Assembly: GCF_036046055.1 (NCBI RefSeq)
Contig: NZ_CP107939.1
Coordinates: 4,154,001 to 4,218,000 of the forward strand
Reading direction: 5' to 3'
From: Nocardia sp. NBC_00403
Lineage (GTDB): Bacteria > Actinomycetota > Actinomycetes > Mycobacteriales > Mycobacteriaceae
DNA length: 64,000 nucleotides
Positions within the stretch are counted from its first letter, which is position 1. Every line of letters starts with the position of its first letter. The translations under genes and the position numbers were made by a program. Below, piece by piece: positions 1-64,000 of this stretch. Below the pieces are notes generated by a model. The model saw only the letters and a program-made list of their open reading frames with translations, was not told the DNA's origin and made no database searches.

Positions 1-1
1 G

Positions 2-157
2 CCTCGAGCCACCATCCTTTGCGAATCACTCAGTGTCACAAAGGGGATGATCGCAGAGGGCGACGGCGGGTTCGACGTCGTCGTGGTGGCTGCTGGCTGG
101 TGGTTTTCGGTGCCGTACGCAGTGCTCGCCAACAGTGCGACGGTCGTCACGGTATAG
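2..157 (+). CDS. C-terminal end of an unidentified protein (5' part outside window)
   Basis: An open frame enters from the left edge and stops at TAG 155-157, giving about 51 residues. The peptide has a hydrophobic stretch (FDVVVVAAGWWFSVPYAVLA) and ends in VVTV. I do not recognise a family. It could be the tail of a neighbouring gene or chance, since only the end is visible. Confidence 0.25.
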   Translation, partial: PRATILCESLSVTKGMIAEGDGGFDVVVVAAGWWFSVPYAVLANSATVVTV

Positions 158-472
158 GTGATTGCGCGGCTGACCAGACCCAGTGGTTAGGGGCCGTTCG
201 GCTGTGCGGGATCGGGATGCGGGCCGAGATGGGCGGCCGGCCATGTCTGCGGCCAGTGAGAGGTTCGTGCAGTTGCAGTGGACCGGCCATCCGCGCCGCA
301 GCGACTACCGAGGTCGTGACAAAAGTCTGACGATGCGGGCGCGCCGAGCGAAAATTCTGTGGTGGGCAGGCAGGATCAGGCCATGACTTCAGCTTCGGTG
401 CAGAACCACGTGATCGCCGTCGCGGCGCTCGCCGAACCTCGGGGCCTGCCGTGGGGAAGGGGCTGAGGCTCG
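158..472. other. Intergenic, no gene recognised
   Basis: About 315 bases with only arginine-rich shadow frames. It is the upstream region of the epimerase gene. GGGGAAGG, a purine-rich ribosome-binding site, lies about 10 bases before the GTG at 473. Confidence 0.4.
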
Positions 473-1531
473 GTGCGAGTACTGCTGACAGGTGCCGCCG
501 GCTTCATCGGGTCCCATGTCCACAGTGGCCTGTCGGCGGCGGGCCACGAGGTGGTTGCCGTGGATGCGATGCTTTCCGCCGCGCACGGACCCGCTGCTGC
601 TGTTCCGCATGGTGTGCGGCATGTGGACGTACGCAACCCTGACACCTTGGATGTGTTGCTGCGCGGCATCGACGTCGTATGCCATCAGGCCGCGGTCGTC
701 GGAGCCGGCGTGAGCGCGCAGGATGCCCCGGGGTATGCCAGTCACAACGACTTCGGCACGGCGGTGGTGCTTGCGGCGATGGACCGGGCCGGGTGCCGCA
801 AGCTGGTGCTCGCGTCGTCGATGGTCGTGTACGGCGAAGGCCGCTACTACGGCGAGCAATGTGGCGCTGTGGAAGTCGGCGTCCGCCGACGAGCGGACCT
901 CGACGCGGGGATTTTCGATCATCGCTGCCAGGAGACCGGGGAGCTGCTCACGTGGGGTTCCGTCGGCGAGGATGCGCCCTTGCGACCACGAAGTCTGTAT
1001 GCGGCAAGCAAACTGGCGCAAGAGAATTACGCGGCGGCCTGGGCGACCGCGACCGGTGCCTGCGTCACCGCGCTGCGGTATCACAACGTTTACGGCGACG
1101 GGATGCCGCGGGACACACCGTATTCCGGGGTCGCTGCGATATTCCGGTCGTCGCTAGAGGCGGGGCAGGCGCCGCAGGTGTACGAGGATGGTAGGCAGAC
1201 CAGGGATTTCGTGGATGTCACCGATGTTGCCGCGGCGAACCTCGCTGCCGTGCAACAGCCGCTGCCGGGTTTCGTCGCGCTCAACATCTCCTCGGGCCGC
1301 CCGATCACGATTGGCGAAGTCGCCTCGGCGCTGGCCATCGCGCGTGGTGGCCCGGATCCTGTAGTCACCGGGCGGTACCGCGCCGCTGACGTCCGGCATA
1401 TCGTGGCCGACCCTGATAGGGCAAGGCGCATTTTGGGGTTCGTCGCTCAGGTCGATCCGATCGAGGGCCTCACCCGGTTCGCGTCCGCGCCGCTGCGGGC
1501 CGCCGCCGGAGTCGGGGCACCGACGGTGTAG
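473..1531 (+). CDS. NAD-dependent epimerase/dehydratase
   Basis: 352-residue extended short-chain dehydrogenase, the class that epimerises or dehydrates nucleotide sugars in the cytoplasm. The N-terminus carries the NAD-binding glycine motif TGAAGFIG (residues 6-13). The catalytic YxxxK is YAASK (Tyr176, Lys180). The length is typical of sugar epimerases. The GTG start is chosen because it sits directly before the Rossmann strand (RVLLTGAAG) and has a purine-rich ribosome-binding site. The gene converges on the histidine kinase gene with only three bases between the stops, so the two transcripts face each other. It lies beside glycosyltransferase genes, which fits making a sugar donor, but the substrate cannot be read from sequence. 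Confidence 0.85.
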   Translation: MRVLLTGAAGFIGSHVHSGLSAAGHEVVAVDAMLSAAHGPAAAVPHGVRHVDVRNPDTLDVLLRGIDVVCHQAAVVGAGVSAQDAPGYASHNDFGTAVVLAAMDRAGCRKLVLASSMVVYGEGRYYGEQCGAVEVGVRRRADLDAGIFDHRCQETGELLTWGSVGEDAPLRPRSLYAASKLAQENYAAAWATATGACVTALRYHNVYGDGMPRDTPYSGVAAIFRSSLEAGQAPQVYEDGRQTRDFVDVTDVAAANLAAVQQPLPGFVALNISSGRPITIGEVASALAIARGGPDPVVTGRYRAADVRHIVADPDRARRILGFVAQVDPIEGLTRFASAPLRAAAGVGAPTV

Positions 1532-1534
1532 CGG

Positions 1535-2560
1535 TCAGCTCTCGGGCAGCGGTAGCCGGATCTCGAAACGGCAACCCTGGTCCCGGTTTTCGGCGGTGAT
1601 GTCGCCGTGGTGGGCTTCGACCAGCCCGGCCGCGATGGCCAGCCCCATGCCGCTGCCAGTGGGGACACCCTCGGCAGCGACCGGGGAGCGTGCGGCGGTG
1701 CCGCGGTAGGCGACCTCGAAAATACGCGGCAGGTCCTGCTCCGCGATCCCCGGGCCGGTGTCCTCGACACGGGCCCAGGCGTGGCCGTCGCCGGTGCCCG
1801 CGGAGATCGCGACCCGGCCGCCGGGCGGGGTGTGGGCGATGGCGTTGGAGACGAGGTTGGTCAGGACACGACCGAGCGCATGGTCACTCGCGGCCACCAC
1901 GATCTGCGAATCGGGTTGCTCCACACGCAGTGCCACCCGCGCGCGTTCGGCGGTCGGGCGATTCGCGGCGAGTACTTCGTCGATCAGCTCGCGCAGATCC
2001 ACCGGCTCCAGTTCGAGCCGTAGTGCGCCCGCGTTGATCTTGGACATCTCGAACAGGTCGTCGACCATCCGTGAGAGTCGGTCGGTTTCGATGCCTATCT
2101 GTTCGGCGTAGCGCATGACATCGGGCCTGTCGGTGACGACACCGTCCGACAGCGCTTCGGCCATCGCGCGGATACCGGCCAGCGGTGTCCGCAGGTCATG
2201 GCTGACCCAGGCGACGAGTTCTCGTCGGGAGTGTTCGGCGGCTCGTTCTTGTTCGCGGATCTGCTTTTCCCAGACGGTTTTTCGTGCTTGTTCGCGGCCG
2301 AGCACTACTGCCGCAGGTACCGTCACTGCTGCGACGACGGCAAGGACGATGGCGGTGCGCTGAAGTTCATGGGTGAACATCAATCCACTGACGCCGATAA
2401 TGCCCGCGAGCGTCGAGAGGGTCGGGATCAGCACGAGCACGGCCATGCTGGTGGTCAGGGAGCGGTTGCTGGTTGCGCGCAGAATCAGGGCGCCGATCAC
2501 GACTACCGGCACCGAACAGGCCAGTGCGTAAGCGATGAGCTGGGTGGCGTCCTCAGGCAT
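1535..2560 (-). CDS. Sensor histidine kinase
   Basis: Membrane-bound two-component kinase, 341 residues from the ATG at 2560. Three membrane segments occupy about residues 7-30, 40-60 and 69-89, followed by a short linker and a HisKA domain with phospho-acceptor His121 in [12 protein letters not shown]. The HATPase domain shows the N box ([14 protein letters not shown]), a G1 box (DTGPGI) and a G2 box (GSGMGLAIA). There is no large sensor domain, so the membrane segments probably sense. The open frame extends 18 codons further upstream, but the ATG at 2560 overlaps the response-regulator stop as ATGA, the usual coupled arrangement, so I take that start. It forms a pair with the upstream regulator and shares its operon with a polytopic membrane protein. 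Confidence 0.9.
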
Positions 2561-3261
2561 CACCGACCGCCGGTCTCGGCGCGATTGCGTGCCCACGCAT
2601 ACCCGCGTCCCCACACCGTTTCGATGCGGTGCCGACAGCCGAGTTTGGCGCGTAGCCGCTTGATATGCACTGTGACGGTGGACAAGTCGCCGAAGTCCCA
2701 GCCCCAGACCTGCGCGAGCAGCTCCTCGCGGCTGAACACCCGTCGCGGATTGCGAAGGAGAAATACCAGCAGGTCGAACTCACGCGGGGTCAGCTCGACC
2801 GGCATCCGGTCGATGAGCGCCAGCCGCAATGCCGTGCGCACCTCGATAGCCCCGTCGCGCAGGATGGCTTGCTCGGTGTCCGGTTGTTGCTGTGATCTGC
2901 GCAGCACGGAGGAGACCCGCAGTGCAAGCTCGCGCGGACTGAACGGCTTGGTGACATAGTCGTCGGCCCCGGCCTCCAGGCCCAGGACCCGATCGTCCTC
3001 GTCGCCGAGCGCGGTGAGCAGGATAATCGGTGTGTGCGGGCGTGGTCCGGACCGCACTTCGCGGCAGATATCGATGCCGTCGGGTGCCGGCATCATCACA
3101 TCGAGCACGGCGAGCTCGATTTCGCGCTCACCGGTGTCGGCCAGCGCGGCCGATGTGGCGGGGCCGTCAGCGGTTTCGATGACCGTGTGCCCGTCGCGTT
3201 CGAGGTAGCGTCGCACCACGTCTCGAACTACGGGGTCGTCGTCTGCGATCAGAATGCACAT
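2560..3261 (-). CDS. OmpR/PhoB-family response regulator
   Basis: 233-residue DNA-binding response regulator. The receiver domain shows the acidic pocket (DDD at 7-9), phospho-acceptor Asp54 in VLDVMMP, Thr83 and Lys105 in YVTKPFS. The C-terminal winged helix is complete ([19 protein letters not shown], then a recognition helix and VWGRGYAW). It is translationally coupled to the downstream kinase (ATGA) and begins four bases after the stop of the upstream membrane-protein gene, so the three genes are probably one transcript. A likely target is the 101-base divergent promoter region at 4622-4722, but this is inference. Confidence 0.92.
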
Positions 3262-3265
3262 GCTG

Positions 3266-4621
3266 TCACCAATTCGTCAGGATTGTGTGAGCGATGAGAA
3301 GCGTGCCGAGCGCCTGGACTGTGAGCCAAGCACGGCCGGTGGATTTCGGCAGGAACGCGGTCGCGGTGAGCACCCAGATATCGAATGGTAGCCAGATGCG
3401 TTCTGTCTCGGCTTTGCTCAGTCCGCTCGCGTCCGCGACCAGAATCGCGCACACGCCCGCGAGCACCAACAGCGCGGTGGGATCGAGTGCCCGCAGCGTA
3501 GTTCGGGACACTGCTCGGTGCACCGCCGCCGCGGTCGCGAGGCCGACCGCGCACACCGTCGCGGCGAGGTTGCCCCACCACCAGTACGCGAAGGGGCGCT
3601 CGGAGGCGATGCCTTGGTAATAGCGTTGCACGACAAGGTGATAGCCGTCCAACCACCAGAATCCGGCGGAGGTGAAGGTGAGAGCGACGAGCAGTGCGCC
3701 ACCGAGGGTGGAGAGCAGTGGACGGAGGGTCCTGGCGGCGATGAGGACCGCAACCGCGGGTAGCGCCATCAGCACCAGGCCGTAGCTGAGGAAGGCACCG
3801 AAACCGAACAGGAGCCCCGCCGTGACGGCGGCAATCGGCCGACCGGCGGGCCGGGTGGCCAGAGCGAACAGTGCCACCGCCCAAGCGGTCACCCCGGCGA
3901 ACATCGCATCGGCCGACACCGCCAGCCACAGCGCGGCCGGTGCCAGCGCGAGGAACGGCAGTGCGGCGCGGGCTCGGTCTTCGGCGTCGAGTGCTCGCAG
4001 CGTGACCGCGACCGCCACTGCGGCGCTGCACCCGATCAGCAGGCACGCGGTTCCCGCCCACGCACCGCCGCTGAGACCGATTCGGTCCAACAGCACGAAG
4101 AACACCAGTGCGCCCGGTGGGTGGCCTGAGACGTGGGTGGTCCATGAGTCCGGCTGGAAGTCCAAGATCCGGCTCGAGAACCCGCGCAGCATCGCCGGAA
4201 TGTCGGTGACGCCGCCGACCTCATGGAGGTATTCGTTGGAATCGGTGAGTCGGCCGGTGAATCCGCGTTGCCAGCCGTCGACCATGGCCAGCGAGAATGC
4301 CCACACCATCGCCGTCAGCCAAGCCAGCGCAAGCAGTCGCCGCCACGGAAGACGCGCGGTCAGCTCGGGGCCGTACATCACGACGGCGATGGCGACGGCG
4401 ATGGCGGGAAAGCTGCCTGGGCCGATATGTGGAAGCCAGTTGCCGAAGAGCGGAGCCGCGCCCGCGTAGAGCGAACGACGCCACTGTTCGCTAGCGATTT
4501 GCGGAACCAGGAACGCGGCACCGACAAGCACGGCAGCCGAGCCTGTGCCGATGATGTCGCCGCGTATTCCGGATCGGGGCCGGGAAGCGGCCACAGTGAG
4601 GTCCTGCACGATTCTCACCAT
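3266..4621 (-). CDS. Polytopic membrane protein, probable GT-C-like glycosyltransferase
   Basis: 451 residues with about 11-12 predicted membrane segments and short loops. A large loop between the early helices carries acidic and aromatic residues (LTDSNEYLHEVGG) and THVSGHPPGALVFF. A conserved loop acidic/His region next to membrane helices is typical of GT-C lipid-linked-sugar glycosyltransferases and their uncharacterised actinobacterial relatives. I see no definite catalytic signature, so the GT-C label is an inference from topology and context. It is the first gene of the operon with the response regulator and kinase (4-base gap) and diverges from the GT2 operon. It may make or sense the envelope glycoconjugate to which the rest of the locus contributes. 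Confidence 0.7.
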   Translation of the reverse strand: MVRIVQDLTVAASRPRSGIRGDIIGTGSAAVLVGAAFLVPQIASEQWRRSLYAGAAPLFGNWLPHIGPGSFPAIAVAIAVVMYGPELTARLPWRRLLALAWLTAMVWAFSLAMVDGWQRGFTGRLTDSNEYLHEVGGVTDIPAMLRGFSSRILDFQPDSWTTHVSGHPPGALVFFVLLDRIGLSGGAWAGTACLLIGCSAAVAVAVTLRALDAEDRARAALPFLALAPAALWLAVSADAMFAGVTAWAVALFALATRPAGRPIAAVTAGLLFGFGAFLSYGLVLMALPAVAVLIAARTLRPLLSTLGGALLVALTFTSAGFWWLDGYHLVVQRYYQGIASERPFAYWWWGNLAATVCAVGLATAAAVHRAVSRTTLRALDPTALLVLAGVCAILVADASGLSKAETERIWLPFDIWVLTATAFLPKSTGRAWLTVQALGTLLIAHTILTNW

Positions 4622-4722
4622 AGATCCGCAATGGCCGATCCAGCTGCTGGTCTGGTCGCCGTCATCGTTTCGTCACAGGTTTTTCGACCTATCGGCCGAC
4701 GGTGAGGCTTAGCGTCGAAACC
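4622..4722. promoter_or_regulatory. Divergent promoter region between the two glycosylation operons
   Basis: 101 bases separate the start of the membrane-protein/two-component operon (minus) from the GT2 start (plus). Both operons must be driven from here, making it a plausible binding region for the adjacent response regulator. I see no clear direct repeat in it by eye. Confidence 0.5.
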
Positions 4723-5394
4723 ATGACAAATGCGCTGGACAATCCGGGCGGAGTCACCGTGGTGATCCCATGCCGGGACGAAGCTGAAGCATTGCCGGAC
4801 GTGTTGGCGGCCATGCCGGCCGGCTACCACGTGCTGGTCGTCGACAACGGCTCGACCGATGCGACGGCGGCGGTGGCCAGGGTTCGCGGGGCGAGGGTCG
4901 TGTCCGAAGACCGGCCGGGATACGGTGCCGCGGTCCAAGCCGGGATCGCCGCAGCGACCACTGAGCTGGTCGCGGTCCTCGACGGCGACGGCTCGATGGA
5001 CCCCGGCGAGTTGCCGGGACTTGTCGACCTGATGCACAGCGGCGCCGACCTCGCGGTAGGTCGGCGTGTCCCGGTGGAATCCGGTGTCTGGCCGTGGCAC
5101 GCGCGCCTGGGCAACCGGCTGATAGCGCGTCGGCTGCGCCGCAAGTACGGACTGCCCGTGCATGATATCGCCGCGATGCGGGTGGCCCGCCGGACGGCGA
5201 TGTTGTCGCTCGGGCCGTTGCACAATCGCTGCGGGTACCCCCTCGAGCTGCTCATCGGCGCAGCAGGAGCGGGCTGGAAAATCGTTGAGCGCGACATCAG
5301 TTACCGGCCGCGTACCGGAGGGATCTCCAAAGTGTCCGGTTCATGGCGCGGATCCCTGCACGCCACCCGCGACTTCCTGGCGGTCCTCCGATGA
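4723..5394 (+). CDS. Family 2 glycosyltransferase
   Basis: 223-residue GT2 enzyme of the dolichyl-phosphate-mannose-synthase-like type, using a nucleotide sugar at the inner face of the membrane. It shows the N-terminal VTVVIPCRDEAEALPD strand, DNGSTDAT (nucleotide binding), and the metal-binding acidic motif AVLDGDGSMDPGEL, followed by an amphipathic C-terminal region with RPRTGGISKVSGS, a loop common in this group. It has no C-terminal membrane anchor. The ATG at 4723 is preferred. An upstream GTG at 4702 would add seven residues that are not part of the fold. It is the first gene of a five-gene operon in which each gene overlaps the next by four bases. Confidence 0.88.
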   Translation: MTNALDNPGGVTVVIPCRDEAEALPDVLAAMPAGYHVLVVDNGSTDATAAVARVRGARVVSEDRPGYGAAVQAGIAAATTELVAVLDGDGSMDPGELPGLVDLMHSGADLAVGRRVPVESGVWPWHARLGNRLIARRLRRKYGLPVHDIAAMRVARRTAMLSLGPLHNRCGYPLELLIGAAGAGWKIVERDISYRPRTGGISKVSGSWRGSLHATRDFLAVLR

Positions 5395-6086
5395 CCGTGT
5401 GCGACGCGACCACGCAGCAGGTGACCCTGCTGGTGATCGCGAAGGCGCCGATCGCCGGTTATGCCAAGACCCGGCTGACGCCGCCGTTGACGCCGCAGGA
5501 GGCGGCCGAGGTCGCGGCGGCCTCGTTGCTCGACACGCTCGATTCGGTACTGCACAGCTGTGTCGCCCATCGCGTGGTTGCGTTCACCGGGGATCTGGCC
5601 GCCGCGGAACGGCGGGAGAAATTGGCAAGGGCACTGGGCGAATTCGAGATCGTGCCGCAGCGCGGAGCGAGCTTCGGCACACGGCTGGCCAACGCGCACG
5701 CTGACGCCGCCCGCCACGGGCTGCCCGTACTGCAGATCGGGATGGATACCCCACAGGTCGGTGCCGAGGTATTGACCCGAGCAGCCCGCGACCTGATCGC
5801 CTGCGACGACTCCGTGCTCGGCCCTGCCGAGGACGGTGGCTGGTGGGCACTCGGTCTGTCCATGCCGCAGGCCGCACGAACTCTCATCGACGTGCCGATG
5901 TCGACCGCACGAACTGGACATCTGACCCGGAAAGCTTTGCAGTACTGCGGTAATCGAGTGCAGATGCTTCCTACATTCGCCGACGTGGACACCTTCGACG
6001 ACGCACTGCGGGTGGCCGCCACCACCGATGGGTCCTTTGCCGAGGTCATGGCTGAGCTGCGCCATCGAAGTGTGGCGCTGCGATGA
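5391..6086 (+). CDS. TIGR04282-family (DUF2064) transferase
   Basis: 231-residue member of the TIGR04282/DUF2064 family, a nucleotidyl/glycosyl-transferase-like fold named after arsenosugar-synthesis candidates. The N-terminal signature LLVIAKAPIAGYAKTRLTPP is a nucleotide-binding loop like that of CofC/MobA-type enzymes. A second conserved stretch is QIGMDTPQVGAEVL, followed by LGPAEDGGWWALGL. The ATG at 5391 overlaps the GT2 stop (ATGA). Earlier in-frame starts lie inside the upstream gene. The neighbouring GT2, methyltransferase and Moco enzyme form a set commonly seen together in actinomycetes, but the product is not known. The arsenosugar name should not be taken as a function here. Confidence 0.85.
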   Translation: MTVCDATTQQVTLLVIAKAPIAGYAKTRLTPPLTPQEAAEVAAASLLDTLDSVLHSCVAHRVVAFTGDLAAAERREKLARALGEFEIVPQRGASFGTRLANAHADAARHGLPVLQIGMDTPQVGAEVLTRAARDLIACDDSVLGPAEDGGWWALGLSMPQAARTLIDVPMSTARTGHLTRKALQYCGNRVQMLPTFADVDTFDDALRVAATTDGSFAEVMAELRHRSVALR

Positions 6087-6760
6087 GCACGATGGACACC
6101 GAACTGTTCGACGAGGCGCTGACCGGTGCGGACTGCTGGGTGCGCACCGCCGACGGGCCCCGGCGTCGACTACCCGCCCGGCAGTGGCTGGGGATGGCCG
6201 ACGCCGACTTCGCCAACCGGTACGCAGACACCGCGCTGACCTGTTGTTGTGACGGTCCGACCATCGACATCGGCTGCGGACCCGGGCGTCTGGTGGCCGC
6301 GCTGCTGCGGCGTGGTGTCGTCGCACTCGGGGTCGATATCTCGCCCATGGCAGTCGAGGTCAGTCGGTTCCGCGGTGCTCCCGCGCTTCGACGGGATCTG
6401 TTCGGGCCGCTGCCGGGCTCGGGGCGGTGGGCATATGCGATCCTGGCCGACGGCAACATCGGCATCGGCGGCGACCCGATTCGCATCCTGACCCGCGCCA
6501 AGAACCTCCTCGCCCGCGACGGAGTCGCGATCGTCGAATTCGCAAGACCCGGAACCGGAATGGTGACTCGTACCATCCGACTGGAGACGCGAACCCGAGC
6601 CGGGGAATGGTTCCCATGGGCGCGCGTCGGCATCGACCTCGTCGACGAGGTCGCCGCTGCTGCCGAGCTGCGTGTGCTGGCCACCGCGAACGTCTACGGT
6701 CGGCACATCGCTTGGCTGCATCGCGGCGAAACTCCCACGTCGAGGACGCCGCCGCGATGA
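6083..6760 (+). CDS. Class I SAM-dependent methyltransferase
   Basis: 225 residues with a Rossmann-like methyltransferase core. Motif I is TIDIGCGPGRLVAAL, followed by an acidic residue at the end of strand 2 (ALGVDISP). The protein opens with an FDEALTG...W segment and RLPARQWLG, typical of the methyltransferases found next to TIGR04282 genes. Start ATG 6083 overlaps the previous stop and its own stop overlaps the next ATG. The substrate is unknown. Context suggests methylation of the sugar or lipid product of the operon. Confidence 0.85.
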   Translation: MSTMDTELFDEALTGADCWVRTADGPRRRLPARQWLGMADADFANRYADTALTCCCDGPTIDIGCGPGRLVAALLRRGVVALGVDISPMAVEVSRFRGAPALRRDLFGPLPGSGRWAYAILADGNIGIGGDPIRILTRAKNLLARDGVAIVEFARPGTGMVTRTIRLETRTRAGEWFPWARVGIDLVDEVAAAAELRVLATANVYGRHIAWLHRGETPTSRTPPR

Positions 6761-7914
6761 ACACGCGGACCAGCACAGGCGCAGGTTCCTCGACCGCACG
6801 TGGACCTGAGATCGTTGCCAGAGTCGGTATCGCGCTCGGAGCGGCCGTGCTCGTGTGCTTCGTGACCGGACTGCTCAGCCATTGGATCCAACATCCACCC
6901 CATTGGTTCTGGTGGCCCGCGAACCCGGCATGGCTGTATCGACTCACCCAGGGTCTGCATGTGATCTCGGGAGTAGCGGCGATCCCGTTATTGCTGGTGA
7001 AGCTGTGGGCGGTGTACCCGAGGCTGTTCCAGCGGCCGCTGATCGGACCACCCTTGCGTGCGCTCGAACGCGGCTCGATCGCCCTGCTGGTGGGGGCGAC
7101 GATCTTCCAACTGTCGACCGGGCTGCTGAACACCGCGCAGTACTACCCATGGAAGTTCTTCTTCCCCACCACCCACTATGCGATGGCCTACGTCGTGGTC
7201 GGCGCACTGGCGGTGCACCTGGCCGTCAAGCTGCCGGTGATACGAAAGGCATTGAGCCGTCCAGTCGACTCCGATCCAGACACCCCGAGCGCATCGCCCG
7301 CGGATACCTCTGGACACCACCGAGTTTCACGCCGCGTGGTGCTGGTTGCCGCAGGGTTGTCAGCGACTGCCGCGACCCTGGCCGTTGCCGGTCAGACGGT
7401 GCCATTCCTGCGGTGGGCCGCGGTCCTGGCACCACGCAGTGGGCAAGGGCCGCAGGGAGTTCCGGTCAACCGTTCCGCGAAGGCGGCCGGGATCAGTGAA
7501 CACGCCCGTGCGCTCGACTACCGGTTGACCGTCATAGTCGGTGACCAGCGGCGCGGCTTCAGCCGAGCCGAGTTACTCGCACTGCCCCAGGCCAGCGCTC
7601 GACTTCCGATCGCCTGCGTCGAAGGCTGGAGCGCCTCGGCCGACTGGTCCGGCGTCCGCCTGCGTGACCTGCTCGCCGCAGTCGGTGCCTACCGTGGTGG
7701 CGATGTCCGTTTCACCTCACTCGAACGTGGCGGCCTCTACAACAGTTCGCTTCTCCCGCAACGACATGCGGTCGACACCAACACCCTGGTGGCTTTGTCG
7801 CTGAACGGTGAAACCCTTGATCTCGACCACGGGTATCCCTGCCGCTTGATCGCTCCCAACCGCCCTGGCGTGCTGCAGACGAAATGGCTGTCCGCGATCG
7901 AGGTGCTGACATGA
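6757..7914 (+). CDS. Membrane-anchored molybdopterin-dependent oxidoreductase
   Basis: 385 residues in two parts. Residues 1-165 have four membrane helices (about 20-45, 61-88, 104-127, 140-162) resembling a cytochrome-b561-type module. His42, His68, His140 and His154 lie in or at the helices and could bind haem. Residues 190-215 are a fifth hydrophobic segment headed by a twin arginine (HRVSRRVVLVAAG, Arg192-Arg193). Residues 225-385 are a sulfite-oxidase-like Moco domain with the candidate molybdenum-ligand Cys287 in IACVEGWS. With four helices before it, the Tat-like segment would place the Moco domain outside the membrane. The start at 6757 overlaps the methyltransferase stop (ATGA). A longer upstream frame lies inside the methyltransferase gene and is rejected. 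The substrate is unknown. Confidence 0.87.
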   Translation: MNTRTSTGAGSSTARGPEIVARVGIALGAAVLVCFVTGLLSHWIQHPPHWFWWPANPAWLYRLTQGLHVISGVAAIPLLLVKLWAVYPRLFQRPLIGPPLRALERGSIALLVGATIFQLSTGLLNTAQYYPWKFFFPTTHYAMAYVVVGALAVHLAVKLPVIRKALSRPVDSDPDTPSASPADTSGHHRVSRRVVLVAAGLSATAATLAVAGQTVPFLRWAAVLAPRSGQGPQGVPVNRSAKAAGISEHARALDYRLTVIVGDQRRGFSRAELLALPQASARLPIACVEGWSASADWSGVRLRDLLAAVGAYRGGDVRFTSLERGGLYNSSLLPQRHAVDTNTLVALSLNGETLDLDHGYPCRLIAPNRPGVLQTKWLSAIEVLT

Positions 7915-8327
7915 CTGCGGTGCGCGTGCTGTTATTGCTGGCCGGTCTGTGGCTGGGGTGGTACGGACTGTCCTTGCTGCTGGACCTGAGCACCCCCGAT
8001 CTGCTGTCTGTCGCGGTGTGGTTCACCGGTGGAATCTTGCTGCACGACGCGGTTTTCGCGCCGTTGTGCGCAGCGGTCGGGATAGCCGCGCGGCGCATTC
8101 TTCCGCGCGCATGGTGGGCGGCAGGCGCGTGCGGTGCGGTGTGCACGGTCGCGCTGGTGCTGATCGCCGCGCCTGTGCTCAGGCGCGGTCATGCGATGCC
8201 CGACAACCCCACCGTTCTCGACCGCGACTACATGGCCGGGTTCATCGTCGCGGTGGTCATCGTATGGGCACTGGTTGTCCTTGCCGAGATCATTCGACGG
8301 CGGATCGACAAAGGAACACCGCGATGA
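7911..8327 (+). CDS. Small four-helix membrane protein
   Basis: 138 residues with hydrophobic segments at about 3-24, 33-58, 67-90 and 106-127 and a basic tail (RRRIDKGTPR). No catalytic motif is visible. The ATG at 7911 overlaps the stop of the Moco enzyme, so the two are translated together and may act as partners in the membrane. I do not recognise a named family. Confidence 0.75.
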   Translation: MTAVRVLLLLAGLWLGWYGLSLLLDLSTPDLLSVAVWFTGGILLHDAVFAPLCAAVGIAARRILPRAWWAAGACGAVCTVALVLIAAPVLRRGHAMPDNPTVLDRDYMAGFIVAVVIVWALVVLAEIIRRRIDKGTPR

Positions 8328-8551
8328 ACTACACACTGTGCCCGCATCATGGAGAAGAACGGCGTCCAGGTTCCCATAACCGTGTCGTCGACCACGACAT
8401 CGCGACCGGGGTCCGGCCGGACATGATCGAACACGGGTGGACCACCGACGCGTGGCTCGCGCTGGGTTCAGCAACAATTACGGCACGGTGCACTTCGACC
8501 GGGCAATCCTTTACGGCGCCGCCGCACCGGAATCGTGGGGTCTGGGTCTGA
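8324..8551 (+). CDS. Short ORF, doubtful
   Basis: A 75-residue frame starts with an ATG that overlaps the stop of the preceding membrane-protein gene (ATGA), the same arrangement as in the operon above. It runs 41 bases into the 3' end of the convergent TetR gene. The peptide (MNYTLCPHHGEERRPG...) matches nothing I know. Only the coupled start argues for it. Confidence 0.2.
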   Translation: MNYTLCPHHGEERRPGSHNRVVDHDIATGVRPDMIEHGWTTDAWLALGSATITARCTSTGQSFTAPPHRNRGVWV

Positions 8552-9134
8552 TTCCGTCGAGCACGGTGCGGATGACTTCGCCCACGAAGGCCTCGTCGAT
8601 GGGGGCGTGGCCATGCAGCATCCGGTGATAGACCGGGCCGTAAAGCAGGTCCAGTGTGACTTCGATCCTGGTGTCGGCGGGTATCTCGCCGCGGGCGATG
8701 GCCCGTTGCAGGATCAGTTGCCCCTGGTCTCGGCGGTGTTCGACGAAACGGGTCCGGTACTCGAGGGCGAAGTCCGGCTTCATCCGCACCTCGGCGAGCA
8801 GGCCTGCGAGGGCGCGGCCATATGGGCGGCGCGCCGCCAGTGCCGCCCATGGGTACAGCAGGTGTCGCAGGTCTTGTCGCAGCGATCCGGTGTCGGCGGC
8901 GGACGGACTCGTGGCCCACTCCTGATATAGAGCGTCCATGGCGAGGGTCTCCTTGGTCGGCCACCAGCGGTAGATGGTCGCCTTGCTGACTCCGGCCACC
9001 GCTGCGACCGCGTCCATGCTCATGGCGGTCAGTCCGCGTTCGAGCAGAAGATCTACGGTTGCTTCCAGGATGGCCTGGCGCGCCCTCTCGCTGCGCGGCC
9101 GTCCACGCCGGAACGTTGTGGTTTCAGTGCTCAT
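8511..9134 (-). CDS. TetR/AcrR-family transcriptional regulator
   Basis: 207 residues. The N-terminal helix-turn-helix is clear (ARQAILEATVDLLLERG, then VAAVAGVSKATIYRWWPTKE). The C-terminal ligand domain is of the TetR_C type with no metal or catalytic motif. It starts inside the end of a truncated aldo/keto reductase frame, so it is probably transcribed from the promoter upstream of that remnant. A palindrome at 9372-9387 in that promoter is a good candidate for its own operator. Confidence 0.9.
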   Translation of the reverse strand: MSTETTTFRRGRPRSERARQAILEATVDLLLERGLTAMSMDAVAAVAGVSKATIYRWWPTKETLAMDALYQEWATSPSAADTGSLRQDLRHLLYPWAALAARRPYGRALAGLLAEVRMKPDFALEYRTRFVEHRRDQGQLILQRAIARGEIPADTRIEVTLDLLYGPVYHRMLHGHAPIDEAFVGEVIRTVLDGIRPRPHDSGAAAP

Positions 9135-9342
9135 TCGTGCCTGCTTGTGACGGCGTCGTGGCGGTATCGATCCAGTGGGACCCGAGCGCGCGCCGGATCG
9201 TCACGATCGACTCCGCATCCTGCTGCGGGCCCCACCCGAACTTCCAATCCCCGCCCGCGATAGCCCACGCGCCGCACCCGACGCGCGTGATCTCCATACC
9301 GGTAGATCCCAACTGCGTGGTCGGCATCGTCTCGGTTTCCAT
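9124..9342 (-). pseudogene. Truncated aldo/keto reductase (N-terminal fragment)
   Basis: A 72-codon frame reads like the first quarter of an aldo/keto reductase: PTTQLGSTGMEITRVGCGAW, then GWGPQQDAESIVTIRRAL and HWIDTAT. A full-length family member has about 320-340 residues and continues with the catalytic Tyr, Lys and His, all absent here. The frame ends at 9124 just inside the TetR start, so a deletion joined the remnant to TetR. It keeps a good ribosome-binding site (GGAGG) and an ATG at 9342, so a short peptide may still be made. Confidence 0.7.
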
Positions 9343-9371
9343 GACACCTCCAGGGTGGTCGAACCTATGGT

Positions 9372-9387
9372 TACTGTAAAAACAGTA
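9372..9387. promoter_or_regulatory. Palindromic operator candidate (TetR type)
   Basis: TACTGT-AAAA-ACAGTA is a perfect 6-bp inverted repeat with a 4-base spacer, 30 bases upstream of the truncated aldo/keto reductase and TetR unit. Size and symmetry fit a TetR-family dimer site, which suggests autoregulation by the TetR protein encoded at 8511-9134. Confidence 0.5.
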
Positions 9388-9762
9388 CTCTTAGTTTCGT
9401 AAATATCCGTGTGAGTCGATGCTCATCTCTTCCCGTGCTGCTATCTGCTGGGGTTTATGGGGGACTTCATGCCTTGACTTCAGCCCGGAAGCCAAGTGAT
9501 CGTAGGCTGGTTTCACCGATACTGCCAGTCTTGTAACTCGGTAAATTGCCACGGTCGACCGTCATAACGCCAAAAGTGTGTGGGTGTACGTGTCGCCGGG
9601 CGTCGTCGAGAGTGGTGGTGTCCGCAAGCTATCGGCAAAAGCAGTCGCGTGTGATAGCAGATGGATATAGTCGCGGGGTGGTGTGGGAGGGATCGCTGAT
9701 TGTGCGGGAAGGCGTGGCCTGCGTAGACGAACAAGTGTCAGCAGAGAAGGTCGGTGGTAGGT
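9388..9762. other. Intergenic, no gene recognised
   Basis: About 375 bases of lower-GC sequence between the divergent TetR unit and the cupin gene. Frames on both strands look like shadows. It should contain the promoter of the cupin gene. Confidence 0.4.
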
Positions 9763-10491
9763 ATGGCAAAGGGGTCGGATGAATCGGCAGCGGACGGCGA
9801 CAACGCCAGCACCGGCAACGCTGATCGGATGAACCGTCGCACCGCGCTCGGCGCGGGTGCGGTCGCGCTCGGAGCCGGTGCCGTCGGCGCGGGAGCGGTG
9901 GTCGCGGCCACCGGCTTCGGTGCTGAACCCGAGCATCTGCCGGTAGCCGCTGAGGTCGACAACAACCTCGCTCGGTCCTCGCATCTGTTCAAACTCACCT
10001 CGTCGGAAAAGGACGAATACAACGGTGGCTATCTGCAGGGGGCGACCGAGGAGAGCTTTCCGGTACTGCTGGGCCAGCAGGGGGCGGTGTACTTCGTCCG
10101 GCTCGAGGTGGGCGGCATGCGGGAGCCGCACTGGCACCCGACCGCATGGGAGTTGAATTTCATAGTCTCTGGTCGGGCGAAATGGACCATCCTCGGCACT
10201 CATCCAGGCGGCGCCTACCGCAACGACGTCTTCGAAGCAGATCAAGGTGACCTGGTCTTCGCGCCGCAGGGCTATTTCCACTACTTCGAGAACGCCCACA
10301 CCGACATGCCGCTGGAGGTGCTGATCGTCTTCAACACCAGCGCAAAAGAACCCAACGACGACATCGGCATCGTCGGCGCGCTCAACTCGTTGCCTCGTGA
10401 CGTGCTCGCCACCGCCTTCGGGATTCCGGTTTCCGCCTTTGACCAGGTGCCGTATGAGATGAAGCCGGTCGTGATCACCCGTCGTCGGTAG
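9763..10491 (+). CDS. Tat-exported cupin-domain protein
   Basis: 242 residues. A twin-arginine signal is seen after a hydrophilic leader: MNRRTALGAG at about residues 23-32, then a long Ala/Gly/Val-rich hydrophobic stretch to about residue 50. The mature part is one cupin barrel with metal-ligand motif REPHWHPTAWELNFIVSG (His-x-His and Glu) and the later His in GYFHYFEN. It resembles the C-terminal half of oxalate-decarboxylase-like bicupins, but the enzyme activity is not shown. The ATG at 9763 is chosen over an upstream GTG because GAGAAGG precedes it. Confidence 0.82.
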   Translation: MAKGSDESAADGDNASTGNADRMNRRTALGAGAVALGAGAVGAGAVVAATGFGAEPEHLPVAAEVDNNLARSSHLFKLTSSEKDEYNGGYLQGATEESFPVLLGQQGAVYFVRLEVGGMREPHWHPTAWELNFIVSGRAKWTILGTHPGGAYRNDVFEADQGDLVFAPQGYFHYFENAHTDMPLEVLIVFNTSAKEPNDDIGIVGALNSLPRDVLATAFGIPVSAFDQVPYEMKPVVITRRR

Positions 10492-10596
10492 GAGCTCGGC
10501 CGCGGCCAAGCCGTTCGGAGGCCCGGCCCGCAGTCCGCATGGGTCGATCCGGCGGAGTCCGTAAGTTGAATTGTCGGCGGAGTAGGGAGGATGAGC

Positions 10597-11037
10597 ATGG
10601 CTGGGAACGAAGTGTCGACAGATGCAAAAGCCGTGGTTCGCCGTAACACCGAGCTGGTGCAGGGCGGTGGGGATTTCGCGCTCTTCGAGGACCTTTTCGC
10701 CGACGACTTCATTGATCACACACCGCAGCCTGGCACGACGCCCGACAAGGACGGTGTGCGGAAGCTGTATGGGGCATTGCGCCGCGCTTTCCCCGACTTC
10801 TCTGCCAGCATCCATTGGCAGACCGTCGAGGGTGAGGTGGTGACCACCTTCAAGACGTACTCCGGAACACACCGTGGCGAGTTCCTCGGTGTGGCCCCCA
10901 CCGGCCGCCGTGTCGAGTTCGAGACGGTCGATGCGATGCGTGTGCGCGAGGGGAAGATTACCGAGCATTGGGGCGTGGCGAATCTGTTCTCGGCAATGCA
11001 GCAGATCGGCGCAGTGCCCCCCATCGAATCGGCATGA
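10597..11037 (+). CDS. SnoaL-like / ester-cyclase-family protein
   Basis: About 146 residues forming an NTF2-like fold of the SnoaL/ester-cyclase type: a helix with VRRNTELVQGGGD, FADDFIDHTPQPG, an F-P-D-F loop and VEFETVDAMRVREGKITEHW, which is diagnostic of the family. Two ATGs are possible. The second (10597) is six bases after GGGAGG, a better spacing than the first, which abuts it. The function is open: members include polyketide cyclases and many uncharacterised proteins. It stands alone downstream of the cupin gene with a 105-base gap. Confidence 0.82.
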   Translation: MAGNEVSTDAKAVVRRNTELVQGGGDFALFEDLFADDFIDHTPQPGTTPDKDGVRKLYGALRRAFPDFSASIHWQTVEGEVVTTFKTYSGTHRGEFLGVAPTGRRVEFETVDAMRVREGKITEHWGVANLFSAMQQIGAVPPIESA

Positions 11038-11111
11038 AGAGCATGGAAGACAGTGCGGTTCGCGCGCAACGGTGGTCGAAACTGGTATCGGCCTTTCGCT
11101 GATTTCGAGGC

Positions 11112-12089
11112 TCACCCGTCCGAGCGGGCTGCTTTGGCGTAGCGGCGGGCCAACTGCCCGAAGGCGGTTTCGAGTTCCGGCGGGCCGATGACCTCGATGT
11201 CGGCGTCGAATCTGCCGAGGGCGGCGGCCAGTGCCGGCCAGGACCATGAGCCGAGGACGAGCCGGCAGCGGTCGGGGGCGAGTTCTTCGACGAGTCCCTC
11301 GTGGATGTAGTCGAGGACGGTGGCGGCGGGTAGATCGAGGATCACCTCGCCGCGGCAGGGCCAGCCTCCGGAGTCGGTGGAGCCTTGGAATCTGTTGGTA
11401 ACGAAGGTGATTACGTCTCCGCCGGGGAGTTCGCGCGGGGTGAATCGGGGACCCGTGGGGGTGCGGGGGGCGATTCGGTCGGCGCGAAAGGTGCGCCAGT
11501 CGTCGCGGTCGAGGTCCCAGGCGACGAGGTACCAGCGCCCGCCCCATGTGACGAGGTGGTGGGGCTGCACTCGGCGCGGTGGGGTTGCGGCGCTGTCGCT
11601 TTCGGCCGTCTGTGTGGACGCATACTCGAAGCGCAGCACTTCTCGGGCGTGGGCGGCGGCGCTGAGCGCCGCGAGCACGCTGCTGTCGGCCTGTGGGTTC
11701 GCGGTCTCGACGGGAGTGACTTGGAAGGTGTCGATGCGGCGGCGCAGCCGTGCGGGCATGACCTGCCGGACCGTGGTCAGCGCGCGCATTGCGGCTTCCT
11801 CGATCCCGGCACCGCTGGTGATAGCGATCTGGAGTGCGACCGCGAGGGCGACGGCCTGCTCGTCGTCGAACAGCAAGGGCGGCAATTCCGTTCCTGCGTC
11901 AAGCCGATATCCGCCATCCGGTCCTTTGATCGCCGCTATTGGATACCCGAGCTCACGCAGGCGATCGACATCGCGGCGTACGGTGCGCGGACTGATTTCC
12001 AGCCGCTCGGCCAACAGCGCGCCCGGCCAATCCCGGTGCGCCTGCAGCAGTGAGAGCAAAGACAGCAGGCGCGCTGAGGTTTTCGGCAT
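11112..12089 (-). CDS. WYL-domain transcriptional regulator
   Basis: 325-residue YafY-type regulator. An N-terminal DeoR-like helix-turn-helix (LLSLLQAHRDWPGALLAERL, ISPRTVRRDVDRLRELGYPI) is followed by a WYL domain (GGRWYLVAWDLDRDDWRTFR) and a WCX C-terminal segment. WYL domains sense ligands, often nucleic-acid or nucleotide species. The start at 12089 (MPKTSARLL) is preferred over an ATG ten codons upstream because it begins at the conserved helix. It diverges from the VOC gene at 12185, which is a likely target. Confidence 0.9.
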   Translation of the reverse strand: MPKTSARLLSLLSLLQAHRDWPGALLAERLEISPRTVRRDVDRLRELGYPIAAIKGPDGGYRLDAGTELPPLLFDDEQAVALAVALQIAITSGAGIEEAAMRALTTVRQVMPARLRRRIDTFQVTPVETANPQADSSVLAALSAAAHAREVLRFEYASTQTAESDSAATPPRRVQPHHLVTWGGRWYLVAWDLDRDDWRTFRADRIAPRTPTGPRFTPRELPGGDVITFVTNRFQGSTDSGGWPCRGEVILDLPAATVLDYIHEGLVEELAPDRCRLVLGSWSWPALAAALGRFDADIEVIGPPELETAFGQLARRYAKAARSDG

Positions 12090-12184
12090 AGCTCTCATAT
12101 TGCCTCGAGTAGCGGACACTTCCTGTCCTCTTCCCCTGCGACCGTTGACTCGTACCTGACAACAACGACTACCCGGGAGCCTCT

Positions 12185-12610
12185 ATGAGCATCAACACCG
12201 TCACCCACATCAACCTGCGGGGCAACGCCCGAGCCGCCCTCGAGTTCTACCGATCTGTTTTCGGCGGAGACCTGCTCGCGGTCACCTATGCCGACGCCGG
12301 GAACATTCAGCACCCAGACGATGCCGATCAAGTGATGTGGGGCCAGGTCGCATCCCCCGACGGCTTCCACATCATGGCCTACGACGTCCCCGCCTCCATG
12401 CCCTGGACCCAAGGTGAGAACTCGTACTTCGTGTCGGCCCGTGGTGAGTCGGCCGACGAGATGGTCCCTTATTGGGAGCGGCTCAGCGAAGGGGCAAACA
12501 TTATCCGACCTCTCGCACCGGCGGGCTGGGCACCCCTGTACGGGATGCTTCAGGATCGGTTCGGTGTGGTGTGGGTCCTCGACGTTGTCGCCGAGTACAG
12601 CCTGCCCTGA
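12185..12610 (+). CDS. VOC-family (PhnB-like) protein
   Basis: 141 residues with two beta-alpha-beta-beta-beta modules of the vicinal-oxygen-chelate fold: THINLRGNARAALEFYRSVF, then DGFHIMAYD, and ending MLQDRFGVVWVLDVV. The PhnB-like subgroup usually lacks glyoxalase catalytic residues, so the substrate is not predictable. A GGGAG ribosome-binding site precedes the ATG. It diverges from the WYL regulator (95 bases apart). Confidence 0.85.
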   Translation: MSINTVTHINLRGNARAALEFYRSVFGGDLLAVTYADAGNIQHPDDADQVMWGQVASPDGFHIMAYDVPASMPWTQGENSYFVSARGESADEMVPYWERLSEGANIIRPLAPAGWAPLYGMLQDRFGVVWVLDVVAEYSLP

Positions 12611-12639
12611 GTGGCTCTCCTCACCGGCCTACCGGCAGC

Positions 12640-12879
12640 TCGGCCGCTGCGGATCAGCTGTTGCCGTCGTGGTTCATGCAGAACTTCACCGGCGATCACC
12701 TCGTCGCGATGGGGGTGCGTGCCGGTGAAATCATCACTGCCACCGGCGATGCTCGCGTCGCGTTCATCGATGCGGGCGATATCGCGGCCGTCGCCGGGCA
12801 TGCGCTGCTGGATGCGATCCCACACAACACCGAACACATTCTGACCGGAGTGCGGCGGATCGAAGGATTCGCCATTTGA
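12640..12879 (+). pseudogene. Remnant of an NmrA-like NAD(P)H-binding protein
   Basis: The frame ending at 12879 contains LPSWFMQNFTGDHLVAMGVR and then TGDARVAFIDAGDIAAVAGH, the middle part of NmrA/azoreductase-like NAD(P)-binding proteins. The N-terminal Rossmann fold (about 110 residues) and the C-terminal third are missing. No start codon fits, so I regard it as a dead fragment. Confidence 0.6.
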
Positions 12880-12916
12880 TCACGCTATCTGTCACCGTGG
12901 CCGCAATACTGACGTC

Positions 12917-13707
12917 ATGGCGACAGTCGTGGCTCTGCATGCCCACCCAGACGACGAGATCATCCTGACCGGCGGCACCCTGGCGAAACTGGCCCACACC
13001 GGCCACCGCACGGTCATCGTCGTCGCATCCGACGGACAGTTCGACGGTGCCGTCGCGCCGCGGCTGCGGGAATTGCAGGCCAGCGCACGGGTTCGGATAC
13101 AAGATCGGACCGTGTCCGCTGTCCGCGTAGCCGAGGTGTTCGACCCTGGACACGCCGAGAACTTCGGCCCGGACGAACAATGTTCGTCCGGGCGGACGTC
13201 GATGAGGCCGCTGAACGCTTGGCATCGATCCTCGTGGAAGAACGCCCGGATGTGCTGCTGAGCTATGACCGCAACGGTGGATACGGTCACCCCGATCATG
13301 TCCGGGTCCACGAAGTCGGCGCCCTGTCCGCGAAAACGGCCGGCGTCAGACGGGTGCTGAACGCGACACTGCCTCGGGAGCTGTTCCTGGGGCTGACCGC
13401 TCCGGCCCGCTGGCTCGGCTATGACGCCACCGCGATCCGCAACGGTTACACCGCTCGCGCGGACATCACTCACCGGATCGACGTCGGAGCGTTCGCGGCA
13501 CAACGGATGAGTGCACTGGCTGAGCACCGGTCCATCCTCGAAGGCCGTGGCCGTTTCGCCAGGATCGCCCGAGCCTTGCGCCGCATTCCCACACCGATTC
13601 AGGCACAGCTTTTCCGGTGGGAATGGTTTGCTGAGGAAGGACTCCGCCCCGCCGCGTCCGGCCCGCTCGATGACCTCTTCGCCCGCCCGACCTCTGCGGC
13701 CGGCTGA
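12917..13707 (+). pseudogene. PIG-L family deacetylase gene interrupted by an internal inversion
   Basis: The 5' part reads MATVVALHAHPDDEIILTGG, carrying the zinc-binding HPDDE motif of MshB/PIG-L N-acetyl-glucosaminide deacetylases. The 3' part reads RADVDEAAERLASILVEERP, LLSYDRNGGYGHPDHVRVHE (the second motif, HPDH) and continues to a normal C-terminus. Between them, about 80 bases (13087-13166) are on the wrong strand: their reverse complement encodes EVLGVSRVEHLGYADSGHG and PILYPNP, exactly the missing segment. The 5' and 3' parts are in different frames (offset by one base), so re-inverting alone would not restore the frame perfectly. A small indel accompanied the event. The gene should make no full protein as it stands. 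Confidence 0.85.
13168..13192. repeat. 12-bp-arm palindrome at the inversion joint
   Basis: CCCGGACGAACA-A-TGTTCGTCCGGG is a perfect inverted repeat centred on 13180. It lies immediately right of the inverted PIG-L segment. Its sequence is also coding in the intact gene (PGRTMFVRA), so it is an ancestral feature that may have promoted the rearrangement through a hairpin. Confidence 0.8.
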
Positions 13708-13755
13708 GACCCAGCACACCAGCTCCGACCGAAGCTGACGATCTCGACCTGGCTG

Positions 13756-13845
13756 AGTGACGTTGCTGCCGAAGTAGCGGAACAGCGAACGTTGCGAAAT
13801 GCTTGCCTCGCGAGCGATCTGGGCAATGGTCGTCAGTCTCCTGGG
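13756..13845 (-). pseudogene. Helix-turn-helix fragment of a TetR regulator
   Basis: On the minus strand a short frame reads TTIAQIAREASISQRSLFRY then FGSN, the characteristic TetR recognition helix region. Neither the upstream helix 1 nor the ligand domain is present. It abuts the RidA remnant at about 13836, so two unrelated gene pieces have been joined. Confidence 0.6.
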
Positions 13846-14142
13846 ACGCCGCCGGGGACACGGTCGGCGTGGGTGACCTCGCCGCGCCAGGTCGAGCAGT
13901 GCTACCTCGATATCGGCAAGGCCCTGGCCCAGATCGGTGGCAGTTTCGACGACATCGCGAATCTGACTGCCTACGTGGTGGATTGGACTCTCGACAAAAT
14001 GCCCACGCTCGGCGAGGGCATCGCCCGAGCGTCTGCCCAGCTGGGGATCGCCGCGGCTCCACCGGCCACACTGCTGGGCGTCGCGGCGCTGGACATACCC
14101 GCCCACCTGATCGAGGTCACGGCAACCGCGATCCTGGACTGA
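13836..14142 (+). pseudogene. RidA-family protein remnant, truncated and frameshifted
   Basis: The peptide VEQCYLDIGKALAQIGGSFD and later DWTLDKMPTLGEG and PPATLLGVAALDIPAHLIEV are the C-terminal two thirds of a Rid-family protein (enamine/imine deaminase fold). The preceding DAAGDTVGVGDLAA is in another frame; one extra C near 13887 explains the shift. The N-terminus is missing. The 3' end overlaps the convergent LysR gene by 26 bases. Confidence 0.65.
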
Positions 14143-15016
14143 GGCCGGTGTGCGGCTGATCTCCGCGGTAGAGCTCGGCGGCGGTGTGGGTGAATGCTCG
14201 GATCAGCGGGCGATGGTCGTGTTTCCTGATGGCGAGTACGAGATCGCTGCGTGGCATATCGGCCAGCGGGACCGCCACCAGACCGTCCGGCAGTGGGTGC
14301 GACAGCGGTGTGAGGCCGACGGTGCCGTTCCAGAGCACGACTTGCAGGCATTCGTTGGCGGTGCGCACGACCGGTCCGTCACTGCCGTGGCTGTTCGGTG
14401 GTGTCCAGAATGCGCGCCACAATGGATCAGTGTCGGCGGGGAGCCGGAACCATCGCCGATCGCTGAGCTCGCTCGGGTGCAGCTGCTCTCGGGTCGCGAG
14501 CGGGTCGTCGGCGCGCAGTACCACCCCGATCGGATCCGACCGGAGCACATGAACGGTGAGCCCCGTCAGGTCGAACGGTGCTCGTGTGAGTGCCACATCC
14601 ACTGTGCTGGAACGTAATCCGGCGGTCGGGTCGGTGAAGTCGGCGTCGCGGATATGGATCCGTACGTGGGGGTGACGCTGCCGGTAGGCGTCCGCCAACC
14701 GGGTTACGGATTGCTCGGCGCTGTCGGTCAGGGTGCCGATGGTCAGCGTCGCGGGACCGGCCGCGGCGGTGGTTCGCGCGCGGATCTGTTCGGCGCGAGC
14801 CAGCAGTGATTGCGCGTCCTCGTACAGGCTGACCCCGGCCGGAGTGAGCGTCACTCCCGTCGAAGAGCGGTGCAGCAGCTCGCAATCGAGGTCGAGTTCG
14901 AGCTGTTTGATGGCTCGGCTCAGCGGTGGCTGGGTCATGTGGAGCCGGGCGGCGGCCCGCCCGAAATGTAGTTCTTCGGCGACAGTCACGAAGTAGCGCA
15001 GGGTCCGCAGCTCCAT
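14117..15016 (-). CDS. LysR-family transcriptional regulator
   Basis: 299 residues: a winged helix-turn-helix at the N-terminus (MELRTLRYFVTVAEELHFGR, AAARLHMTQPPLSRAIKQLE) and a periplasmic-binding-like effector domain from about residue 90. The start at 15016 is the usual LysR beginning. The frame extends 14 codons further but that part is not conserved. It diverges from a metallo-hydrolase gene, and the 187 bases between them hold a dyad with the LysR T-N11-A signature (15087-15107), so the hydrolase is the likely target. Confidence 0.9.
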   Translation of the reverse strand: MELRTLRYFVTVAEELHFGRAAARLHMTQPPLSRAIKQLELDLDCELLHRSSTGVTLTPAGVSLYEDAQSLLARAEQIRARTTAAAGPATLTIGTLTDSAEQSVTRLADAYRQRHPHVRIHIRDADFTDPTAGLRSSTVDVALTRAPFDLTGLTVHVLRSDPIGVVLRADDPLATREQLHPSELSDRRWFRLPADTDPLWRAFWTPPNSHGSDGPVVRTANECLQVVLWNGTVGLTPLSHPLPDGLVAVPLADMPRSDLVLAIRKHDHRPLIRAFTHTAAELYRGDQPHTGLSPGSRLP

Positions 15017-15086
15017 CCTGCGCACGATACCCCGCACTATTTGCCATGGATACGTCATGCGCCCGATAGCACCCGTCCGAGCAGCG

Positions 15087-15107
15087 CCGATACCTGGGTG
15101 GTATCGG
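15087..15107. promoter_or_regulatory. LysR-type operator dyad
   Basis: CCGATACC-N5-GGTATCGG is a perfect 8-bp inverted repeat and contains ATAC-N7-GTAT, which satisfies the T-N11-A consensus of LysR recognition sites. It lies about 70 bases upstream of the LysR start and 97 upstream of the metallo-hydrolase start, the expected place for a site controlling a divergent pair. Confidence 0.65.
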
Positions 15108-15203
15108 TCGAACGTAAGAGGTCTTGGACTGTCCGCATCGGTTGGCGCTGAACTGGATGCGACAGCACCGACCCCAGATACCTACAAAGACTTAGGATCC
15201 GAA

Positions 15204-16109
15204 ATGACAGCGTCGTTCGCCTTGCCCGACCCCGTCGTCGAGCTCACCGATATTCACGAGCTGGCCGCAGACCTGGTGGTCATCGGCGACCGGAGGGTTC
15301 CGCTCGTGCCGAATGTCGGCATCATCGGCGGTCGAGAGGCGGTCCTGGTGGTGGAAACCGGCATGGGCCCTTCCAATGCCGAAACCGTGCTGAGGTTCGC
15401 CGCCGACTATGCCCAAGGTCGTCGCCTGTACCTGACCACGACACACTTCCATCCCGAGCACGCGTTCGGAGCCCATAGCTTCGCCGGTGCCGCGACCTAC
15501 CTGGTGAACCGGGCACAAGCCGACGATCTGAGATACAAGGGCGCGGCCTACCTCGAAATGTTCCGCGGGCTGGGCGAATCGGTGGCCCGGCGCCTCGACG
15601 GCGTGCAGCTGCCGGAACCGGATGTCGTCTACGACCGCACCTACGACCTGGACCTGGGTGGCAGGATCGTGCGGATGCGCGGCATCGGCCGTGCACACAG
15701 CAAAGGCGACCAGGTCGTCGAACTGCCCGAAGAGGGCGTCCTGTTCACCGGCGATCTTGTCGAGGCCGCCCAGTTCGCGATCTTCCCGTGGTTCCCACCC
15801 CATGACACCGACGTCTCCGGTGTGGGATGGATCGCCGTAATGGACCGGCTCGCGGCCACGCGGCCACGCCTCGTCGTACCCGGCCATGGCGACATCGGTG
15901 GCCCTCAGCTGCTCACCGATGTCGGCGATTACCTGCGTTTGCTGCGCGACGAAACCTGGATTCGGCGCGACTGTGCACTGAGCGAAGACACTATCGCCGA
16001 AGAGGTTTCGGCACTGATGATCGAGCAACATCCGGAATGGTCCGGGCGGGAATGGATTCGCAACGGCGTCGGCTGCTTCTGCGCTGCGCATCGCACCGGC
16101 GACAACTGA
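15204..16109 (+). CDS. MBL-fold metallo-hydrolase
   Basis: 301 residues with the metallo-beta-lactamase fold. The main metal motif is THFHPEHAFG (H-x-H-x-E-H, Glu replacing the usual Asp). The other ligands are in GIGRAHSKGD, LFTGDLVEA and VPGHGDIGG. The ATG at 15204 is preferred because AGGA lies just upstream and the extra 49 residues of the longer frame are unlike any fold. The substrate is unknown; relatives include lactonases and glyoxalase-II-like thioesterases. It is divergent from and probably controlled by the LysR regulator. Confidence 0.87.
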   Translation: MTASFALPDPVVELTDIHELAADLVVIGDRRVPLVPNVGIIGGREAVLVVETGMGPSNAETVLRFAADYAQGRRLYLTTTHFHPEHAFGAHSFAGAATYLVNRAQADDLRYKGAAYLEMFRGLGESVARRLDGVQLPEPDVVYDRTYDLDLGGRIVRMRGIGRAHSKGDQVVELPEEGVLFTGDLVEAAQFAIFPWFPPHDTDVSGVGWIAVMDRLAATRPRLVVPGHGDIGGPQLLTDVGDYLRLLRDETWIRRDCALSEDTIAEEVSALMIEQHPEWSGREWIRNGVGCFCAAHRTGDN

Positions 16110-16259
16110 GGTCGGTAGCCCCGAGATCGAGTCGACGACCGAGATCTATCCGCAGTCCGTTTGACCGACGCGTCGCGACGGCGGACTCAATGCATTTGCT
16201 TCCCTTGGGTGTTCGCGATGGGTTGTCGGCCGCCTCTGGATCGTGGCTGTAAGAGCTAT

Positions 16260-16469
16260 TCAGGTCGATGCGTCTGCGGAGGTTTCGGGGAATCGGCGTT
16301 GGATGTGGTCGATGTAGCCGCGGACCGCGACGAGCTCGGCGGTGAGCTCCGGCCCTGAGGCGGGCTTCGATCTGTGCGCGCGTTGGATTTGGGGCGCTAG
16401 CTCGCATGCTCGAACTTCGAGGGTTCGGACGAAGATTCGTGCTCGAGCGATCTCGGGATCCTCGGTCAT
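16260..16469 (-). CDS. Small hypothetical protein
   Basis: 69 residues (MTEDPEIARARIFVRTLEVR...), largely helical and charged, with no cysteine pair or membrane segment apart from a single Cys. The ATG at 16469 begins the compositionally regular part of a longer open frame. I do not recognise a family. It stands alone between the metallo-hydrolase and a membrane protein gene. Confidence 0.45.
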   Translation of the reverse strand: MTEDPEIARARIFVRTLEVRACELAPQIQRAHRSKPASGPELTAELVAVRGYIDHIQRRFPETSADAST

Positions 16470-16641
16470 TCGGTACTCGGCGCAGCTTGAGCACGAAACC
16501 TGGCCTATACCAGCAACTTGCAGAATACCACCCGATTTTCGGTGAATGCTATGGCGACCCGGTGTGACCATGTCGATCGACGAGGTTGTCCGCCGCGACT
16601 GTGCCGCCGGTGGTAGCGATGCTGCCAGTCTCAGAGCCTTT

Positions 16642-17001
16642 TCATCTTCGATTGAGGGCGCTCTGCACTGCATCGCTGGTGTAGGACACGAATCTGCGGT
16701 GGTCGCGGATCCGGCGCCCACCCCACACGCTCAGCGCTATCGCGAGGCTCAGGTGCAGGATGTAGGCGGTGTAGACCATCAGCGGGCCATAGTCGCTAGC
16801 CCACCCTATCGTCAGCGGCAGGAAGGCCAACCCGGCGCCGATCAGCATCATTCCCAGTGCCAGGGCTGGTATTCCCAGTGGTGCGAGTTCGTCATCGATT
16901 CTGCGCTGCCGCGACAGCTGTCGACTACGGGCGACGGCCCGGCTCTGGTCGCCGATGACGGTAAAGGCATCGAATGAATGGATGGAAGCTCTGGTGACCA
17001 T
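16642..17001 (-). CDS. Small two-helix membrane protein
   Basis: 119 residues: a basic N-terminal region (RSRQLSRQRRIDDELAP), two membrane helices (about 43-65 and 73-94, IPALALGMMLIGAGLAFLPL and YGPLMVYTAYILHLSLAIAL) and a basic tail. The start could be four codons further upstream. No functional motif is visible. Confidence 0.5.
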   Translation of the reverse strand: MVTRASIHSFDAFTVIGDQSRAVARSRQLSRQRRIDDELAPLGIPALALGMMLIGAGLAFLPLTIGWASDYGPLMVYTAYILHLSLAIALSVWGGRRIRDHRRFVSYTSDAVQSALNRR

Positions 17002-17731
17002 GATGTTCTCCAAGCGGGCCGCCCCGGTCGGCCAGGGGTGGATCTGCGGGCATCGTTGTTCACGTGTCGCCGTGGTCGGCGAGAGTTTGTGTCGTGATGT
17101 ACGTCGAGGGCATCCGGGTGAGTATCACAACCGCTAGCGATAGTTATAGATAACTTCAGTTGCGGAAAGTTTGTCAGATGTAGAGCTTCGAGGAAACCTT
17201 GATCGCAGCACGGAAAATCGAACACATAGGCGATGCCGACTCGTGACCGGCATGTGGCAGTGATACCCAACCGGGGAAAATGCGGTTGTTCACACCTGCC
17301 GCCGACCAAACGAAGACGGTGAATCCCCTGGCTGTGATTTATGGAACCGTTATGCCTGTTGTCAAAGAATCCGCGCGATCGGGCGTGGCATCTCGGCACG
17401 TGGGCCTACTTTGAGAAAGCGCGGTAGCGAAGTAACCGCAGATAGTCGCACCGGTTATCGCGACGGTGCCGATTTGGCCGAAGGGCACCGTTTTGGGTAG
17501 GTGACTCCGCGAACTTTCTGCGGCAGAGCCCGCTCGGCCACCTGTCGGTCATAGCGAAACCGCTTGACATGATGTCTGCAATGTCCGCAATATCCGTAAT
17601 CACCGCTCGTGGCGGCTGGGATCCGCTGCAGGGACGGACAAGACCGCACCCACGGACGCGCCAAAGCCTGCACTGGCGCGACGGAGACGCTCGAACCCTG
17701 ACCCCGTGACTGTCGAAGCAAAGGAGCACCG
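17002..17731. other. 730-base stretch without a recognised gene
   Basis: Lower GC than its surroundings, with no frame resembling a protein family on either strand. It holds a tandem 9-base repeat at 17573-17599 and a TTGACA at 17564-17569 that could be the -35 box of a promoter for the SRPBCC gene. Confidence 0.4.
17573..17599. repeat. Three tandem 9-base repeats
   Basis: TGTCTGCAA, TGTCCGCAA and TATCCGTAA follow one another without a gap, a few bases after TTGACA (17564-17569). Nine bases is not a helical turn, so it may be simple slippage. It could also be a binding site. Confidence 0.4.
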
Positions 17732-18199
17732 ATGTCCACCATTCACTTCAAGGAGACGACGACCTCGACGCCCGAGCAGTTCGTCGCGGCGCTCACCGAC
17801 TTCGGGCCCGGCCGCTCACAGCTGTTCGGCAACAGCACCGACCAATACCTCGAGGTGCACGCCCAGGGCCTCGGTGAGGCCGACGTCACCGAGGGCTCGC
17901 ACGGTATCTGGGAACGCCTGCACTACGACTGGTCGGACCCCAACCGCGTCGTCATGACGACCACCGACTCCAACCTGTGGGGCGGTCACTCCGGCCACAC
18001 CTACACCTTCACACGCAGGCCCGACGGGTCGACCGATGTGGATGTTGTCGTCGTGCGCGAGGGCAAGAACCTCACGGGACGGGTGCTCGGCGTTGTGGTC
18101 GGAACCGTCGGCCAGGGCGTCTTGAAACATGCGTTCGGAAAGACCGTCAAGGCCGTCGAAGCCCGCAACGACGGCGCGGGAACGACGGAACGCTCGTGA
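17732..18199 (+). CDS. SRPBCC-family protein
   Basis: 155 residues with a START/Bet v1-like helix-grip fold: an N-terminal strand (STIHFKETTTSTPEQFVAAL), YLEVHAQG, WERLHYDWSDPNRVVMTTTD, then TYTFTRRPDGSTDVDVVVVR and a long C-terminal helix. Members bind hydrophobic ligands; many are uncharacterised polyketide-cyclase-like proteins. GGAG precedes the ATG. It is a single-gene unit. Confidence 0.8.
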   Translation: MSTIHFKETTTSTPEQFVAALTDFGPGRSQLFGNSTDQYLEVHAQGLGEADVTEGSHGIWERLHYDWSDPNRVVMTTTDSNLWGGHSGHTYTFTRRPDGSTDVDVVVVREGKNLTGRVLGVVVGTVGQGVLKHAFGKTVKAVEARNDGAGTTERS

Positions 18200-18410
18200 C
18201 AGGAGAAGCGCCGGGCGACCCGCCGACGCACAACCTATGTCCAGGCGCGCCCCGACAGTCGACGGGCTTCTGCTCGCCGATCGGCAACCGTCGTTGTTCC
18301 TGTCTGCCGGCTGCGTCGAGGCCGTAGTCCGGCCGGCAAGCAGGCGGTGACTGGAGCCCTTTGAGCAGGTCCAGTTCAGGTGGACCTGCCATTGGGGCCC
18401 AGTCACGAGG

Positions 18411-18461
18411 CACGATTCCGCACCCGACACCGCAGTAGGAGCACACGGTCTTCACGGTGTC
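18411..18461 (-). pseudogene. N-terminal Fe4S4 fragment of a molybdopterin oxidoreductase
   Basis: On the minus strand the frame reads DTVKTVCSYCGVGCGIV, the Cys-rich first segment of nitrate reductases and formate dehydrogenases of the DMSO-reductase family. It stops resembling the family directly afterwards. The rest (over 600 residues) is absent. The remaining 18200-18678 region holds no recognisable gene. Confidence 0.55.
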
Positions 18462-18678
18462 TGTTCCTGTACTGGAATCGGCTGCCACCACAGGCTTTCC
18501 CTCCTGGACCCTTCGACCACACCAACCAGGAGCCAACCCTGAGAACGCCCTGTTACCGGCCGGTCACACGTCTCACGTCGCGCCGTTACATTCACCTCCC
18601 GTGTGCGGTTCGTAGTTGTGCGCGACTGAGAGCCGCGTCACCTATATCCCGCCGCGCAGATCTGATTAGGTGGGTGCC

Positions 18679-19044
18679 ATGGCCGAGATCTGGTTGTTCT
18701 CCTACGGAACCCTGCGACAGCCCGAGGTGCAGCGCACTGTGTTCGGGCGTGAGCTCGACGGACACTTCGACGAGATCGCCGGGTACGAGCTCGGCGAGGT
18801 GACGATCACCGATCCCGCGGTGATCGCAACCAGCGGCAGCGCACGCCACCCTGTCCTGCGTCCCGCAGACGGCGCCACCGGGGTTCCCGGCACCGTATTC
18901 GCCATTACCCCAACGGATTTGGCTGCCGCCGACGCCTACGAGGTTGCCGACTACACCCGCGTCTTGCTGCCCCTGGGTTCGGGCCGCCAGGCTTGGGTGT
19001 ATGTTCTCGCATCGGTAGCGCCCGAGACAACGCAGAGCAGGTGA
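18679..19044 (+). CDS. Gamma-glutamylcyclotransferase-like (AIG2-like) protein
   Basis: 121 residues. The N-terminal WLFSYGTLRQPEVQ is the substrate-loop signature of the GGCT/AIG2 fold. Later come VPGTVFAITPTDLAAADAYE, with the conserved acidic residue of the fold, and Y...R. Members cleave gamma-glutamyl amines or are uncharacterised. The ATG at 18679 directly precedes the conserved strand. It is followed 41 bases later by the PNPOx-like gene. Confidence 0.82.
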   Translation: MAEIWLFSYGTLRQPEVQRTVFGRELDGHFDEIAGYELGEVTITDPAVIATSGSARHPVLRPADGATGVPGTVFAITPTDLAAADAYEVADYTRVLLPLGSGRQAWVYVLASVAPETTQSR

Positions 19045-19085
19045 AACCCCGGCAGCGCCGCACCGTGCGACGGTAATCGTGTTGG

Positions 19086-19490
19086 ATGAGCGCCGAGGTG
19101 ACGCTGGACGAGCTTGTGAAAGCTATCGAACAGTACGACATCGCCTATCTGGTCAGCGTCGGCGAAGACTCCCAGCCACACGTCGTCGCAGTAGACCCGG
19201 TTCCGAGGGAAGGGCGACTCCGGATCGTCGAGCCTGGTCCACATACGCGCCGCAACATTGCCACTCATCCAAGTATCACTCTGTTGTGGGCGCCACGGCA
19301 GCCGACGGGCTACTCGCTCATCGTCGACGGCCTCGGCGCACTGCACGATGACCGACTCGACATCACACCTACGCGTGCGATCCTGCACCGCGCTGCCACA
19401 CCGAGCCACGCACATACCGACGGCGGCTGCTGCGGCGACTGCCGCCACATCTCACTCGCTGACCCGCACTCCGCATCGCTGGAATTGTGA
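19086..19490 (+). CDS. Pyridoxamine-5'-phosphate-oxidase-like flavoprotein
   Basis: 134 residues with the split-barrel flavin-binding fold: AYLVSVGEDSQPHVVAVDPV, then RLRIVEPGPHTRRNIATHPS and ITLLWAP. The C-terminal part contains HAHTDGGCCGDC, a Cys/His-rich stretch that may bind a metal and is less usual. The activity is not predictable: the fold covers F420/FMN reductases and haem oxygenase-like proteins. Confidence 0.78.
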   Translation: MSAEVTLDELVKAIEQYDIAYLVSVGEDSQPHVVAVDPVPREGRLRIVEPGPHTRRNIATHPSITLLWAPRQPTGYSLIVDGLGALHDDRLDITPTRAILHRAATPSHAHTDGGCCGDCRHISLADPHSASLEL

Positions 19491-19538
19491 CCCCGACGCA
19501 GCGGTGACGCTCTTCGGAAGTCGGTTCAGGCAATGGAC

Positions 19539-19643
19539 TACGTGCGAAGTGGACTCGCTGGCTCTTGGTGCGATGATGCCGCGGGCGACGACCTCGTCGA
19601 ACAACGCCACTGCTTTGGCCTCGGCATCCATAGCGCTGAAATA
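19539..19643 (-). pseudogene. Possible M24-peptidase N-terminal remnant
   Basis: A short minus-strand frame reads FSAMDAEAKAVALFDEVVAR then GIIAPRASES, resembling the first helix of M24 metallopeptidases (creatinase/aminopeptidase P fold). Nothing further of the family follows. The resemblance is from memory and short, so it is uncertain. Confidence 0.3.
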
Positions 19644-19735
19644 CGTTCCGACTCAGCAACGTTCATTGTTTTCATATTTCGAATCCACATATTGACGAAC
19701 TGGGACGGGTTCCACCGGCGTTGCGTCGCGCCGCA

Positions 19736-20785
19736 TCATGCTGGATAGGTGTGGATTTCGGTCGCCTTGAGCGCGGCCCATAACAGCATTCCGGTCTGCA
19801 GGCGCAAGTCGGCGACGGTTGCGGGGGTGACGTCGGCGAGAACCGAGGGACTGCCGTCGAGGCGGACTCGGGTGGTATGGGCGTGCTGTTCGAGCCCGAT
19901 GATGGTGACCGGCCAGGTGTTTCGCGGGCTGCCTGTTGGTTGTTCGGTGTGCAGGCTCACCGCGGTGGGAGGGAACGCGACATGGACTGCGCCCTGGGCC
20001 GGTTCGGCCACGGTGAGTATTCCGCCGTCGTCGAGGTCGACAGTGTTGCCGTGAGCTGTGCCGCGATAGAGGTTGAGGCCCACCAGGTTTGCGACGTATT
20101 CGGAGCGTGGTCTACGGGCGACTTCGCTGGGTGGTCCGGCTTGGATGACGACGCCGTTTTCGAGGATGACGAGGCGATCAGCGAGCACCATCGCGTCGAG
20201 TGGGTCGTGGGTGACCAGCACTGTATGCCCGGTGTAGTCGGAGAGATGGTGGGCGAGGTCGGAGCGAACCTGCAAACGGGTGCTGGCGTCCAGTGCGGCC
20301 AGCGGTTCGTCGAGCAGCAGCAGCTGCGGGTCGGTCGCCAGCGCGCGCGCGAGGGCAACGCGTTGCGCTTGACCGCCGGACAATGCGCGGGGTTTGGCGT
20401 GTACGTGGTCGGCGAGACCGACCCGGTCGAGCCAAAACCTGGCGCGGTCACGGGCCGCGCGGCGGTGCTGTCCGCGAGCACGCAGCCCGAAGGCGACGTT
20501 GTCCTGGGCAGACATGTGCGCGAACAGCAGGTAATCCTGGAACACGACGCCGACCGCTCGTCGCTCCGCGGGAACGAACAGGTTCGGCGGTGCGTCCCAA
20601 GTGCTGTTGTCGAGACGGATACTGCCGCTGGTGAGCGGGGTGAGTCCGGCCAGCGCCCGCAGCGCGGTGGTCTTGCCTGCTCCGTTGGGACCCAGCAGTG
20701 CGACAACCTCGCCGGGTGCCACGGTGACGGTGGCCTCGAGTTCGAATCTGTCTCGGGTGATACGTATTTCGGCATCCAGGGTCAT
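19736..20785 (-). CDS. modC: Molybdate ABC transporter ATP-binding protein
   Basis: 349 residues. Walker A is LLGPNGAGKTTALRALAG, the signature is ALSGGQAQRVALARAL, Walker B is LLLLDEPLAALDA, and the switch His is in VTHD. A C-terminal TOBE domain (about 285-345) binds molybdate in ModC proteins. The ATG at 20785 overlaps the modB stop (ATGA), so it is chosen over a start six codons upstream. It is the last gene of the operon HTH-TOBE regulator, modA, modB, modC. Imported molybdate would supply the Moco enzyme at 6757-7914, among others. Confidence 0.93.
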   Translation of the reverse strand: MTLDAEIRITRDRFELEATVTVAPGEVVALLGPNGAGKTTALRALAGLTPLTSGSIRLDNSTWDAPPNLFVPAERRAVGVVFQDYLLFAHMSAQDNVAFGLRARGQHRRAARDRARFWLDRVGLADHVHAKPRALSGGQAQRVALARALATDPQLLLLDEPLAALDASTRLQVRSDLAHHLSDYTGHTVLVTHDPLDAMVLADRLVILENGVVIQAGPPSEVARRPRSEYVANLVGLNLYRGTAHGNTVDLDDGGILTVAEPAQGAVHVAFPPTAVSLHTEQPTGSPRNTWPVTIIGLEQHAHTTRVRLDGSPSVLADVTPATVADLRLQTGMLLWAALKATEIHTYPA

Positions 20786-21597
20786 ACAACACCTCGTGTC
20801 CACCGGTCTCGCAGCGCAGCGAGTACGACCACCGACACGAAAAGCAGCACCAGGCTGAGAACGATCGCGTCCTCGGGATCGGTTTCCAAGGCCAGATATA
20901 CCGCCAGCGGCATCGTCGTCGTCTTACCGGGGAAATTGCCCGCAAAGGTGATCGTGGCACCGAACTCACCGAGCGCACGAGCCCAGCACAGCACCGCGCC
21001 CGCGATCACACCCGGCATCACCGAAGGCAAGGTGACCCGACGGAAGGTCAGCCAGCGCGATGCACCGAGGGTGGCGGCGGCTTCTTCGTAGCGAGGGTCG
21101 GCTCCGCGCAGTGCACCTTCGACGGAGATGACCAGGAACGGCATCGCTACGAATGCCTCGGCAACTACGACCCCTGCGGTGGTGAAAGGTAGTGAGACAC
21201 CGAACCATTCATTCAAATGGCGGCCGATGATTCCGCGCCTGCCCAGTACCAGTAGCAATGCGACCCCGCCAACGACGGGCGGCAGGACAAGCGGGACGGT
21301 CACCAGTGCGCGCACGAATCCGAGTCCTGGTATCTCGCCGCGCGCAAGCAGCCACGCCAAGGGGATGCCGAGCCCCAGGCAGAGGACAGTTGCCAAGCTC
21401 GCGCACACGAGCGAAAGGCGCAGTGCCTGGCCGACTTCGGTGCTGAACAATCGGTCGGGCACGCTGCGCCAAGGCGCACGCAGCAAGAGCCCGGCCAGCG
21501 GCAATAACAGGAACGCCAAGCCGCAGACGGCGGGCAGCACGAGAATGAGCGGTCGCCGCCCCTGTGCTGTCCGCCGTCGCGCCGACGCTCGGGTCAC
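20782..21597 (-). CDS. modB: Molybdate ABC transporter permease
   Basis: 271 residues with six predicted membrane helices and the permease EAA loop (RYEEAAATLGASRWLTFRRV), where ModC docks. The GTG start overlaps the modA stop (GTGA) and the stop overlaps the modC start. Length and motif order match ModB. Some family members also carry tungstate. Confidence 0.93.
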   Translation of the reverse strand: MTRASARRRTAQGRRPLILVLPAVCGLAFLLLPLAGLLLRAPWRSVPDRLFSTEVGQALRLSLVCASLATVLCLGLGIPLAWLLARGEIPGLGFVRALVTVPLVLPPVVGGVALLLVLGRRGIIGRHLNEWFGVSLPFTTAGVVVAEAFVAMPFLVISVEGALRGADPRYEEAAATLGASRWLTFRRVTLPSVMPGVIAGAVLCWARALGEFGATITFAGNFPGKTTTMPLAVYLALETDPEDAIVLSLVLLFVSVVVLAALRDRWTRGVV

Positions 21598-22388
21598 GGG
21601 TTGTCGAATCCCGCTTTGGTGAACACCGTGTGGGCTTGGTCGGACCGGACGAACTCGACGAACGCCGCGGCGGCCGCAGCGTTGGGAGCCTTGGCCAGCG
21701 GTGCGACCGGGTAGTCGTTGATCGCCTTGTCGGCCTCGGGGAAGTCGATACCCTCCACCTTGTCACCCGCGGCCTTGACATCGGTGCGGTAGACAAGCGC
21801 GGCATCGACCTCGCCGAGGGTGACCTTGGTCAGCACTGCTTTGACGTCGGCCTCACGAGTGTCGGGCTGCGGGGTGACACCAGCGACTTCGAACACGGTC
21901 TTGGCGGCGGCACCACACGGCACCTGTTCGGCGCACAGCGCGATCTTCGGTTCGGTCTTGCCGAAGTCGGCGAGTCCGGTGACGTGGCCGGGGTTGCCTT
22001 TGGGGACCGCGATTTCGAGGCGGTTGCGCACGAACATCACAGGCTTGGCGGTGATATCGCCGGCATCGACGACCTGCTGCATGTTCTTCGGCGCTGCTGA
22101 TGCGAACACGTCGACGGGGGCGCCCTGCTTGATCTGTTCTGCCAGTGCCGAGCTCGCGCCGAAGCTGTAGACCACCTTGACGCCGGGGTGCGCGGCCTCG
22201 AACTGCTTGCCCAACTCGGTGAACGTCTCGGTCAGCGACGCAGCTGCGAACACCGTCACCGTGCCGGAGACCTTGTCGGTGGGCGCTGGGTCGGACGACT
22301 TGTCCGACCCACAGCCGACCATCGTCCACGCGACAGCCCCGGTCAGCGCAACAGCACTCAGGGAACGAATCATCCTCATCCTCATCAA
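21594..22388 (-). CDS. modA: Molybdate-binding lipoprotein
   Basis: 264 residues. A lipoprotein signal is followed by lipobox VGC (Cys26), so it is tethered outside the membrane. The mature part is a class II binding protein with TVTVFAAASLTETFTELGKQ, GASSALAEQI, PVDVFASAAPKNMQ and VDAALVYRTDV, the segments that surround the oxyanion site in ModA. The start overlaps the stop of the upstream regulator gene (ATGA). Confidence 0.93.
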   Translation of the reverse strand: MMRMRMIRSLSAVALTGAVAWTMVGCGSDKSSDPAPTDKVSGTVTVFAAASLTETFTELGKQFEAAHPGVKVVYSFGASSALAEQIKQGAPVDVFASAAPKNMQQVVDAGDITAKPVMFVRNRLEIAVPKGNPGHVTGLADFGKTEPKIALCAEQVPCGAAAKTVFEVAGVTPQPDTREADVKAVLTKVTLGEVDAALVYRTDVKAAGDKVEGIDFPEADKAINDYPVAPLAKAPNAAAAAAFVEFVRSDQAHTVFTKAGFDNP

Positions 22389-22795
22389 CTTTCTGGGACT
22401 TCGACAACAACATGAGTGGACTTGACCGACGCGACCGCGACGCTGCCGACCTCGAGACCGAGTTCATCGACCGATTCCCGGCTCAGCAGCGACACCAGCC
22501 TGAAGGGCCCGGCCTGCATCTCGACCTGCGCCATCACCGTGTCCTTGACGATCCGCGTCACGATCCCGCGCATCCGATTCCGCGCCGAGACAGCCACCGT
22601 GGCTCCGGGCTCCGGAGCTTCGGAGTTGGCCTGCAGAAACTCGGCGAGCTCGCGGCCGCTGACGCCCTTGCGGCCGTTGTCCAGTTGGATCGCGGTCAGC
22701 CGGCCCTGATCGATATACCGCCGCACGGTGTCATCGCTGACACCCATGAACGCGGCGACTTCACTGATCCGCAGATTCGACACGAGTGGCAGCAT
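22385..22795 (-). CDS. Molybdenum-responsive HTH-TOBE regulator
   Basis: 136 residues: an excisionase-like helix-turn-helix (RISEVAAFMGVSDDTVRRYI, VSGRELAEFLQA) joined to a single TOBE/mop domain (SARNRMRGIVTRIVKDTVMA, ASVKSTHVVVEVPES). The TOBE part binds molybdate and the HTH part binds DNA, so it is very likely the sensor for this operon. It is the first gene and is coupled to modA by ATGA. Unlike ModE it has one TOBE and a MerR/excisionase-type DNA domain, the form common in actinomycetes. Confidence 0.88.
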   Translation of the reverse strand: MLPLVSNLRISEVAAFMGVSDDTVRRYIDQGRLTAIQLDNGRKGVSGRELAEFLQANSEAPEPGATVAVSARNRMRGIVTRIVKDTVMAQVEMQAGPFRLVSLLSRESVDELGLEVGSVAVASVKSTHVVVEVPES

Positions 22796-22962
22796 ATTGC
22801 CGTATCCACGGAATGTATAGGCGCTTGCAGGCGCTTCGGCGGATCGTTATCTATGCGGATGCGCTGGTTACCAGCGGTGAGAGTTGTTCGAAACACGACC
22901 TCACGGTGTCCGCGGAAACGCCGGTATCGGCGCGGAAGACATGTGGCGGTGCTGTCATTGCG

Positions 22963-23270
22963 CTAGCGGTAGTAGTTCGATCAGCATTCCCCGCGCTGTC
23001 CCGATGAGAATCTGCGCGCCGAACTCGGTCAGCAGTCCGCGCAGATGGTCGGCGGCATCGAGCTCGGTGGCCCCACTATGACCATCAGCTCCGCATCCGT
23101 CGACAACGCAAACCACGAGCGCAGCAGGTCCCGGCAGTCATCCAAATGCCATACGTCGCCGGTGGGAGGTTGATCAGAGTATCGACGTGTTCGGTGCGGA
23201 GGATCCGCGCACGCTCGAGGTGACGGAGCAACGTGCGGTCCTGGCGACAGAGCTCACGCTGCGGTGACGA
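22963..23270 (-). pseudogene. Degenerate gene of unknown family
   Basis: Three consecutive minus-strand pieces in different frames read like one protein: TLLRHLERARILRTEHVDTL, then WHLDDCRDLLRSWFALSTDA and ELMVIVG, then TELDAADHLRGLLTEFGAQI and LIGTARGMLIELLP before a TGA. At least two frameshifts separate them. The rhythm recalls a PucR-type regulator core, but I cannot name it. Confidence 0.35.
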
Positions 23271-23301
23271 GGCCGGTGGTCGAAGACCACCCGGCCGGCT
23301 G

Positions 23302-24900
23302 TCAGTGCGCGATGCCGCCGGTAGCCGGTGTGCGGCCGTGCCGCATGATCACGGCCAGGATCAGTGCGACGGTCGACGCGATGGCGCAGAGCCAGAAGCC
23401 GAGTTCGTAGCCGTGGTCGCCGAAGATGTCGGGAATCGGGGTGGGCGGTGTCTGCTGGCCCCCGACGGTGATCATCGCTCGCATCGCGGTGGTGTGCAGG
23501 AACGCGGTGACGATGGCGAGACCGATGGCCACGCCCATGGACTGCATGACGCCGAGCATGCCGAGGCTGATGCCCTGTTGCTCCTGCGGGACCGCCTCGA
23601 CCATGAGAATCGGCATGGCCGCGTAGTAGAAGCCGAACCCGATGCTGAAGATGGAGTTCACCACCAGGAACACCGTGGTCGTGTGGGGCAGCAGTGCGAA
23701 GGCAACGCCGGAAGCAGCGAAGATGGCCAAGGCGATGACTAGCGGGATCCGGGCGCCGATGCGTCGGGCCAGGAGTCCGGCGAGCGCGCCGCAGATCATC
23801 GTCACCACAGAGCCGAGTAGTGCGATCCGCAGTGCGAATTCCAGCAGGGTATAGCCGCTGCCGTAGGTGTAACCCGGGTCCAGCGTCACCTGGACCGCCT
23901 CGGGCGGCAAGGGCTGACCGGTCATCGCCTGGACCTTGGCGAGGCTGCCCTGTTGCACGCCGGCGGTTACCGTCGCCACATCGGGGGTCTGTGCCATGTA
24001 GGCGATGGCGTAGGACACGATCCCGATTTGCAACGACGCGAACAACGCGCCTGCCAGAACCAGCGCGACCCGCGGGTGGAACAGCAGCTTCATGTCCATG
24101 ATCGGTGTCGAGACGCGCTTTTCGACGACGACGAACAGTACGAGCAGAGCGATGCCTGCGATCAGCCAGGCGAGCGTGGTCGGCCTGCTCCAGCCCCAAT
24201 CGTGGCCCTTGTCCACGTAGATCAGCGTCAGCGTGGCGCCGCCGGAGAGCAGTGCGGCGCCGACGATGTCGATGCGCTCGGTGACCCGCAGCTTGGATTC
24301 GGGCACGATCAGCCAGATCAGCGGCAACATCAGCAGAGTGAACCCGGCCAGGCACCAGAAGATCGCGCGCCAGCTGTAGTTGTCGACGAGGAAACCGCCG
24401 AGCAGCGGCCCGGCGATGGAGGAGACACCCAGGCCGGTTGCGGTGATGCCGAGCCCGAGTGGCACGAACTTGCGTGGCATCAGGTCCCGGATCAGACCGT
24501 AGGCGATGACCGCGGTCGCGATCGCGGTGGCCTGCAGGCATCGCCCGAACAGGAAGACGCCCCAGTTCGAGGTGGTCGCGTCGAGCACACAGCCGATGAC
24601 GAACAGGGCGCCGCAGACGAGGAACATCCGCTTCTTGCCCCAGACGTCACTCATCTTGCCGATCAGCGGAGACGCGGCCGCACCGATCAAGCCGAAAACG
24701 ATGATGGCCCAGTTGATGTTGGCACCGATACCAGGGAAGGTCGGTGCGATCTTCTGCAGGGCGGCCGCGACGATCGTGTACTGCATGGGGGCGATCTCGG
24801 AGAACAGGACGATCACCGCCAGCACCGTGAAAAGCCGTGCGCGCGAAGCACCGTCGAGGCGACCGGTGTCGATGTCGAGTTGAGGGGTACTGGTGGACAT
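23302..24900 (-). CDS. MFS transporter, 14-helix drug:H+ antiporter type
   Basis: 532 residues with about 14 membrane helices. Motif A is GKMSDVWGKKRMF between helices 2 and 3, and motif C-like GLGVSSIAGPLLGGFL is in helix 5, the marks of DHA2-type exporters of drugs or lipids. The ATG at 24900 has CGGAG nine bases upstream. A much longer frame upstream is rejected because it runs through the GH3 remnant. No regulator is adjacent, so the substrate is open. An extra-cytoplasmic loop with GQPLPPEAVQVTLDPG is longer than usual. Confidence 0.88.
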   Translation of the reverse strand: MSTSTPQLDIDTGRLDGASRARLFTVLAVIVLFSEIAPMQYTIVAAALQKIAPTFPGIGANINWAIIVFGLIGAAASPLIGKMSDVWGKKRMFLVCGALFVIGCVLDATTSNWGVFLFGRCLQATAIATAVIAYGLIRDLMPRKFVPLGLGITATGLGVSSIAGPLLGGFLVDNYSWRAIFWCLAGFTLLMLPLIWLIVPESKLRVTERIDIVGAALLSGGATLTLIYVDKGHDWGWSRPTTLAWLIAGIALLVLFVVVEKRVSTPIMDMKLLFHPRVALVLAGALFASLQIGIVSYAIAYMAQTPDVATVTAGVQQGSLAKVQAMTGQPLPPEAVQVTLDPGYTYGSGYTLLEFALRIALLGSVVTMICGALAGLLARRIGARIPLVIALAIFAASGVAFALLPHTTTVFLVVNSIFSIGFGFYYAAMPILMVEAVPQEQQGISLGMLGVMQSMGVAIGLAIVTAFLHTTAMRAMITVGGQQTPPTPIPDIFGDHGYELGFWLCAIASTVALILAVIMRHGRTPATGGIAH

Positions 24901-24934
24901 GGCCACACTCCGTTGTTCGGGAACTGCGTTCGGG

Positions 24935-25560
24935 TCAGTAGATGTAGGCGGTATCGGGGAGGTCGGTGACGGAGGTGCCGACGTGCACGGTGAACTCGCC
25001 CGGTTCGGTTTCCCAGCCGTTGAAAACCGGTGTCGGTTGCGGAGTTCCGTCGAGGGCGCCGACGCGGATCGCGAAACGCAGGATGCGGCGGACCTTGTCG
25101 TCGATGGTGGACTCGGCGATCTCGCCGGAGCGAACTTTCTCGGCCAGCGGCTCACCCCACAGGTACGGCGGGCCCGGCATGCACAGGTCGGTGCCCTTGG
25201 CGGCGCTCTCGGTGCTGCGTACGGTCGTCCAGTCGGAGACCACGACGCCGTCGAAACCCCCAGTACCCTCGAGCGGTTCGTCAAGGAGCGGGTTCTCGGT
25301 CATGGTGGTGCCCTTGACCGCGTTGTAGGCGTCCATCAGCATCCAGGCGCCCGCCTCGACGGTCCGCTCGATGGATACAGGTACAGCTCGTGCAACGCGC
25401 GGTCGCCGACGTGGACGTCGACGGTGAAGCGGTCGGTTTCGGAGTCGTTGGCCACGTAGTGCTTCGGGCACGCGCTCACCCCGTGCGCCTGTACGGCTCG
25501 CGCACGGCGAGCAGCGCGACGCGGGGCGCCGTACTGCAGTCGGCGACCGGACAGGAGAGT
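24935..25560 (-). pseudogene. Glycoside hydrolase family 3 remnant
   Basis: Two frames together give GH3 beta-glucosidase sequence: GVSACPKHYVANDSETDRFT and RALHELYL, then in a second frame EAGAWMLMDAYNAVKG, GFDGVVVSDWTTVRSTESAA (the Asp of VVSDW is the family nucleophile), and a jump to the C-terminal EPGEFTVHVGTSVTDLP. So the gene has lost its N-terminus, has a frameshift near 25375 and an internal deletion between the catalytic and fibronectin-type III parts. It is dead. Confidence 0.75.
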
Positions 25561-26230
25561 TCTATTGCTCACGATTGTGGACGTTAGGTCTGTCGGTAGC
25601 TGGGCAAGGCTTGCCGCGCCCTTCTGCAGACTGTTGCAGACACCCCACGCGGGCTGGTGTCGGCGACGTGCCCTCGATGTGATTGTCCAGCCCACCCGCA
25701 CCGGAGCGCAGGCCTCGTGCGGATCTGCGTCGGGGTGAGCAGGGTGGTGAACACCGGCATTGTCGATCGGTGGATCCGGTGTCGGTGGCCGGGTTTCGGG
25801 TGCTGGAACTGGCGCGGGCGTACGCGTTGCTGTCCACAGCCTCGGTATCGGTATCAACCGGCGGTGACAGCGCCGTGGTGCCAATACAGGTCAGGGCGCG
25901 CGGTCACCAGGTCGGGATGTGCCTGGAATTGGAGCCTCTAGGCCGCCATGGCCGTTGGTTGCGTCGTGGCCTGTGCGTCCGCCTGTCGGCGGACTCGTGG
26001 ATCGATGCGGTCGTCGAGCGGGTGTCCACGTCACCGAGGGCGGCCGAGGCGGGCTCGGTGTTGGCAGCGTTGTCCTCCAGTCAGCGGAAACGCTCACTGT
26101 CCCTTCATATTTGGTGGTCCTGGCAAGGCGTCGGCACGCTGGTGGATCGGCTGTCATATGGCAATGGATGCTCGTCTGGAGCAGGGAGACATGGCAGATG
26201 GCTACGAACCCACCATCCCGGGTGGCGGGA
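25561..26230. other. 670 bases without a recognised gene
   Basis: Several long frames are open on both strands but none resembles a family or has a convincing start. A frame beginning near 25683 on the plus strand runs into the antisense of the methyltransferase gene and is probably a shadow. It may be more gene debris. Confidence 0.35.
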
Positions 26231-26935
<705 letters not shown>

Positions 26936-27203
26936 TCAGGGAACCCGATGCATGTTTGGGACGTGGCCCGCGACGCGCTCGGACTGCTCAGGAGCCGGTG
27001 CGCGGTTGCGGGCACGAACCTTGGATCCGAGTCACCGGCCGATCACACCGCCATCGTCGACATTCTGTGTGCATTGTGGAGAACGACGCTTCGACGCGGC
27101 GGATGCTGCGCACCCGACTCGGCGCGGGGACCGGCACCGGCCGCGGCAGGCAGTCTTTTGGGTTGCGAATCCCGGTGAGAGAGGGATAGTGCAATCCTTC
27201 GTG

Positions 27204-28391
27204 TCACGTGGGGGCGCCGCCGCGAAGCCAGTCGGACCAGGGGATGCTCCAATCGCCGTTCTGCCAGATGTCGAGGGGGTCGCCGCCGGTGTTGCGGACC
27301 TCGACGACGTCGCCGGGGATGACGAAGTCGTAGAACCATGCGGCATCGTTGGGGGAGATGTTCAGGCAGCCGTGTGAGACGTTGGTGTTGCCTTGGGCCC
27401 ACATGCTTGCGGCCAGTTCGTGCACGAAGATTCCGTCGTGGCTGATGCGGACCGCGTGGTTGATGCTCGTGCGGTAGCCGCCGGAGTTGGTCGGCAGGCC
27501 GTAGCTGGCGGAGTCCATGATCACCGGGTCGTTTCGGTCCAGCACGGTGTAGACACCGGGGCGGGTCCAGAACGACAGATATCTCGACCCGACGGCCGCG
27601 GTGCCGCCCTTGCCCATCGATGTGGGCATGGTTCGCACCAGGTTCCCGTTGTCGAAGACCTCGATCTGTTTGGTGTCGTCGTCGGCGATCGCGACGTGCG
27701 CGGGGCCGATGATCACCGACACCCGTTGGTCGCGCAGGCCGTAGCGGCCCTCGCCGAGCGCGCGGCCGAAGAGTTCGGCCGTGATCGTGATCCTGGTTCC
27801 CGGTACGTGATATTGCGCCGGCCGCCAGTGTGCGTTCTGATCGTCGAGCCAGTACCAGCCACCGGTGACGGTTGGCTGGGTGGTGACCTTCAGGTGGCGT
27901 TCCGCAGCCGCCCGATCGACGGGTTCGTCGAAATGGGCGACGAGCACGAAACCCACTCCGTAGGTGTCGTTTTCGGCCAGCTCGACGAGATTGGCGGAGC
28001 GCAGGGAGACGTCGACGAGCTGTTGCGGTTGTACCGTGGTGCAGGTTGTCGTCGTGGTGACGTCGCCGGTTTCGCCGTGTGCCACGGCTTTCGCGGTGTA
28101 GGTATGTCCGTAGCCGAGTGGTTCGGTGCTGGTCCAGGTTCGATGATCGGGTGCCGGTACACCCGGCAGTGATCTGCCGGTTTCGTCGATCCATTCGACC
28201 GACCGCAGTGTCCCGTCGGTGACCGTGACCATGCCGGGGCTGCGTGCATCGATGTCGTGGGTGCCGGGTGGGGGATCGAATCGGATTGTGGCGGGTTTGG
28301 CGGGCGCGGGTTCTCGCAGCCCGCATCCGGCCAAGGCGAGGCCACCCGTACCGGCGAAGCCGATCAGTAGCCGACGACGTCCCAATGCCAC
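27204..28391 (-). CDS. L,D-transpeptidase, lipoprotein
   Basis: 395 residues. The N-terminus has twin arginines and a lipobox (RRRLLIGFAG, ALAGC, Cys23), so the enzyme is a Tat-type or Sec lipoprotein facing the wall. Two immunoglobulin-like domains (about 35-250) precede the YkuD catalytic domain, whose signature is GNTNVSHGCLNISPND with nucleophile Cys342. This layout matches mycobacterial LdtA/LdtMt2-type enzymes that make 3-3 peptidoglycan cross-links. A GTG start is used. It is a single-gene unit. Confidence 0.92.
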   Translation of the reverse strand: MALGRRRLLIGFAGTGGLALAGCGLREPAPAKPATIRFDPPPGTHDIDARSPGMVTVTDGTLRSVEWIDETGRSLPGVPAPDHRTWTSTEPLGYGHTYTAKAVAHGETGDVTTTTTCTTVQPQQLVDVSLRSANLVELAENDTYGVGFVLVAHFDEPVDRAAAERHLKVTTQPTVTGGWYWLDDQNAHWRPAQYHVPGTRITITAELFGRALGEGRYGLRDQRVSVIIGPAHVAIADDDTKQIEVFDNGNLVRTMPTSMGKGGTAAVGSRYLSFWTRPGVYTVLDRNDPVIMDSASYGLPTNSGGYRTSINHAVRISHDGIFVHELAASMWAQGNTNVSHGCLNISPNDAAWFYDFVIPGDVVEVRNTGGDPLDIWQNGDWSIPWSDWLRGGAPT

Positions 28392-28601
28392 CGCGTATCT
28401 CCCTTCACTGGGTGCAGCAGGGCCGACCTCTGCCCGTCAGCATGTGGTAGCTAGGCGCTTGCTGGGGCATCAACGAGCGGAATCTCCACCGATCCGTCGC
28501 ACAACCGACACCGTTCCGCGATCGGGCAAGACGGTCATGGCGGTCTGCAAGACCCGGACGGTCACACGGTCCGCCGGCGCGACCTGTCAGCTGAAACCGG
28601 C

Positions 28602-29468
28602 TCAGGGCCGCACGACGGTGACCAGGCTGATCAATGACTGCTCGGCGGCCGGAGTGTGGCCGAGGTCGCGGATGTAGTCGTTGAGGTAGACGCGCTCGCC
28701 GGTCCACCCGCGGTCGGTGAACCACTCGGTGACCTCACTGTGGGGGTCGTTGTAGATCAACCGCACCCAGTCCGAGCCCGCGTCGCCGCGCTCGGCCATC
28801 GAGGCGGCGGCCTCCGCGGGCAGCGGATCCATCTGCTCGATCGCGACCCGGCTACCGGGCGCGCTGAGCGAGACGACGGCGTCGAACAGCTGGTCCTGTG
28901 CAGCCGGCGACAGATAGATCAGCAGGCCCTCCACCAGCCACGCAGTCGACAGGGCAGGATCGAAGCCGCTGTCGCACAACGCTTTCGGCCAGTCCTCACG
29001 CAGGTCCACCGGCACCTCATGGCGCTCGGCGCTCGGCTGGCGCCCAGCCTGGGCGAGAGTTTCGCACTTGAACTCCAGCACCTGCGGCCGGTCGAGCTCG
29101 TAGACGACGGTGCCGTCGGGCCACGGCAGCCGGTACGCGCGGGCGTCCAAGCCGGCCGCGAGGATGACCACCTGCCGGATGCCGGCGGCCGCGGCCGCGT
29201 AGAGGTAATCGTCGAAGTACCGGGTGCGGGCGACCTGATGCTGCTGAAACTGAATTCCGAATTCGGGGGTCAGCAATGGATGGTCGGGCACTCGATCGTC
29301 GAGCAGGTCGGCCCACTCCCCGCCCGCGGCCCGCACGAAGAGCTCGGCGAACGGGTCCTGCGCCGGCGCATCGGCCGCGCGGCCGCCCAGCGCGCGAGCC
29401 GCCGCGACGAACAACGCCGTAGATCCCACACTGGTATTGATGTCCCAGGAATCTCCATCTGTGCGCAT
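28602..29468 (-). CDS. TIGR00027-family SAM-dependent methyltransferase
   Basis: 288 residues. Members of this family, expanded in Mycobacterium and Nocardia, share the start RTDGDSWDINTSVGSTALFV, the motif QVVILAAGLDARAYRLPWPD, VYELDRPQVLEFK and AWLVEGLLIYL. All are present. The fold is that of leucine carboxyl methyltransferase (Ppm1-like). The ATG at 29468 matches the usual start. Another ATG 12 codons upstream is possible. The substrate is unknown. Confidence 0.9.
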   Translation of the reverse strand: MRTDGDSWDINTSVGSTALFVAAARALGGRAADAPAQDPFAELFVRAAGGEWADLLDDRVPDHPLLTPEFGIQFQQHQVARTRYFDDYLYAAAAAGIRQVVILAAGLDARAYRLPWPDGTVVYELDRPQVLEFKCETLAQAGRQPSAERHEVPVDLREDWPKALCDSGFDPALSTAWLVEGLLIYLSPAAQDQLFDAVVSLSAPGSRVAIEQMDPLPAEAAASMAERGDAGSDWVRLIYNDPHSEVTEWFTDRGWTGERVYLNDYIRDLGHTPAAEQSLISLVTVVRP

Positions 29469-29701
29469 GCTCGCCAACGTACCGATCGCGGCGAGCTCGG
29501 TCATTCCAGCGCACCGCGACAGCGGAATCCTCCATGAATCAACCCCATAGCGGCGTTCACTCCACCGAAGGCGCGGTCGGCGGGGTGAAATCCTCCGGTG
29601 GAGGGGGAGGTGTAGCGGTGGCAGCCGCAGCTTGCCCGTTCCTGTTCTCCCTCGTTGAACGGATGGATGGGGCCGGGTTGTACCCCGGGGTGGCCGGCTT
29701 G

Positions 29702-30085
29702 CTAGTCGCGCAACTGGGCGCGGGCGGCGGCGAACCATGCCTGGGTGGCGGGCAGTCCGGCCTTGATGTCCTTGCCGGCGCCGTTGAACCCGAACAGGTC
29801 TCCGGCGAACCGGCTCAGCACCGTGCCCTCGGTCTCGTCGAGTTCGGCGAGCAGCTCGGTGTCACCGAGCAAGTAGGCAACGCCGGCCACCTCTCCATTG
29901 GGCCACGCATGGCGGTAGTCGTCCCAGCCGTTTCGCTGCACCGTGCGGGCCCGTCCAACCAAGCTCGTTTGCAGAGCGGCGCGTTCGGCGTCGCCGGGCT
30001 GCTGCGCTCTGAGTGCCTCCCAGGTGATCGGTTTCTCTGCTATCGCTTCCGGCTCAGTGCCGTCGCCGGGGTTGGTCTCGGTCAT
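29702..30085 (-). CDS. Hypothetical cytoplasmic protein
   Basis: 127 residues. The acidic N-terminus is followed by ITWEALRAQQPGDAERAALQ, a helix-rich middle and WFAAARAQLRD at the end. The ATG at 30085 follows GGGAAGGA, a strong ribosome-binding site, so the longer frame is not used. I do not recognise the family. It diverges from the metal-sensor gene. Confidence 0.6.
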   Translation of the reverse strand: MTETNPGDGTEPEAIAEKPITWEALRAQQPGDAERAALQTSLVGRARTVQRNGWDDYRHAWPNGEVAGVAYLLGDTELLAELDETEGTVLSRFAGDLFGFNGAGKDIKAGLPATQAWFAAARAQLRD

Positions 30086-30250
30086 CAGTCGTCCTTCCCG
30101 TTGTGTCCAATATGGCTTACATGGCTGTGGGCGCGGGGTTTGTGGAGACCGGCTGCGGCTCGAGACATCCCATGCCGAGTTTGCGCTGACCGTATAGCGC
30201 TGCCGATCCAGCTGGAACAATAGTTCATCTCCCACTGAATACAGATTTTG

Positions 30251-30595
30251 ATGTACGGTTTGTGTGTGGAGACGTTACTGCACAGTGACGCGCTGGCCCG
30301 GTTCGGTCACGCGCTCTCGGATCCGACCCGCACCCAGATCCTGTTGAGGCTGCGCACCGGCCCGTCCTATCCCTCGGACATGGCCGAGCAGATCGGGGTG
30401 ACGCGCCAGATCCTGTCCAACCATCTGGCCTGTCTCCGAGGGTGCGGCTTGGTCGTTGCGGTTCCCGAGGGGCGGCGCAACCGCTACGAGTTGGCCGATG
30501 TGCGCATCGGGGCCGCGCTCGGTGATCTGCTCGGGCTGGTGCTGGCCGTCGATCCGGCGTGCTGCCCGGTCGCCGACTCGGAGGGGTGCTGCTGA
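30251..30595 (+). CDS. ArsR/SmtB-family metal sensor, CmtR-like
   Basis: 114 residues with a winged helix (DALARFGHALSDPTRTQILL, GVTRQILSNHLACLRGCGLV). The two cysteines in LACLRGCG match the Cys57/Cys61 cadmium/lead site of Mycobacterium tuberculosis CmtR. The C-terminal tail DPACCPVADSEGCC supplies four further cysteines. The sensor should repress until a soft metal binds. The ATG 30251 is taken; a TTG three bases earlier and a GTG further in are alternatives. It overlaps the CDF exporter by one base (TGATG), so the pair is one transcript and presumably autoregulated. Confidence 0.88.
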   Translation: MYGLCVETLLHSDALARFGHALSDPTRTQILLRLRTGPSYPSDMAEQIGVTRQILSNHLACLRGCGLVVAVPEGRRNRYELADVRIGAALGDLLGLVLAVDPACCPVADSEGCC

Positions 30596-31317
30596 TGTCG
30601 GCTCCGCTGGGGCTGCCGTCGCTGCCGCCGACGGCCATCGCACTCCGTCCTTCACCACAGCGGCGGGCGGTGCTGTCGCGCCGGATCCGCTGGTTGGTCG
30701 CCGCGACCATCACCTACAACGTCATCGAGGCGATCATCGCCCTGAGCGAGGGCGCCCGGGTCTCCTCGACCGCGCTGATCGGATTCGGCCTGGACTCGGT
30801 AATCGAGGTGTCCTCCGCCGCGGCGGTCGCCTGGCAGTTCGCCGGCCGCGACCCCGAGAAGCGGGAGAAGATCGCGCTGCGGATAATCGCCTTCTCCTTC
30901 TTCGCCCTGGCCGCCTACGTCGCCGCGGACTCGGCGCGTGGCCTGCTCGGAGTAGGGGAAGCCCGGCACTCGACGATCGGAATCGTGCTGGCTGCAGTGA
31001 GTTTGGCAGTGATGCCGATGCTGTCGTCCGCGCAGCGCCGCGCCGGACGTGAACTAGGTTCCGCCTCCGCGGTCGCCGATTCCAAGCAGACGCTGCTGTG
31101 CACGTACTTGTCGGCGGTGCTGCTGGTCGGCCTGCTACTCAACAGCCTGCTCGGCTGGTCGTGGGCCGACCCGATCGCGGCTCTGGTCATCGCCGCGATC
31201 GCGGTCAAGGAAGGCATCAATGCCTGGCGCGGCGATACCTGCTGCCCGTCACCGACCACCCTCGGCGCCATGACCAGCGGAGGTGCAGACACGCACAACT
31301 GCGATTGCTGTGACTGA
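30595..31317 (+). CDS. CDF-type cation efflux protein
   Basis: 240 residues, a cation-diffusion-facilitator membrane domain with six helices but no normal cytoplasmic C-terminal domain. The metal-site motif of helix 2 is seen in STALIGFGLDSVIEVSSA, and that of helix 5 in SAVADSKQTLLCTYLSAV. The tail is very Cys-rich (GDTCCPSP... and THNCDCCD), which may load metal onto the pore. Co-transcription with a CmtR-like sensor predicts export of cadmium, lead or zinc. The start at 30595 overlaps the sensor stop. Confidence 0.87.
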   Translation: MSAPLGLPSLPPTAIALRPSPQRRAVLSRRIRWLVAATITYNVIEAIIALSEGARVSSTALIGFGLDSVIEVSSAAAVAWQFAGRDPEKREKIALRIIAFSFFALAAYVAADSARGLLGVGEARHSTIGIVLAAVSLAVMPMLSSAQRRAGRELGSASAVADSKQTLLCTYLSAVLLVGLLLNSLLGWSWADPIAALVIAAIAVKEGINAWRGDTCCPSPTTLGAMTSGGADTHNCDCCD

Positions 31318-31716
31318 CCAATCGTCCAGACCAGAACCACTGTTGGGGTTCGGTTCTCCAGCTGGTGCAGGGAAGCCACGAGTGCGGGGAGCTGCTGCAC
31401 GCGGCTCGGATAGCCGGCGAACCCGAGTGGTACTGCCACGACTGTGACCACCACGCACAAGTCGCGTAGCTCCGGGCATGGCCCAAACAGAAATATCGGC
31501 CGGGAGCAGATCCCTGCCGACATTTCTCTTTAAGGCAGTGCCTGGGGCGATGTCTCACACGGCGACGGGGCAGGCGTGCTTGGTCATGGCTGCTGGTGCC
31601 ACCGAGTGGGTTCAGCCGGTGTCCGAGCTGTTGAGGACCGGGTCCGACCGGCCGATAACTCCGAGAAACCAGTGCGATACTCCCAACACGCCTACCAATC
31701 GATCGGAGTGCACTGA
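31318..31716. other. 400-base intergenic region, nothing recognised
   Basis: Short frames on both strands lack family resemblance. The last bases include GGAG, the ribosome-binding site of the GNAT gene. Confidence 0.4.
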
Positions 31717-32172
31717 GTGAAGATCAGGGAATACCACGAACGAGACAAGGACGAGTGCCTGCGCATCTTTGTCAGCAACACGCCTGAGTTCTTCGCGCCC
31801 CACGAGATTTCGGAGTTCGACACTTTCCTCGACAACCCGCGCTGCTCCTACCACGTCATCGAGGAAAACGGTGTCATCGTGGCATGTGGCGGATGGGTGA
31901 TCCGCCCCGACCGTTCGTCATCGCTGTGCTGGGGGATGGTGAGCAGGTCCGAACACCGTCGAGGTATCGGGGCCTATTTGCTCCACGAGCGCCTGCACCT
32001 GATTTCTGCAGACGGCTCGGCATCGTGTGTCCTCCTGGAGACCAGCCAACGTTCCAGCCCGTTTTTCGAACGTCTGGGCTTCGTGACCACCCGGACCGAG
32101 CGTGATGGTTTCGCCCCCGGTATCGACGCGGTAGCTATGCGGCTGGACATCGCGAGCCGCGACGTTCCCTAG
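31717..32172 (+). CDS. GNAT-family N-acetyltransferase
   Basis: 151 residues with the GNAT fold: MKIREYHERDKDECLRIF at the start, strand/loop GGWVIRPDRSSSLCWGMVSR, the acetyl-CoA-binding motif A as SEHRRGIGAYLLHERL (R-x-x-G-x-G/A), and FFERLGFV near the end. The GTG start has GGAG eight bases before it. The substrate is unknown. The gene converges on DUF4097. Confidence 0.85.
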   Translation: MKIREYHERDKDECLRIFVSNTPEFFAPHEISEFDTFLDNPRCSYHVIEENGVIVACGGWVIRPDRSSSLCWGMVSRSEHRRGIGAYLLHERLHLISADGSASCVLLETSQRSSPFFERLGFVTTRTERDGFAPGIDAVAMRLDIASRDVP

Positions 32173-32216
32173 TTGGTGCCGGACACCTCGCCGGAGATCC
32201 CCGAGCCGCATGCCCA

Positions 32217-32236
32217 CCGCCTACCGCGCTAGGCGG
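32217..32236. terminator. Hairpin between convergent genes
   Basis: CCGCCTA-CCGCGC-TAGGCGG forms a 7-bp stem with a 6-base loop between the stops of the GNAT and DUF4097 genes; the right arm covers the DUF4097 stop. There is no T-run, as is common in high-GC terminators. It could serve both transcripts. Confidence 0.4.
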
Positions 32237-32873
32237 CGGTGGCGTGCCGGATGATGATGTTGCCGAACGAGTTACGTGCGTCCACCCGCACAATGTCCGT
32301 GGTGTCCCGCGGCCGGTCGACCGGTCCCATCACGTTCTGCACGGTGCCGTGCAGGGTGTTCGTTTCCAGCCGCACCGCACTGCCCGCGCGGATACCCACC
32401 TCCAGCTCGCCCATGGAGGTTTCCAGCCGCAGCACACCGCGTGAGGCTTCGTCGATACGGATGTCACCCTTGGCGGCCTTCGCTGTCACCGAACCGAGCG
32501 GGCGTTCGACGGTGATGTCGCCGGCGGCGATCTCCAGGTCGCACTCACCGAGTCCACCGGTGCCCAGCAGTCGGCCCACCGCGGCGGTGGCCTTCAGTCG
32601 GGAGCCGGTGGGCACCTCGATGGTCACCTCGATCGACGGGTTACCACCGAACGGGGTGTAGGTCCGCCAATCCTTCGGTGCTGTCACCGTCAGGGTGCCG
32701 GCGGTGAAATCGACCCGGGTGTGTGCTGCGGCGCGCACGTCACCGGTCTTGGACTTATCGGCCGGCCGGACCTCGACGACGGTGTCGCTACGGTCGGAGG
32801 CGATGACCCGGACCTCAGCGGAGAGCACCTCGACGGTGAGGGTGATCGGTTCCGGTGTCGCGAATGCGGGCAT
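32229..32873 (-). CDS. DUF4097-family beta-strand-repeat protein
   Basis: 214 residues made of short repeating strands (LTVEVLSAEVRVIASDRSDT, SIEVTIEVPTGSRLKATAAV, GDITVERPLGSVTAKAAKGD), giving a right-handed beta-helix-like adhesin or polymer-type fold. No signal peptide is visible. Members are often encoded beside envelope-stress or two-component genes, but the role is unknown. About 130 bases upstream is an array of TGACA boxes at 11-base spacing (33001-33039) that may regulate it. Confidence 0.8.
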   Translation of the reverse strand: MPAFATPEPITLTVEVLSAEVRVIASDRSDTVVEVRPADKSKTGDVRAAAHTRVDFTAGTLTVTAPKDWRTYTPFGGNPSIEVTIEVPTGSRLKATAAVGRLLGTGGLGECDLEIAAGDITVERPLGSVTAKAAKGDIRIDEASRGVLRLETSMGELEVGIRAGSAVRLETNTLHGTVQNVMGPVDRPRDTTDIVRVDARNSFGNIIIRHATAA

Positions 32874-33000
32874 GGCTGTACTCCCTTTGAACGTGTGCGA
32901 TAGGTGCGGTGTGTGAACTGGGTTCGTCCCCGGATGGCTTCGGTGGCCCGGGGGTTGCGGTTGCTGTGCTGTTGACAGGAGTTACTTTCACCGGCCGGGT

Positions 33001-33039
33001 TGACACCGACCTGACACCGACCTGACAGGCTCACTGACA
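33001..33039. promoter_or_regulatory. Four TGACA boxes at helical spacing
   Basis: TGACA begins at 33001, 33012, 33023 and 33035 (spacing 11, 11, 12). On the other strand it reads TGTCAGGTCGG, repeated. Direct repeats with an 11-base period are the format used by SARP- and OmpR-type activators. The rest of 32874-33298 contains no recognised gene. Confidence 0.55.
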
Positions 33040-33298
33040 CGGTGCTCGGAAGGGGATGGCCTCACCGTGCAAGCTGAAATGGGCATGCGCCGCCGGTTCG
33101 ACCATCCCAACGAGTGCGGATGGTGAACCTGGGTCCTGGTGGAGCCTGCCTTCGCCCGGAATGTCAGTGGATTGGTACCTCAGCGCTCAGATCTGCAACT
33201 CCGAGCCGACCTTCCAGCACAGGAAGACTCCCGCAGCCTGAGTTCACGCTCATACAAATTGCGAGAACTTATCCGAGTTCGAGGCGCACACTCGGAGG

Positions 33299-33643
33299 GT
33301 GGGTACGGCCGAGGACGATGCGGCGCGCGGTGAGCTGATTCGACAGATCGCCGTCGTGCTCGACGATCTCGTGTCGCGTGCCGAACGAGCCCGCCCCGGC
33401 CGAAGTGGCGCGGATGCGGAATGGCTCGATCGACTGCTGGCCGAGCTGCGCCCGATGGCCGAGCAGGCGCACGATCTGGAGGTCACGCGTACGATCCGCG
33501 ACATCGTCGCCCGGCACGGGTCGGGGCCGTGGCCGGCCGAGGATGTCGCGGCCATCGCGGATGCGGATCCGGCGGCGGTCCGCCGGATTCTGGATGCGCT
33601 CACCGCGGCCGGGCCGGCGTGGCCCGAGCCCGGCGCGAACTAA
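33299..33643 (+). CDS. Hypothetical helical protein
   Basis: 114 residues, highly charged and helical (ELIRQIAVVLDDLVSRAERA, WLDRLLAELRPMAEQAHDLE). The C-terminal region (ARHGSGPWPAEDVAAIADAD, RRILDALTAAG) looks like a small winged-helix-type repeat. The GTG start follows GGAGG very closely, so the start is unsure. No family recognised. Confidence 0.6.
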   Translation: MGTAEDDAARGELIRQIAVVLDDLVSRAERARPGRSGADAEWLDRLLAELRPMAEQAHDLEVTRTIRDIVARHGSGPWPAEDVAAIADADPAAVRRILDALTAAGPAWPEPGAN

Positions 33644-33866
33644 GGAGTTTTTCCAGACTTCACCCTGACCCCGGCGGATATCGCGTTTGTAGATCCAGGC
33701 TGTGGCCGTGGCCCGGCGGATCGGCTCGGTGTGGCAGTGGCGTTTCAGCTGGTAGAGGGACATCTGGCGGGTAGCCTGAGTTCCTCGTGCAGCGCCGCCG
33801 CTCGGGTGGCCACTGCCTCGTGTGATCGGAACGAACCCACTCGAACGCGAAGGAAAGGACGAGCAG

Positions 33867-34364
33867 TTGAAGAACACTGGACGGATTGCTTTCGCCTGTC
33901 TTGCCATCGTCACCGCCCTGAGCATGACCGCCTGTGGAAGCGACGATAAGAAGAGTGACGCCAACTCGACCAAGGCGACCACCAGCGTCAAGGCGCCCGC
34001 AGCCGACAAGCTGCCGCCCACCCCGACCGCCGCCGACCTGAACACCCTACTGAGTCACGCGCTGGACCCGAACGTGCCGAACACCGAGAAGCGGGAGATG
34101 GTTCAGGGCGCCGAGAATGATCCGGATCTGCCGAGCCGCCTCGCCGAGGCCTACACGCAGACCGGTGCCAAGGTGGAGGTCACCGAGGTCGCCGCTCCCG
34201 TCGGTGACACCCTCAACGCCAAGGCCAAGCTCACCGTCAACGGCCAGGAGAACATCGCCGACGTGCCGTTCGTCGCCGAAAACGGCAGGTGGAAGGTCCA
34301 GAAGCAGTGGGCCTGCCAGACCCTGTCGCTGGCCAACATCCAGTCGTCTGCCTGCGCCAGCTGA
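33867..34364 (+). CDS. Secreted lipoprotein, MTB12-like
   Basis: 165 residues from a TTG start with AAAGGA nine bases upstream. Earlier starts put charged residues before the signal peptide. The signal ends at lipobox MTACGS, so the protein is lipidated. After a low-complexity linker comes LPPTPTAADLNTLLSHALDP and NVPNTEK, close in style to the low-molecular-weight T-cell antigen MTB12/CFP-2 family of mycobacteria, then a two-strand NTF2-like domain ending PFVAENGRWKVQKQWACQTL. Function in the family is unknown. Confidence 0.78.
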   Translation: MKNTGRIAFACLAIVTALSMTACGSDDKKSDANSTKATTSVKAPAADKLPPTPTAADLNTLLSHALDPNVPNTEKREMVQGAENDPDLPSRLAEAYTQTGAKVEVTEVAAPVGDTLNAKAKLTVNGQENIADVPFVAENGRWKVQKQWACQTLSLANIQSSACAS

Positions 34365-34439
34365 CTATCCACCCATGGACGGTCGGAAAACCATCAGCCT
34401 GCCAGTGCGGTTAGGCCTCTGACCGCCGAGGTTCAGGGC

Positions 34440-34474
34440 GGGTCAGCCTGGCCACGATACGGTCAGGCTGACCC
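34440..34474. terminator. Long perfect hairpin after the lipoprotein gene
   Basis: GGGTCAGCCTG and CAGGCTGACCC form an 11-bp perfect stem with a 13-base loop, about 75 bases after the lipoprotein stop. GTCAGGCTGAC recurs near 34566. It may be a terminator or part of an insertion-sequence end. Confidence 0.4.
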
Positions 34475-34702
34475 GGCTGTCGCCGTCCACTGGGGCTCGA
34501 TGCATCGATCGTGCGGCGCGAAGGCAGCAGCTCGTCGTACTTAGAGCGCGTCTGTGAACTTGTCAGGCTGACGTGGTCCGTGCAGGCTCGGCCGATGGCG
34601 CCCTCTGCTGCGATGAGTTTCGCTCGGGTCGCGAGTCTGTTCTGGTGAGCGTCGTAGGACGTCGTACGACTCTGCCCGGTATGAGACACCACGGAGGACA
34701 CC

Positions 34703-35516
34703 ATGACGACCACGCCGAACGACCCGACCACCGCGCTGCCTGCCCGCCCGCCCGTTGTCGACCTCGCCACCTGGCAGACCGCCCGTGATGAGCTTCTGGT
34801 CCGCGAGAAGGCCCACACCCGCGCGGGCGACGCCCTCGCCGCGGCCCGCCGCCGGCTGCCGATGGTGGAGCTCGACGGGACGGTCGAGGTCGTCGGACCC
34901 GACGGCCCGGTCCCGTTCCTGGACCTGTTCCAGGGCCGCGACGAACTCGTGGTCTACAAGCACATGTGGTACGACGGCGCACCACACCAGGGGCAGTGCG
35001 AGGGCTGCACCACCACGGCCTGGCACCTGAAGGACGCCGTCTACCTCAACGCCCGCGGCGTCTCGTTCGCCATCCTGACCACGGGCCGTTGGGACGAGGT
35101 GGCCTCCTACATCGAGTTCATGGGCTACACCCAGCCCTGGTACTCGGTGCGCGACATGGACGAGCCGGTCGGCGGCAGCATGGGTTACATCACCTGCTTC
35201 CTGCGCGACGGCGACCACGTGTTCCTCACCTACTCCACGACGGGCCGTGGCAACGAGCCGATCAACGGGTCCCTCGGCCTGCTCGACATGACGCCCTACG
35301 GCCGCCGCGAGGCGTGGGAGGACAACCCCGAGGGCTGGCCCGAGCCCCCTCAGGCCGATTCGCCGGTTGGTGGACATGGCTCGCCGATTTGCTGGTACTG
35401 GCGCACGGACGGCCAACGGTGTTGCCACCTGGGGCCCGACCAGCCGCCCCGTGCCGCAGTGGACCCGCCCCGGCGCGACCCCCGTGGAGACCCTCGGCCG
35501 GCACGGCCACCACTGA
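34703..35516 (+). pseudogene. DUF899-family thioredoxin-like gene with a late frameshift
   Basis: Residues 1-230 match DUF899 (predicted dithiol-disulfide-type proteins): ATWQTARDELLVREKAHTRA, LPMVELDGTVEVVGPDG, VVYKHMWYDGAPHQGQCEGC and PICWYWRTDG. One extra G near 35411 shifts the frame. The correct C-terminus (ATWGPTSRPVPQWTRPGATP, ending GRHGHH) is readable in the next frame and stops at TGA 35514-35516. As written the protein would run into about 120 foreign residues. A single-base change could also be a sequencing error. Confidence 0.75.
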
Positions 35517-35520
35517 CACG

Positions 35521-35830
35521 CCTTCGTCGTCGTCGTCGGCAAACCCGAAAAGTTGGACCGGCGCCTGGTTCTGGACGCGATCTTCTACCTGGTTCGCGGT
35601 GGGATCGCCTGGCGGGCCCTGCCGGCCGACGTCCCGCCGCACCAGACCGTCTACGCCCTGTTTCGCCGGCCCGCGCGCGTGGTGCCGGATCTACGCAGCG
35701 CTGCGTGAACGTGTGCGTCTGGCCGACGGGCGTGGCCCAGTGCCGACCGCGGCCGTGATCGATTCCCAGACCGTCCGCGCCGCCGATACCGTCCCGACCG
35801 CCAGCAGCGGGTACGGCGAATACGAGGTGA
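35521..35830 (+). mobile_element. IS5-family transposase remnant
   Basis: Split over two frames: KLDRRLVLDAIFYLVRGGIA then WRALPADVPPHQTVYALFRR, and, after a shift, IYAALRERVRLADGRGPVPT and AAVIDSQTVRAADTVP, the N-terminal half of an IS5-type (IS427-like) transposase including the first catalytic Asp in VIDSQ. The rest is missing. It starts directly after the DUF899 stop. 35831-36117 holds nothing further I recognise. Confidence 0.7.
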
Positions 35831-36117
35831 GCAACTACCGAAAACGTTGTGTTCGAGGTGAAGTGGCACTACCAAAGCAACGGCCGCTCGGCATCGTAGT
35901 TCAGCGTGCGGGTGTGGATCCATCGAAGGCGACGGTAATTTCGGCCCGGCTGTCCATGGATCGGGAAGGCGCGAAACTCGGCTCCATAATTCAATTTATC
36001 GATTGCCGCGCAGTCGCCGCTGAGAAAAGTCTCAGGTGGGGGGTGCTGGAGCTGGTGTAGTCGTAACCAGTCGGGGCCGCGGTTCGTCACCACGGCCCCG
36101 GATTGCTCAGGTTATCG

Positions 36118-36558
36118 CTACTCGTGGAACTCGAAACGCCACGGCTGTCGCAAATCGTGCACATCGAGTGGCCGGAGTGCGATACGCGGCGGATATATTC
36201 GCAACAAGCTCTCGTCCAAGGTCAATTCCCTCCCTTCGATGGGTCCGCCAGGGACGACGACATGGAAGGTGAACGGCTCGGCGCTCTGGTAGAGCGCCCA
36301 CTCCCGAGGCTCCGGGTAGCTGCCGACTGGCATATTCAGCTGCGGATCGGCCTCGTAGCCCAGATAGGTCTGACTCTGGAGGTTGCGGATTGTGACATTG
36401 CCGTTGCTGTCGATTCGGACTTCCCATTCCTGGATTCCGGGCTGGCCGGTCGGCGGCAAAAGAACTGCGGGCGAACCTTTCTCGGCCCCGTGTTCGAAGG
36501 TGAGGAGGCGGTTCCCGGAACGGCTGATCGAATACACGCCGGCAGGTATGAATGCCAT
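36118..36558 (-). CDS. Beta-trefoil protein resembling peptidase inhibitor family I66
   Basis: 146 residues starting FIPAGVYSISRSGNRLLTFE. Three strand-rich repeats follow (VLLPPTGQPGIQEWEVRIDS, GNVTIRNLQSQTYLGYEADP, FTFHVVVPGGPIEGRELTLD) ending with PWRFEFHE. This layout resembles the clitocypin/I66 type of serine-protease inhibitor first known from fungi. The assignment is by pattern from memory. No signal peptide is seen. The ATG at 36558 follows AAAGGGTGG. A longer frame upstream is not used. It sits between insertion-sequence debris and discoidin-domain units, an accessory setting. Confidence 0.6.
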   Translation of the reverse strand: MAFIPAGVYSISRSGNRLLTFEHGAEKGSPAVLLPPTGQPGIQEWEVRIDSNGNVTIRNLQSQTYLGYEADPQLNMPVGSYPEPREWALYQSAEPFTFHVVVPGGPIEGRELTLDESLLRIYPPRIALRPLDVHDLRQPWRFEFHE

Positions 36559-36738
36559 GTCTAACCACCCTTTCTGTCGCGCACGAATTCTCTTCTGTGC
36601 GTAATGCATTCGGCTGATCAGTATGGTGCGACGTTGCTCTCTCACTATACGCACCGTGTGATGCCGAACAACGCTGAAACGAAATCATCCGTTGAACTGC
36701 CCCGGTATGTACAGAGAACATCACTTCATCTCTTGGGA

Positions 36739-36898
36739 AGGATGGAGTCGTATCGAGTTCGAAGAAGTGCCCGCAGGAGTTGCGTGAGCGGGACGCGCGC
36801 ATGTTCGTCGAGATCAAGGGCGAGCACGCGGCGGCATGTTCGAGATCGGTGCGGCTGGTGGGATCGAGTTCGAGGAGAAGCGCGCTACCAGAGACGAC
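36739..36898 (+). mobile_element. IS3-family OrfA-like remnant
   Basis: A plus-strand frame reads SSKKCPQELRERDARMFVEI, close to the N-terminal helix of IS3-family OrfA proteins (usually KYPPELRERAVRMV). It degrades after about 25 residues and stops. No OrfB is present. Confidence 0.45.
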
Positions 36899-36929
36899 AC
36901 CGACTACCTAACCAAGTGCTGCTGGAGTA

Positions 36930-37523
36930 CTAGCCTTCGGTAATGCCTCGACGTGCGGTAACCGGGACATCGAAGTAGGCGGCGCCGCGGATTACTTGCA
37001 GCTGCGGCCATGGAGACGGCGATACACGCAACGATCGAATAGCGAGGGCGGTCGTCGAGGTCTCGCGGAATTTCAGCCGAATGAATCGCAGCGGAGGTTG
37101 CGACTCCGGGGACCAATGTAGCTCATGCTGCCCAGGGGTTATTTCGGCCACACGAATCCAGAGCCCGAGAACACGGATTTGCAACTCCCCGCTCGGTGGC
37201 AGGTTTCCACCGTCCGGGTCGCCGAAATACACGTCGATGGTGTCGATCTTCTCAGAGGTGTGGAGGTCGAGTTCCACGGTGTCATTGGTCTGGACTGGCG
37301 CATCGCTGAGATAGTAGGTTTCGAGATTGTCGTTCAGCATGTTCGTCAATGGATGCCTCTCGTCGACACCGAGCTGCGGTGTCACGCTGGCTGTCGGCAG
37401 AAGCGCCGCGATGGTGAATGCACCGTGCACCCTGAGATTGCCGACTTCGAGGTCGGGGACGCGAACGGTGACTGTGGTCGATAGCGACCGTCCAAGTCGG
37501 CAACAACGCCGTCGAACGCACAC
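36930..37523 (-). CDS. F5/8 type C (discoidin)-like domain protein, probably incomplete
   Basis: 197-codon frame. From about residue 15 it reads LSTTVTVRVPDLEVGNLRVH, then NMLNDNLETYYLSDAPVQTN, DTVELDLHTSEKIDTIDVYF and ALAIRSLRVSPSP, the jelly-roll pattern of discoidin (F5/8C) domains that bind carbohydrate. There is no signal peptide and no clear ribosome-binding site, so the true start was probably lost. A second unit with the same plan is encoded head-to-head on the plus strand, and the 5' parts form an inverted repeat. Confidence 0.55.
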   Translation of the reverse strand: MCVRRRCCRLGRSLSTTVTVRVPDLEVGNLRVHGAFTIAALLPTASVTPQLGVDERHPLTNMLNDNLETYYLSDAPVQTNDTVELDLHTSEKIDTIDVYFGDPDGGNLPPSGELQIRVLGLWIRVAEITPGQHELHWSPESQPPLRFIRLKFRETSTTALAIRSLRVSPSPWPQLQVIRGAAYFDVPVTARRGITEG

Positions 37524-37573
37524 TGTCCACCACAGTCACCGTCCGCACCCCCGACCTCGAGGTCAGCAACCTG
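37434..37573. repeat. Imperfect 51-base inverted repeat joining two discoidin units
   Basis: Bases 37434-37484 and the reverse complement of 37523-37573 agree at about 42 of 51 positions by hand count. Each arm codes for the shared STTVTVR-PDLEV segment of one unit. The spacer is 38 bases. Confidence 0.7.
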
Positions 37574-38071
37574 GTCGTGCTCGGCGCGCTCACCATGGCG
37601 CGGCCTGCAAACATGAGAGCCACGGTGTTCGGCCTCGCGACCAAGCCCCCATACGTGGTACCACAAATGTTGGACGGGAATCTCGAAACCTACTGGCAGA
37701 GTGACCCGCGCATGAGCGACGGCACATCCCCATTCGTACGGGTCGACCTCGAAAGTGTGCGGTCGTTGGACAGAATCGACATCTATTTCGGTACCCCGGC
37801 CGGCGGATTGCTGCCACCATCCGGGGAAGTGGATACTTCCGTCGATGGTGCGAATTGGCGCCACCAGGCCTCGCTTGCCGCCGGGCAGCCCGAGATGCAC
37901 GTTTCCTTGCCCGCAGGTACTCAGGCGCAATATGTCCGAGTGAGCTTCGACGCTGTCAAGCCGAATCTCGCCATTCGATCGTTCCAGGTTCGGCAGTCGG
38001 TCCCGCTGCAGATCACTCGTGAAGCCGCCGATTTCGGTGTTCCGGTAACGGCACAAGAGGGGCATCACTGA
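37472..38071 (+). pseudogene. Second discoidin-like unit, lacking a start
   Basis: The open frame follows a TGA at 37469-37471 and has no start codon before its homologous part (ATVQVGNNAVERTLSTTVTV, PDLEVSNLVV). A GTG at 37577 is too far inside. Later segments are PQMLDGNLETYWQSDPRMSD, VRVDLESVRSLDRIDIYFGT and AQYVRVSFDAVKPNLAIRSF. The domain itself looks intact. It seems to be a truncated copy or the second domain of a once larger protein. Confidence 0.55.
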
Positions 38072-38102
38072 ACGCTGAAGCCCCTCTGCGATCGGGAGCG
38101 GT

Positions 38103-38195
38103 CACGTGATGATCGATCTCGGCAGCGTGCAGCAGATAGCGTCTATCGACATCTACCTCGGTCGGCCGGACGGGCTACTCGATGCCGCGGCTCCT
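38103..38195 (+). pseudogene. Third, short discoidin-like fragment
   Basis: The frame gives VMIDLGSVQQIASIDIYLGR and PDGLLDAA, matching the VRVDLESVRSLDRIDIYFG part of the unit before it. It is about 30 residues long, out of frame with it, and ends against the arylsulfatase 3' end. Confidence 0.5.
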
Positions 38196-38198
38196 CGG

Positions 38199-40520
38199 TC
38201 AGGTGTATTCGACGCGCATCGTGTCGATGTGGCCGGTGAACGGGAACGGGGCCCGGTCGTAGTAGTCCAGGGACACCGGTGAGCCGAGGCAGGTGCCGAT
38301 GTCGAGGCACTCGTTGGCGGTGAAGGCCAGTGGCACGCTGATGGGAACGACGCCTTCGGCGATCTGTTCGCCGTCGACGCAGGCGGTGATGTGCAGGGGC
38401 CCGCCGGGGCGGGGTTCGGTGTATTCGGTGATCAGCTCGATGGTTTTGCGGCCGCTGGTCAGTGGTGTCGTGGACCGAATCTTGGTGCGCATGAGGATGA
38501 ACAGGTTGTATTCGTAGCAGAGGTAGCCGTCGTCGAGGTAGCAGGTCAGTCCACCGCCGGAGCCGCCGAGCGCGTAGAGGACGCCGCTGGCGTGGTCGGG
38601 GACGGTTGCGTCGAGGGTGACCCGGTTGTTCTTGTTGCCCAATGCGGGTGCGCAGAATTCGGGCATCCGGGTGATGTGGCCGGGGAACTCCCACCGCGTG
38701 TAGGGCGGGCAGATTCGTTGGTCGGGGTGCAGGACCGGCACCCACAGTCCGCCGCCGATCGGGAGTACTTTGTTCTTCGCCGCTTCGATCGCGAAGATCT
38801 CCTTCAGCTGGGCGAGCTTGTCCGGGTGCTGTGCGGCGAGGTCGCGGTTCTGGGAGTAGTCCTCGTCGAGGTGGTACAGCTCCCACACGTCGTCGTCGGG
38901 TGTCCATTCGGTGATGCCGGGCGGCAGGCCGGGCACCCATGGCACCCGCGGACCGAACGCCGATGCCATCCAGCCATCGTGGTAGATGGCGCGGCTGCCC
39001 ATGACCTCGAAGTACTGGGTAGTTTTGCCGCCGGGTGCGTCCCGGTCGAGGAGTGTCTCGGCGAAACCGACACCGTCGAGCGGGTCCTGCGGGAATCCGT
39101 CCACCATCCGGGGCGCGGCGATCCCGATGATGTCGTAGATCGTCGGGACGACGTCGTTGCAGTGCAGGAAGTGGTCGCGCGGCACAGGGTCGGGGATGAT
39201 GGTGGCGGGCCAGCGGACTGCCATCGGGTTGCGGGTGCCGCCGAGGTGTGAGGCCAGCAGCTTCAACCCCTTGAACGGTGTGCTGCCCGCCCATGCCCAC
39301 GCGGCGTGGTATTGGTTCTCGGTCTTCGGCGATCCCAGCGCGTCGAGTCCGCCGAGCTGGTCGAGGGCGGCGATGTGTTGAGCCACCGTGGTGGGAATGC
39401 CGTTCTGGGCGAGCAGTTCGCAGATGGTCCCGTCCTGCCCCTCACCGGAGGATCCATTGTCGCCCCATATGTAGAAGATCAGGGTGTTCTCGCCGTAGCC
39501 GAGCCGATCCAGCTCGTCGACGAGGCGACCGACCTGGACATCGCAGTGCTCGGCGAACCCGGCCGCGACCTCCATCAGCCGCCGCTGGAACGGTTTCTCG
39601 TCGTCGGGGATGTCGTCCCACGCCGCCATCTCAGGGTGCCGCTCGGTCAGTTCCGCCTCGGGCGGGATCCATCCGGTGTCCTTGGCCCGTGCGAAGACCC
39701 GCTGCCGGTAGGCGTCCCACCCGTCGTCGAACTTGCCCGCGTACCGGTCGGCCCATTCCTTCATGATGTGGTGCGGTCCGTGCAGGCAGCCGCTGGCCCA
39801 GTACACGAAGAATGGCTTGTCCGCGTCGAACGCCTTGTGTTTGCGCAGCCAGTCGATCGCGTCATCGGCGAGGTCCGCGCTCAAGTGGTAGCCCTGCTCA
39901 GGGGTCTGCGGGGGCCCGACGATGGTGGTGTTGCGGACCAGGTTGGGCTCGTATTGCGAGGCCTCGCCGGCGAGGAAGCCGTAGAAGTAGTCGAAGCCGA
40001 CCCCGGTGGGCCAGTTGTCGAACGGCCCGGCCGAGGTGGTCTCCTCTGCCGGAGTGTTGTGCCATTTGCCGAATGCGGCGGTGCTGTAGCCGTAGTGCCG
40101 CAGGACCGTCGCTACAGTGGCGCTGGAGCGGGGAATGTGTCCGGAGTAACCGTCCCAGTCGTTGGAAAACTCGGCGATCTGGCCGTTGCCCACGCGGTGG
40201 TGATTGCGGCCGGTCAGCAGCGCCGCCCGCGTCGGCGAGCACATCGCTGTGGTGTGGAATCGGTTGTAGGACACCCCATCCGCGCAGATCCGGCTCAGGG
40301 TGTCGGTGCGAACCTCGCCGCCCAAGGTGTCCGGTAGTCCGGGCCCGGCGTCGTCGATCAAAACGATCACCACGTTGGGTGCGTCCTCGGGCAGTCGACG
40401 TACCTTCGGCCGTGGTCGATACACCGATTCCTGCATAGTGCGTCCAGCGATGCTGCCGGACGGGGACGGCGGGAACGGCAGCGTATCGCCACCGGGGATC
40501 AGATCGGCAACAATTCCCAT
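38199..40520 (-). CDS. Arylsulfatase
   Basis: 773-residue type I sulfatase. Cys94 in TAMCSPTRAALLTGRNHH (C-x-P-x-R) is the residue converted to formylglycine. The metal site begins at Asp56-Asp57 (VLIDDAG), and WGDNGSSGEG holds the later Asp-Asn metal ligands. The large C-terminal part (about 560-773) is beta-rich (ITACVDGEQIAEGVVPISVP, YDRAPFPFTGHIDTMRVEYT). No signal peptide is seen, so it is probably cytoplasmic. It requires a formylglycine-generating enzyme, not encoded in this window. The ATG at 40520 follows AAAGGATG. Confidence 0.9.
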   Translation of the reverse strand: MGIVADLIPGGDTLPFPPSPSGSIAGRTMQESVYRPRPKVRRLPEDAPNVVIVLIDDAGPGLPDTLGGEVRTDTLSRICADGVSYNRFHTTAMCSPTRAALLTGRNHHRVGNGQIAEFSNDWDGYSGHIPRSSATVATVLRHYGYSTAAFGKWHNTPAEETTSAGPFDNWPTGVGFDYFYGFLAGEASQYEPNLVRNTTIVGPPQTPEQGYHLSADLADDAIDWLRKHKAFDADKPFFVYWASGCLHGPHHIMKEWADRYAGKFDDGWDAYRQRVFARAKDTGWIPPEAELTERHPEMAAWDDIPDDEKPFQRRLMEVAAGFAEHCDVQVGRLVDELDRLGYGENTLIFYIWGDNGSSGEGQDGTICELLAQNGIPTTVAQHIAALDQLGGLDALGSPKTENQYHAAWAWAGSTPFKGLKLLASHLGGTRNPMAVRWPATIIPDPVPRDHFLHCNDVVPTIYDIIGIAAPRMVDGFPQDPLDGVGFAETLLDRDAPGGKTTQYFEVMGSRAIYHDGWMASAFGPRVPWVPGLPPGITEWTPDDDVWELYHLDEDYSQNRDLAAQHPDKLAQLKEIFAIEAAKNKVLPIGGGLWVPVLHPDQRICPPYTRWEFPGHITRMPEFCAPALGNKNNRVTLDATVPDHASGVLYALGGSGGGLTCYLDDGYLCYEYNLFILMRTKIRSTTPLTSGRKTIELITEYTEPRPGGPLHITACVDGEQIAEGVVPISVPLAFTANECLDIGTCLGSPVSLDYYDRAPFPFTGHIDTMRVEYT

Positions 40521-40634
40521 CGGCCCGACATCCTTTCTTCTCTCACGAGCCGGACGTCATTCTCAGTATCGCGCATGTGTGGCTCGCCCGACACCCCCGC
40601 GGGACATACTGGACACAACGCGCGTGTCGGCCCG

Positions 40635-40835
40635 TACCGGCAGGACGAGACGATGGAACGTATCCACGACGAACTGCTGACCACGATCCTCATGCTGGGG
40701 TGGAACGATGGCATCATCGCCGCGGTGGATTTGGCGCTACTACGAACGGTTCGCCGACCACGCTGTGCAAGTGGGGCGCCGCACGATCTTCCTCGCCGCC
40801 CGAATTCGCCGCGATCCCGTATCGCCGTTCGCTAG
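40635..40835 (+). pseudogene. C-terminal remnant of a PhoU-like protein
   Basis: Frame one reads MERIHDELLTTILMLGWNDG and IIAAVDLALL. Then, in another frame, YYERFADHAVQVGRRTIFLA follows, the most conserved PhoU stretch (RYYERFADHAV). A small deletion at about 40740 breaks the frame. The first two thirds of the gene are missing. The stop overlaps the convergent dehydrogenase stop. Confidence 0.65.
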
Positions 40836-41785
40836 GTGAGCATTGCGCGTGCTGCTATGTCGGAAGCGCTCGATATCTGTGGTACGGAAAGGAAGTCGGG
40901 ATCGGCGTAGGCGGGGTCCGGATAGTTGTAGTAACCCTGTCCGGACTGCAGCCCGAGCTTCCCCTGGTGCAGGAAGTTCTCCTTCAGATAGGCGGCATTG
41001 GCGAGCATCTGCTGGTCGTCGTTGCGTTCTCCCCAGTAGGCGAGCACGTCGTAGGCGGTCTTCATGCCGATCACGTCGAATACGCCCATGGGTCCGCGTG
41101 GGACTCCCCGGTTGACGATCATGTAGGTCCGGTCGATGTCCTCCGGTGTCGCGACACCGTTGGTGACGAGTGTTTGGGCGGCGTTCAGGAGTGGGACCAG
41201 CCAGGTGTTGAGGACGTATCCATTCTGCTCCCGGTGCATCGGCACGGGAACCATGCCGATCTCGATGGCAAATTCCGTGATGTGCGTCAGGGTGTCGGCG
41301 GCCGTACCGGGATGCGCCATGATCTCGGCGACGTTCAACGTCCAGATCAGGTTCGCGAAGTGCAGCGCGCAGTACTTGCCGGGACGGCCGGTCGCCTCGG
41401 CGAAATCGCGAGGCAGTAGCGTCGAGGAGTTCGTCGCGATAAGTGTGCGAGCGTCCAGCAGGCCCGCGATCTCGGTGTACACCTTTGTCTTGAGTTCCGG
41501 GATCTCGGGAACCGCCTCGACCACGAGGTCCTGGCCGGCCACTGCCGACGCAATGTCGGTGGTGTAGGTCAGCCGGGCGTAGGTATCGGCGATATCTTGC
41601 TCTGACGCGCCGATTTCGGCGAGATAGATCGACGCGTACTGGCCGTGAGCTCCGCGGCACCGGTCCAGCGCTTCTTCCGAAATGTCGTAGATGACAACAG
41701 TTTTGCCCTTGAAAGCGCAGTGCCAGGCGATCTGTCCGCCGAGAACTCCGCCACCGAGCACAGTCACCTTATCGAGCGTTGACAT
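40832..41785 (-). CDS. 3-hydroxyacyl-CoA dehydrogenase
   Basis: 317 residues. The NAD-binding motif GGGVLGGQIAWHCAFKGKTV opens the protein. The C-terminal domain includes the catalytic His-Glu pair region (ALHFANLIWTLNVAEIMAHP). It oxidises 3-hydroxyacyl-CoA to 3-ketoacyl-CoA in the cytoplasm; the proteins of this size are 3-hydroxybutyryl-CoA-dehydrogenase-like. The ATG at 41785 is preferred to a frame start 25 codons earlier. It is the last gene of the operon led by the EthA-like monooxygenase, separated from the hydrolase by the scar of a deleted acyl-CoA synthetase gene. Confidence 0.88.
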   Translation of the reverse strand: MSTLDKVTVLGGGVLGGQIAWHCAFKGKTVVIYDISEEALDRCRGAHGQYASIYLAEIGASEQDIADTYARLTYTTDIASAVAGQDLVVEAVPEIPELKTKVYTEIAGLLDARTLIATNSSTLLPRDFAEATGRPGKYCALHFANLIWTLNVAEIMAHPGTAADTLTHITEFAIEIGMVPVPMHREQNGYVLNTWLVPLLNAAQTLVTNGVATPEDIDRTYMIVNRGVPRGPMGVFDVIGMKTAYDVLAYWGERNDDQQMLANAAYLKENFLHQGKLGLQSGQGYYNYPDPAYADPDFLSVPQISSASDIAARAMLT

Positions 41786-41840
41786 GGGTGTCTCCTCTGA
41801 TCGGTTTTCTTGATGCGATTGCGGCAAGCGCTGCGCGCCC

Positions 41841-41940
41841 TCAGGCGAGCTCGATGACATCGAGGCCGCTGTCGGCGTGAATCCTGCGAAGCCGCTTCTT
41901 GTCGTGTTTACCGACTGAGGTGCGCGGCACTTGGTTGGCT
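41841..41940 (-). pseudogene. C-terminal tip of an acyl-CoA synthetase
   Basis: A minus-strand frame ends VPRTSVGKHDKKRLRRIHAD and SGLDVIELA before TGA. TSVGK is the invariant catalytic-lysine region near the C-terminus of AMP-binding acyl-CoA ligases. Everything before it is gone. The hydrolase gene now reads into this sequence out of frame and acquires its last dozen residues from it. Confidence 0.7.
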
Positions 41941-42792
41941 CCTGGCCGTTGCGGCGCCGGCGAGAAAAGCCAGTACGAGCTCGGCGAACTCATCGGGGCG
42001 CTCGATCTGCGGCATGTGCCCGACGCCGGTGAACAGATGAGTGTCGGCGTGCGGTAGCAGTTGGCGTGCGGTGTCGAGGTGGTGGGCGGGTAGTACGCGG
42101 TCGCGGTCGCCCCAGACGACCAGAGTCGGTCGAGGGTGCTTCGCGACGGCCGCGATCAGCTCGGCCCGCCATTCGGGCCTGACTCCTCGGCCAGTAGCCA
42201 GCGCACGGGCGGTCTCGTAGGTCACGTCACCGGGGTCAGGTTGTTTGGCGATGGTGCGGGCGTGGTCGACCCGCTCCTTCGTGACCAGGGACTTGTCGGC
42301 GAAGATCAAGCGCTCGTTCACCTCCGCCGCAAGGCGGGTGGTGTGTCGAGTCGCCAGGTACCCGATGCCGGGCAGAGCCAGCAGCCGCAGCGCGATGGCG
42401 ACCTGCGAGCCGAATCCCGCACTGTTGACCAGCACCAGGCTCGCCACCCGTTCCGGTTCGAGAGCGAGCAGTTGCATGGCCACGGCACCACCGAGCGAGT
42501 TCCCGATGAGGTGCAGTGGTCGCTTCTCACCGAGGGCGCCAAGCGTTTCCGCGACCCCGCGGGCGAGCACCGGCAGCGTGATGTGTTCCTGAGGACGGTC
42601 CGAGAAGCCGAATCCGGGAACGTCGAGGGCGATGACCCGTTGGGTGCGGGCCAGTCGTTGAAACTGGGGTGCCCAATCTTCGAGGCTGCGGCCGATTCCG
42701 TGCAGTAACAGGACAGGCGGGCGCTCGGGATCGCCACCGATTCGCACGCGAGTGCGTCGACCGTCGACGGTGATGTAGGTCGGCGTGCTCAT
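41908..42792 (-). CDS. Alpha/beta-hydrolase
   Basis: 294 residues. The oxyanion-hole segment is LLLHGIGRSLEDWAPQ, the nucleophile elbow GNSLGG has Ser at the expected place, the acid is in VVWGDRDRV, and the His is in GVGHMPQIERPDEF. This is the order of an intact catalytic triad of esterases and meta-cleavage hydrolases. The ATG at 42792 overlaps the monooxygenase stop (ATGA). In this operon it would cleave the ester or lactone made by the Baeyer-Villiger enzyme. The C-terminal residues (about ARSQPSAAHLSR) come from a deletion joint. Confidence 0.87.
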   Translation of the reverse strand: MSTPTYITVDGRRTRVRIGGDPERPPVLLLHGIGRSLEDWAPQFQRLARTQRVIALDVPGFGFSDRPQEHITLPVLARGVAETLGALGEKRPLHLIGNSLGGAVAMQLLALEPERVASLVLVNSAGFGSQVAIALRLLALPGIGYLATRHTTRLAAEVNERLIFADKSLVTKERVDHARTIAKQPDPGDVTYETARALATGRGVRPEWRAELIAAVAKHPRPTLVVWGDRDRVLPAHHLDTARQLLPHADTHLFTGVGHMPQIERPDEFAELVLAFLAGAATARSQPSAAHLSR

Positions 42793-44267
42793 GCCATGGC
42801 GCCTTCCAGCGCGGGGGCCTCGAACCGCAGTAGGCCGTCGTCGATGGGGTCGTCGAGGAGCATCTTGGAGTCCTGCTCGTAGTTCATCAGCAACTTCCAC
42901 GGAGACTTGGATCCCTGGCGTGGCAGTGTGTTCTTCGCGCGTTTCACGTAGCCGGACTGCAGCGTGTCGAAAATGCCCTCGTCCATCGCGGAGTGCTCGA
43001 TATCGTGGGGGGTTGCCACGGTGAGGCCGTGATCGTCCATGTGCTTGAACAGGCGGCACAGGTAGGCGCCGGCGATATCGGACTTCAGCGTCCATGACGC
43101 GTTGGTGTATCCGAAGACCCAGGCCAGATTTGGCAACTTCTCCACGAGCAAGCCCTTGTAGGTCATCTGATCGCGCAGCTTGCGCGGCTCACCGTCGACG
43201 GAGAGTGTCATCCCGCCCAGCATCTGGATGTCGAGACCGGTGGCGGTGACGATGATGTCGGCCTCCAGTTCCTGCCCGGACTGCAGCAGGAGGCCCTTCT
43301 CGGTGAAGGTGTCGATCTGATCGGTGACGATGGAGGCGTCGCCCGATGCCAGCACCCTGAACAGATCGCCATCGGGCACAGCGCATATCCGTTGGTCCCA
43401 CGGCATGTAGCTCGGAGTGAAGTGACTCATGTCGACGGAGGCGCCGAGATTGCGGCGCACCTGCCAGAGCAGGAACCGGCGCATCTGACGGGGCCAGCGA
43501 CGGCAGGCCTGGTAGAGCTGGCGTTGGAATACGATGTTCCGTTTGCGACCCATCGAATACACCCAGTCCTGCGGGAGGAATCGGCCCAGCAGTTGGGAGA
43601 TTCTGTCGAAGGCGGGCAGCGAGAATACATACGACGGGGAGCGCTGCAACATGGTCACGTGCTCGGCGTCGCGAGCCATCGCCGGCACCAGGGTGGCGGC
43701 AGTGGCGCCACTGCCGATCACGACAACCTTCTTGCCGGAATAATCCAGATCTTCCGGCCAGTGCTGGGGGTGGATACACCGGCCGCTGAATCGCTCCATA
43801 CCGGGGAAGGCGGGTAGGTAGCCCGCGTCATAATTGTAGTAGCCGGTGCAGCTGACGAGGTAGCCGCAGGTGAAGATGCGCGTCTGCCCGGTCGCCTCCT
43901 CCAGGGCGGTCACTGTCCAGCGGGATTCGGGTGTCGACCAGTCCGCGGTGACGATCTTCAGGCCGTAGTGGATTTTCTTGTCGATGCCGAACTGCCTTGC
44001 CGTGTCCGCGATGTATTCCCGGATCGACCCGCCGTCGGCGAGTACCTTCAGGTCGCGCCACGGCCGAAACTTGTACCCGTAGGTGTACATGTCGGAGTCC
44101 GAACGAATACCGGGGTAGCGAAAAAGGTCCCACGTGCCGCCGAGTCGCTCGCGTCGCTCCAGTACGGCGATGGTCTTGTCGGGGAACGCGGCCGTCACTC
44201 GAGAGGCCGTACCGATGCCGGACAGGCCGGCACCGATGATCAAGACGTCGAAATGTGGTGCGTGCAT
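42789..44267 (-). CDS. Flavin-containing (Baeyer-Villiger) monooxygenase, EthA-like
   Basis: 492 residues with FAD-binding IIGAGLSGIG, the NADPH-binding VVVIGSGATAATLVPAMA, and the fingerprint FSGRCIHPQHWPEDLDYSGK (FxGxxxHxxxWP). Several long stretches agree with Mycobacterium tuberculosis EthA, for example GGTWDLFRYPGIRSDSDMYT and HVTMLQRSPSYV. The enzyme would insert oxygen next to a ketone, or S-oxidise thioamides, using NADPH. The start at 44267 has GAGGAAG just upstream. It is the first gene of the operon and diverges from the AraC-type regulator. Confidence 0.9.
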   Translation of the reverse strand: MHAPHFDVLIIGAGLSGIGTASRVTAAFPDKTIAVLERRERLGGTWDLFRYPGIRSDSDMYTYGYKFRPWRDLKVLADGGSIREYIADTARQFGIDKKIHYGLKIVTADWSTPESRWTVTALEEATGQTRIFTCGYLVSCTGYYNYDAGYLPAFPGMERFSGRCIHPQHWPEDLDYSGKKVVVIGSGATAATLVPAMARDAEHVTMLQRSPSYVFSLPAFDRISQLLGRFLPQDWVYSMGRKRNIVFQRQLYQACRRWPRQMRRFLLWQVRRNLGASVDMSHFTPSYMPWDQRICAVPDGDLFRVLASGDASIVTDQIDTFTEKGLLLQSGQELEADIIVTATGLDIQMLGGMTLSVDGEPRKLRDQMTYKGLLVEKLPNLAWVFGYTNASWTLKSDIAGAYLCRLFKHMDDHGLTVATPHDIEHSAMDEGIFDTLQSGYVKRAKNTLPRQGSKSPWKLLMNYEQDSKMLLDDPIDDGLLRFEAPALEGAMA

Positions 44268-44350
44268 GGCTTCCTCTTGCTTCCGCGTGCTGTGTTTCAC
44301 AGACGTTGTAGAAACAGGATGACTATGCGCCACGTCACAGATCTTGACAG

Positions 44351-44382
44351 TTCCCGACATATTTTTATCATTTTCCGACATA
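44351..44382. promoter_or_regulatory. Direct repeats in the divergent AraC / monooxygenase promoter
   Basis: CCGACATA occurs at 44354-44361 and again at 44375-44382, exactly 21 bases (two helical turns) apart, in the 128 bases between the two starts. This is the arrangement expected for two AraC-family monomers. A TTGACA at 44344-44349 is a possible -35 box for the AraC-type gene. Confidence 0.55.
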
Positions 44383-44395
44383 GGGAGGTGGTCGC

Positions 44396-45415
44396 ATGGG
44401 CAGTCTGATCCGTGCCACGAACCTGTGGGGGTACGGCGATCTGGTAAGGGAGCTCGGTGCTGACCCGGGGCCTTTCTTGTCGCGCTTCCACATCCAGCCG
44501 GGTATCGAATACCAGGAGGATGCGTTCGTCTCCTTCGAGGCGACCGTTCGTCTGCTCGAGGCGAGTGCCGCCGACCTGGACTGTCCGGACTTCGGGCTTC
44601 GCCTGGCACGCTGGCAGGGCTTGGACATCCTCGGGCCCATCGCGGTGATCGCGCGGAATGCTCAGACCTTGCTCGGTGGACTGGAATCGATCGCGCGCTA
44701 CCTATATGTCCATTCCCCGGCATTGAAGCTGGCAGTCGCTCGGACTACGGACGCCGACCTCCAGTTCATCTACAAGATGACCGAGCCGACTCCGCTACAG
44801 ATGTCCCAGGGGTATGAGCTGAGCATGGCCAACGCTGTTCGCATGATTCGCCTGCTCGGCGGACCTGAGGCGCGCCCCCGCTCGGTCTCATTCGTGCACG
44901 GCCGGCTGGGTTCGGACGCTGCCTACCGAGAGGCGCTGGGTTGCACTGTGCTCTTCGGGCAGCCGTCGTGCGGGTTCGTGCTGCCCCGGGATTTGGCCGC
45001 CAGGCGTATCGACAGCGCGGACCCCGAGACCAGGCGCATCGCCACGAAGTACATGGAGGCCCACTACGTTCCGAGCACCACGGCGCTGTCCGAACGCGTG
45101 GCCGAGCTGGCCCGTAGGCTGCTGCCCACCGGCCAGTGCAGCGCCGAGGTCATCGCCGACCAACTGACGATGCATCCACGGACGCTGCAACGCCGCCTGG
45201 CCGTCGAGGGCGTGAGCTGCCAGGACCTCATCGAGCGGGTACGCCGCAACCAAGCGGCCAGATACCTTGCCGAACCCCGGCTGCAACTCAGCCAGATCGC
45301 AGGCCTGCTGGGCTACGCCGAACAGAGCACCCTCAACCGCTCATGCCGACGATGGTTCGGGAAGACACCAAGGCAATACCGAGCGGACCTGTTGCTGGCG
45401 CAGCGAGTCCCATGA
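44396..45415 (+). CDS. AraC-family transcriptional regulator
   Basis: 339 residues: an N-terminal arabinose-binding-like (type 2) sensing domain (GDLVRELGADPGPFLSRFHI to about 210) and a C-terminal double helix-turn-helix (AEVIADQLTMHPRTLQRRLA, LSQIAGLLGYAEQSTLNRSC, WFGKTPRQYR). It belongs to the group that activates degradation operons next to it. The ATG follows GGGAGG. It diverges from the EthA-like monooxygenase operon, its likely target. Confidence 0.92.
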   Translation: MGSLIRATNLWGYGDLVRELGADPGPFLSRFHIQPGIEYQEDAFVSFEATVRLLEASAADLDCPDFGLRLARWQGLDILGPIAVIARNAQTLLGGLESIARYLYVHSPALKLAVARTTDADLQFIYKMTEPTPLQMSQGYELSMANAVRMIRLLGGPEARPRSVSFVHGRLGSDAAYREALGCTVLFGQPSCGFVLPRDLAARRIDSADPETRRIATKYMEAHYVPSTTALSERVAELARRLLPTGQCSAEVIADQLTMHPRTLQRRLAVEGVSCQDLIERVRRNQAARYLAEPRLQLSQIAGLLGYAEQSTLNRSCRRWFGKTPRQYRADLLLAQRVP

Positions 45416-45810
45416 GTCCTGTCTTGTGACGCTTCGAATCGGTAAGCCGGTAGCGCTCGCTCTCGGCGGAACCGATACCGGGGGGAACCCCGTTGGGTCC
45501 GTCGCATCCTCGCCGAGGTCTGCGCCGGCGAACCACAACGGTGGGCCTGGCATCCAGGGCAGGTGGCGGTCGGTCTTGACGACGAGATTGCCGCATCGCT
45601 GGAAGCGTTGTCGCAGTAGATGATTTGCCATGGCGACAGCGGGCGCACGACGGTCGCGATAGTGCGGGCCGATGAGCTGAGCACCTCGGAGGCCGATCGC
45701 GCTGTCAATACCGGTCCGATGTCGACCCGGCCATCGACTGATCTTCTGGCGCAGAAACGACATCGTCCCGACACTCGAAACGGTCGGACCGATGCGCTGT
45801 GTGACCCTGA
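45416..45810. other. 395 bases without an intact gene
   Basis: A plus-strand frame ending at about 45619 reads RILAEVCAGEPQRWAWHPGQ then VAVGLDDEIAASLEALSQ and looks protein-like, but has no start and no family I can name. It is probably a gene remnant. Confidence 0.35.
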
Positions 45811-46134
45811 TCAGCTGCTGCCGAACACGCCGCCTGGTATGAGATTGTGGAACAGCCGCCACAATGGATCATTGCCGCGACCGCGGTCGTGATCCCCCCA
45901 CCAATCTTTGCCCCAATCATTGCCCCACCAATCATTGCCGTGGCCGTGGCCGTTGCTCTGGAAGCCAGGAGGGTCGTCCCAACCGTCATGCCTGATTTCG
46001 GTGCCGACCGCACCGGACGTCGCCGGATCGGCCGAGGCCGGAATCGTCGATATTGTCAGGGATACAGCAGCGATTGCACCAGCGACAGCTGCGCGGGCCA
46101 ATATCGGACGCGAATTAGTGAATGTGGTTGCCAT
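45811..46134 (-). CDS. Small secreted Gly/Asp/Trp-rich protein
   Basis: 107 residues. A clear Sec signal peptide (basic start, then AVAGAIAAVSLTISTIPASA) is cleaved after ASA. The mature peptide is rich in Gly, His, Asp and Trp (GHGHGNDWWGNDWGKDWWGD), then WRLFHNLIPGGVFGSS. Similar small exported proteins occur in Nocardia and Mycobacterium without known function. The ATG at 46134 is used. An ATG two codons earlier is possible. Confidence 0.65.
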   Translation of the reverse strand: MATTFTNSRPILARAAVAGAIAAVSLTISTIPASADPATSGAVGTEIRHDGWDDPPGFQSNGHGHGNDWWGNDWGKDWWGDHDRGRGNDPLWRLFHNLIPGGVFGSS

Positions 46135-46394
46135 GAACACGACAGATCCTTTCTAGCGACAGTGAACGTGTTCACCATCCAATCTGCCCGAAGGGAACCG
46201 GCAGGTTGGAGATCGACAGCGCCGACGTACGGGTGCCCTGTCCCCAACCTATACCGGCCGCACGTCCCACGCTGCTACAGAGTCCGACGACAATCCTGAG
46301 GACAACGCTGACGACAGTCTTTGTTCGGTGAAAACCTCTCTGGCCGCAGCCACGACCACGTGGATCAGGCGGCGGGCTCAGCCACTGCGGGACG

Positions 46395-46860
46395 TCACAT
46401 ACGTTCGACGAAGTCCACGATCATCGTGACGGCATGGGCCGCCTCGGGCACGCTCGACGCGGCGGTCTGGAAGGCATGGACCTGACCTGGCCAGACCTGC
46501 AATTCACACGGCGCGCCGTGCTCGCCGAGCCGCGCCGCATGAGTTCCGCGTCCGGGTAGAACATTTCGTTCGAGCTGACTTGGATCGAGGTGGGGGCTGG
46601 CCGGTCAGATCGCACTGGGCCGGTGACTTCAGGAGGTGTGGATTCCGCTGCGCGCTGGGCGAACTCGGTGAACCGGGCGAAAGAGGACCGCGTGAACACC
46701 GTGCAGGTGCGGGCCGAAGGAGCCGCGAGCTCGGCGCCGGCGTTCCAGTCTGTCAGTGGCACCATCGTGACAATGGCACTCAGTGCGATGCGCGGGTCCA
46801 GATGAACCGCAGCACAAGGATACGACTGGACGACCGGATGCAGGCAGCGCGTAAGTAGTC
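46395..46860 (-). pseudogene. C-terminal half of an alpha/beta-hydrolase-3 esterase, frameshifted
   Basis: One frame reads DPRIALSAIVTMVPLTDW and PTSIQVSSNEMFYPDAELM. After a one-base shift near 46540, LGEHGAPCELQVWPGQVHAF and MIVDFVERM follow before the stop, the usual end of HSL/LipU-type esterases with the catalytic Asp and His. The N-terminal part with the HGGG motif and nucleophile Ser is missing. Confidence 0.65.
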
Positions 46861-46993
46861 CGGGCACCACCAAAGCTCCTTGCGCTCAGCGTTCTTGCCG
46901 GACCTCTCGAGCACCACCGTCACCGGTCGGATCGAGCGCATCACCGTCGAGGGCGAGCGGTTCGGCGAGGCCGGAGAAGAGCCCCTGGTGGCG

Positions 46994-47773
46994 CTAATCG
47001 CGCCAGACGGGTGGGCGCTTCGCGAGGAAGGCCGCCATCCCTTCGCGGGCGCCGGGAAGTTGAGCGGCGGCAGCCATGACTTCCAGGGCGAGGGCGTAGG
47101 CATCTGCTTCAGGGCGGTCGAGTTGGGCGTAGAGAGTGCGTTTGCCGAGTGCCTTGCTGGCTCGGCTGCCCCGGGTAGCGCGGGCGAGCAACTCGTCGAC
47201 GGCGGTGTCGAGATCGGCGTCTGGCACTGCTCGGTTGATCAGGCCCCACTGTTCGGCGGTGCGGGCATCGATCGGGTCGCCGGTGAGGGCCAGTTCCATC
47301 AGGCGTTTGCGGCCGACGGCGCGGGCCACCGGCACCGCGGGGGTGTGGCAGAACCAGCCACCCTTGCCGCCGGGAAGCGCGAAACCAGCTGATTCGGCGG
47401 CGACGGCCAGATCGCATGAGGCCACCAACTGGCAGCCGGCGGCCGTGGCCAGACCGTGCACCCGGGCAATCACCACCTGCGGCACCGACTCGATGGTCGA
47501 CATGAGCTCGGTGCACAGTGTGAGCAGTTCCCGCACGCCGAGCAGGTCGCGCGCGGCGACATCGGCGAAATCATGTCCTGCGGAGAACACCGGACCGTGC
47601 GCACCGAGAACTATCCCGGTGGCGTCGGTCTCGCCGGCGGCCCGGAACGCGGCGAGCAGTTCCGCCAGATGCTCGCCCGACAGCGCATTGCGCCGCTCCG
47701 GCCGGTTCATGGTGATGCGCACCGTGTCACGGTCCCGCGCGACCAGCAAATGCCGATACTCCAAGGCGGTCAT
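46994..47773 (-). CDS. Crotonase-family protein, ECHDC3-like
   Basis: 259 residues of the enoyl-CoA hydratase fold (VRITMNRPERRNALSGEHLA; oxyanion hole at GHDFADVA and LATAAGCQLVASCD). The two catalytic glutamates of true hydratases are not where expected: the first position is in AAGCQL and the second in FALPGGKGGWFCHTP, where a Gly replaces Glu. That pattern matches the ECHDC3-like group. The protein may bind acyl-CoA without hydrating it. The ATG at 47773 follows GGTGGAG. It lies downstream of, but not coupled to, the aldehyde dehydrogenase gene. Confidence 0.82.
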   Translation of the reverse strand: MTALEYRHLLVARDRDTVRITMNRPERRNALSGEHLAELLAAFRAAGETDATGIVLGAHGPVFSAGHDFADVAARDLLGVRELLTLCTELMSTIESVPQVVIARVHGLATAAGCQLVASCDLAVAAESAGFALPGGKGGWFCHTPAVPVARAVGRKRLMELALTGDPIDARTAEQWGLINRAVPDADLDTAVDELLARATRGSRASKALGKRTLYAQLDRPEADAYALALEVMAAAAQLPGAREGMAAFLAKRPPVWRD

Positions 47774-48123
47774 ATCTCCACCGTAGATCTCTACGGGCAA
47801 CGACACGACACCTCCGGAGTGATCCAGAGCAGCCCGCACGGCTGAATGCCCTCTCCTGGGGCAACGTGCACCGTCGACGGCATGGGCCGGACAGAGCCCA
47901 GGTGATCCGAGCCTGCGATCAAGCCCGCCATCACGGCTATCCGCAACCGTGCAGAACCAGACGAGGAATGTGCTCTCATCGCGACACTCCAAGCCGGGCC
48001 TCGGCAGGAATCAGGATTCTTGCCGACATTCGGTACATCCGATAATTTGCCGGGTTCGCGTATCCGCCGGAAATTCGGCATGTCGCAAGCCGAGTGGGGA
48101 CAGAATTGCTCGCGGAGGACTGG
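47774..48123. other. 350-base intergenic region
   Basis: No family-like frame on either strand. Near 48020-48090, CTTGCCGACA and TGTCGCAAG are partly inverted and could form an imperfect hairpin at the end of the aldehyde dehydrogenase transcript. Confidence 0.35.
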
Positions 48124-49557
48124 CTAGTCGATCTTGGCCATCACATGCTTGACGCGGGTGTAGTCCTCCAGCCCGTACATCGACAGGTCTTTGCCGTGCC
48201 CGGACGAGTTGAACCCGCCGTGCGGCATCTCGGCGACCATCACGGTGTGGGTGTTGATCCACACGCAGCCGAAGTCGAGCGCGGCCGACACGCGGAGCGC
48301 CCTCGACACATCCTTGGTCCACACCGAGGATGCCAGCCCGTATTCGACGCCGTTGGCCCACCGGATCGCCTCGTCTTCGTCGGTGAACGACTGCACGGTG
48401 ATCACCGGGCCGAAGATTTCGTTCTGGCTCAGTCGGTCATGCTGGAGCAGCCCGCCGATGACCGTCGGCTCGACGTAATACCCGTGGTCGCCCTGCCGGT
48501 GCCCACCGGCCAGGACCGAAGCGTGATCGGGCACCTCGTCGAGGAAGCCGAGCACCCGCTGTAGTTGGTTGGCGTTGTTGACCGGCGGCACCCAGGCGTC
48601 CTCGTCATCGGCGGCTTTGCCGAACGTCGTTGTTGCACTGCCGGCCTGCTCGGCCAGCGCCGCGGTCAAGTCATCGGCCACCGACGCGTGACCGAGCACC
48701 CGGGTGGCCGCTGTGCAATCCTGTCCGGCGTTGAAATAGCCCGAGGCCGCGATACCGGCGGCGGCAGCAGCGATATCGGCGTCGGGGAACACGATTACCG
48801 GTGCTTTGCCGCCCAACTCCAGGTGCGTGCGCTTCAGGTGGCCTCCGGCCGACTCCGCGACCGCACGGCCCGCGGCCACCGAACCGGTGATCGACACCAT
48901 CTTCGGGGTTGGATGCGCGACCACCGCCGCACCGGTCACCCGGTCGCCGGTAACCACGTTGAGCACGCCTGGCGGTAGGTGTTCGGAGGCCAGTTCGGCC
49001 AGCATCACCGTCGTCACCGGGGTGGTGTCGCTCGGCTTGATCACCACCGTGTTGCCCGCGGCGATCGCGGGCACAAACTTCCAGATTGCCATCATCATCG
49101 GGTAGTTCCACGGGGTCACCTGCCCGATGACGCCGACCGGCTCCCGGCGGATCCACGATGTATGGCCGGCCAGGTACTCGCAGGCCGACTTGCCCTCGAG
49201 TACCCGTGCCGCACCAGCGAAAAATCGGGTCTGGTCCAGCATCTGGGGGATCTCTGCGGCCAAGGTGACGTGGTTCGGCTTGCCGGTGTTGCGGCCCTCT
49301 GCCTCGACAAGCGCGTCGGCGACATTCTCCAACTCGTCGGCGAAATCCAACAGCGCCTTCTGGCGGTGCGACGGCGTCGTGCGCTTCCAGTCGCTGAACG
49401 CCTTGGCCGCCGCTGCATACGCGTTGTCGATGTCCTGCTCGTTGGACGCCGGGGCGGTGCCATACTGATCGCCGGTGGCAGGGTCGACGAGCGCCATCGT
49501 CGCACCGCCGACCGAGTCGACGAGCTTGCCGTCGATGAAGTTCTGGACCACTGTCAT
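48124..49557 (-). CDS. NAD-dependent aldehyde dehydrogenase (gamma-aminobutyraldehyde type)
   Basis: 477 residues. Active-site Cys lies in [14 protein letters not shown], a sequence characteristic of gamma-aminobutyraldehyde dehydrogenases. The catalytic Glu is in [10 protein letters not shown], and the NAD site in [14 protein letters not shown]. It would oxidise 4-aminobutanal to GABA, as in putrescine breakdown, though other aminoaldehydes are possible. The ATG at 49557 has GAGGAGG just before it and is chosen over a start 11 codons upstream. Confidence 0.9.
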
Positions 49558-49999
49558 GATGCCTCCTCGGTTGCTCTGTTCAGTCGACAATTCGCTGGCG
49601 TGGGAGGTTCGGTCGACTCGGCATCTGGACGCCGTCGTTTGCTACTACTTGTTCATCAACATTTCGATGTTATCGACACCGAATGGATTGAGCTTACTCC
49701 TTTTGTCGCTGCTGAGGACGATGCAGCCGGAGCCTTACTTATTTGCGGTGATTCGCGTCGTTTCGTCTTCCATTGCAATGACATTCGTCTGCCGCTCGTC
49801 AGCTTGCGGGCCCGGCTCGATGAACTCGCGACCGTTGCCATGCCGTTCGGTGCTCCCATCGGTGGCCATTGTCGGACGTCGACGTGCATTGGGTGCGGCC
49901 GGAGTTGGTCGGCGACACAGCGTGAAATGTCGCTCGCGAATTTGGAACCTGTTGCACCATTGAATGTTTCAGCATTGTCGGCCGCTCATGCCCTGTCTC

Positions 50000-50125
50000 G
50001 CGACCATCCGGTACCGGGGCGGGTACGACAACCGCTCCAGCCATCGGCGCACCAAGAAACCCCGCGTCGAAATGCCGCCCAGGACGATAAAGAAGCAGCG
50101 CCCTGTCACCCGGCGTCAGATGAGA
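50000..50125 (-). pseudogene. Fatty-acyl-AMP ligase fragment
   Basis: A minus-strand frame reads LTPGDRALLLYRPGRHFDAG then FLGAPMAGAVVVPAPVP, the typical early core of fatty-acyl-AMP ligases (GDRVLLLYPPGL, GVVAVPAPVP). About 40 residues remain. Confidence 0.6.
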
Positions 50126-50290
50126 GCTCGGAACGACTGCCACCGTGCGCCCGCTGGTCCAGTTCTCAATAACTGGGGAGTCGACTCCATCACGACACTG
50201 TCTAGTAGGACGGGAGATATTAGTGCACACTATGTCTTCACCGCCCGGACATGGTTGCGGAATTTATCTGTGAAACATCACGCATTATTT

Positions 50291-50505
50291 ATGACATTCG
50301 ATCGCATATCCGAAGAGCGACGACCGGATCGACACGCAGGCCTGTTTCCGTGGCAGTGGACACGGAAGGAAGGCGAGGCGTTCATTGATCACCTGCGCAA
50401 TGGCAGCGCCCCGATTGCGATGTCCACAGCCCGCAATTACGAGGTGTCCATCAGGGTGTTCCTGGCGTTCGTGCGTGACTCTCGCTACAGGTTTGCTGAG
50501 ACCAG
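50291..50505 (+). mobile_element. Tyrosine integrase N-terminal remnant
   Basis: The frame gives LFPWQWTRKEGEAFIDHLRN, SAPIAMSTARNYEVSIRVFL and AFVRDSRYRFAE, the SAM-like core-binding domain of an actinobacterial phage-type integrase. The catalytic domain (R..H-x-x-R..Y) is missing. The surrounding stretch 49558-50858 holds no intact gene. Confidence 0.6.
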
Positions 50506-50858
50506 ATCTGGACACCGCACAACCAGGCCGCGACGGCATGCCCATCATGACCGGCGGATTCGATTCAAGATCACATTCGGCTACCGGCAAATCTGTCGCA
50601 CGCCCATGCTGGGCGGAAGGGCTGCGGCGCCGGTATCGGCGACAACGAGCGTCGGCCCGTCGACGAGCACGTTCGGCACTCAGCATGGCTACTGGCCACT
50701 ACGCGTGCGCGACACCCTCTCCTGGCCACGCCTCACGTTCGGCTGCCTGCTGTCTTCCAGTGGTCGGTTCGGTGGTTGATATTACATACGGTCGACTGTA
50801 TGTTTTGTTTGGCGAGTCGCCACGACTCGGAATCGACAGCGATCGAAGGATGTTCACC

Positions 50859-51338
50859 ATGGATGGTCACCGCATGTTCGAGCTCGTGCAGGTCCTGGCC
50901 GTTGCGAAGAGCAGGCAGGACCTGCCTGCGGCATTGCGGCTGCTCCACCCCGAAATGGTGTTGGAGAACCTGGCATTCGGGACCACGGCCCGCGGGTTGG
51001 CGGAGAACGAGCAGGCCCTGGCACGGTTCTTCACGACGTTCCCGGATTATCACGTCGATCTGGAGGGGCACGCCGACGACGGCGAGTCGCTGGTGTGCTG
51101 GGGCACCGCGCGAATGACCATGACCGGCCACCGATTCGGGGTCGTTCCGAGCGGCGAGCGCGCCGAGGTGCCGGTGTTCATCCGATTTACCTTCGCAGAC
51201 GACCTGATTGCGAACGAACGATTCTTCTTCGACCTGTCCAGCCTGTGCGCGCAATCGGGCGTGTCCACGGATGCGGTGCGGCACAAACTGTTCGGCGATA
51301 CCGGCCGCAGGACGAGCACGGTGGGAGACCGGCGATGA
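50859..51338 (+). CDS. SnoaL-like (NTF2-fold) protein
   Basis: 159 residues: FELVQVLAVAKSRQDLPAAL, LHPEMVLENLAFGTTARGLA, ALARFFTTFPDYHVDLEGHA and EVPVFIRFTFADDLIANERF, the SnoaL/polyketide-cyclase pattern. The ATG at 50859 has GAAGGA eight bases upstream and is preferred to one at 50850. It is the first gene of a four-gene overlapping operon (SnoaL, DUF3237, aquaporin, TetR). The role is unknown. In such pairs the SnoaL protein may act on a small lipid-like molecule. Confidence 0.83.
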   Translation: MDGHRMFELVQVLAVAKSRQDLPAALRLLHPEMVLENLAFGTTARGLAENEQALARFFTTFPDYHVDLEGHADDGESLVCWGTARMTMTGHRFGVVPSGERAEVPVFIRFTFADDLIANERFFFDLSSLCAQSGVSTDAVRHKLFGDTGRRTSTVGDRR

Positions 51339-51832
51339 CGGTGGACGCGCGTGCGAAGGCTGTCGAAACAATCAGAACCGCACCACTTTTCGACATAGTC
51401 GTGGATCTGAACCCGCGATTGGAGTTCGGCGCCGGTGGCGTCCTCGGCCGCAGGGTGCTCTTCGGCGCGGCCGGTGGATCGTTCGAGGGACCCGGGCTGC
51501 GCGGCGAGGTGGTTGCCGGCGGTGGCGACTGGGCGCTGTTCCGTCCCGACGGGACGATGCTGCTGGACGTTCGGCTAACGCTGCGCACCGATGACGACGA
51601 GCTGGTGCACATGACCTACCAAGGCCGCTGGGTGATACCGCCGGAAGTGCGCGCCGAGATGGCCGACCCGGCGACCCGATTCCGGATCGACCCGGCACGC
51701 TACTACTTCCGGACGAATCCGCTGTTCGAAACCGGATCGACCCGATACGCCTGGCTGAACGATGTCGTCGCCGTCGGGACGGGGTATCTGGTCGACGGCG
51801 GTGTGGCCTACCACGTCGAGCGCGTGCTGTGA
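51335..51832 (+). CDS. DUF3237-domain protein
   Basis: 165 residues of the DUF3237 beta-barrel family: LFDIVVDLNPRLEFGAGGVL, GSFEGPGLRGEVVAGGGDWA, GTMLLDVRLTLRTDDDELVH and RYAWLNDVVAVGTGYLVDGG. The family function is unknown. The start overlaps the SnoaL stop (ATGA) and the end meets the aquaporin start. Confidence 0.88.
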   Translation: MTVDARAKAVETIRTAPLFDIVVDLNPRLEFGAGGVLGRRVLFGAAGGSFEGPGLRGEVVAGGGDWALFRPDGTMLLDVRLTLRTDDDELVHMTYQGRWVIPPEVRAEMADPATRFRIDPARYYFRTNPLFETGSTRYAWLNDVVAVGTGYLVDGGVAYHVERVL

Positions 51833-52548
51833 TGCACACACCGACCATGGCCGCCGCTGCGGCACAGGAGCTTTCGCTGCCTCGGAGGCTGGTGGCCGAG
51901 GCACTCGGCACGGGGTTTCTGCTCACCGCTGTCGTCGGCTCGGGCATTCTCGGCCAGCGCCTCGCCGGCGGGAACACCGCCATCGCTCTGCTGGTGAACG
52001 CATTGGCCACTGCGGCGGCGCTGTTCGCGCTGATCGAATGGTTCGCCCCGGTGTCGGGCGCGCATTTCAATCCGGTGGTCACGGCGGCCCTGGCCGTCCG
52101 CGGCGACATATCCCGACGCGCTGCCATCGCCTATGTGCCGGCGCAAGTGTGGGGCGCTGTCACCGGAGTGGCCGTGGCGGACCTGATGTTCGGTGAACCG
52201 GTCTGGTCGTGGTCCACCTCGCCACGCCACGGCGGGGCACAGTTGCTCGGTGAATTCGTCTCGACCTTCGGTCTGGTCGGCGCCGTGTGGGTGTGCTCGC
52301 GGACCCGTCCTTCGAAGGTGGCCGGGGTGGTCGCCACGTATATCGGCGCCGCGTTCTGGTTCACGCCGACCGACTTCGCCAATCCCGCCGTGACGGTTGC
52401 CCGAGCGTTGACGAACACCTTCTCCGGCATCCGTCCGGCCGATGTCCCCGGCTTCGTACTCGCCGAAATCATCGGAGTCACCGCCGCTGTGGTCCTTTTC
52501 GGCTGGCTCCTGCCGGTCTCACCAGATACCGAGAGGTCGAGGGAATGA
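51832..52548 (+). CDS. Aquaporin/MIP-family channel
   Basis: 238 residues with six membrane helices. The first pore motif is GAHFNPVVTAAL (NPV in place of NPA). The second is ANPAVTVARAL, followed by a conserved Arg. The half-helix pairing is typical of MIP channels, and NPV variants occur in channels for glycerol, metalloids or organic solutes. An ATG at 51832 overlaps the previous TGA; a GTG at 51829 is an alternative. The TetR regulator that follows and the two enzymes before it suggest the channel handles the substrate of this operon. Confidence 0.87.
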   Translation: MHTPTMAAAAAQELSLPRRLVAEALGTGFLLTAVVGSGILGQRLAGGNTAIALLVNALATAAALFALIEWFAPVSGAHFNPVVTAALAVRGDISRRAAIAYVPAQVWGAVTGVAVADLMFGEPVWSWSTSPRHGGAQLLGEFVSTFGLVGAVWVCSRTRPSKVAGVVATYIGAAFWFTPTDFANPAVTVARALTNTFSGIRPADVPGFVLAEIIGVTAAVVLFGWLLPVSPDTERSRE

Positions 52549-53207
52549 CGACCGAGCACGACGCCCCGCAACCTGACAAGGACCGAACCGGTGATCGGCG
52601 TCGGCAGCGTGGGACACGATCGCGCCAGTTCATCACCCGGCACGCTGTCGATATCGCGTCGCTGGACGGACTGGGCGGGATCAGCTTCGGACGTCTCGCC
52701 GATGACCTCGGCATCAGCAAACCGGGAATTCAAACACTGTTCCGCACCAAGGAAAGTCTGCAGCTGGCCACGGTGGAAACGGCACGCGAGGTCTTCGTCG
52801 GCGCGGTCATCCGTCCGGCGCAGGCAGCACCGGAGGGCGCGGCCCGGATGCGTATGCTGATCGAGCGGTGGATCGCCTATGCCGAGCAGCCGCTGTTTCC
52901 CGGCGGCTGCTTCTGGGGCGCCACTATGCCGGAGTTCGACAGCCACCCCGGACAGATCCGCGACGGACTGCTGCGACAACGCCGCGCTTGGCTCGACACC
53001 CTCGCGCGACAACTCGAGCGGGCTGCCGCCGACCGACAGCTCCTGGAAACTGATATCGACCTGGCCGTCTTCCAGATCGACGCCATGCTCAACGCAACCA
53101 ATATCGCGCTGCGCCTCGGCGACTCCGACAGCATCCGGAAGATGCGCCAGGTAATCGACGGTCTCCTACTGCCGAACTCTCGATCACAGGCGAACTGCTC
53201 GCCTTAA
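52545..53207 (+). CDS. TetR/AcrR-family regulator
   Basis: 220 residues with helix-turn-helix HAVDIASLDGLGGISFGRLA, DDLGISKPGIQTLFRTKESL, and a C-terminal TetR_C domain containing an unusual GGCFWGATMPEFDSHPGQIR. The ATG at 52545 overlaps the aquaporin stop. It is transcribed with the genes it probably controls, so it is likely a local autoregulator. No obvious palindrome is seen at 50800-50858. Confidence 0.88.
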   Translation: MTTEHDAPQPDKDRTGDRRRQRGTRSRQFITRHAVDIASLDGLGGISFGRLADDLGISKPGIQTLFRTKESLQLATVETAREVFVGAVIRPAQAAPEGAARMRMLIERWIAYAEQPLFPGGCFWGATMPEFDSHPGQIRDGLLRQRRAWLDTLARQLERAAADRQLLETDIDLAVFQIDAMLNATNIALRLGDSDSIRKMRQVIDGLLLPNSRSQANCSP

Positions 53208-53626
53208 CACCTTGCCGTCGATCAACCGGCGAACCAACCGCTGGTCGACACCTCCCGGTCAGTGCGCGAGTTCTATTGTCCCCCTGGCGGTTTCTAATCT
53301 TCGGGCCACCCCAGCGGGATCGCGAGCCTGCTGGCCGCGCTAGCGCTGATGGGTCTTCTGATCAAGATCCCGTTCTGGTTGTCGGCGGCGTTGGGGCCAG
53401 CAATCACCGGTCGATGGTGAGCTCGCCGGCGCGTGGCTACATCGCCTACAAAACTTTCGGCCTCCTCAAAAGCACCCGCACCGCGACACCGCAGTGCCCG
53501 TCCGGACGAAAACGCCCCGCCTGATCGGAACATCGCGCCGACCGTTGACCGGAGATCGGGGTTTTCCTGAGACGGACCTGGTTGGTTCGATACCTTCAGT
53601 CGGGGGCTGTGGCGAATACGGTGAGG
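53208..53626. other. About 420 bases, possible transfer-protein remnant
   Basis: No intact gene. Plus-strand frames at 53315-53420 and 53400-53500 read LLAALALMGLLIKIPFWLSA and RGYIAYKTFGLLK, resembling parts of TrbL-like conjugation membrane proteins of actinomycetes. The resemblance is weak. Confidence 0.35.
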
Positions 53627-55000
53627 ATGCGAGTGGCAGCGGTCGGTACAGAGTCGGTCGACGATCGGGTAGGCGCCGAGCTGCCGCCCGAAACCAGCGG
53701 CCAGCATTGGAACCCGTTCGTATGCATCATATTTCGGCTCTGCTTTGTGTACTTCGGGCTGTTCTGCCTGGTGTACCCCCGGATCATCTCTGAGTTCCTC
53801 GGGCTGGTGGGCCGCTTGCTACCGGACTCGACGCCGTTCTGGCTCGCACGCCTGTGGCGTCCCCTCGTCGAATGGGCCGGCGAGCATGTGTTCGGCACAG
53901 ACGCTGCCGCGCATGAGGATTCGATCAGTGGTGACCAGACGTTCCTGTGGGTGCTGCTGTTCTGCATCCTGGTCGTCGCGGGGGTTGCGACCGTCCTATG
54001 GACCGTTCTCGATCGGCGCCGGCCGAACTATGTGGTGCTGAGCAGTTGGTTCCTGCTCTTCGTCCGGCTATGCCTTGCCGTGGAGATGCTGGTCTACGGG
54101 CTTTCCAAAGTTGTCCCCAACCAGATGCCGTCGCCGGCGCTGGCCAGGCTGCTCGAGCCGTACGGGGATTTCAGTCCGATGGCCGTGTTGTGGAGCCAGG
54201 TCGGGGTGTCGCAGCCGTACGAGATCCTGCTCGGCACTGCGGAACTGGTCGGCGGACTGCTGCTCTTCCTTCCGAGAACGACGACGGTGGGCGCGCTGCT
54301 GAGTCTGGTGTGCACGATGCAGGTGTTCGTGCTGAACATGACCTACGACGTCCCCGCCAAGATCCTGGCATTTCACCTGATGCTGCTGTGCTCGATGCTG
54401 TTGGCTCCGGAGGCGCGCAGGCTGGCGAATGTGCTGGTGCTCGACCGGCCCGCTGATCGCTCGACTCGGCGCCCGCTGCTACGCAGCGCGCGTGGGAATC
54501 GGATCGCGGTGGGTTTACAAGCCGCACTTGGTATCTGGCTGCTCATCTCGGGCGCGTACTCGAGCTTGGATGCGTACCGTGACCACGGCGCGGGCAGCAA
54601 GGAGCCACCGCTGTACGGGATCTGGACGGTGGCAGAGTTCAGCCTCGAGGGCCAGCAGGTCCCGGCCTTGGCCACTGATGAGATTCGTTGGCAGCGTGTT
54701 GTTTTCGATCGGCAGAACGCGACCATCCAGCGCATGGACGGCACGCTGGTACCGGTGATCGCCATAGTCGACACCAGCGCATACACAATCGCCATGGTGC
54801 TGCTACCCACAGCACCCGGCACCCAGCCGACCCCCTTGGGTGCCTTCACTTTCGACCAGCCCGCACCGGATCATCTTGCCATGGCCGGACAACTGAACAG
54901 CCGGTCGGTGACCATCGCCCTGCAACAGGTCGACCTGGATTCCTTCCCCTTGCGCAGCCGCGGTTTCCACTGGGTTCAGGAATACCCGTACTTCCGCTGA
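53627..55000 (+). CDS. DoxX-family membrane protein
   Basis: 457 residues. About nine hydrophobic helices: WNPFVCIIFRLCFVYFGLFC near the start, FLWVLLFCILVVAGVATVLW, SWFLLFVRLCLAVEMLVYGL, then the DoxX core (LSKVVPNQMPSPALARLLEP, ILLGTAELVGGLLLFLPRTT) and a soluble C-terminal region of about 120 residues that is beta-rich. The start is uncertain: GTGAGG abuts the ATG at 53627 and is better spaced from the GTG at 53633. DoxX proteins act in membrane redox or quinone chemistry; this function is not established here. Confidence 0.8.
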   Translation: MRVAAVGTESVDDRVGAELPPETSGQHWNPFVCIIFRLCFVYFGLFCLVYPRIISEFLGLVGRLLPDSTPFWLARLWRPLVEWAGEHVFGTDAAAHEDSISGDQTFLWVLLFCILVVAGVATVLWTVLDRRRPNYVVLSSWFLLFVRLCLAVEMLVYGLSKVVPNQMPSPALARLLEPYGDFSPMAVLWSQVGVSQPYEILLGTAELVGGLLLFLPRTTTVGALLSLVCTMQVFVLNMTYDVPAKILAFHLMLLCSMLLAPEARRLANVLVLDRPADRSTRRPLLRSARGNRIAVGLQAALGIWLLISGAYSSLDAYRDHGAGSKEPPLYGIWTVAEFSLEGQQVPALATDEIRWQRVVFDRQNATIQRMDGTLVPVIAIVDTSAYTIAMVLLPTAPGTQPTPLGAFTFDQPAPDHLAMAGQLNSRSVTIALQQVDLDSFPLRSRGFHWVQEYPYFR

Positions 55001-55119
55001 GATGACCTCGTCCAAGCGCCGCTGGTCCACCAGGCTCACCCGAATTCTCGATCGCGAGGGGCAGCCCGAACATCGCAATTGCCGCCCACGGCAACACCTT
55101 CCGGCCGCAGATAGCCGGA

Positions 55120-55257
55120 AGGCACCCGCTGAGTCCGCTCGCGCTGCGAGGTAGGCGGCCAGCTCGTTTGGGCGTAGTGGGCCCATTTCTGGGCGGTTCC
55201 AGGGTTGATGCCGAAGAGGTCGCCCATGACTACCCCTCTGCAAGTGGTGGTGAGCAT
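55120..55257 (-). pseudogene. C-terminal fragment of a tyrosine recombinase
   Basis: The minus strand reads MGDLFGINPGTAQKWAHYAQ then TSW, and a shifted frame reads LAAYLAARA. This is the terminal HTH-like region of XerD-type recombinases common in actinobacterial plasmids and islands. The catalytic part is missing. It lies directly downstream of the DUF4132 gene. Confidence 0.5.
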
Positions 55258-55281
55258 GCGGATTTCGCCTGCTGGGCCACG

Positions 55282-57852
55282 TCAGTTCGCGGCTTTGCCA
55301 GTGAGGGAATCGAGCTGAGTCAGGATCGACGGGTCGCTGACCTTCTCGTCCTCGGCGAGCAGGAGCACCTTGCTCAGAATGACGCTCGTCATCCGGTCCT
55401 CGTCGGCGAACGGCAGGAACAGCCGCCGGTGCGCCTTGGCGCCGAAGGAGGCAGGCACTACACAAAGGTAGCCGCCCGGGTCGACGTGGATGCTGCCGCT
55501 GGTCAGGTGCACCCGATAGGTTGCCCGGGTGCCCCGCACCACGGCCGAGTGCCCCTCGACGGTGACGCGGGCCAGCCCCAGGTCGGCAATGAGCGCCGCG
55601 AGCACCTGCGCCCGACTCGCCGCCTGCGCCGGCGACAGGTACAACTCCGGCTCGGTGCCGGCGACCGACACCACCAAGTCCAGGTCTCGCATGACCTCGG
55701 AGAACACCACCGGCGAAACGTCGACCAGCGGCACTGGCGTGCCACCGACACTGCCCGAGCCGGTCGGGGCACCGTAACGGCCCAGGCCACGGGGGCCGCT
55801 GATCAGAAAGCGGACCTCACCGACAAGGACGTTCCCCATACCGAAGTAGCCGTGGAAGTCGCAGCGCAGCGCCGCTATAAGGCCGTCGCCGACGACGCGG
55901 GTCGCCTGATGATCGTCGTACTCACCATGGGTGAACCAGCCCCGACCGGACAGCAACTGGCCCGCAATCCGGCCGTTGACCGTCTGACCGGCGAACCGCC
56001 GCGACACGTCGCCCGCCTCGCGTTCGGCCGGAGTGAGCACATACAGCTCCCGGAACGCCTGCTTGATCGGCTGTCGGAGGCGACGTCGCACGATCTCCGC
56101 CTGCCAGTCGGCGAGCATCCCGCGCTCGTGTAGTTCGACGGGGTGGACGGCGGTGACCGGGCCGGTGGTGTCGACTTGGTCGAGCAGGTCGATTACACCC
56201 GCTCGGTCCCGCCAGAGCAGCGCAGGCAACATCGCCGCACCGGCCGGCAGCGACCGCAGTCGGATCAGCTCGTCCGGCGCCAGCGTCCCGGCGGTGGCGA
56301 CCAGCCGCTCCACCAGCCCGGTCCGCATCCGGCGAGCCTGGTCCCGCAGTCGCTCCTGATGCTCACGAAGCCCCTGGTAGCCGGGGTCGGCGCGGACGGT
56401 GGCCGGCACCGACTTCAGCGCCTTGCCCGCCCGGCTGACTGCCATCGTCGGGTCGGCGCCGTCGAATTGCAACGCGATCCGGTAGTCGCCGACCGCCAAT
56501 TCCGTGGGGGTCTCGGTGGCGATGCGTGCCTCGCAGTCCCATTCGAGGCGGCTCGCCTCCAGAACGCCGGCCACCTGCGCCAGGTGGTCGAGGGCGACCG
56601 CGATCGCGGCGGCGTGGCTGTGTCTGCGGTTGGGGCCGAGCTTGGCGCCTTTCTTCGCGGACTCGCGCAGCGCCAGGTAGCGGTCGAGGACCGTCTCGTC
56701 CGGAGCGAGCGGCAGCATCCCGAACGCGGCGATGCCCTGCAGCGCATTGTGTTTGACGCGCTTCACCACCTGGGCGCGGTTGCCACCCATGACCGCGGAG
56801 ACCAGCTCATTGGGTTCGAGTTCCAGCAGGCGCCGAGCAGCGTCCGGGCCGGCGTTCTCGATCGCGGCGAGGAGGACCGCCCGGTCCTGGCGGGTGGCTT
56901 CGCCGACTGGCATCGCCCGGATCAGGCGCAGCAATGGCGCGGCGCGTTCCAGGTCGAACAGCGGTAGCAGCGTGTCGGCGTCACCGGCGCGCAGCCGCCA
57001 CCCGAACGCCCGGCGTTGTTCCTCTACGGGTCGATCCCGCAGCAGGTCGAGAAGGGCGGTGCGTTCCTCGTCGGTAAGTTCCGCCGCCCCGAGGTGATCG
57101 GCCACCCGCTGGTCGCCTTGCCAGGTCAGCGCCGCACGAGCAAACCGCAGACCGCGCGGCGCCAGCACCTTGGGCAGCTCGTCCCAGTCGGCGGGGGCTG
57201 GTGCGGAGACGAGCCGCCAGGTCAGCGCATCCACGTGTTTGCGGACGGTGTCCGCGCAGGTCAGCGGCGGGCTGGTCGCGTCGCCGGTCGGCGAGTGGCC
57301 GATGATGGCGTAGCCGAGGTAGCGGTCGTCGGTGAAGGCCCGTTCGACCACGGTGTCGTCAAGGGCGCCGGCTCGGTGCAGCGTGTCGAGAATCTGCGCC
57401 ACGGTCTCTCGGCGCAGGGTGCCGAGCGGAGTGAACACGAGCACCCGCAGCAGGTGGGTGTCGGTGGTGGCGATGGCCTGTTCCGCGATCTCGTCGAGCA
57501 GTTGCCGGTGCCGGACGTCGCTCCCCAGGGCGGCGGCCAGCAGAGATTTCCGGTGAGCCGTCGGCCACGGCGCGGCAAGCAGGCCGGTAACGTCGTCCGG
57601 CCGGTCGACCGGGAAGCCGGCGTCGTAGAGATCGTCGAGCTCCGAAACGATGTCGCCCACGTGTGGTGCCAGATTGCCGATCGTCTGGTCGTCGCCGTGC
57701 TCGATCCGGAGCCGGATCACCTCGGCGGTGTCCCACAAGCCCGCCAGGTCGCCGGCCTTCGCCAGGACCCGCGCCTGGTCCACCAGCCGCCACAGCGCCT
57801 CACGCTGTTCGCGGACGACGTCGAGGTAGATCTCTGGTACGGATCGCTCCAC
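55282..57852 (-). CDS. DUF4132-domain protein
   Basis: 856 residues. A long helical-repeat region (about 1-440, ARM/HEAT-like: LLAAALGSDVRHRQLLDEIA, LRDRPVEEQRRAFGWRLRAG) leads into DUF4132 (about 560-640; RRLRQPIKQAFRELYVLTPA and GQTVNGRIAGQLLSGRGW). The last 110 residues are the DUF7737-like tail (GGYLCVVPASFGAKAHRRLF, DRMTSVILSKVLLLAEDEKV). DUF4132 proteins (MolR-like) have no proven function and often occur with AAA-type and vWA genes, none of which is seen here. Its only operon partner is the small gene five bases upstream. Confidence 0.88.
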   Translation of the reverse strand: MERSVPEIYLDVVREQREALWRLVDQARVLAKAGDLAGLWDTAEVIRLRIEHGDDQTIGNLAPHVGDIVSELDDLYDAGFPVDRPDDVTGLLAAPWPTAHRKSLLAAALGSDVRHRQLLDEIAEQAIATTDTHLLRVLVFTPLGTLRRETVAQILDTLHRAGALDDTVVERAFTDDRYLGYAIIGHSPTGDATSPPLTCADTVRKHVDALTWRLVSAPAPADWDELPKVLAPRGLRFARAALTWQGDQRVADHLGAAELTDEERTALLDLLRDRPVEEQRRAFGWRLRAGDADTLLPLFDLERAAPLLRLIRAMPVGEATRQDRAVLLAAIENAGPDAARRLLELEPNELVSAVMGGNRAQVVKRVKHNALQGIAAFGMLPLAPDETVLDRYLALRESAKKGAKLGPNRRHSHAAAIAVALDHLAQVAGVLEASRLEWDCEARIATETPTELAVGDYRIALQFDGADPTMAVSRAGKALKSVPATVRADPGYQGLREHQERLRDQARRMRTGLVERLVATAGTLAPDELIRLRSLPAGAAMLPALLWRDRAGVIDLLDQVDTTGPVTAVHPVELHERGMLADWQAEIVRRRLRQPIKQAFRELYVLTPAEREAGDVSRRFAGQTVNGRIAGQLLSGRGWFTHGEYDDHQATRVVGDGLIAALRCDFHGYFGMGNVLVGEVRFLISGPRGLGRYGAPTGSGSVGGTPVPLVDVSPVVFSEVMRDLDLVVSVAGTEPELYLSPAQAASRAQVLAALIADLGLARVTVEGHSAVVRGTRATYRVHLTSGSIHVDPGGYLCVVPASFGAKAHRRLFLPFADEDRMTSVILSKVLLLAEDEKVSDPSILTQLDSLTGKAAN

Positions 57853-57857
57853 CGCAA

Positions 57858-58280
57858 TCAGCCTCCCGCCAGCGCGACCAGCCGCAGGAACACCACCGGT
57901 GCACCGAGCCGAAGCACGACCTCCTCGTCGAGGTCGACGACCTGCCGTCCGTCGACGAAGACCACGAATGTGCCCCTGGCGAAGGCCCGGTGCGCCCGGG
58001 CCACCTCCTCGGTAACGTCCGGGTCCGCCGGCGCCTGCTGCGGCATTCTGATCGCACCATTGGTGGCCTGCGTCCGGAGGTCGGCGTTGGACAGGTACTG
58101 GCGGTCGAGCATCCGCCGACAGCGTGCCGCATCGGTGCGTAGCTCCCGGATCTGCTCCTCGACCGCACGCCGGACCAGCTCCCGCACTATCGTGCGCTCG
58201 TCGGCCAGCCGTACCAGCACTGCCGGCAGATCATCACCGGACATGCCGGGCACCTGGCTGCGCACCGCGATATCGACCAT
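57858..58280 (-). CDS. Small partner protein of DUF4132
   Basis: About 140 residues. The middle is charged and helical (ERTIVRELVRRAVEEQIREL, AARCRRMLDRQYLSNADLRT). The end is a strand-rich sequence (FVVFVDGRQVVDLDEEVVLR). No signal or membrane segment. The start could be four codons earlier. It ends five bases before the DUF4132 start, so the two are one transcript and may form a complex. Family not recognised. Confidence 0.7.
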   Translation of the reverse strand: MVDIAVRSQVPGMSGDDLPAVLVRLADERTIVRELVRRAVEEQIRELRTDAARCRRMLDRQYLSNADLRTQATNGAIRMPQQAPADPDVTEEVARAHRAFARGTFVVFVDGRQVVDLDEEVVLRLGAPVVFLRLVALAGG

Positions 58281-58848
58281 GACCGCCACCATAAAACAGG
58301 GGGCTGACAGCAACGAGCGGTGAGCACGATGCGGACATGTTCGTTGTCGACTCGCTCCTGGCCGGTCCGGGAAACCGTCCTCGTCCGCGCCCTGGCTCGA
58401 CAGCGGAGCTCACCGGCACCCGAGCGACGCGGTAGCGGCGGCCGCTGTCGATCCGTCGCGACTGGATTGAACTGGTTCCGAGGACAGGTTCATCTCGCCG
58501 CCTCCAATGCTGCGTTGTCGTCTATGCGATGCCGAAAACCCAACAGCTCTATAGGGATTCGAGACCGGCTACCGCTTCGTAGTGTGTCGACGCGAAGCAG
58601 GTCATCCGCTCGGTCGCCGTAGGCGGGGAGGCCCACGAGCAGCGCGGCCGGGGGTGAGCGTCGATCAAATCGCCCGTTCGACGACGTTCCACTTTTCTGA
58701 GCACCAGGCCTTGCTTCGAGTGCACTCCAGGTGGATAGCGTCGTCGATGTTCGACGAGAAGAGCGAGTGTGGTGAGCGAATCGCGAGGGCGAAGTCCCGG
58801 CGGTCCGTCCGGTATCTCTCACCCGCGCTACCACGAAGGGATCACGAC
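58281..58848. other. About 570 bases without a recognised gene
   Basis: Frames on both strands are shadows with no family resemblance. The last bases (CGAAGGG) are the ribosome-binding site of the aldo/keto reductase gene. Confidence 0.4.
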
Positions 58849-59868
58849 ATGACCTCCACCGATACGCTTCCCACTACGACGCTCGGCAGCACTGGCATCG
58901 AGGTGGGTGTGCAGGGACTCGGCTGCATGGGGATGAGCGAGTTCTACGGAACCGCCGACCTGACCGAGTCGCGGTCGACCCTGGATCGCGCACTGGAACT
59001 CGGTGTCACCCTGTTCGATACCGCCGACATGTACGGCTCCGGCCATAACGAGGAGTTCCTCAGCGATTTCGTCGAGGCCAATCGGAACCGGGTGGTACTT
59101 GCCACCAAGTTCGGCATCGTCCGCAAGGCCGACGATCCCACCTACAGAGGCATCGACAACTCCGCCGCCTACATCCGCAATGCGGTGGAGGCCAGCTTGC
59201 GCAGGCTCGGTACCGACACCATCGACCTGTACTACATGCACCGCCGCAATCCGGCGGTGCCGATCGAAGAATCGGTCGGCGCGATGGCGGAATTGGTTGC
59301 GCAGGGAAAGGTTCGGGCGCTCGGTTTATCCGAGGTGACCGGTGACGAACTGCGTGCGGCCCACGCCGTCCACCCGATTGCGGCCATACAGTCCGAGTGG
59401 TCGCTGTTCTCCCGGGATGTCGAGCGCACGGCGGTGCCCGCCGCCGCGGAACTCGGCGTGGCATTCGTGCCGTACTCGCCGCTCGGCCGCGGATTCCTCA
59501 CCGGTTCCTTTACCCCTGCAGGTGACTCGGCGGATGCGAAAGATTTCCGGCACACCATGCCGCGGTTCTCCGGCGACAACGCCGCGCACAACACCGAACT
59601 ACTCGCCCCGCTGCGCGCCATCGCGGACGCCCGCGGCATCACCCTCGCAGAAGTCGCGCTCGCCTGGGTGCACGCGCAGGCCACCGTGCACGGCCTGTCG
59701 GTTGTTCCGATCCCCGGCACTCGCCGCCGCGCCCGGCTGGCCGATAACGTAGCGGCCGCGACCATCGCGCTGACCGCCGCCGAGCTCGCCGTGTTGGAAC
59801 CGATCGCGGGACAGGTCGCCGGAAACCGCTACGCGGATATGTCTTTCACCTCCGTGGGTCGGGAATGA
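58849..59868 (+). CDS. Aldo/keto reductase
   Basis: 339 residues, (beta/alpha)8 barrel using NADPH. The catalytic tetrad is visible: Asp in LFDTADMYGSG (with the Tyr), Lys in VLATKFGI, His in DLYYMHRRNP. The family start PTTTLGSTGIEVGVQGLGCM and the end VPIPGTRRRARLADNV (cofactor loop) are present. The ATG at 58849 follows CGAAGGG. The substrate is unknown. The truncated aldo/keto reductase at 9124 is from a different subfamily. Confidence 0.92.
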   Translation: MTSTDTLPTTTLGSTGIEVGVQGLGCMGMSEFYGTADLTESRSTLDRALELGVTLFDTADMYGSGHNEEFLSDFVEANRNRVVLATKFGIVRKADDPTYRGIDNSAAYIRNAVEASLRRLGTDTIDLYYMHRRNPAVPIEESVGAMAELVAQGKVRALGLSEVTGDELRAAHAVHPIAAIQSEWSLFSRDVERTAVPAAAELGVAFVPYSPLGRGFLTGSFTPAGDSADAKDFRHTMPRFSGDNAAHNTELLAPLRAIADARGITLAEVALAWVHAQATVHGLSVVPIPGTRRRARLADNVAAATIALTAAELAVLEPIAGQVAGNRYADMSFTSVGRE

Positions 59869-59970
59869 AATCCCACAACAGAGCGCGAATTCGGCAAGAG
59901 CGTCGGCGACCAGAGGCCTGAGTGGATGTCCTGGCATGCGAGAACACGAACCAGCTCCCGCGCGGTGGTG

Positions 59971-60339
59971 TCAACTCCCTGCTCCTTCAGTGTCCAGGCT
60001 TGCGGCAGTGAGGTTCTGGGCAGCGAAACGGGCGATGGTGCATGCCTGGCGTAGCTGGGCTTCCGGGTGTGCGGTGCGTTGCTCCAGCGCGGCGCGGATC
60101 CTCTCCAGCGATACGGTGGCTTCGCCGGCCGCTCGGTGAAGCACGGTGTATCGGTGGTCGAGTTCACGGTAAGCGAGGTCGATGTCATAGTAGCGACGGT
60201 GTAGGTCGGCTATGTGGTTGAGCAGGTCCGCCACCTCGCGTGTGGTCAGTGTGAGGTTGGGATGCTCCTCTCCCGAGAGGATCGCCTCGCCCGCGATCTC
60301 AGCGCAGCGAGCGTGCAGTACATCGAGAATGTCGGCCAC
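59971..60339 (-). CDS. Small helical hypothetical protein
   Basis: 122 residues from a GTG with GGAGGAAG eight bases upstream, which fixes the start. All-helical with many charged residues (EVADLLNHIADLHRRYYDID, TVSLERIRAALEQRTAHPEA) suggesting a coiled-coil. No family recognised. Confidence 0.55.
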   Translation of the reverse strand: MADILDVLHARCAEIAGEAILSGEEHPNLTLTTREVADLLNHIADLHRRYYDIDLAYRELDHRYTVLHRAAGEATVSLERIRAALEQRTAHPEAQLRQACTIARFAAQNLTAASLDTEGAGS

Positions 60340-60723
60340 ACAGATCACTTCCTCCACTGCGGCGGAGCGCCTCAGAGCTTCTCGGGCGCCCCTGCCGATC
60401 GGATACGGCCCGCCGTCGCGTGGCCCGGAAATAAGAGAAACATTGCAGGTCAATGCAGCTGGCACGTGCTGGTCGCGGATCGACGCCCCCGCTCTCGTTC
60501 GAATACGTTCATCGACGCCCTGCTCAGCTACGCTGTCGGCCGCTAGCTGTGGAATTCCGCCACCGCTGACATGGCCTCACATGAGGCATTTCCAACGATA
60601 CGTGCGAGTAACACCCACACGCTGTGTACCTGAGCGCAATAGAGGTGCACACTACGCGTGACCGAGAGTTGCAACCCCTCGCCCGTCGATCGGGCCAGCG
60701 CTCTGGAAAGGAAGGACTCGCGA
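60340..60723. other. Intergenic, promoter region of the carboxylase gene
   Basis: About 385 bases with no recognised gene. GGAAAGGAAGGA just before 60724 is a strong ribosome-binding site for the carboxylase. Confidence 0.4.

Positions 60724-64000
<3,277 letters not shown>

Follow-up and report, generated by a model that had tools for sequence, protein, structure and literature searches.

Chanin et al. reportedly described, in 2024, intragenic invertons in which a DNA segment is inverted within a coding sequence. According to PMC11892184, invertons are flanked by inverted repeats of 10-40 nt. Template switching provides two other precedents. In E. coli, according to PMC7202029, quasi-palindromes are made perfect by a template switch. 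In yeast coding DNA, PMC8604942 attributes both arm homogenisation and inversion to template switching, the inverted piece being the short spacer, a few bases long, that separates the arms of the repeat; spacer inversion and arm homogenisation occurred together in 1 of the 10 spacer inversions of the study.

We describe here a broken PIG-L/LmbE-type deacetylase gene (PF02585), located at positions 12917-13707 of the + strand of a 64-kb stretch of DNA, hereafter the window, and recognized by its Pfam profile and by alignment with relatives. The host is a Nocardia whose genome is a single contig of 8,725,101 bp. The locus resembles intragenic and phase-variable invertons, as PMC11892184 presents them, in that an inversion lies within a bacterial open reading frame (ORF), and departs from them in that the window has neither the 10-40 nt flanking repeats, nor restoration of the frame, nor a sign of reversibility. 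It shares with the E. coli quasi-palindrome mutations of PMC7202029 an inverted repeat that is more perfect at the mutated site of a bacterial gene, the difference being that the window also carries an inverted segment, some 80 bp long, next to the repeat. With the yeast spacer inversions of PMC8604942, it has in common an inversion within coding sequence and a now-perfect palindrome, whereas the window segment is far longer than the yeast spacers and sits next to the palindrome instead of between its arms. The finding is a new instance of a known mutation type, well documented and isolated, in which the inversion, its derived state, the loss of frame and the palindrome at the joint form the established part of the case. 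It provides a clean and well-polarized example of bacterial gene loss in which about 80 bp were inverted in place and one of the two joints carries a palindrome; the lost enzyme is a deacetylase-like protein. An annotation based on ORFs only would show two short ORFs and miss the cause.

An inverted segment in a PIG-L deacetylase gene

When 148 genomes of the genus, the host's own included, were searched at the DNA level, 88 of them gave matches at E ≤ 1e-3, many being short, and a search of 150 genomes gave 32 at E ≤ 1e-20, namely 31 relatives and the genome itself. The set analyzed here comprises 29 relatives (loci L010 to L038), with G065 and G121 left out. The closest relative, L010 of genome G025, is taken to be a Nocardia seriolae record, the closest named locus being L039 of N. 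seriolae NBRC 15557. L010 is 82% identical to the window at the DNA level across the gene and 90% identical across the inverted piece. We considered a gene as intact when a single frame runs through HAHPDD, LGYADSGHG and GH.DH and reaches a stop at least 245 residues on, which is the case of 28 of the 29 relatives.

The window copy is organized differently. Its 5′ part (12917-13087, + strand) is in frame from its ATG, reading MATVVALHAHPDDE ... RELQASA, matches PF02585 and aligns with the relatives; the ORF to which it belongs (12917-13261) matches positions 2-56 of the PF02585 profile with its residues 6-61 (40.6 bits). The 3′ part (13180-13707, + strand), which starts MFVRADVDEAAERL ..., lies in another frame and shares 85% identity with the L010 protein across 178 residues; residues 6-47 of this second ORF correspond to profile positions 85-125, with a score of 27.4 bits that is slightly below the cut-off of 28.2. 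The window copy thus has no single frame that carries the whole PF02585 domain, profile positions 2-56 and 85-125 being found in separate ORFs. The middle of the protein is absent from all three + frames of the window copy, which led us to reject a programmed frameshift.

The DNA of the gene aligns with the closest relatives throughout, save for positions 13088-13168, which match their other strand. Read on the - strand, this segment of about 78 to 82 bp encodes the missing protein middle, AEVLGVSRVEHLGYADSGHGPILYPNP. Its opposite-strand identity reaches 90% over 81 bp with L010, 89% over 81 bp with L018 and 88% over 69 bp with L013. Ungapped scoring of the 81 bp favors the inverted over the direct fit in all 29 relatives, from 73 inverted versus 40 direct matches in L010 to 52 versus 36 in L027, the weakest case, and blastn reports the opposite-strand match in all of them except L027. 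We therefore place an inverted segment of 81 bp at 13088-13168, with boundaries uncertain by about 3 bp. The segment is in its place relative to the orthologues and on the opposite strand, as in a micro-inversion. Chance resemblance is excluded by 81 bp at 90% identity on the other strand, exactly where the gap falls. With all 29 relatives in the opposite orientation, the window copy stands alone, so the inversion is derived in the window's lineage. It is known from one assembly of the species.

A sequence-only reading of this DNA had proposed that an internal inversion inactivates the PIG-L gene, and had delimited the segment at 13087-13166. The comparison with 29 relatives bears out this interpretation, and the proposed boundaries fall within 1-2 bp of ours. 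The alignment with intact homologues that it had called for set the breakpoints at 13088-13168 and found the same arrangement in 0 of the 29 relatives.

Joints and reading frame

We modeled the joints with a script that flips the segment in a relative and then scores its alignment to the window, using L010, L018, L013 and L014. Flipping L010 raised the score from 41 to 109, with equal best scores for segments of 78, 80 or 82 bp, and the same three lengths were best for L018, whose score went up from 37 to 99. With L013 and L014, which are more distant, the best inverted lengths were 72 and 71 bp (score 29 to 85), and the boundaries are therefore based on L010 and L018. Judging from the equal-scoring flip lengths, inverted microhomology at the joints amounts to at most 2 bp. 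Once L010 or L018 is flipped, the only differences left at the joints are 2 nt inserted at the left one and a single base substituted at the right one, besides scattered divergence; the left joint (13085-13090, + strand) accordingly has two extra bases compared to a clean inversion of either relative.

From the conserved CCAGC to the ATG of MFVRAD/MFARAD, the window counts 95 nt and L010 93 nt. This net gain of 2 nt leaves the two outer parts of the gene out of frame, in agreement with the earlier suggestion that they are out of register and that the event included a small indel. Flipping the 80 bases delimited in the sequence-only reading still leaves the outer parts in different frames. The locus is thus a PIG-L/LmbE-family deacetylase gene that broke recently and, with the ends of the protein in different frames, can yield no full-length enzyme.

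A palindrome at the right joint

A perfect palindrome (13167-13193), made of 13-bp arms and a 1-base center, has the right joint at its base. The palindrome had been spotted at this joint from the letters alone, with arms counted as 12 bp. It is the sole perfect palindrome with arms of at least 12 bp and a spacer of at most 6 bp within the 64-kb window, where four places qualify when one mismatch is allowed; a wider version of it is 89% complementary. As a predicted single-strand fold, the hairpin reaches -17.5 kcal/mol in the window, compared to -13.4 kcal/mol in L010. The corresponding site pairs at 11 of 13 positions in L010 and at 7-10 of 13 in eight other relatives, with energies of -4.7 to -9.8 kcal/mol. 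The palindrome is thus imperfect in all nine relatives tested and perfect in the window, a comparison made with relatives rather than with the earlier sequence of the window's own lineage.

The base at the right joint is G in the four relatives modeled and C in the window, where this C pairs within the palindrome. Two further palindrome bases differ from L010 and are paired in the window, and L018 shares one of these states, so the perfection of the palindrome need not date entirely from the inversion. Among the 41-nt windows folded across the 64 kb, 0.5%, corresponding to 46 separate places, form hairpins of -13.4 kcal/mol or stronger, and three places reach -17.5 kcal/mol, the strongest (-19.2 kcal/mol) being near 34437. 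Because it was noticed post hoc and strong hairpins occur at 46 places, the coincidence of the hairpin with one joint is suggestive only, and not proof.

Candidate mechanisms

We favor, with a probability of about 0.6, a template switch that occurred during replication at the quasi-palindrome and through which some 80 bp were flipped with a net gain of two bases. Synthesis would stall at the hairpin formed by the quasi-palindrome adjoining the segment, the nascent strand would copy about 80 bases off the opposite strand, and the switch back would leave a slightly imperfect joint together with a now-perfect palindrome. We infer that a single event took place, that the strand switches followed this order, and that this event also made the palindrome perfect. 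A template switch explains both the location of the joint at the base of the hairpin and the pairing of the joint base. Speaking against it, the segment lies beside the hairpin and spans about 80 bp instead of being a short spacer between the arms, and the joints offer at most 2 bp of inverted microhomology. The same outcome could possibly, though doubtfully, result from two double-strand breaks about 80 bp apart and Ku-dependent end joining of the reversed fragment with small additions at its ends. A Ku gene is present in the genome (PF02735, E 9.5e-52), and such a repair fits joints where microhomology does not exceed 2 bp, two bases have been gained and one has changed. Yet end joining does not account for a right joint located at the base of the sole perfect palindrome with arms of 12 bp or more, or for a joint base that pairs in this palindrome, and the recapture of a free 80-bp fragment is a rare event, which we count against it. 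Neither a template switch nor end joining gives reason to expect reversal. Cases of this kind bear on the respective shares of template switching and of end joining or recombinases in small bacterial inversions. The strength of the hairpin (z -5.74) is also what could favor an assembly or sequencing artefact at this site, which we hold to be very improbable given that the genome is one contig with a completeness of 100 and a contamination of 0.8, and that an artefact would not be expected to yield a clean 80-bp flip still 90% identical to the other strand of the relatives.

A reversible inverton, in which a site-specific recombinase would flip the segment and turn the gene on and off by phase variation, likewise implies a defined segment inverted inside a coding sequence, and we give it hardly any credence. 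Within 25 bp of the joints, some of the nine relatives examined do show longer inverted matches (8 bp in L013 and L015, 6 bp in L011, L012 and L014); across the nine, the longest match measures 4 or 5 bp when 15 bp are considered, and 4-8 bp overall. Between the joints of the window itself the longest inverted match is 5 bp, as it is in L010 and L018, and this length is ordinary when set against random pairs of places 81 bp apart (3000 pairs per distance), with P values of 0.58 within 15 bp and 0.91 within 25 bp on each side. The window orientation is found in 0 of the 29 relatives, and flipping the segment proposed earlier does not restore the frame. A search of the 64-kb window for recombinases returned no PF00239 or PF00589 match, the nearest PF00589 match being about 77 kb away from the PIG-L gene. 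A phase switch is unlikely because the inverted repeat at the joints does not exceed 5 bp and the window has no match to either recombinase family. The doubt about an on/off switch voiced in the sequence-only reading was well placed in view of the short repeat, of the lack of this orientation in the 29 relatives and of a flip that restores no single frame. A variant of the template-switch explanation, in which the hairpin would be a recurrent hotspot where the segment flips both ways without a recombinase and both orientations exist in the species, seems to us far-fetched; if true, it would amount to a replication-driven, recombinase-free contingency site inside a coding gene. We find it equally hard to believe that the two ORFs (12917-13261 and 13180-13707) have each been retained as a functional protein. 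Both are open, the second starts with an ATG inside the palindrome, and nonsynonymous change is not in excess. However, low dN/dS can be carried over from before the break, the first ORF lacks GH.DH and the second HAHPDD, neither holds the whole PIG-L profile, and a split of this kind occurs in none of the 29 relatives, 28 of which are intact while L018 is truncated with the segment in its usual orientation.

Age of the break

Read as three independent pieces, the window copy is free of stops throughout. The pieces still look constrained, the dN/dS calculated over them between the window and L010 being 0.19, compared to 0.13-0.22 between L010 and L011, L012 or L013. Among the changes that could be polarized, the window branch has 16 synonymous and 12 nonsynonymous ones and the L010 branch 17 and 15, respectively; a further 42 are unresolved. 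Given this dN/dS, the absence of stops in the three pieces and the lack of a nonsynonymous excess on the window branch, the break is recent, or at any rate not old enough for clear decay to have set in. The flanks are of no help in dating the event: in six stretches from relatives (L124 to L129), alignment with the window is confined to positions 12867-13715, which cover the gene plus no more than about 50 bp upstream of it. The different neighborhoods in which the gene is found across species suggest that it moves.

Other differences are visible within the gene. Upstream of the inversion, at 13031-13039, the window lacks three codons in frame, with DGQ instead of the DGHMEQ or similar of six relatives. 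At 13288-13299 it reads HPDH, a motif reported correctly for this sequence by the earlier reading, where all six relatives aligned have HRDH. The orthologue at L018 (genome G141) is broken too: counted from the beginning of HAHPDD, its frame runs for 146 residues, compared to 251-259 residues in the 28 others, and, with the segment in its usual orientation, this is an independent loss of the same gene.

Protein family and genomic surroundings

The PIG-L/LmbE deacetylases MshB, Mca and BshB1 share PF02585 with the intact L010 protein, which matches the MshB chains 4ewl, 1q74 and 1q7t with E values of 3.2e-11 to 5.4e-11. In contrast, L010 scores well under the NCBIfam cut-off of each of these families (77.6 versus 224.35 bits for MshB, 90.5 versus 277.15 for Mca and 32.4 versus 182.5 for BshB1), so it belongs to another PIG-L subfamily. 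Our literature search found no paper pairing Nocardia with a PIG-L deacetylase. The genome contains seven other PIG-L loci, three of which have a tblastn match to the L010 protein (E ≤ 1e-3) at 29-34% identity; we rejected the possibility that a duplicate covers the loss, there being no close copy among the seven.

We also surveyed positions 1-60000 of the window against G025, G141 and G046 in three 20-kb slices, scoring 40 of 361-501 candidates per genome; the window aligns with these genomes in parts only, and inspection by eye revealed no other nested small match on the opposite strand among the matches listed. Downstream of the gene, a possible gene remnant on the - strand (13765-13833) carries a partial TetR_N domain whose score of 23.1 bits is slightly below the cut-off of 24. 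An ORF on the + strand (13792-14142) may be a further remnant, its RidA-type PF01042 match covering only positions 43-120 of a profile of 121.
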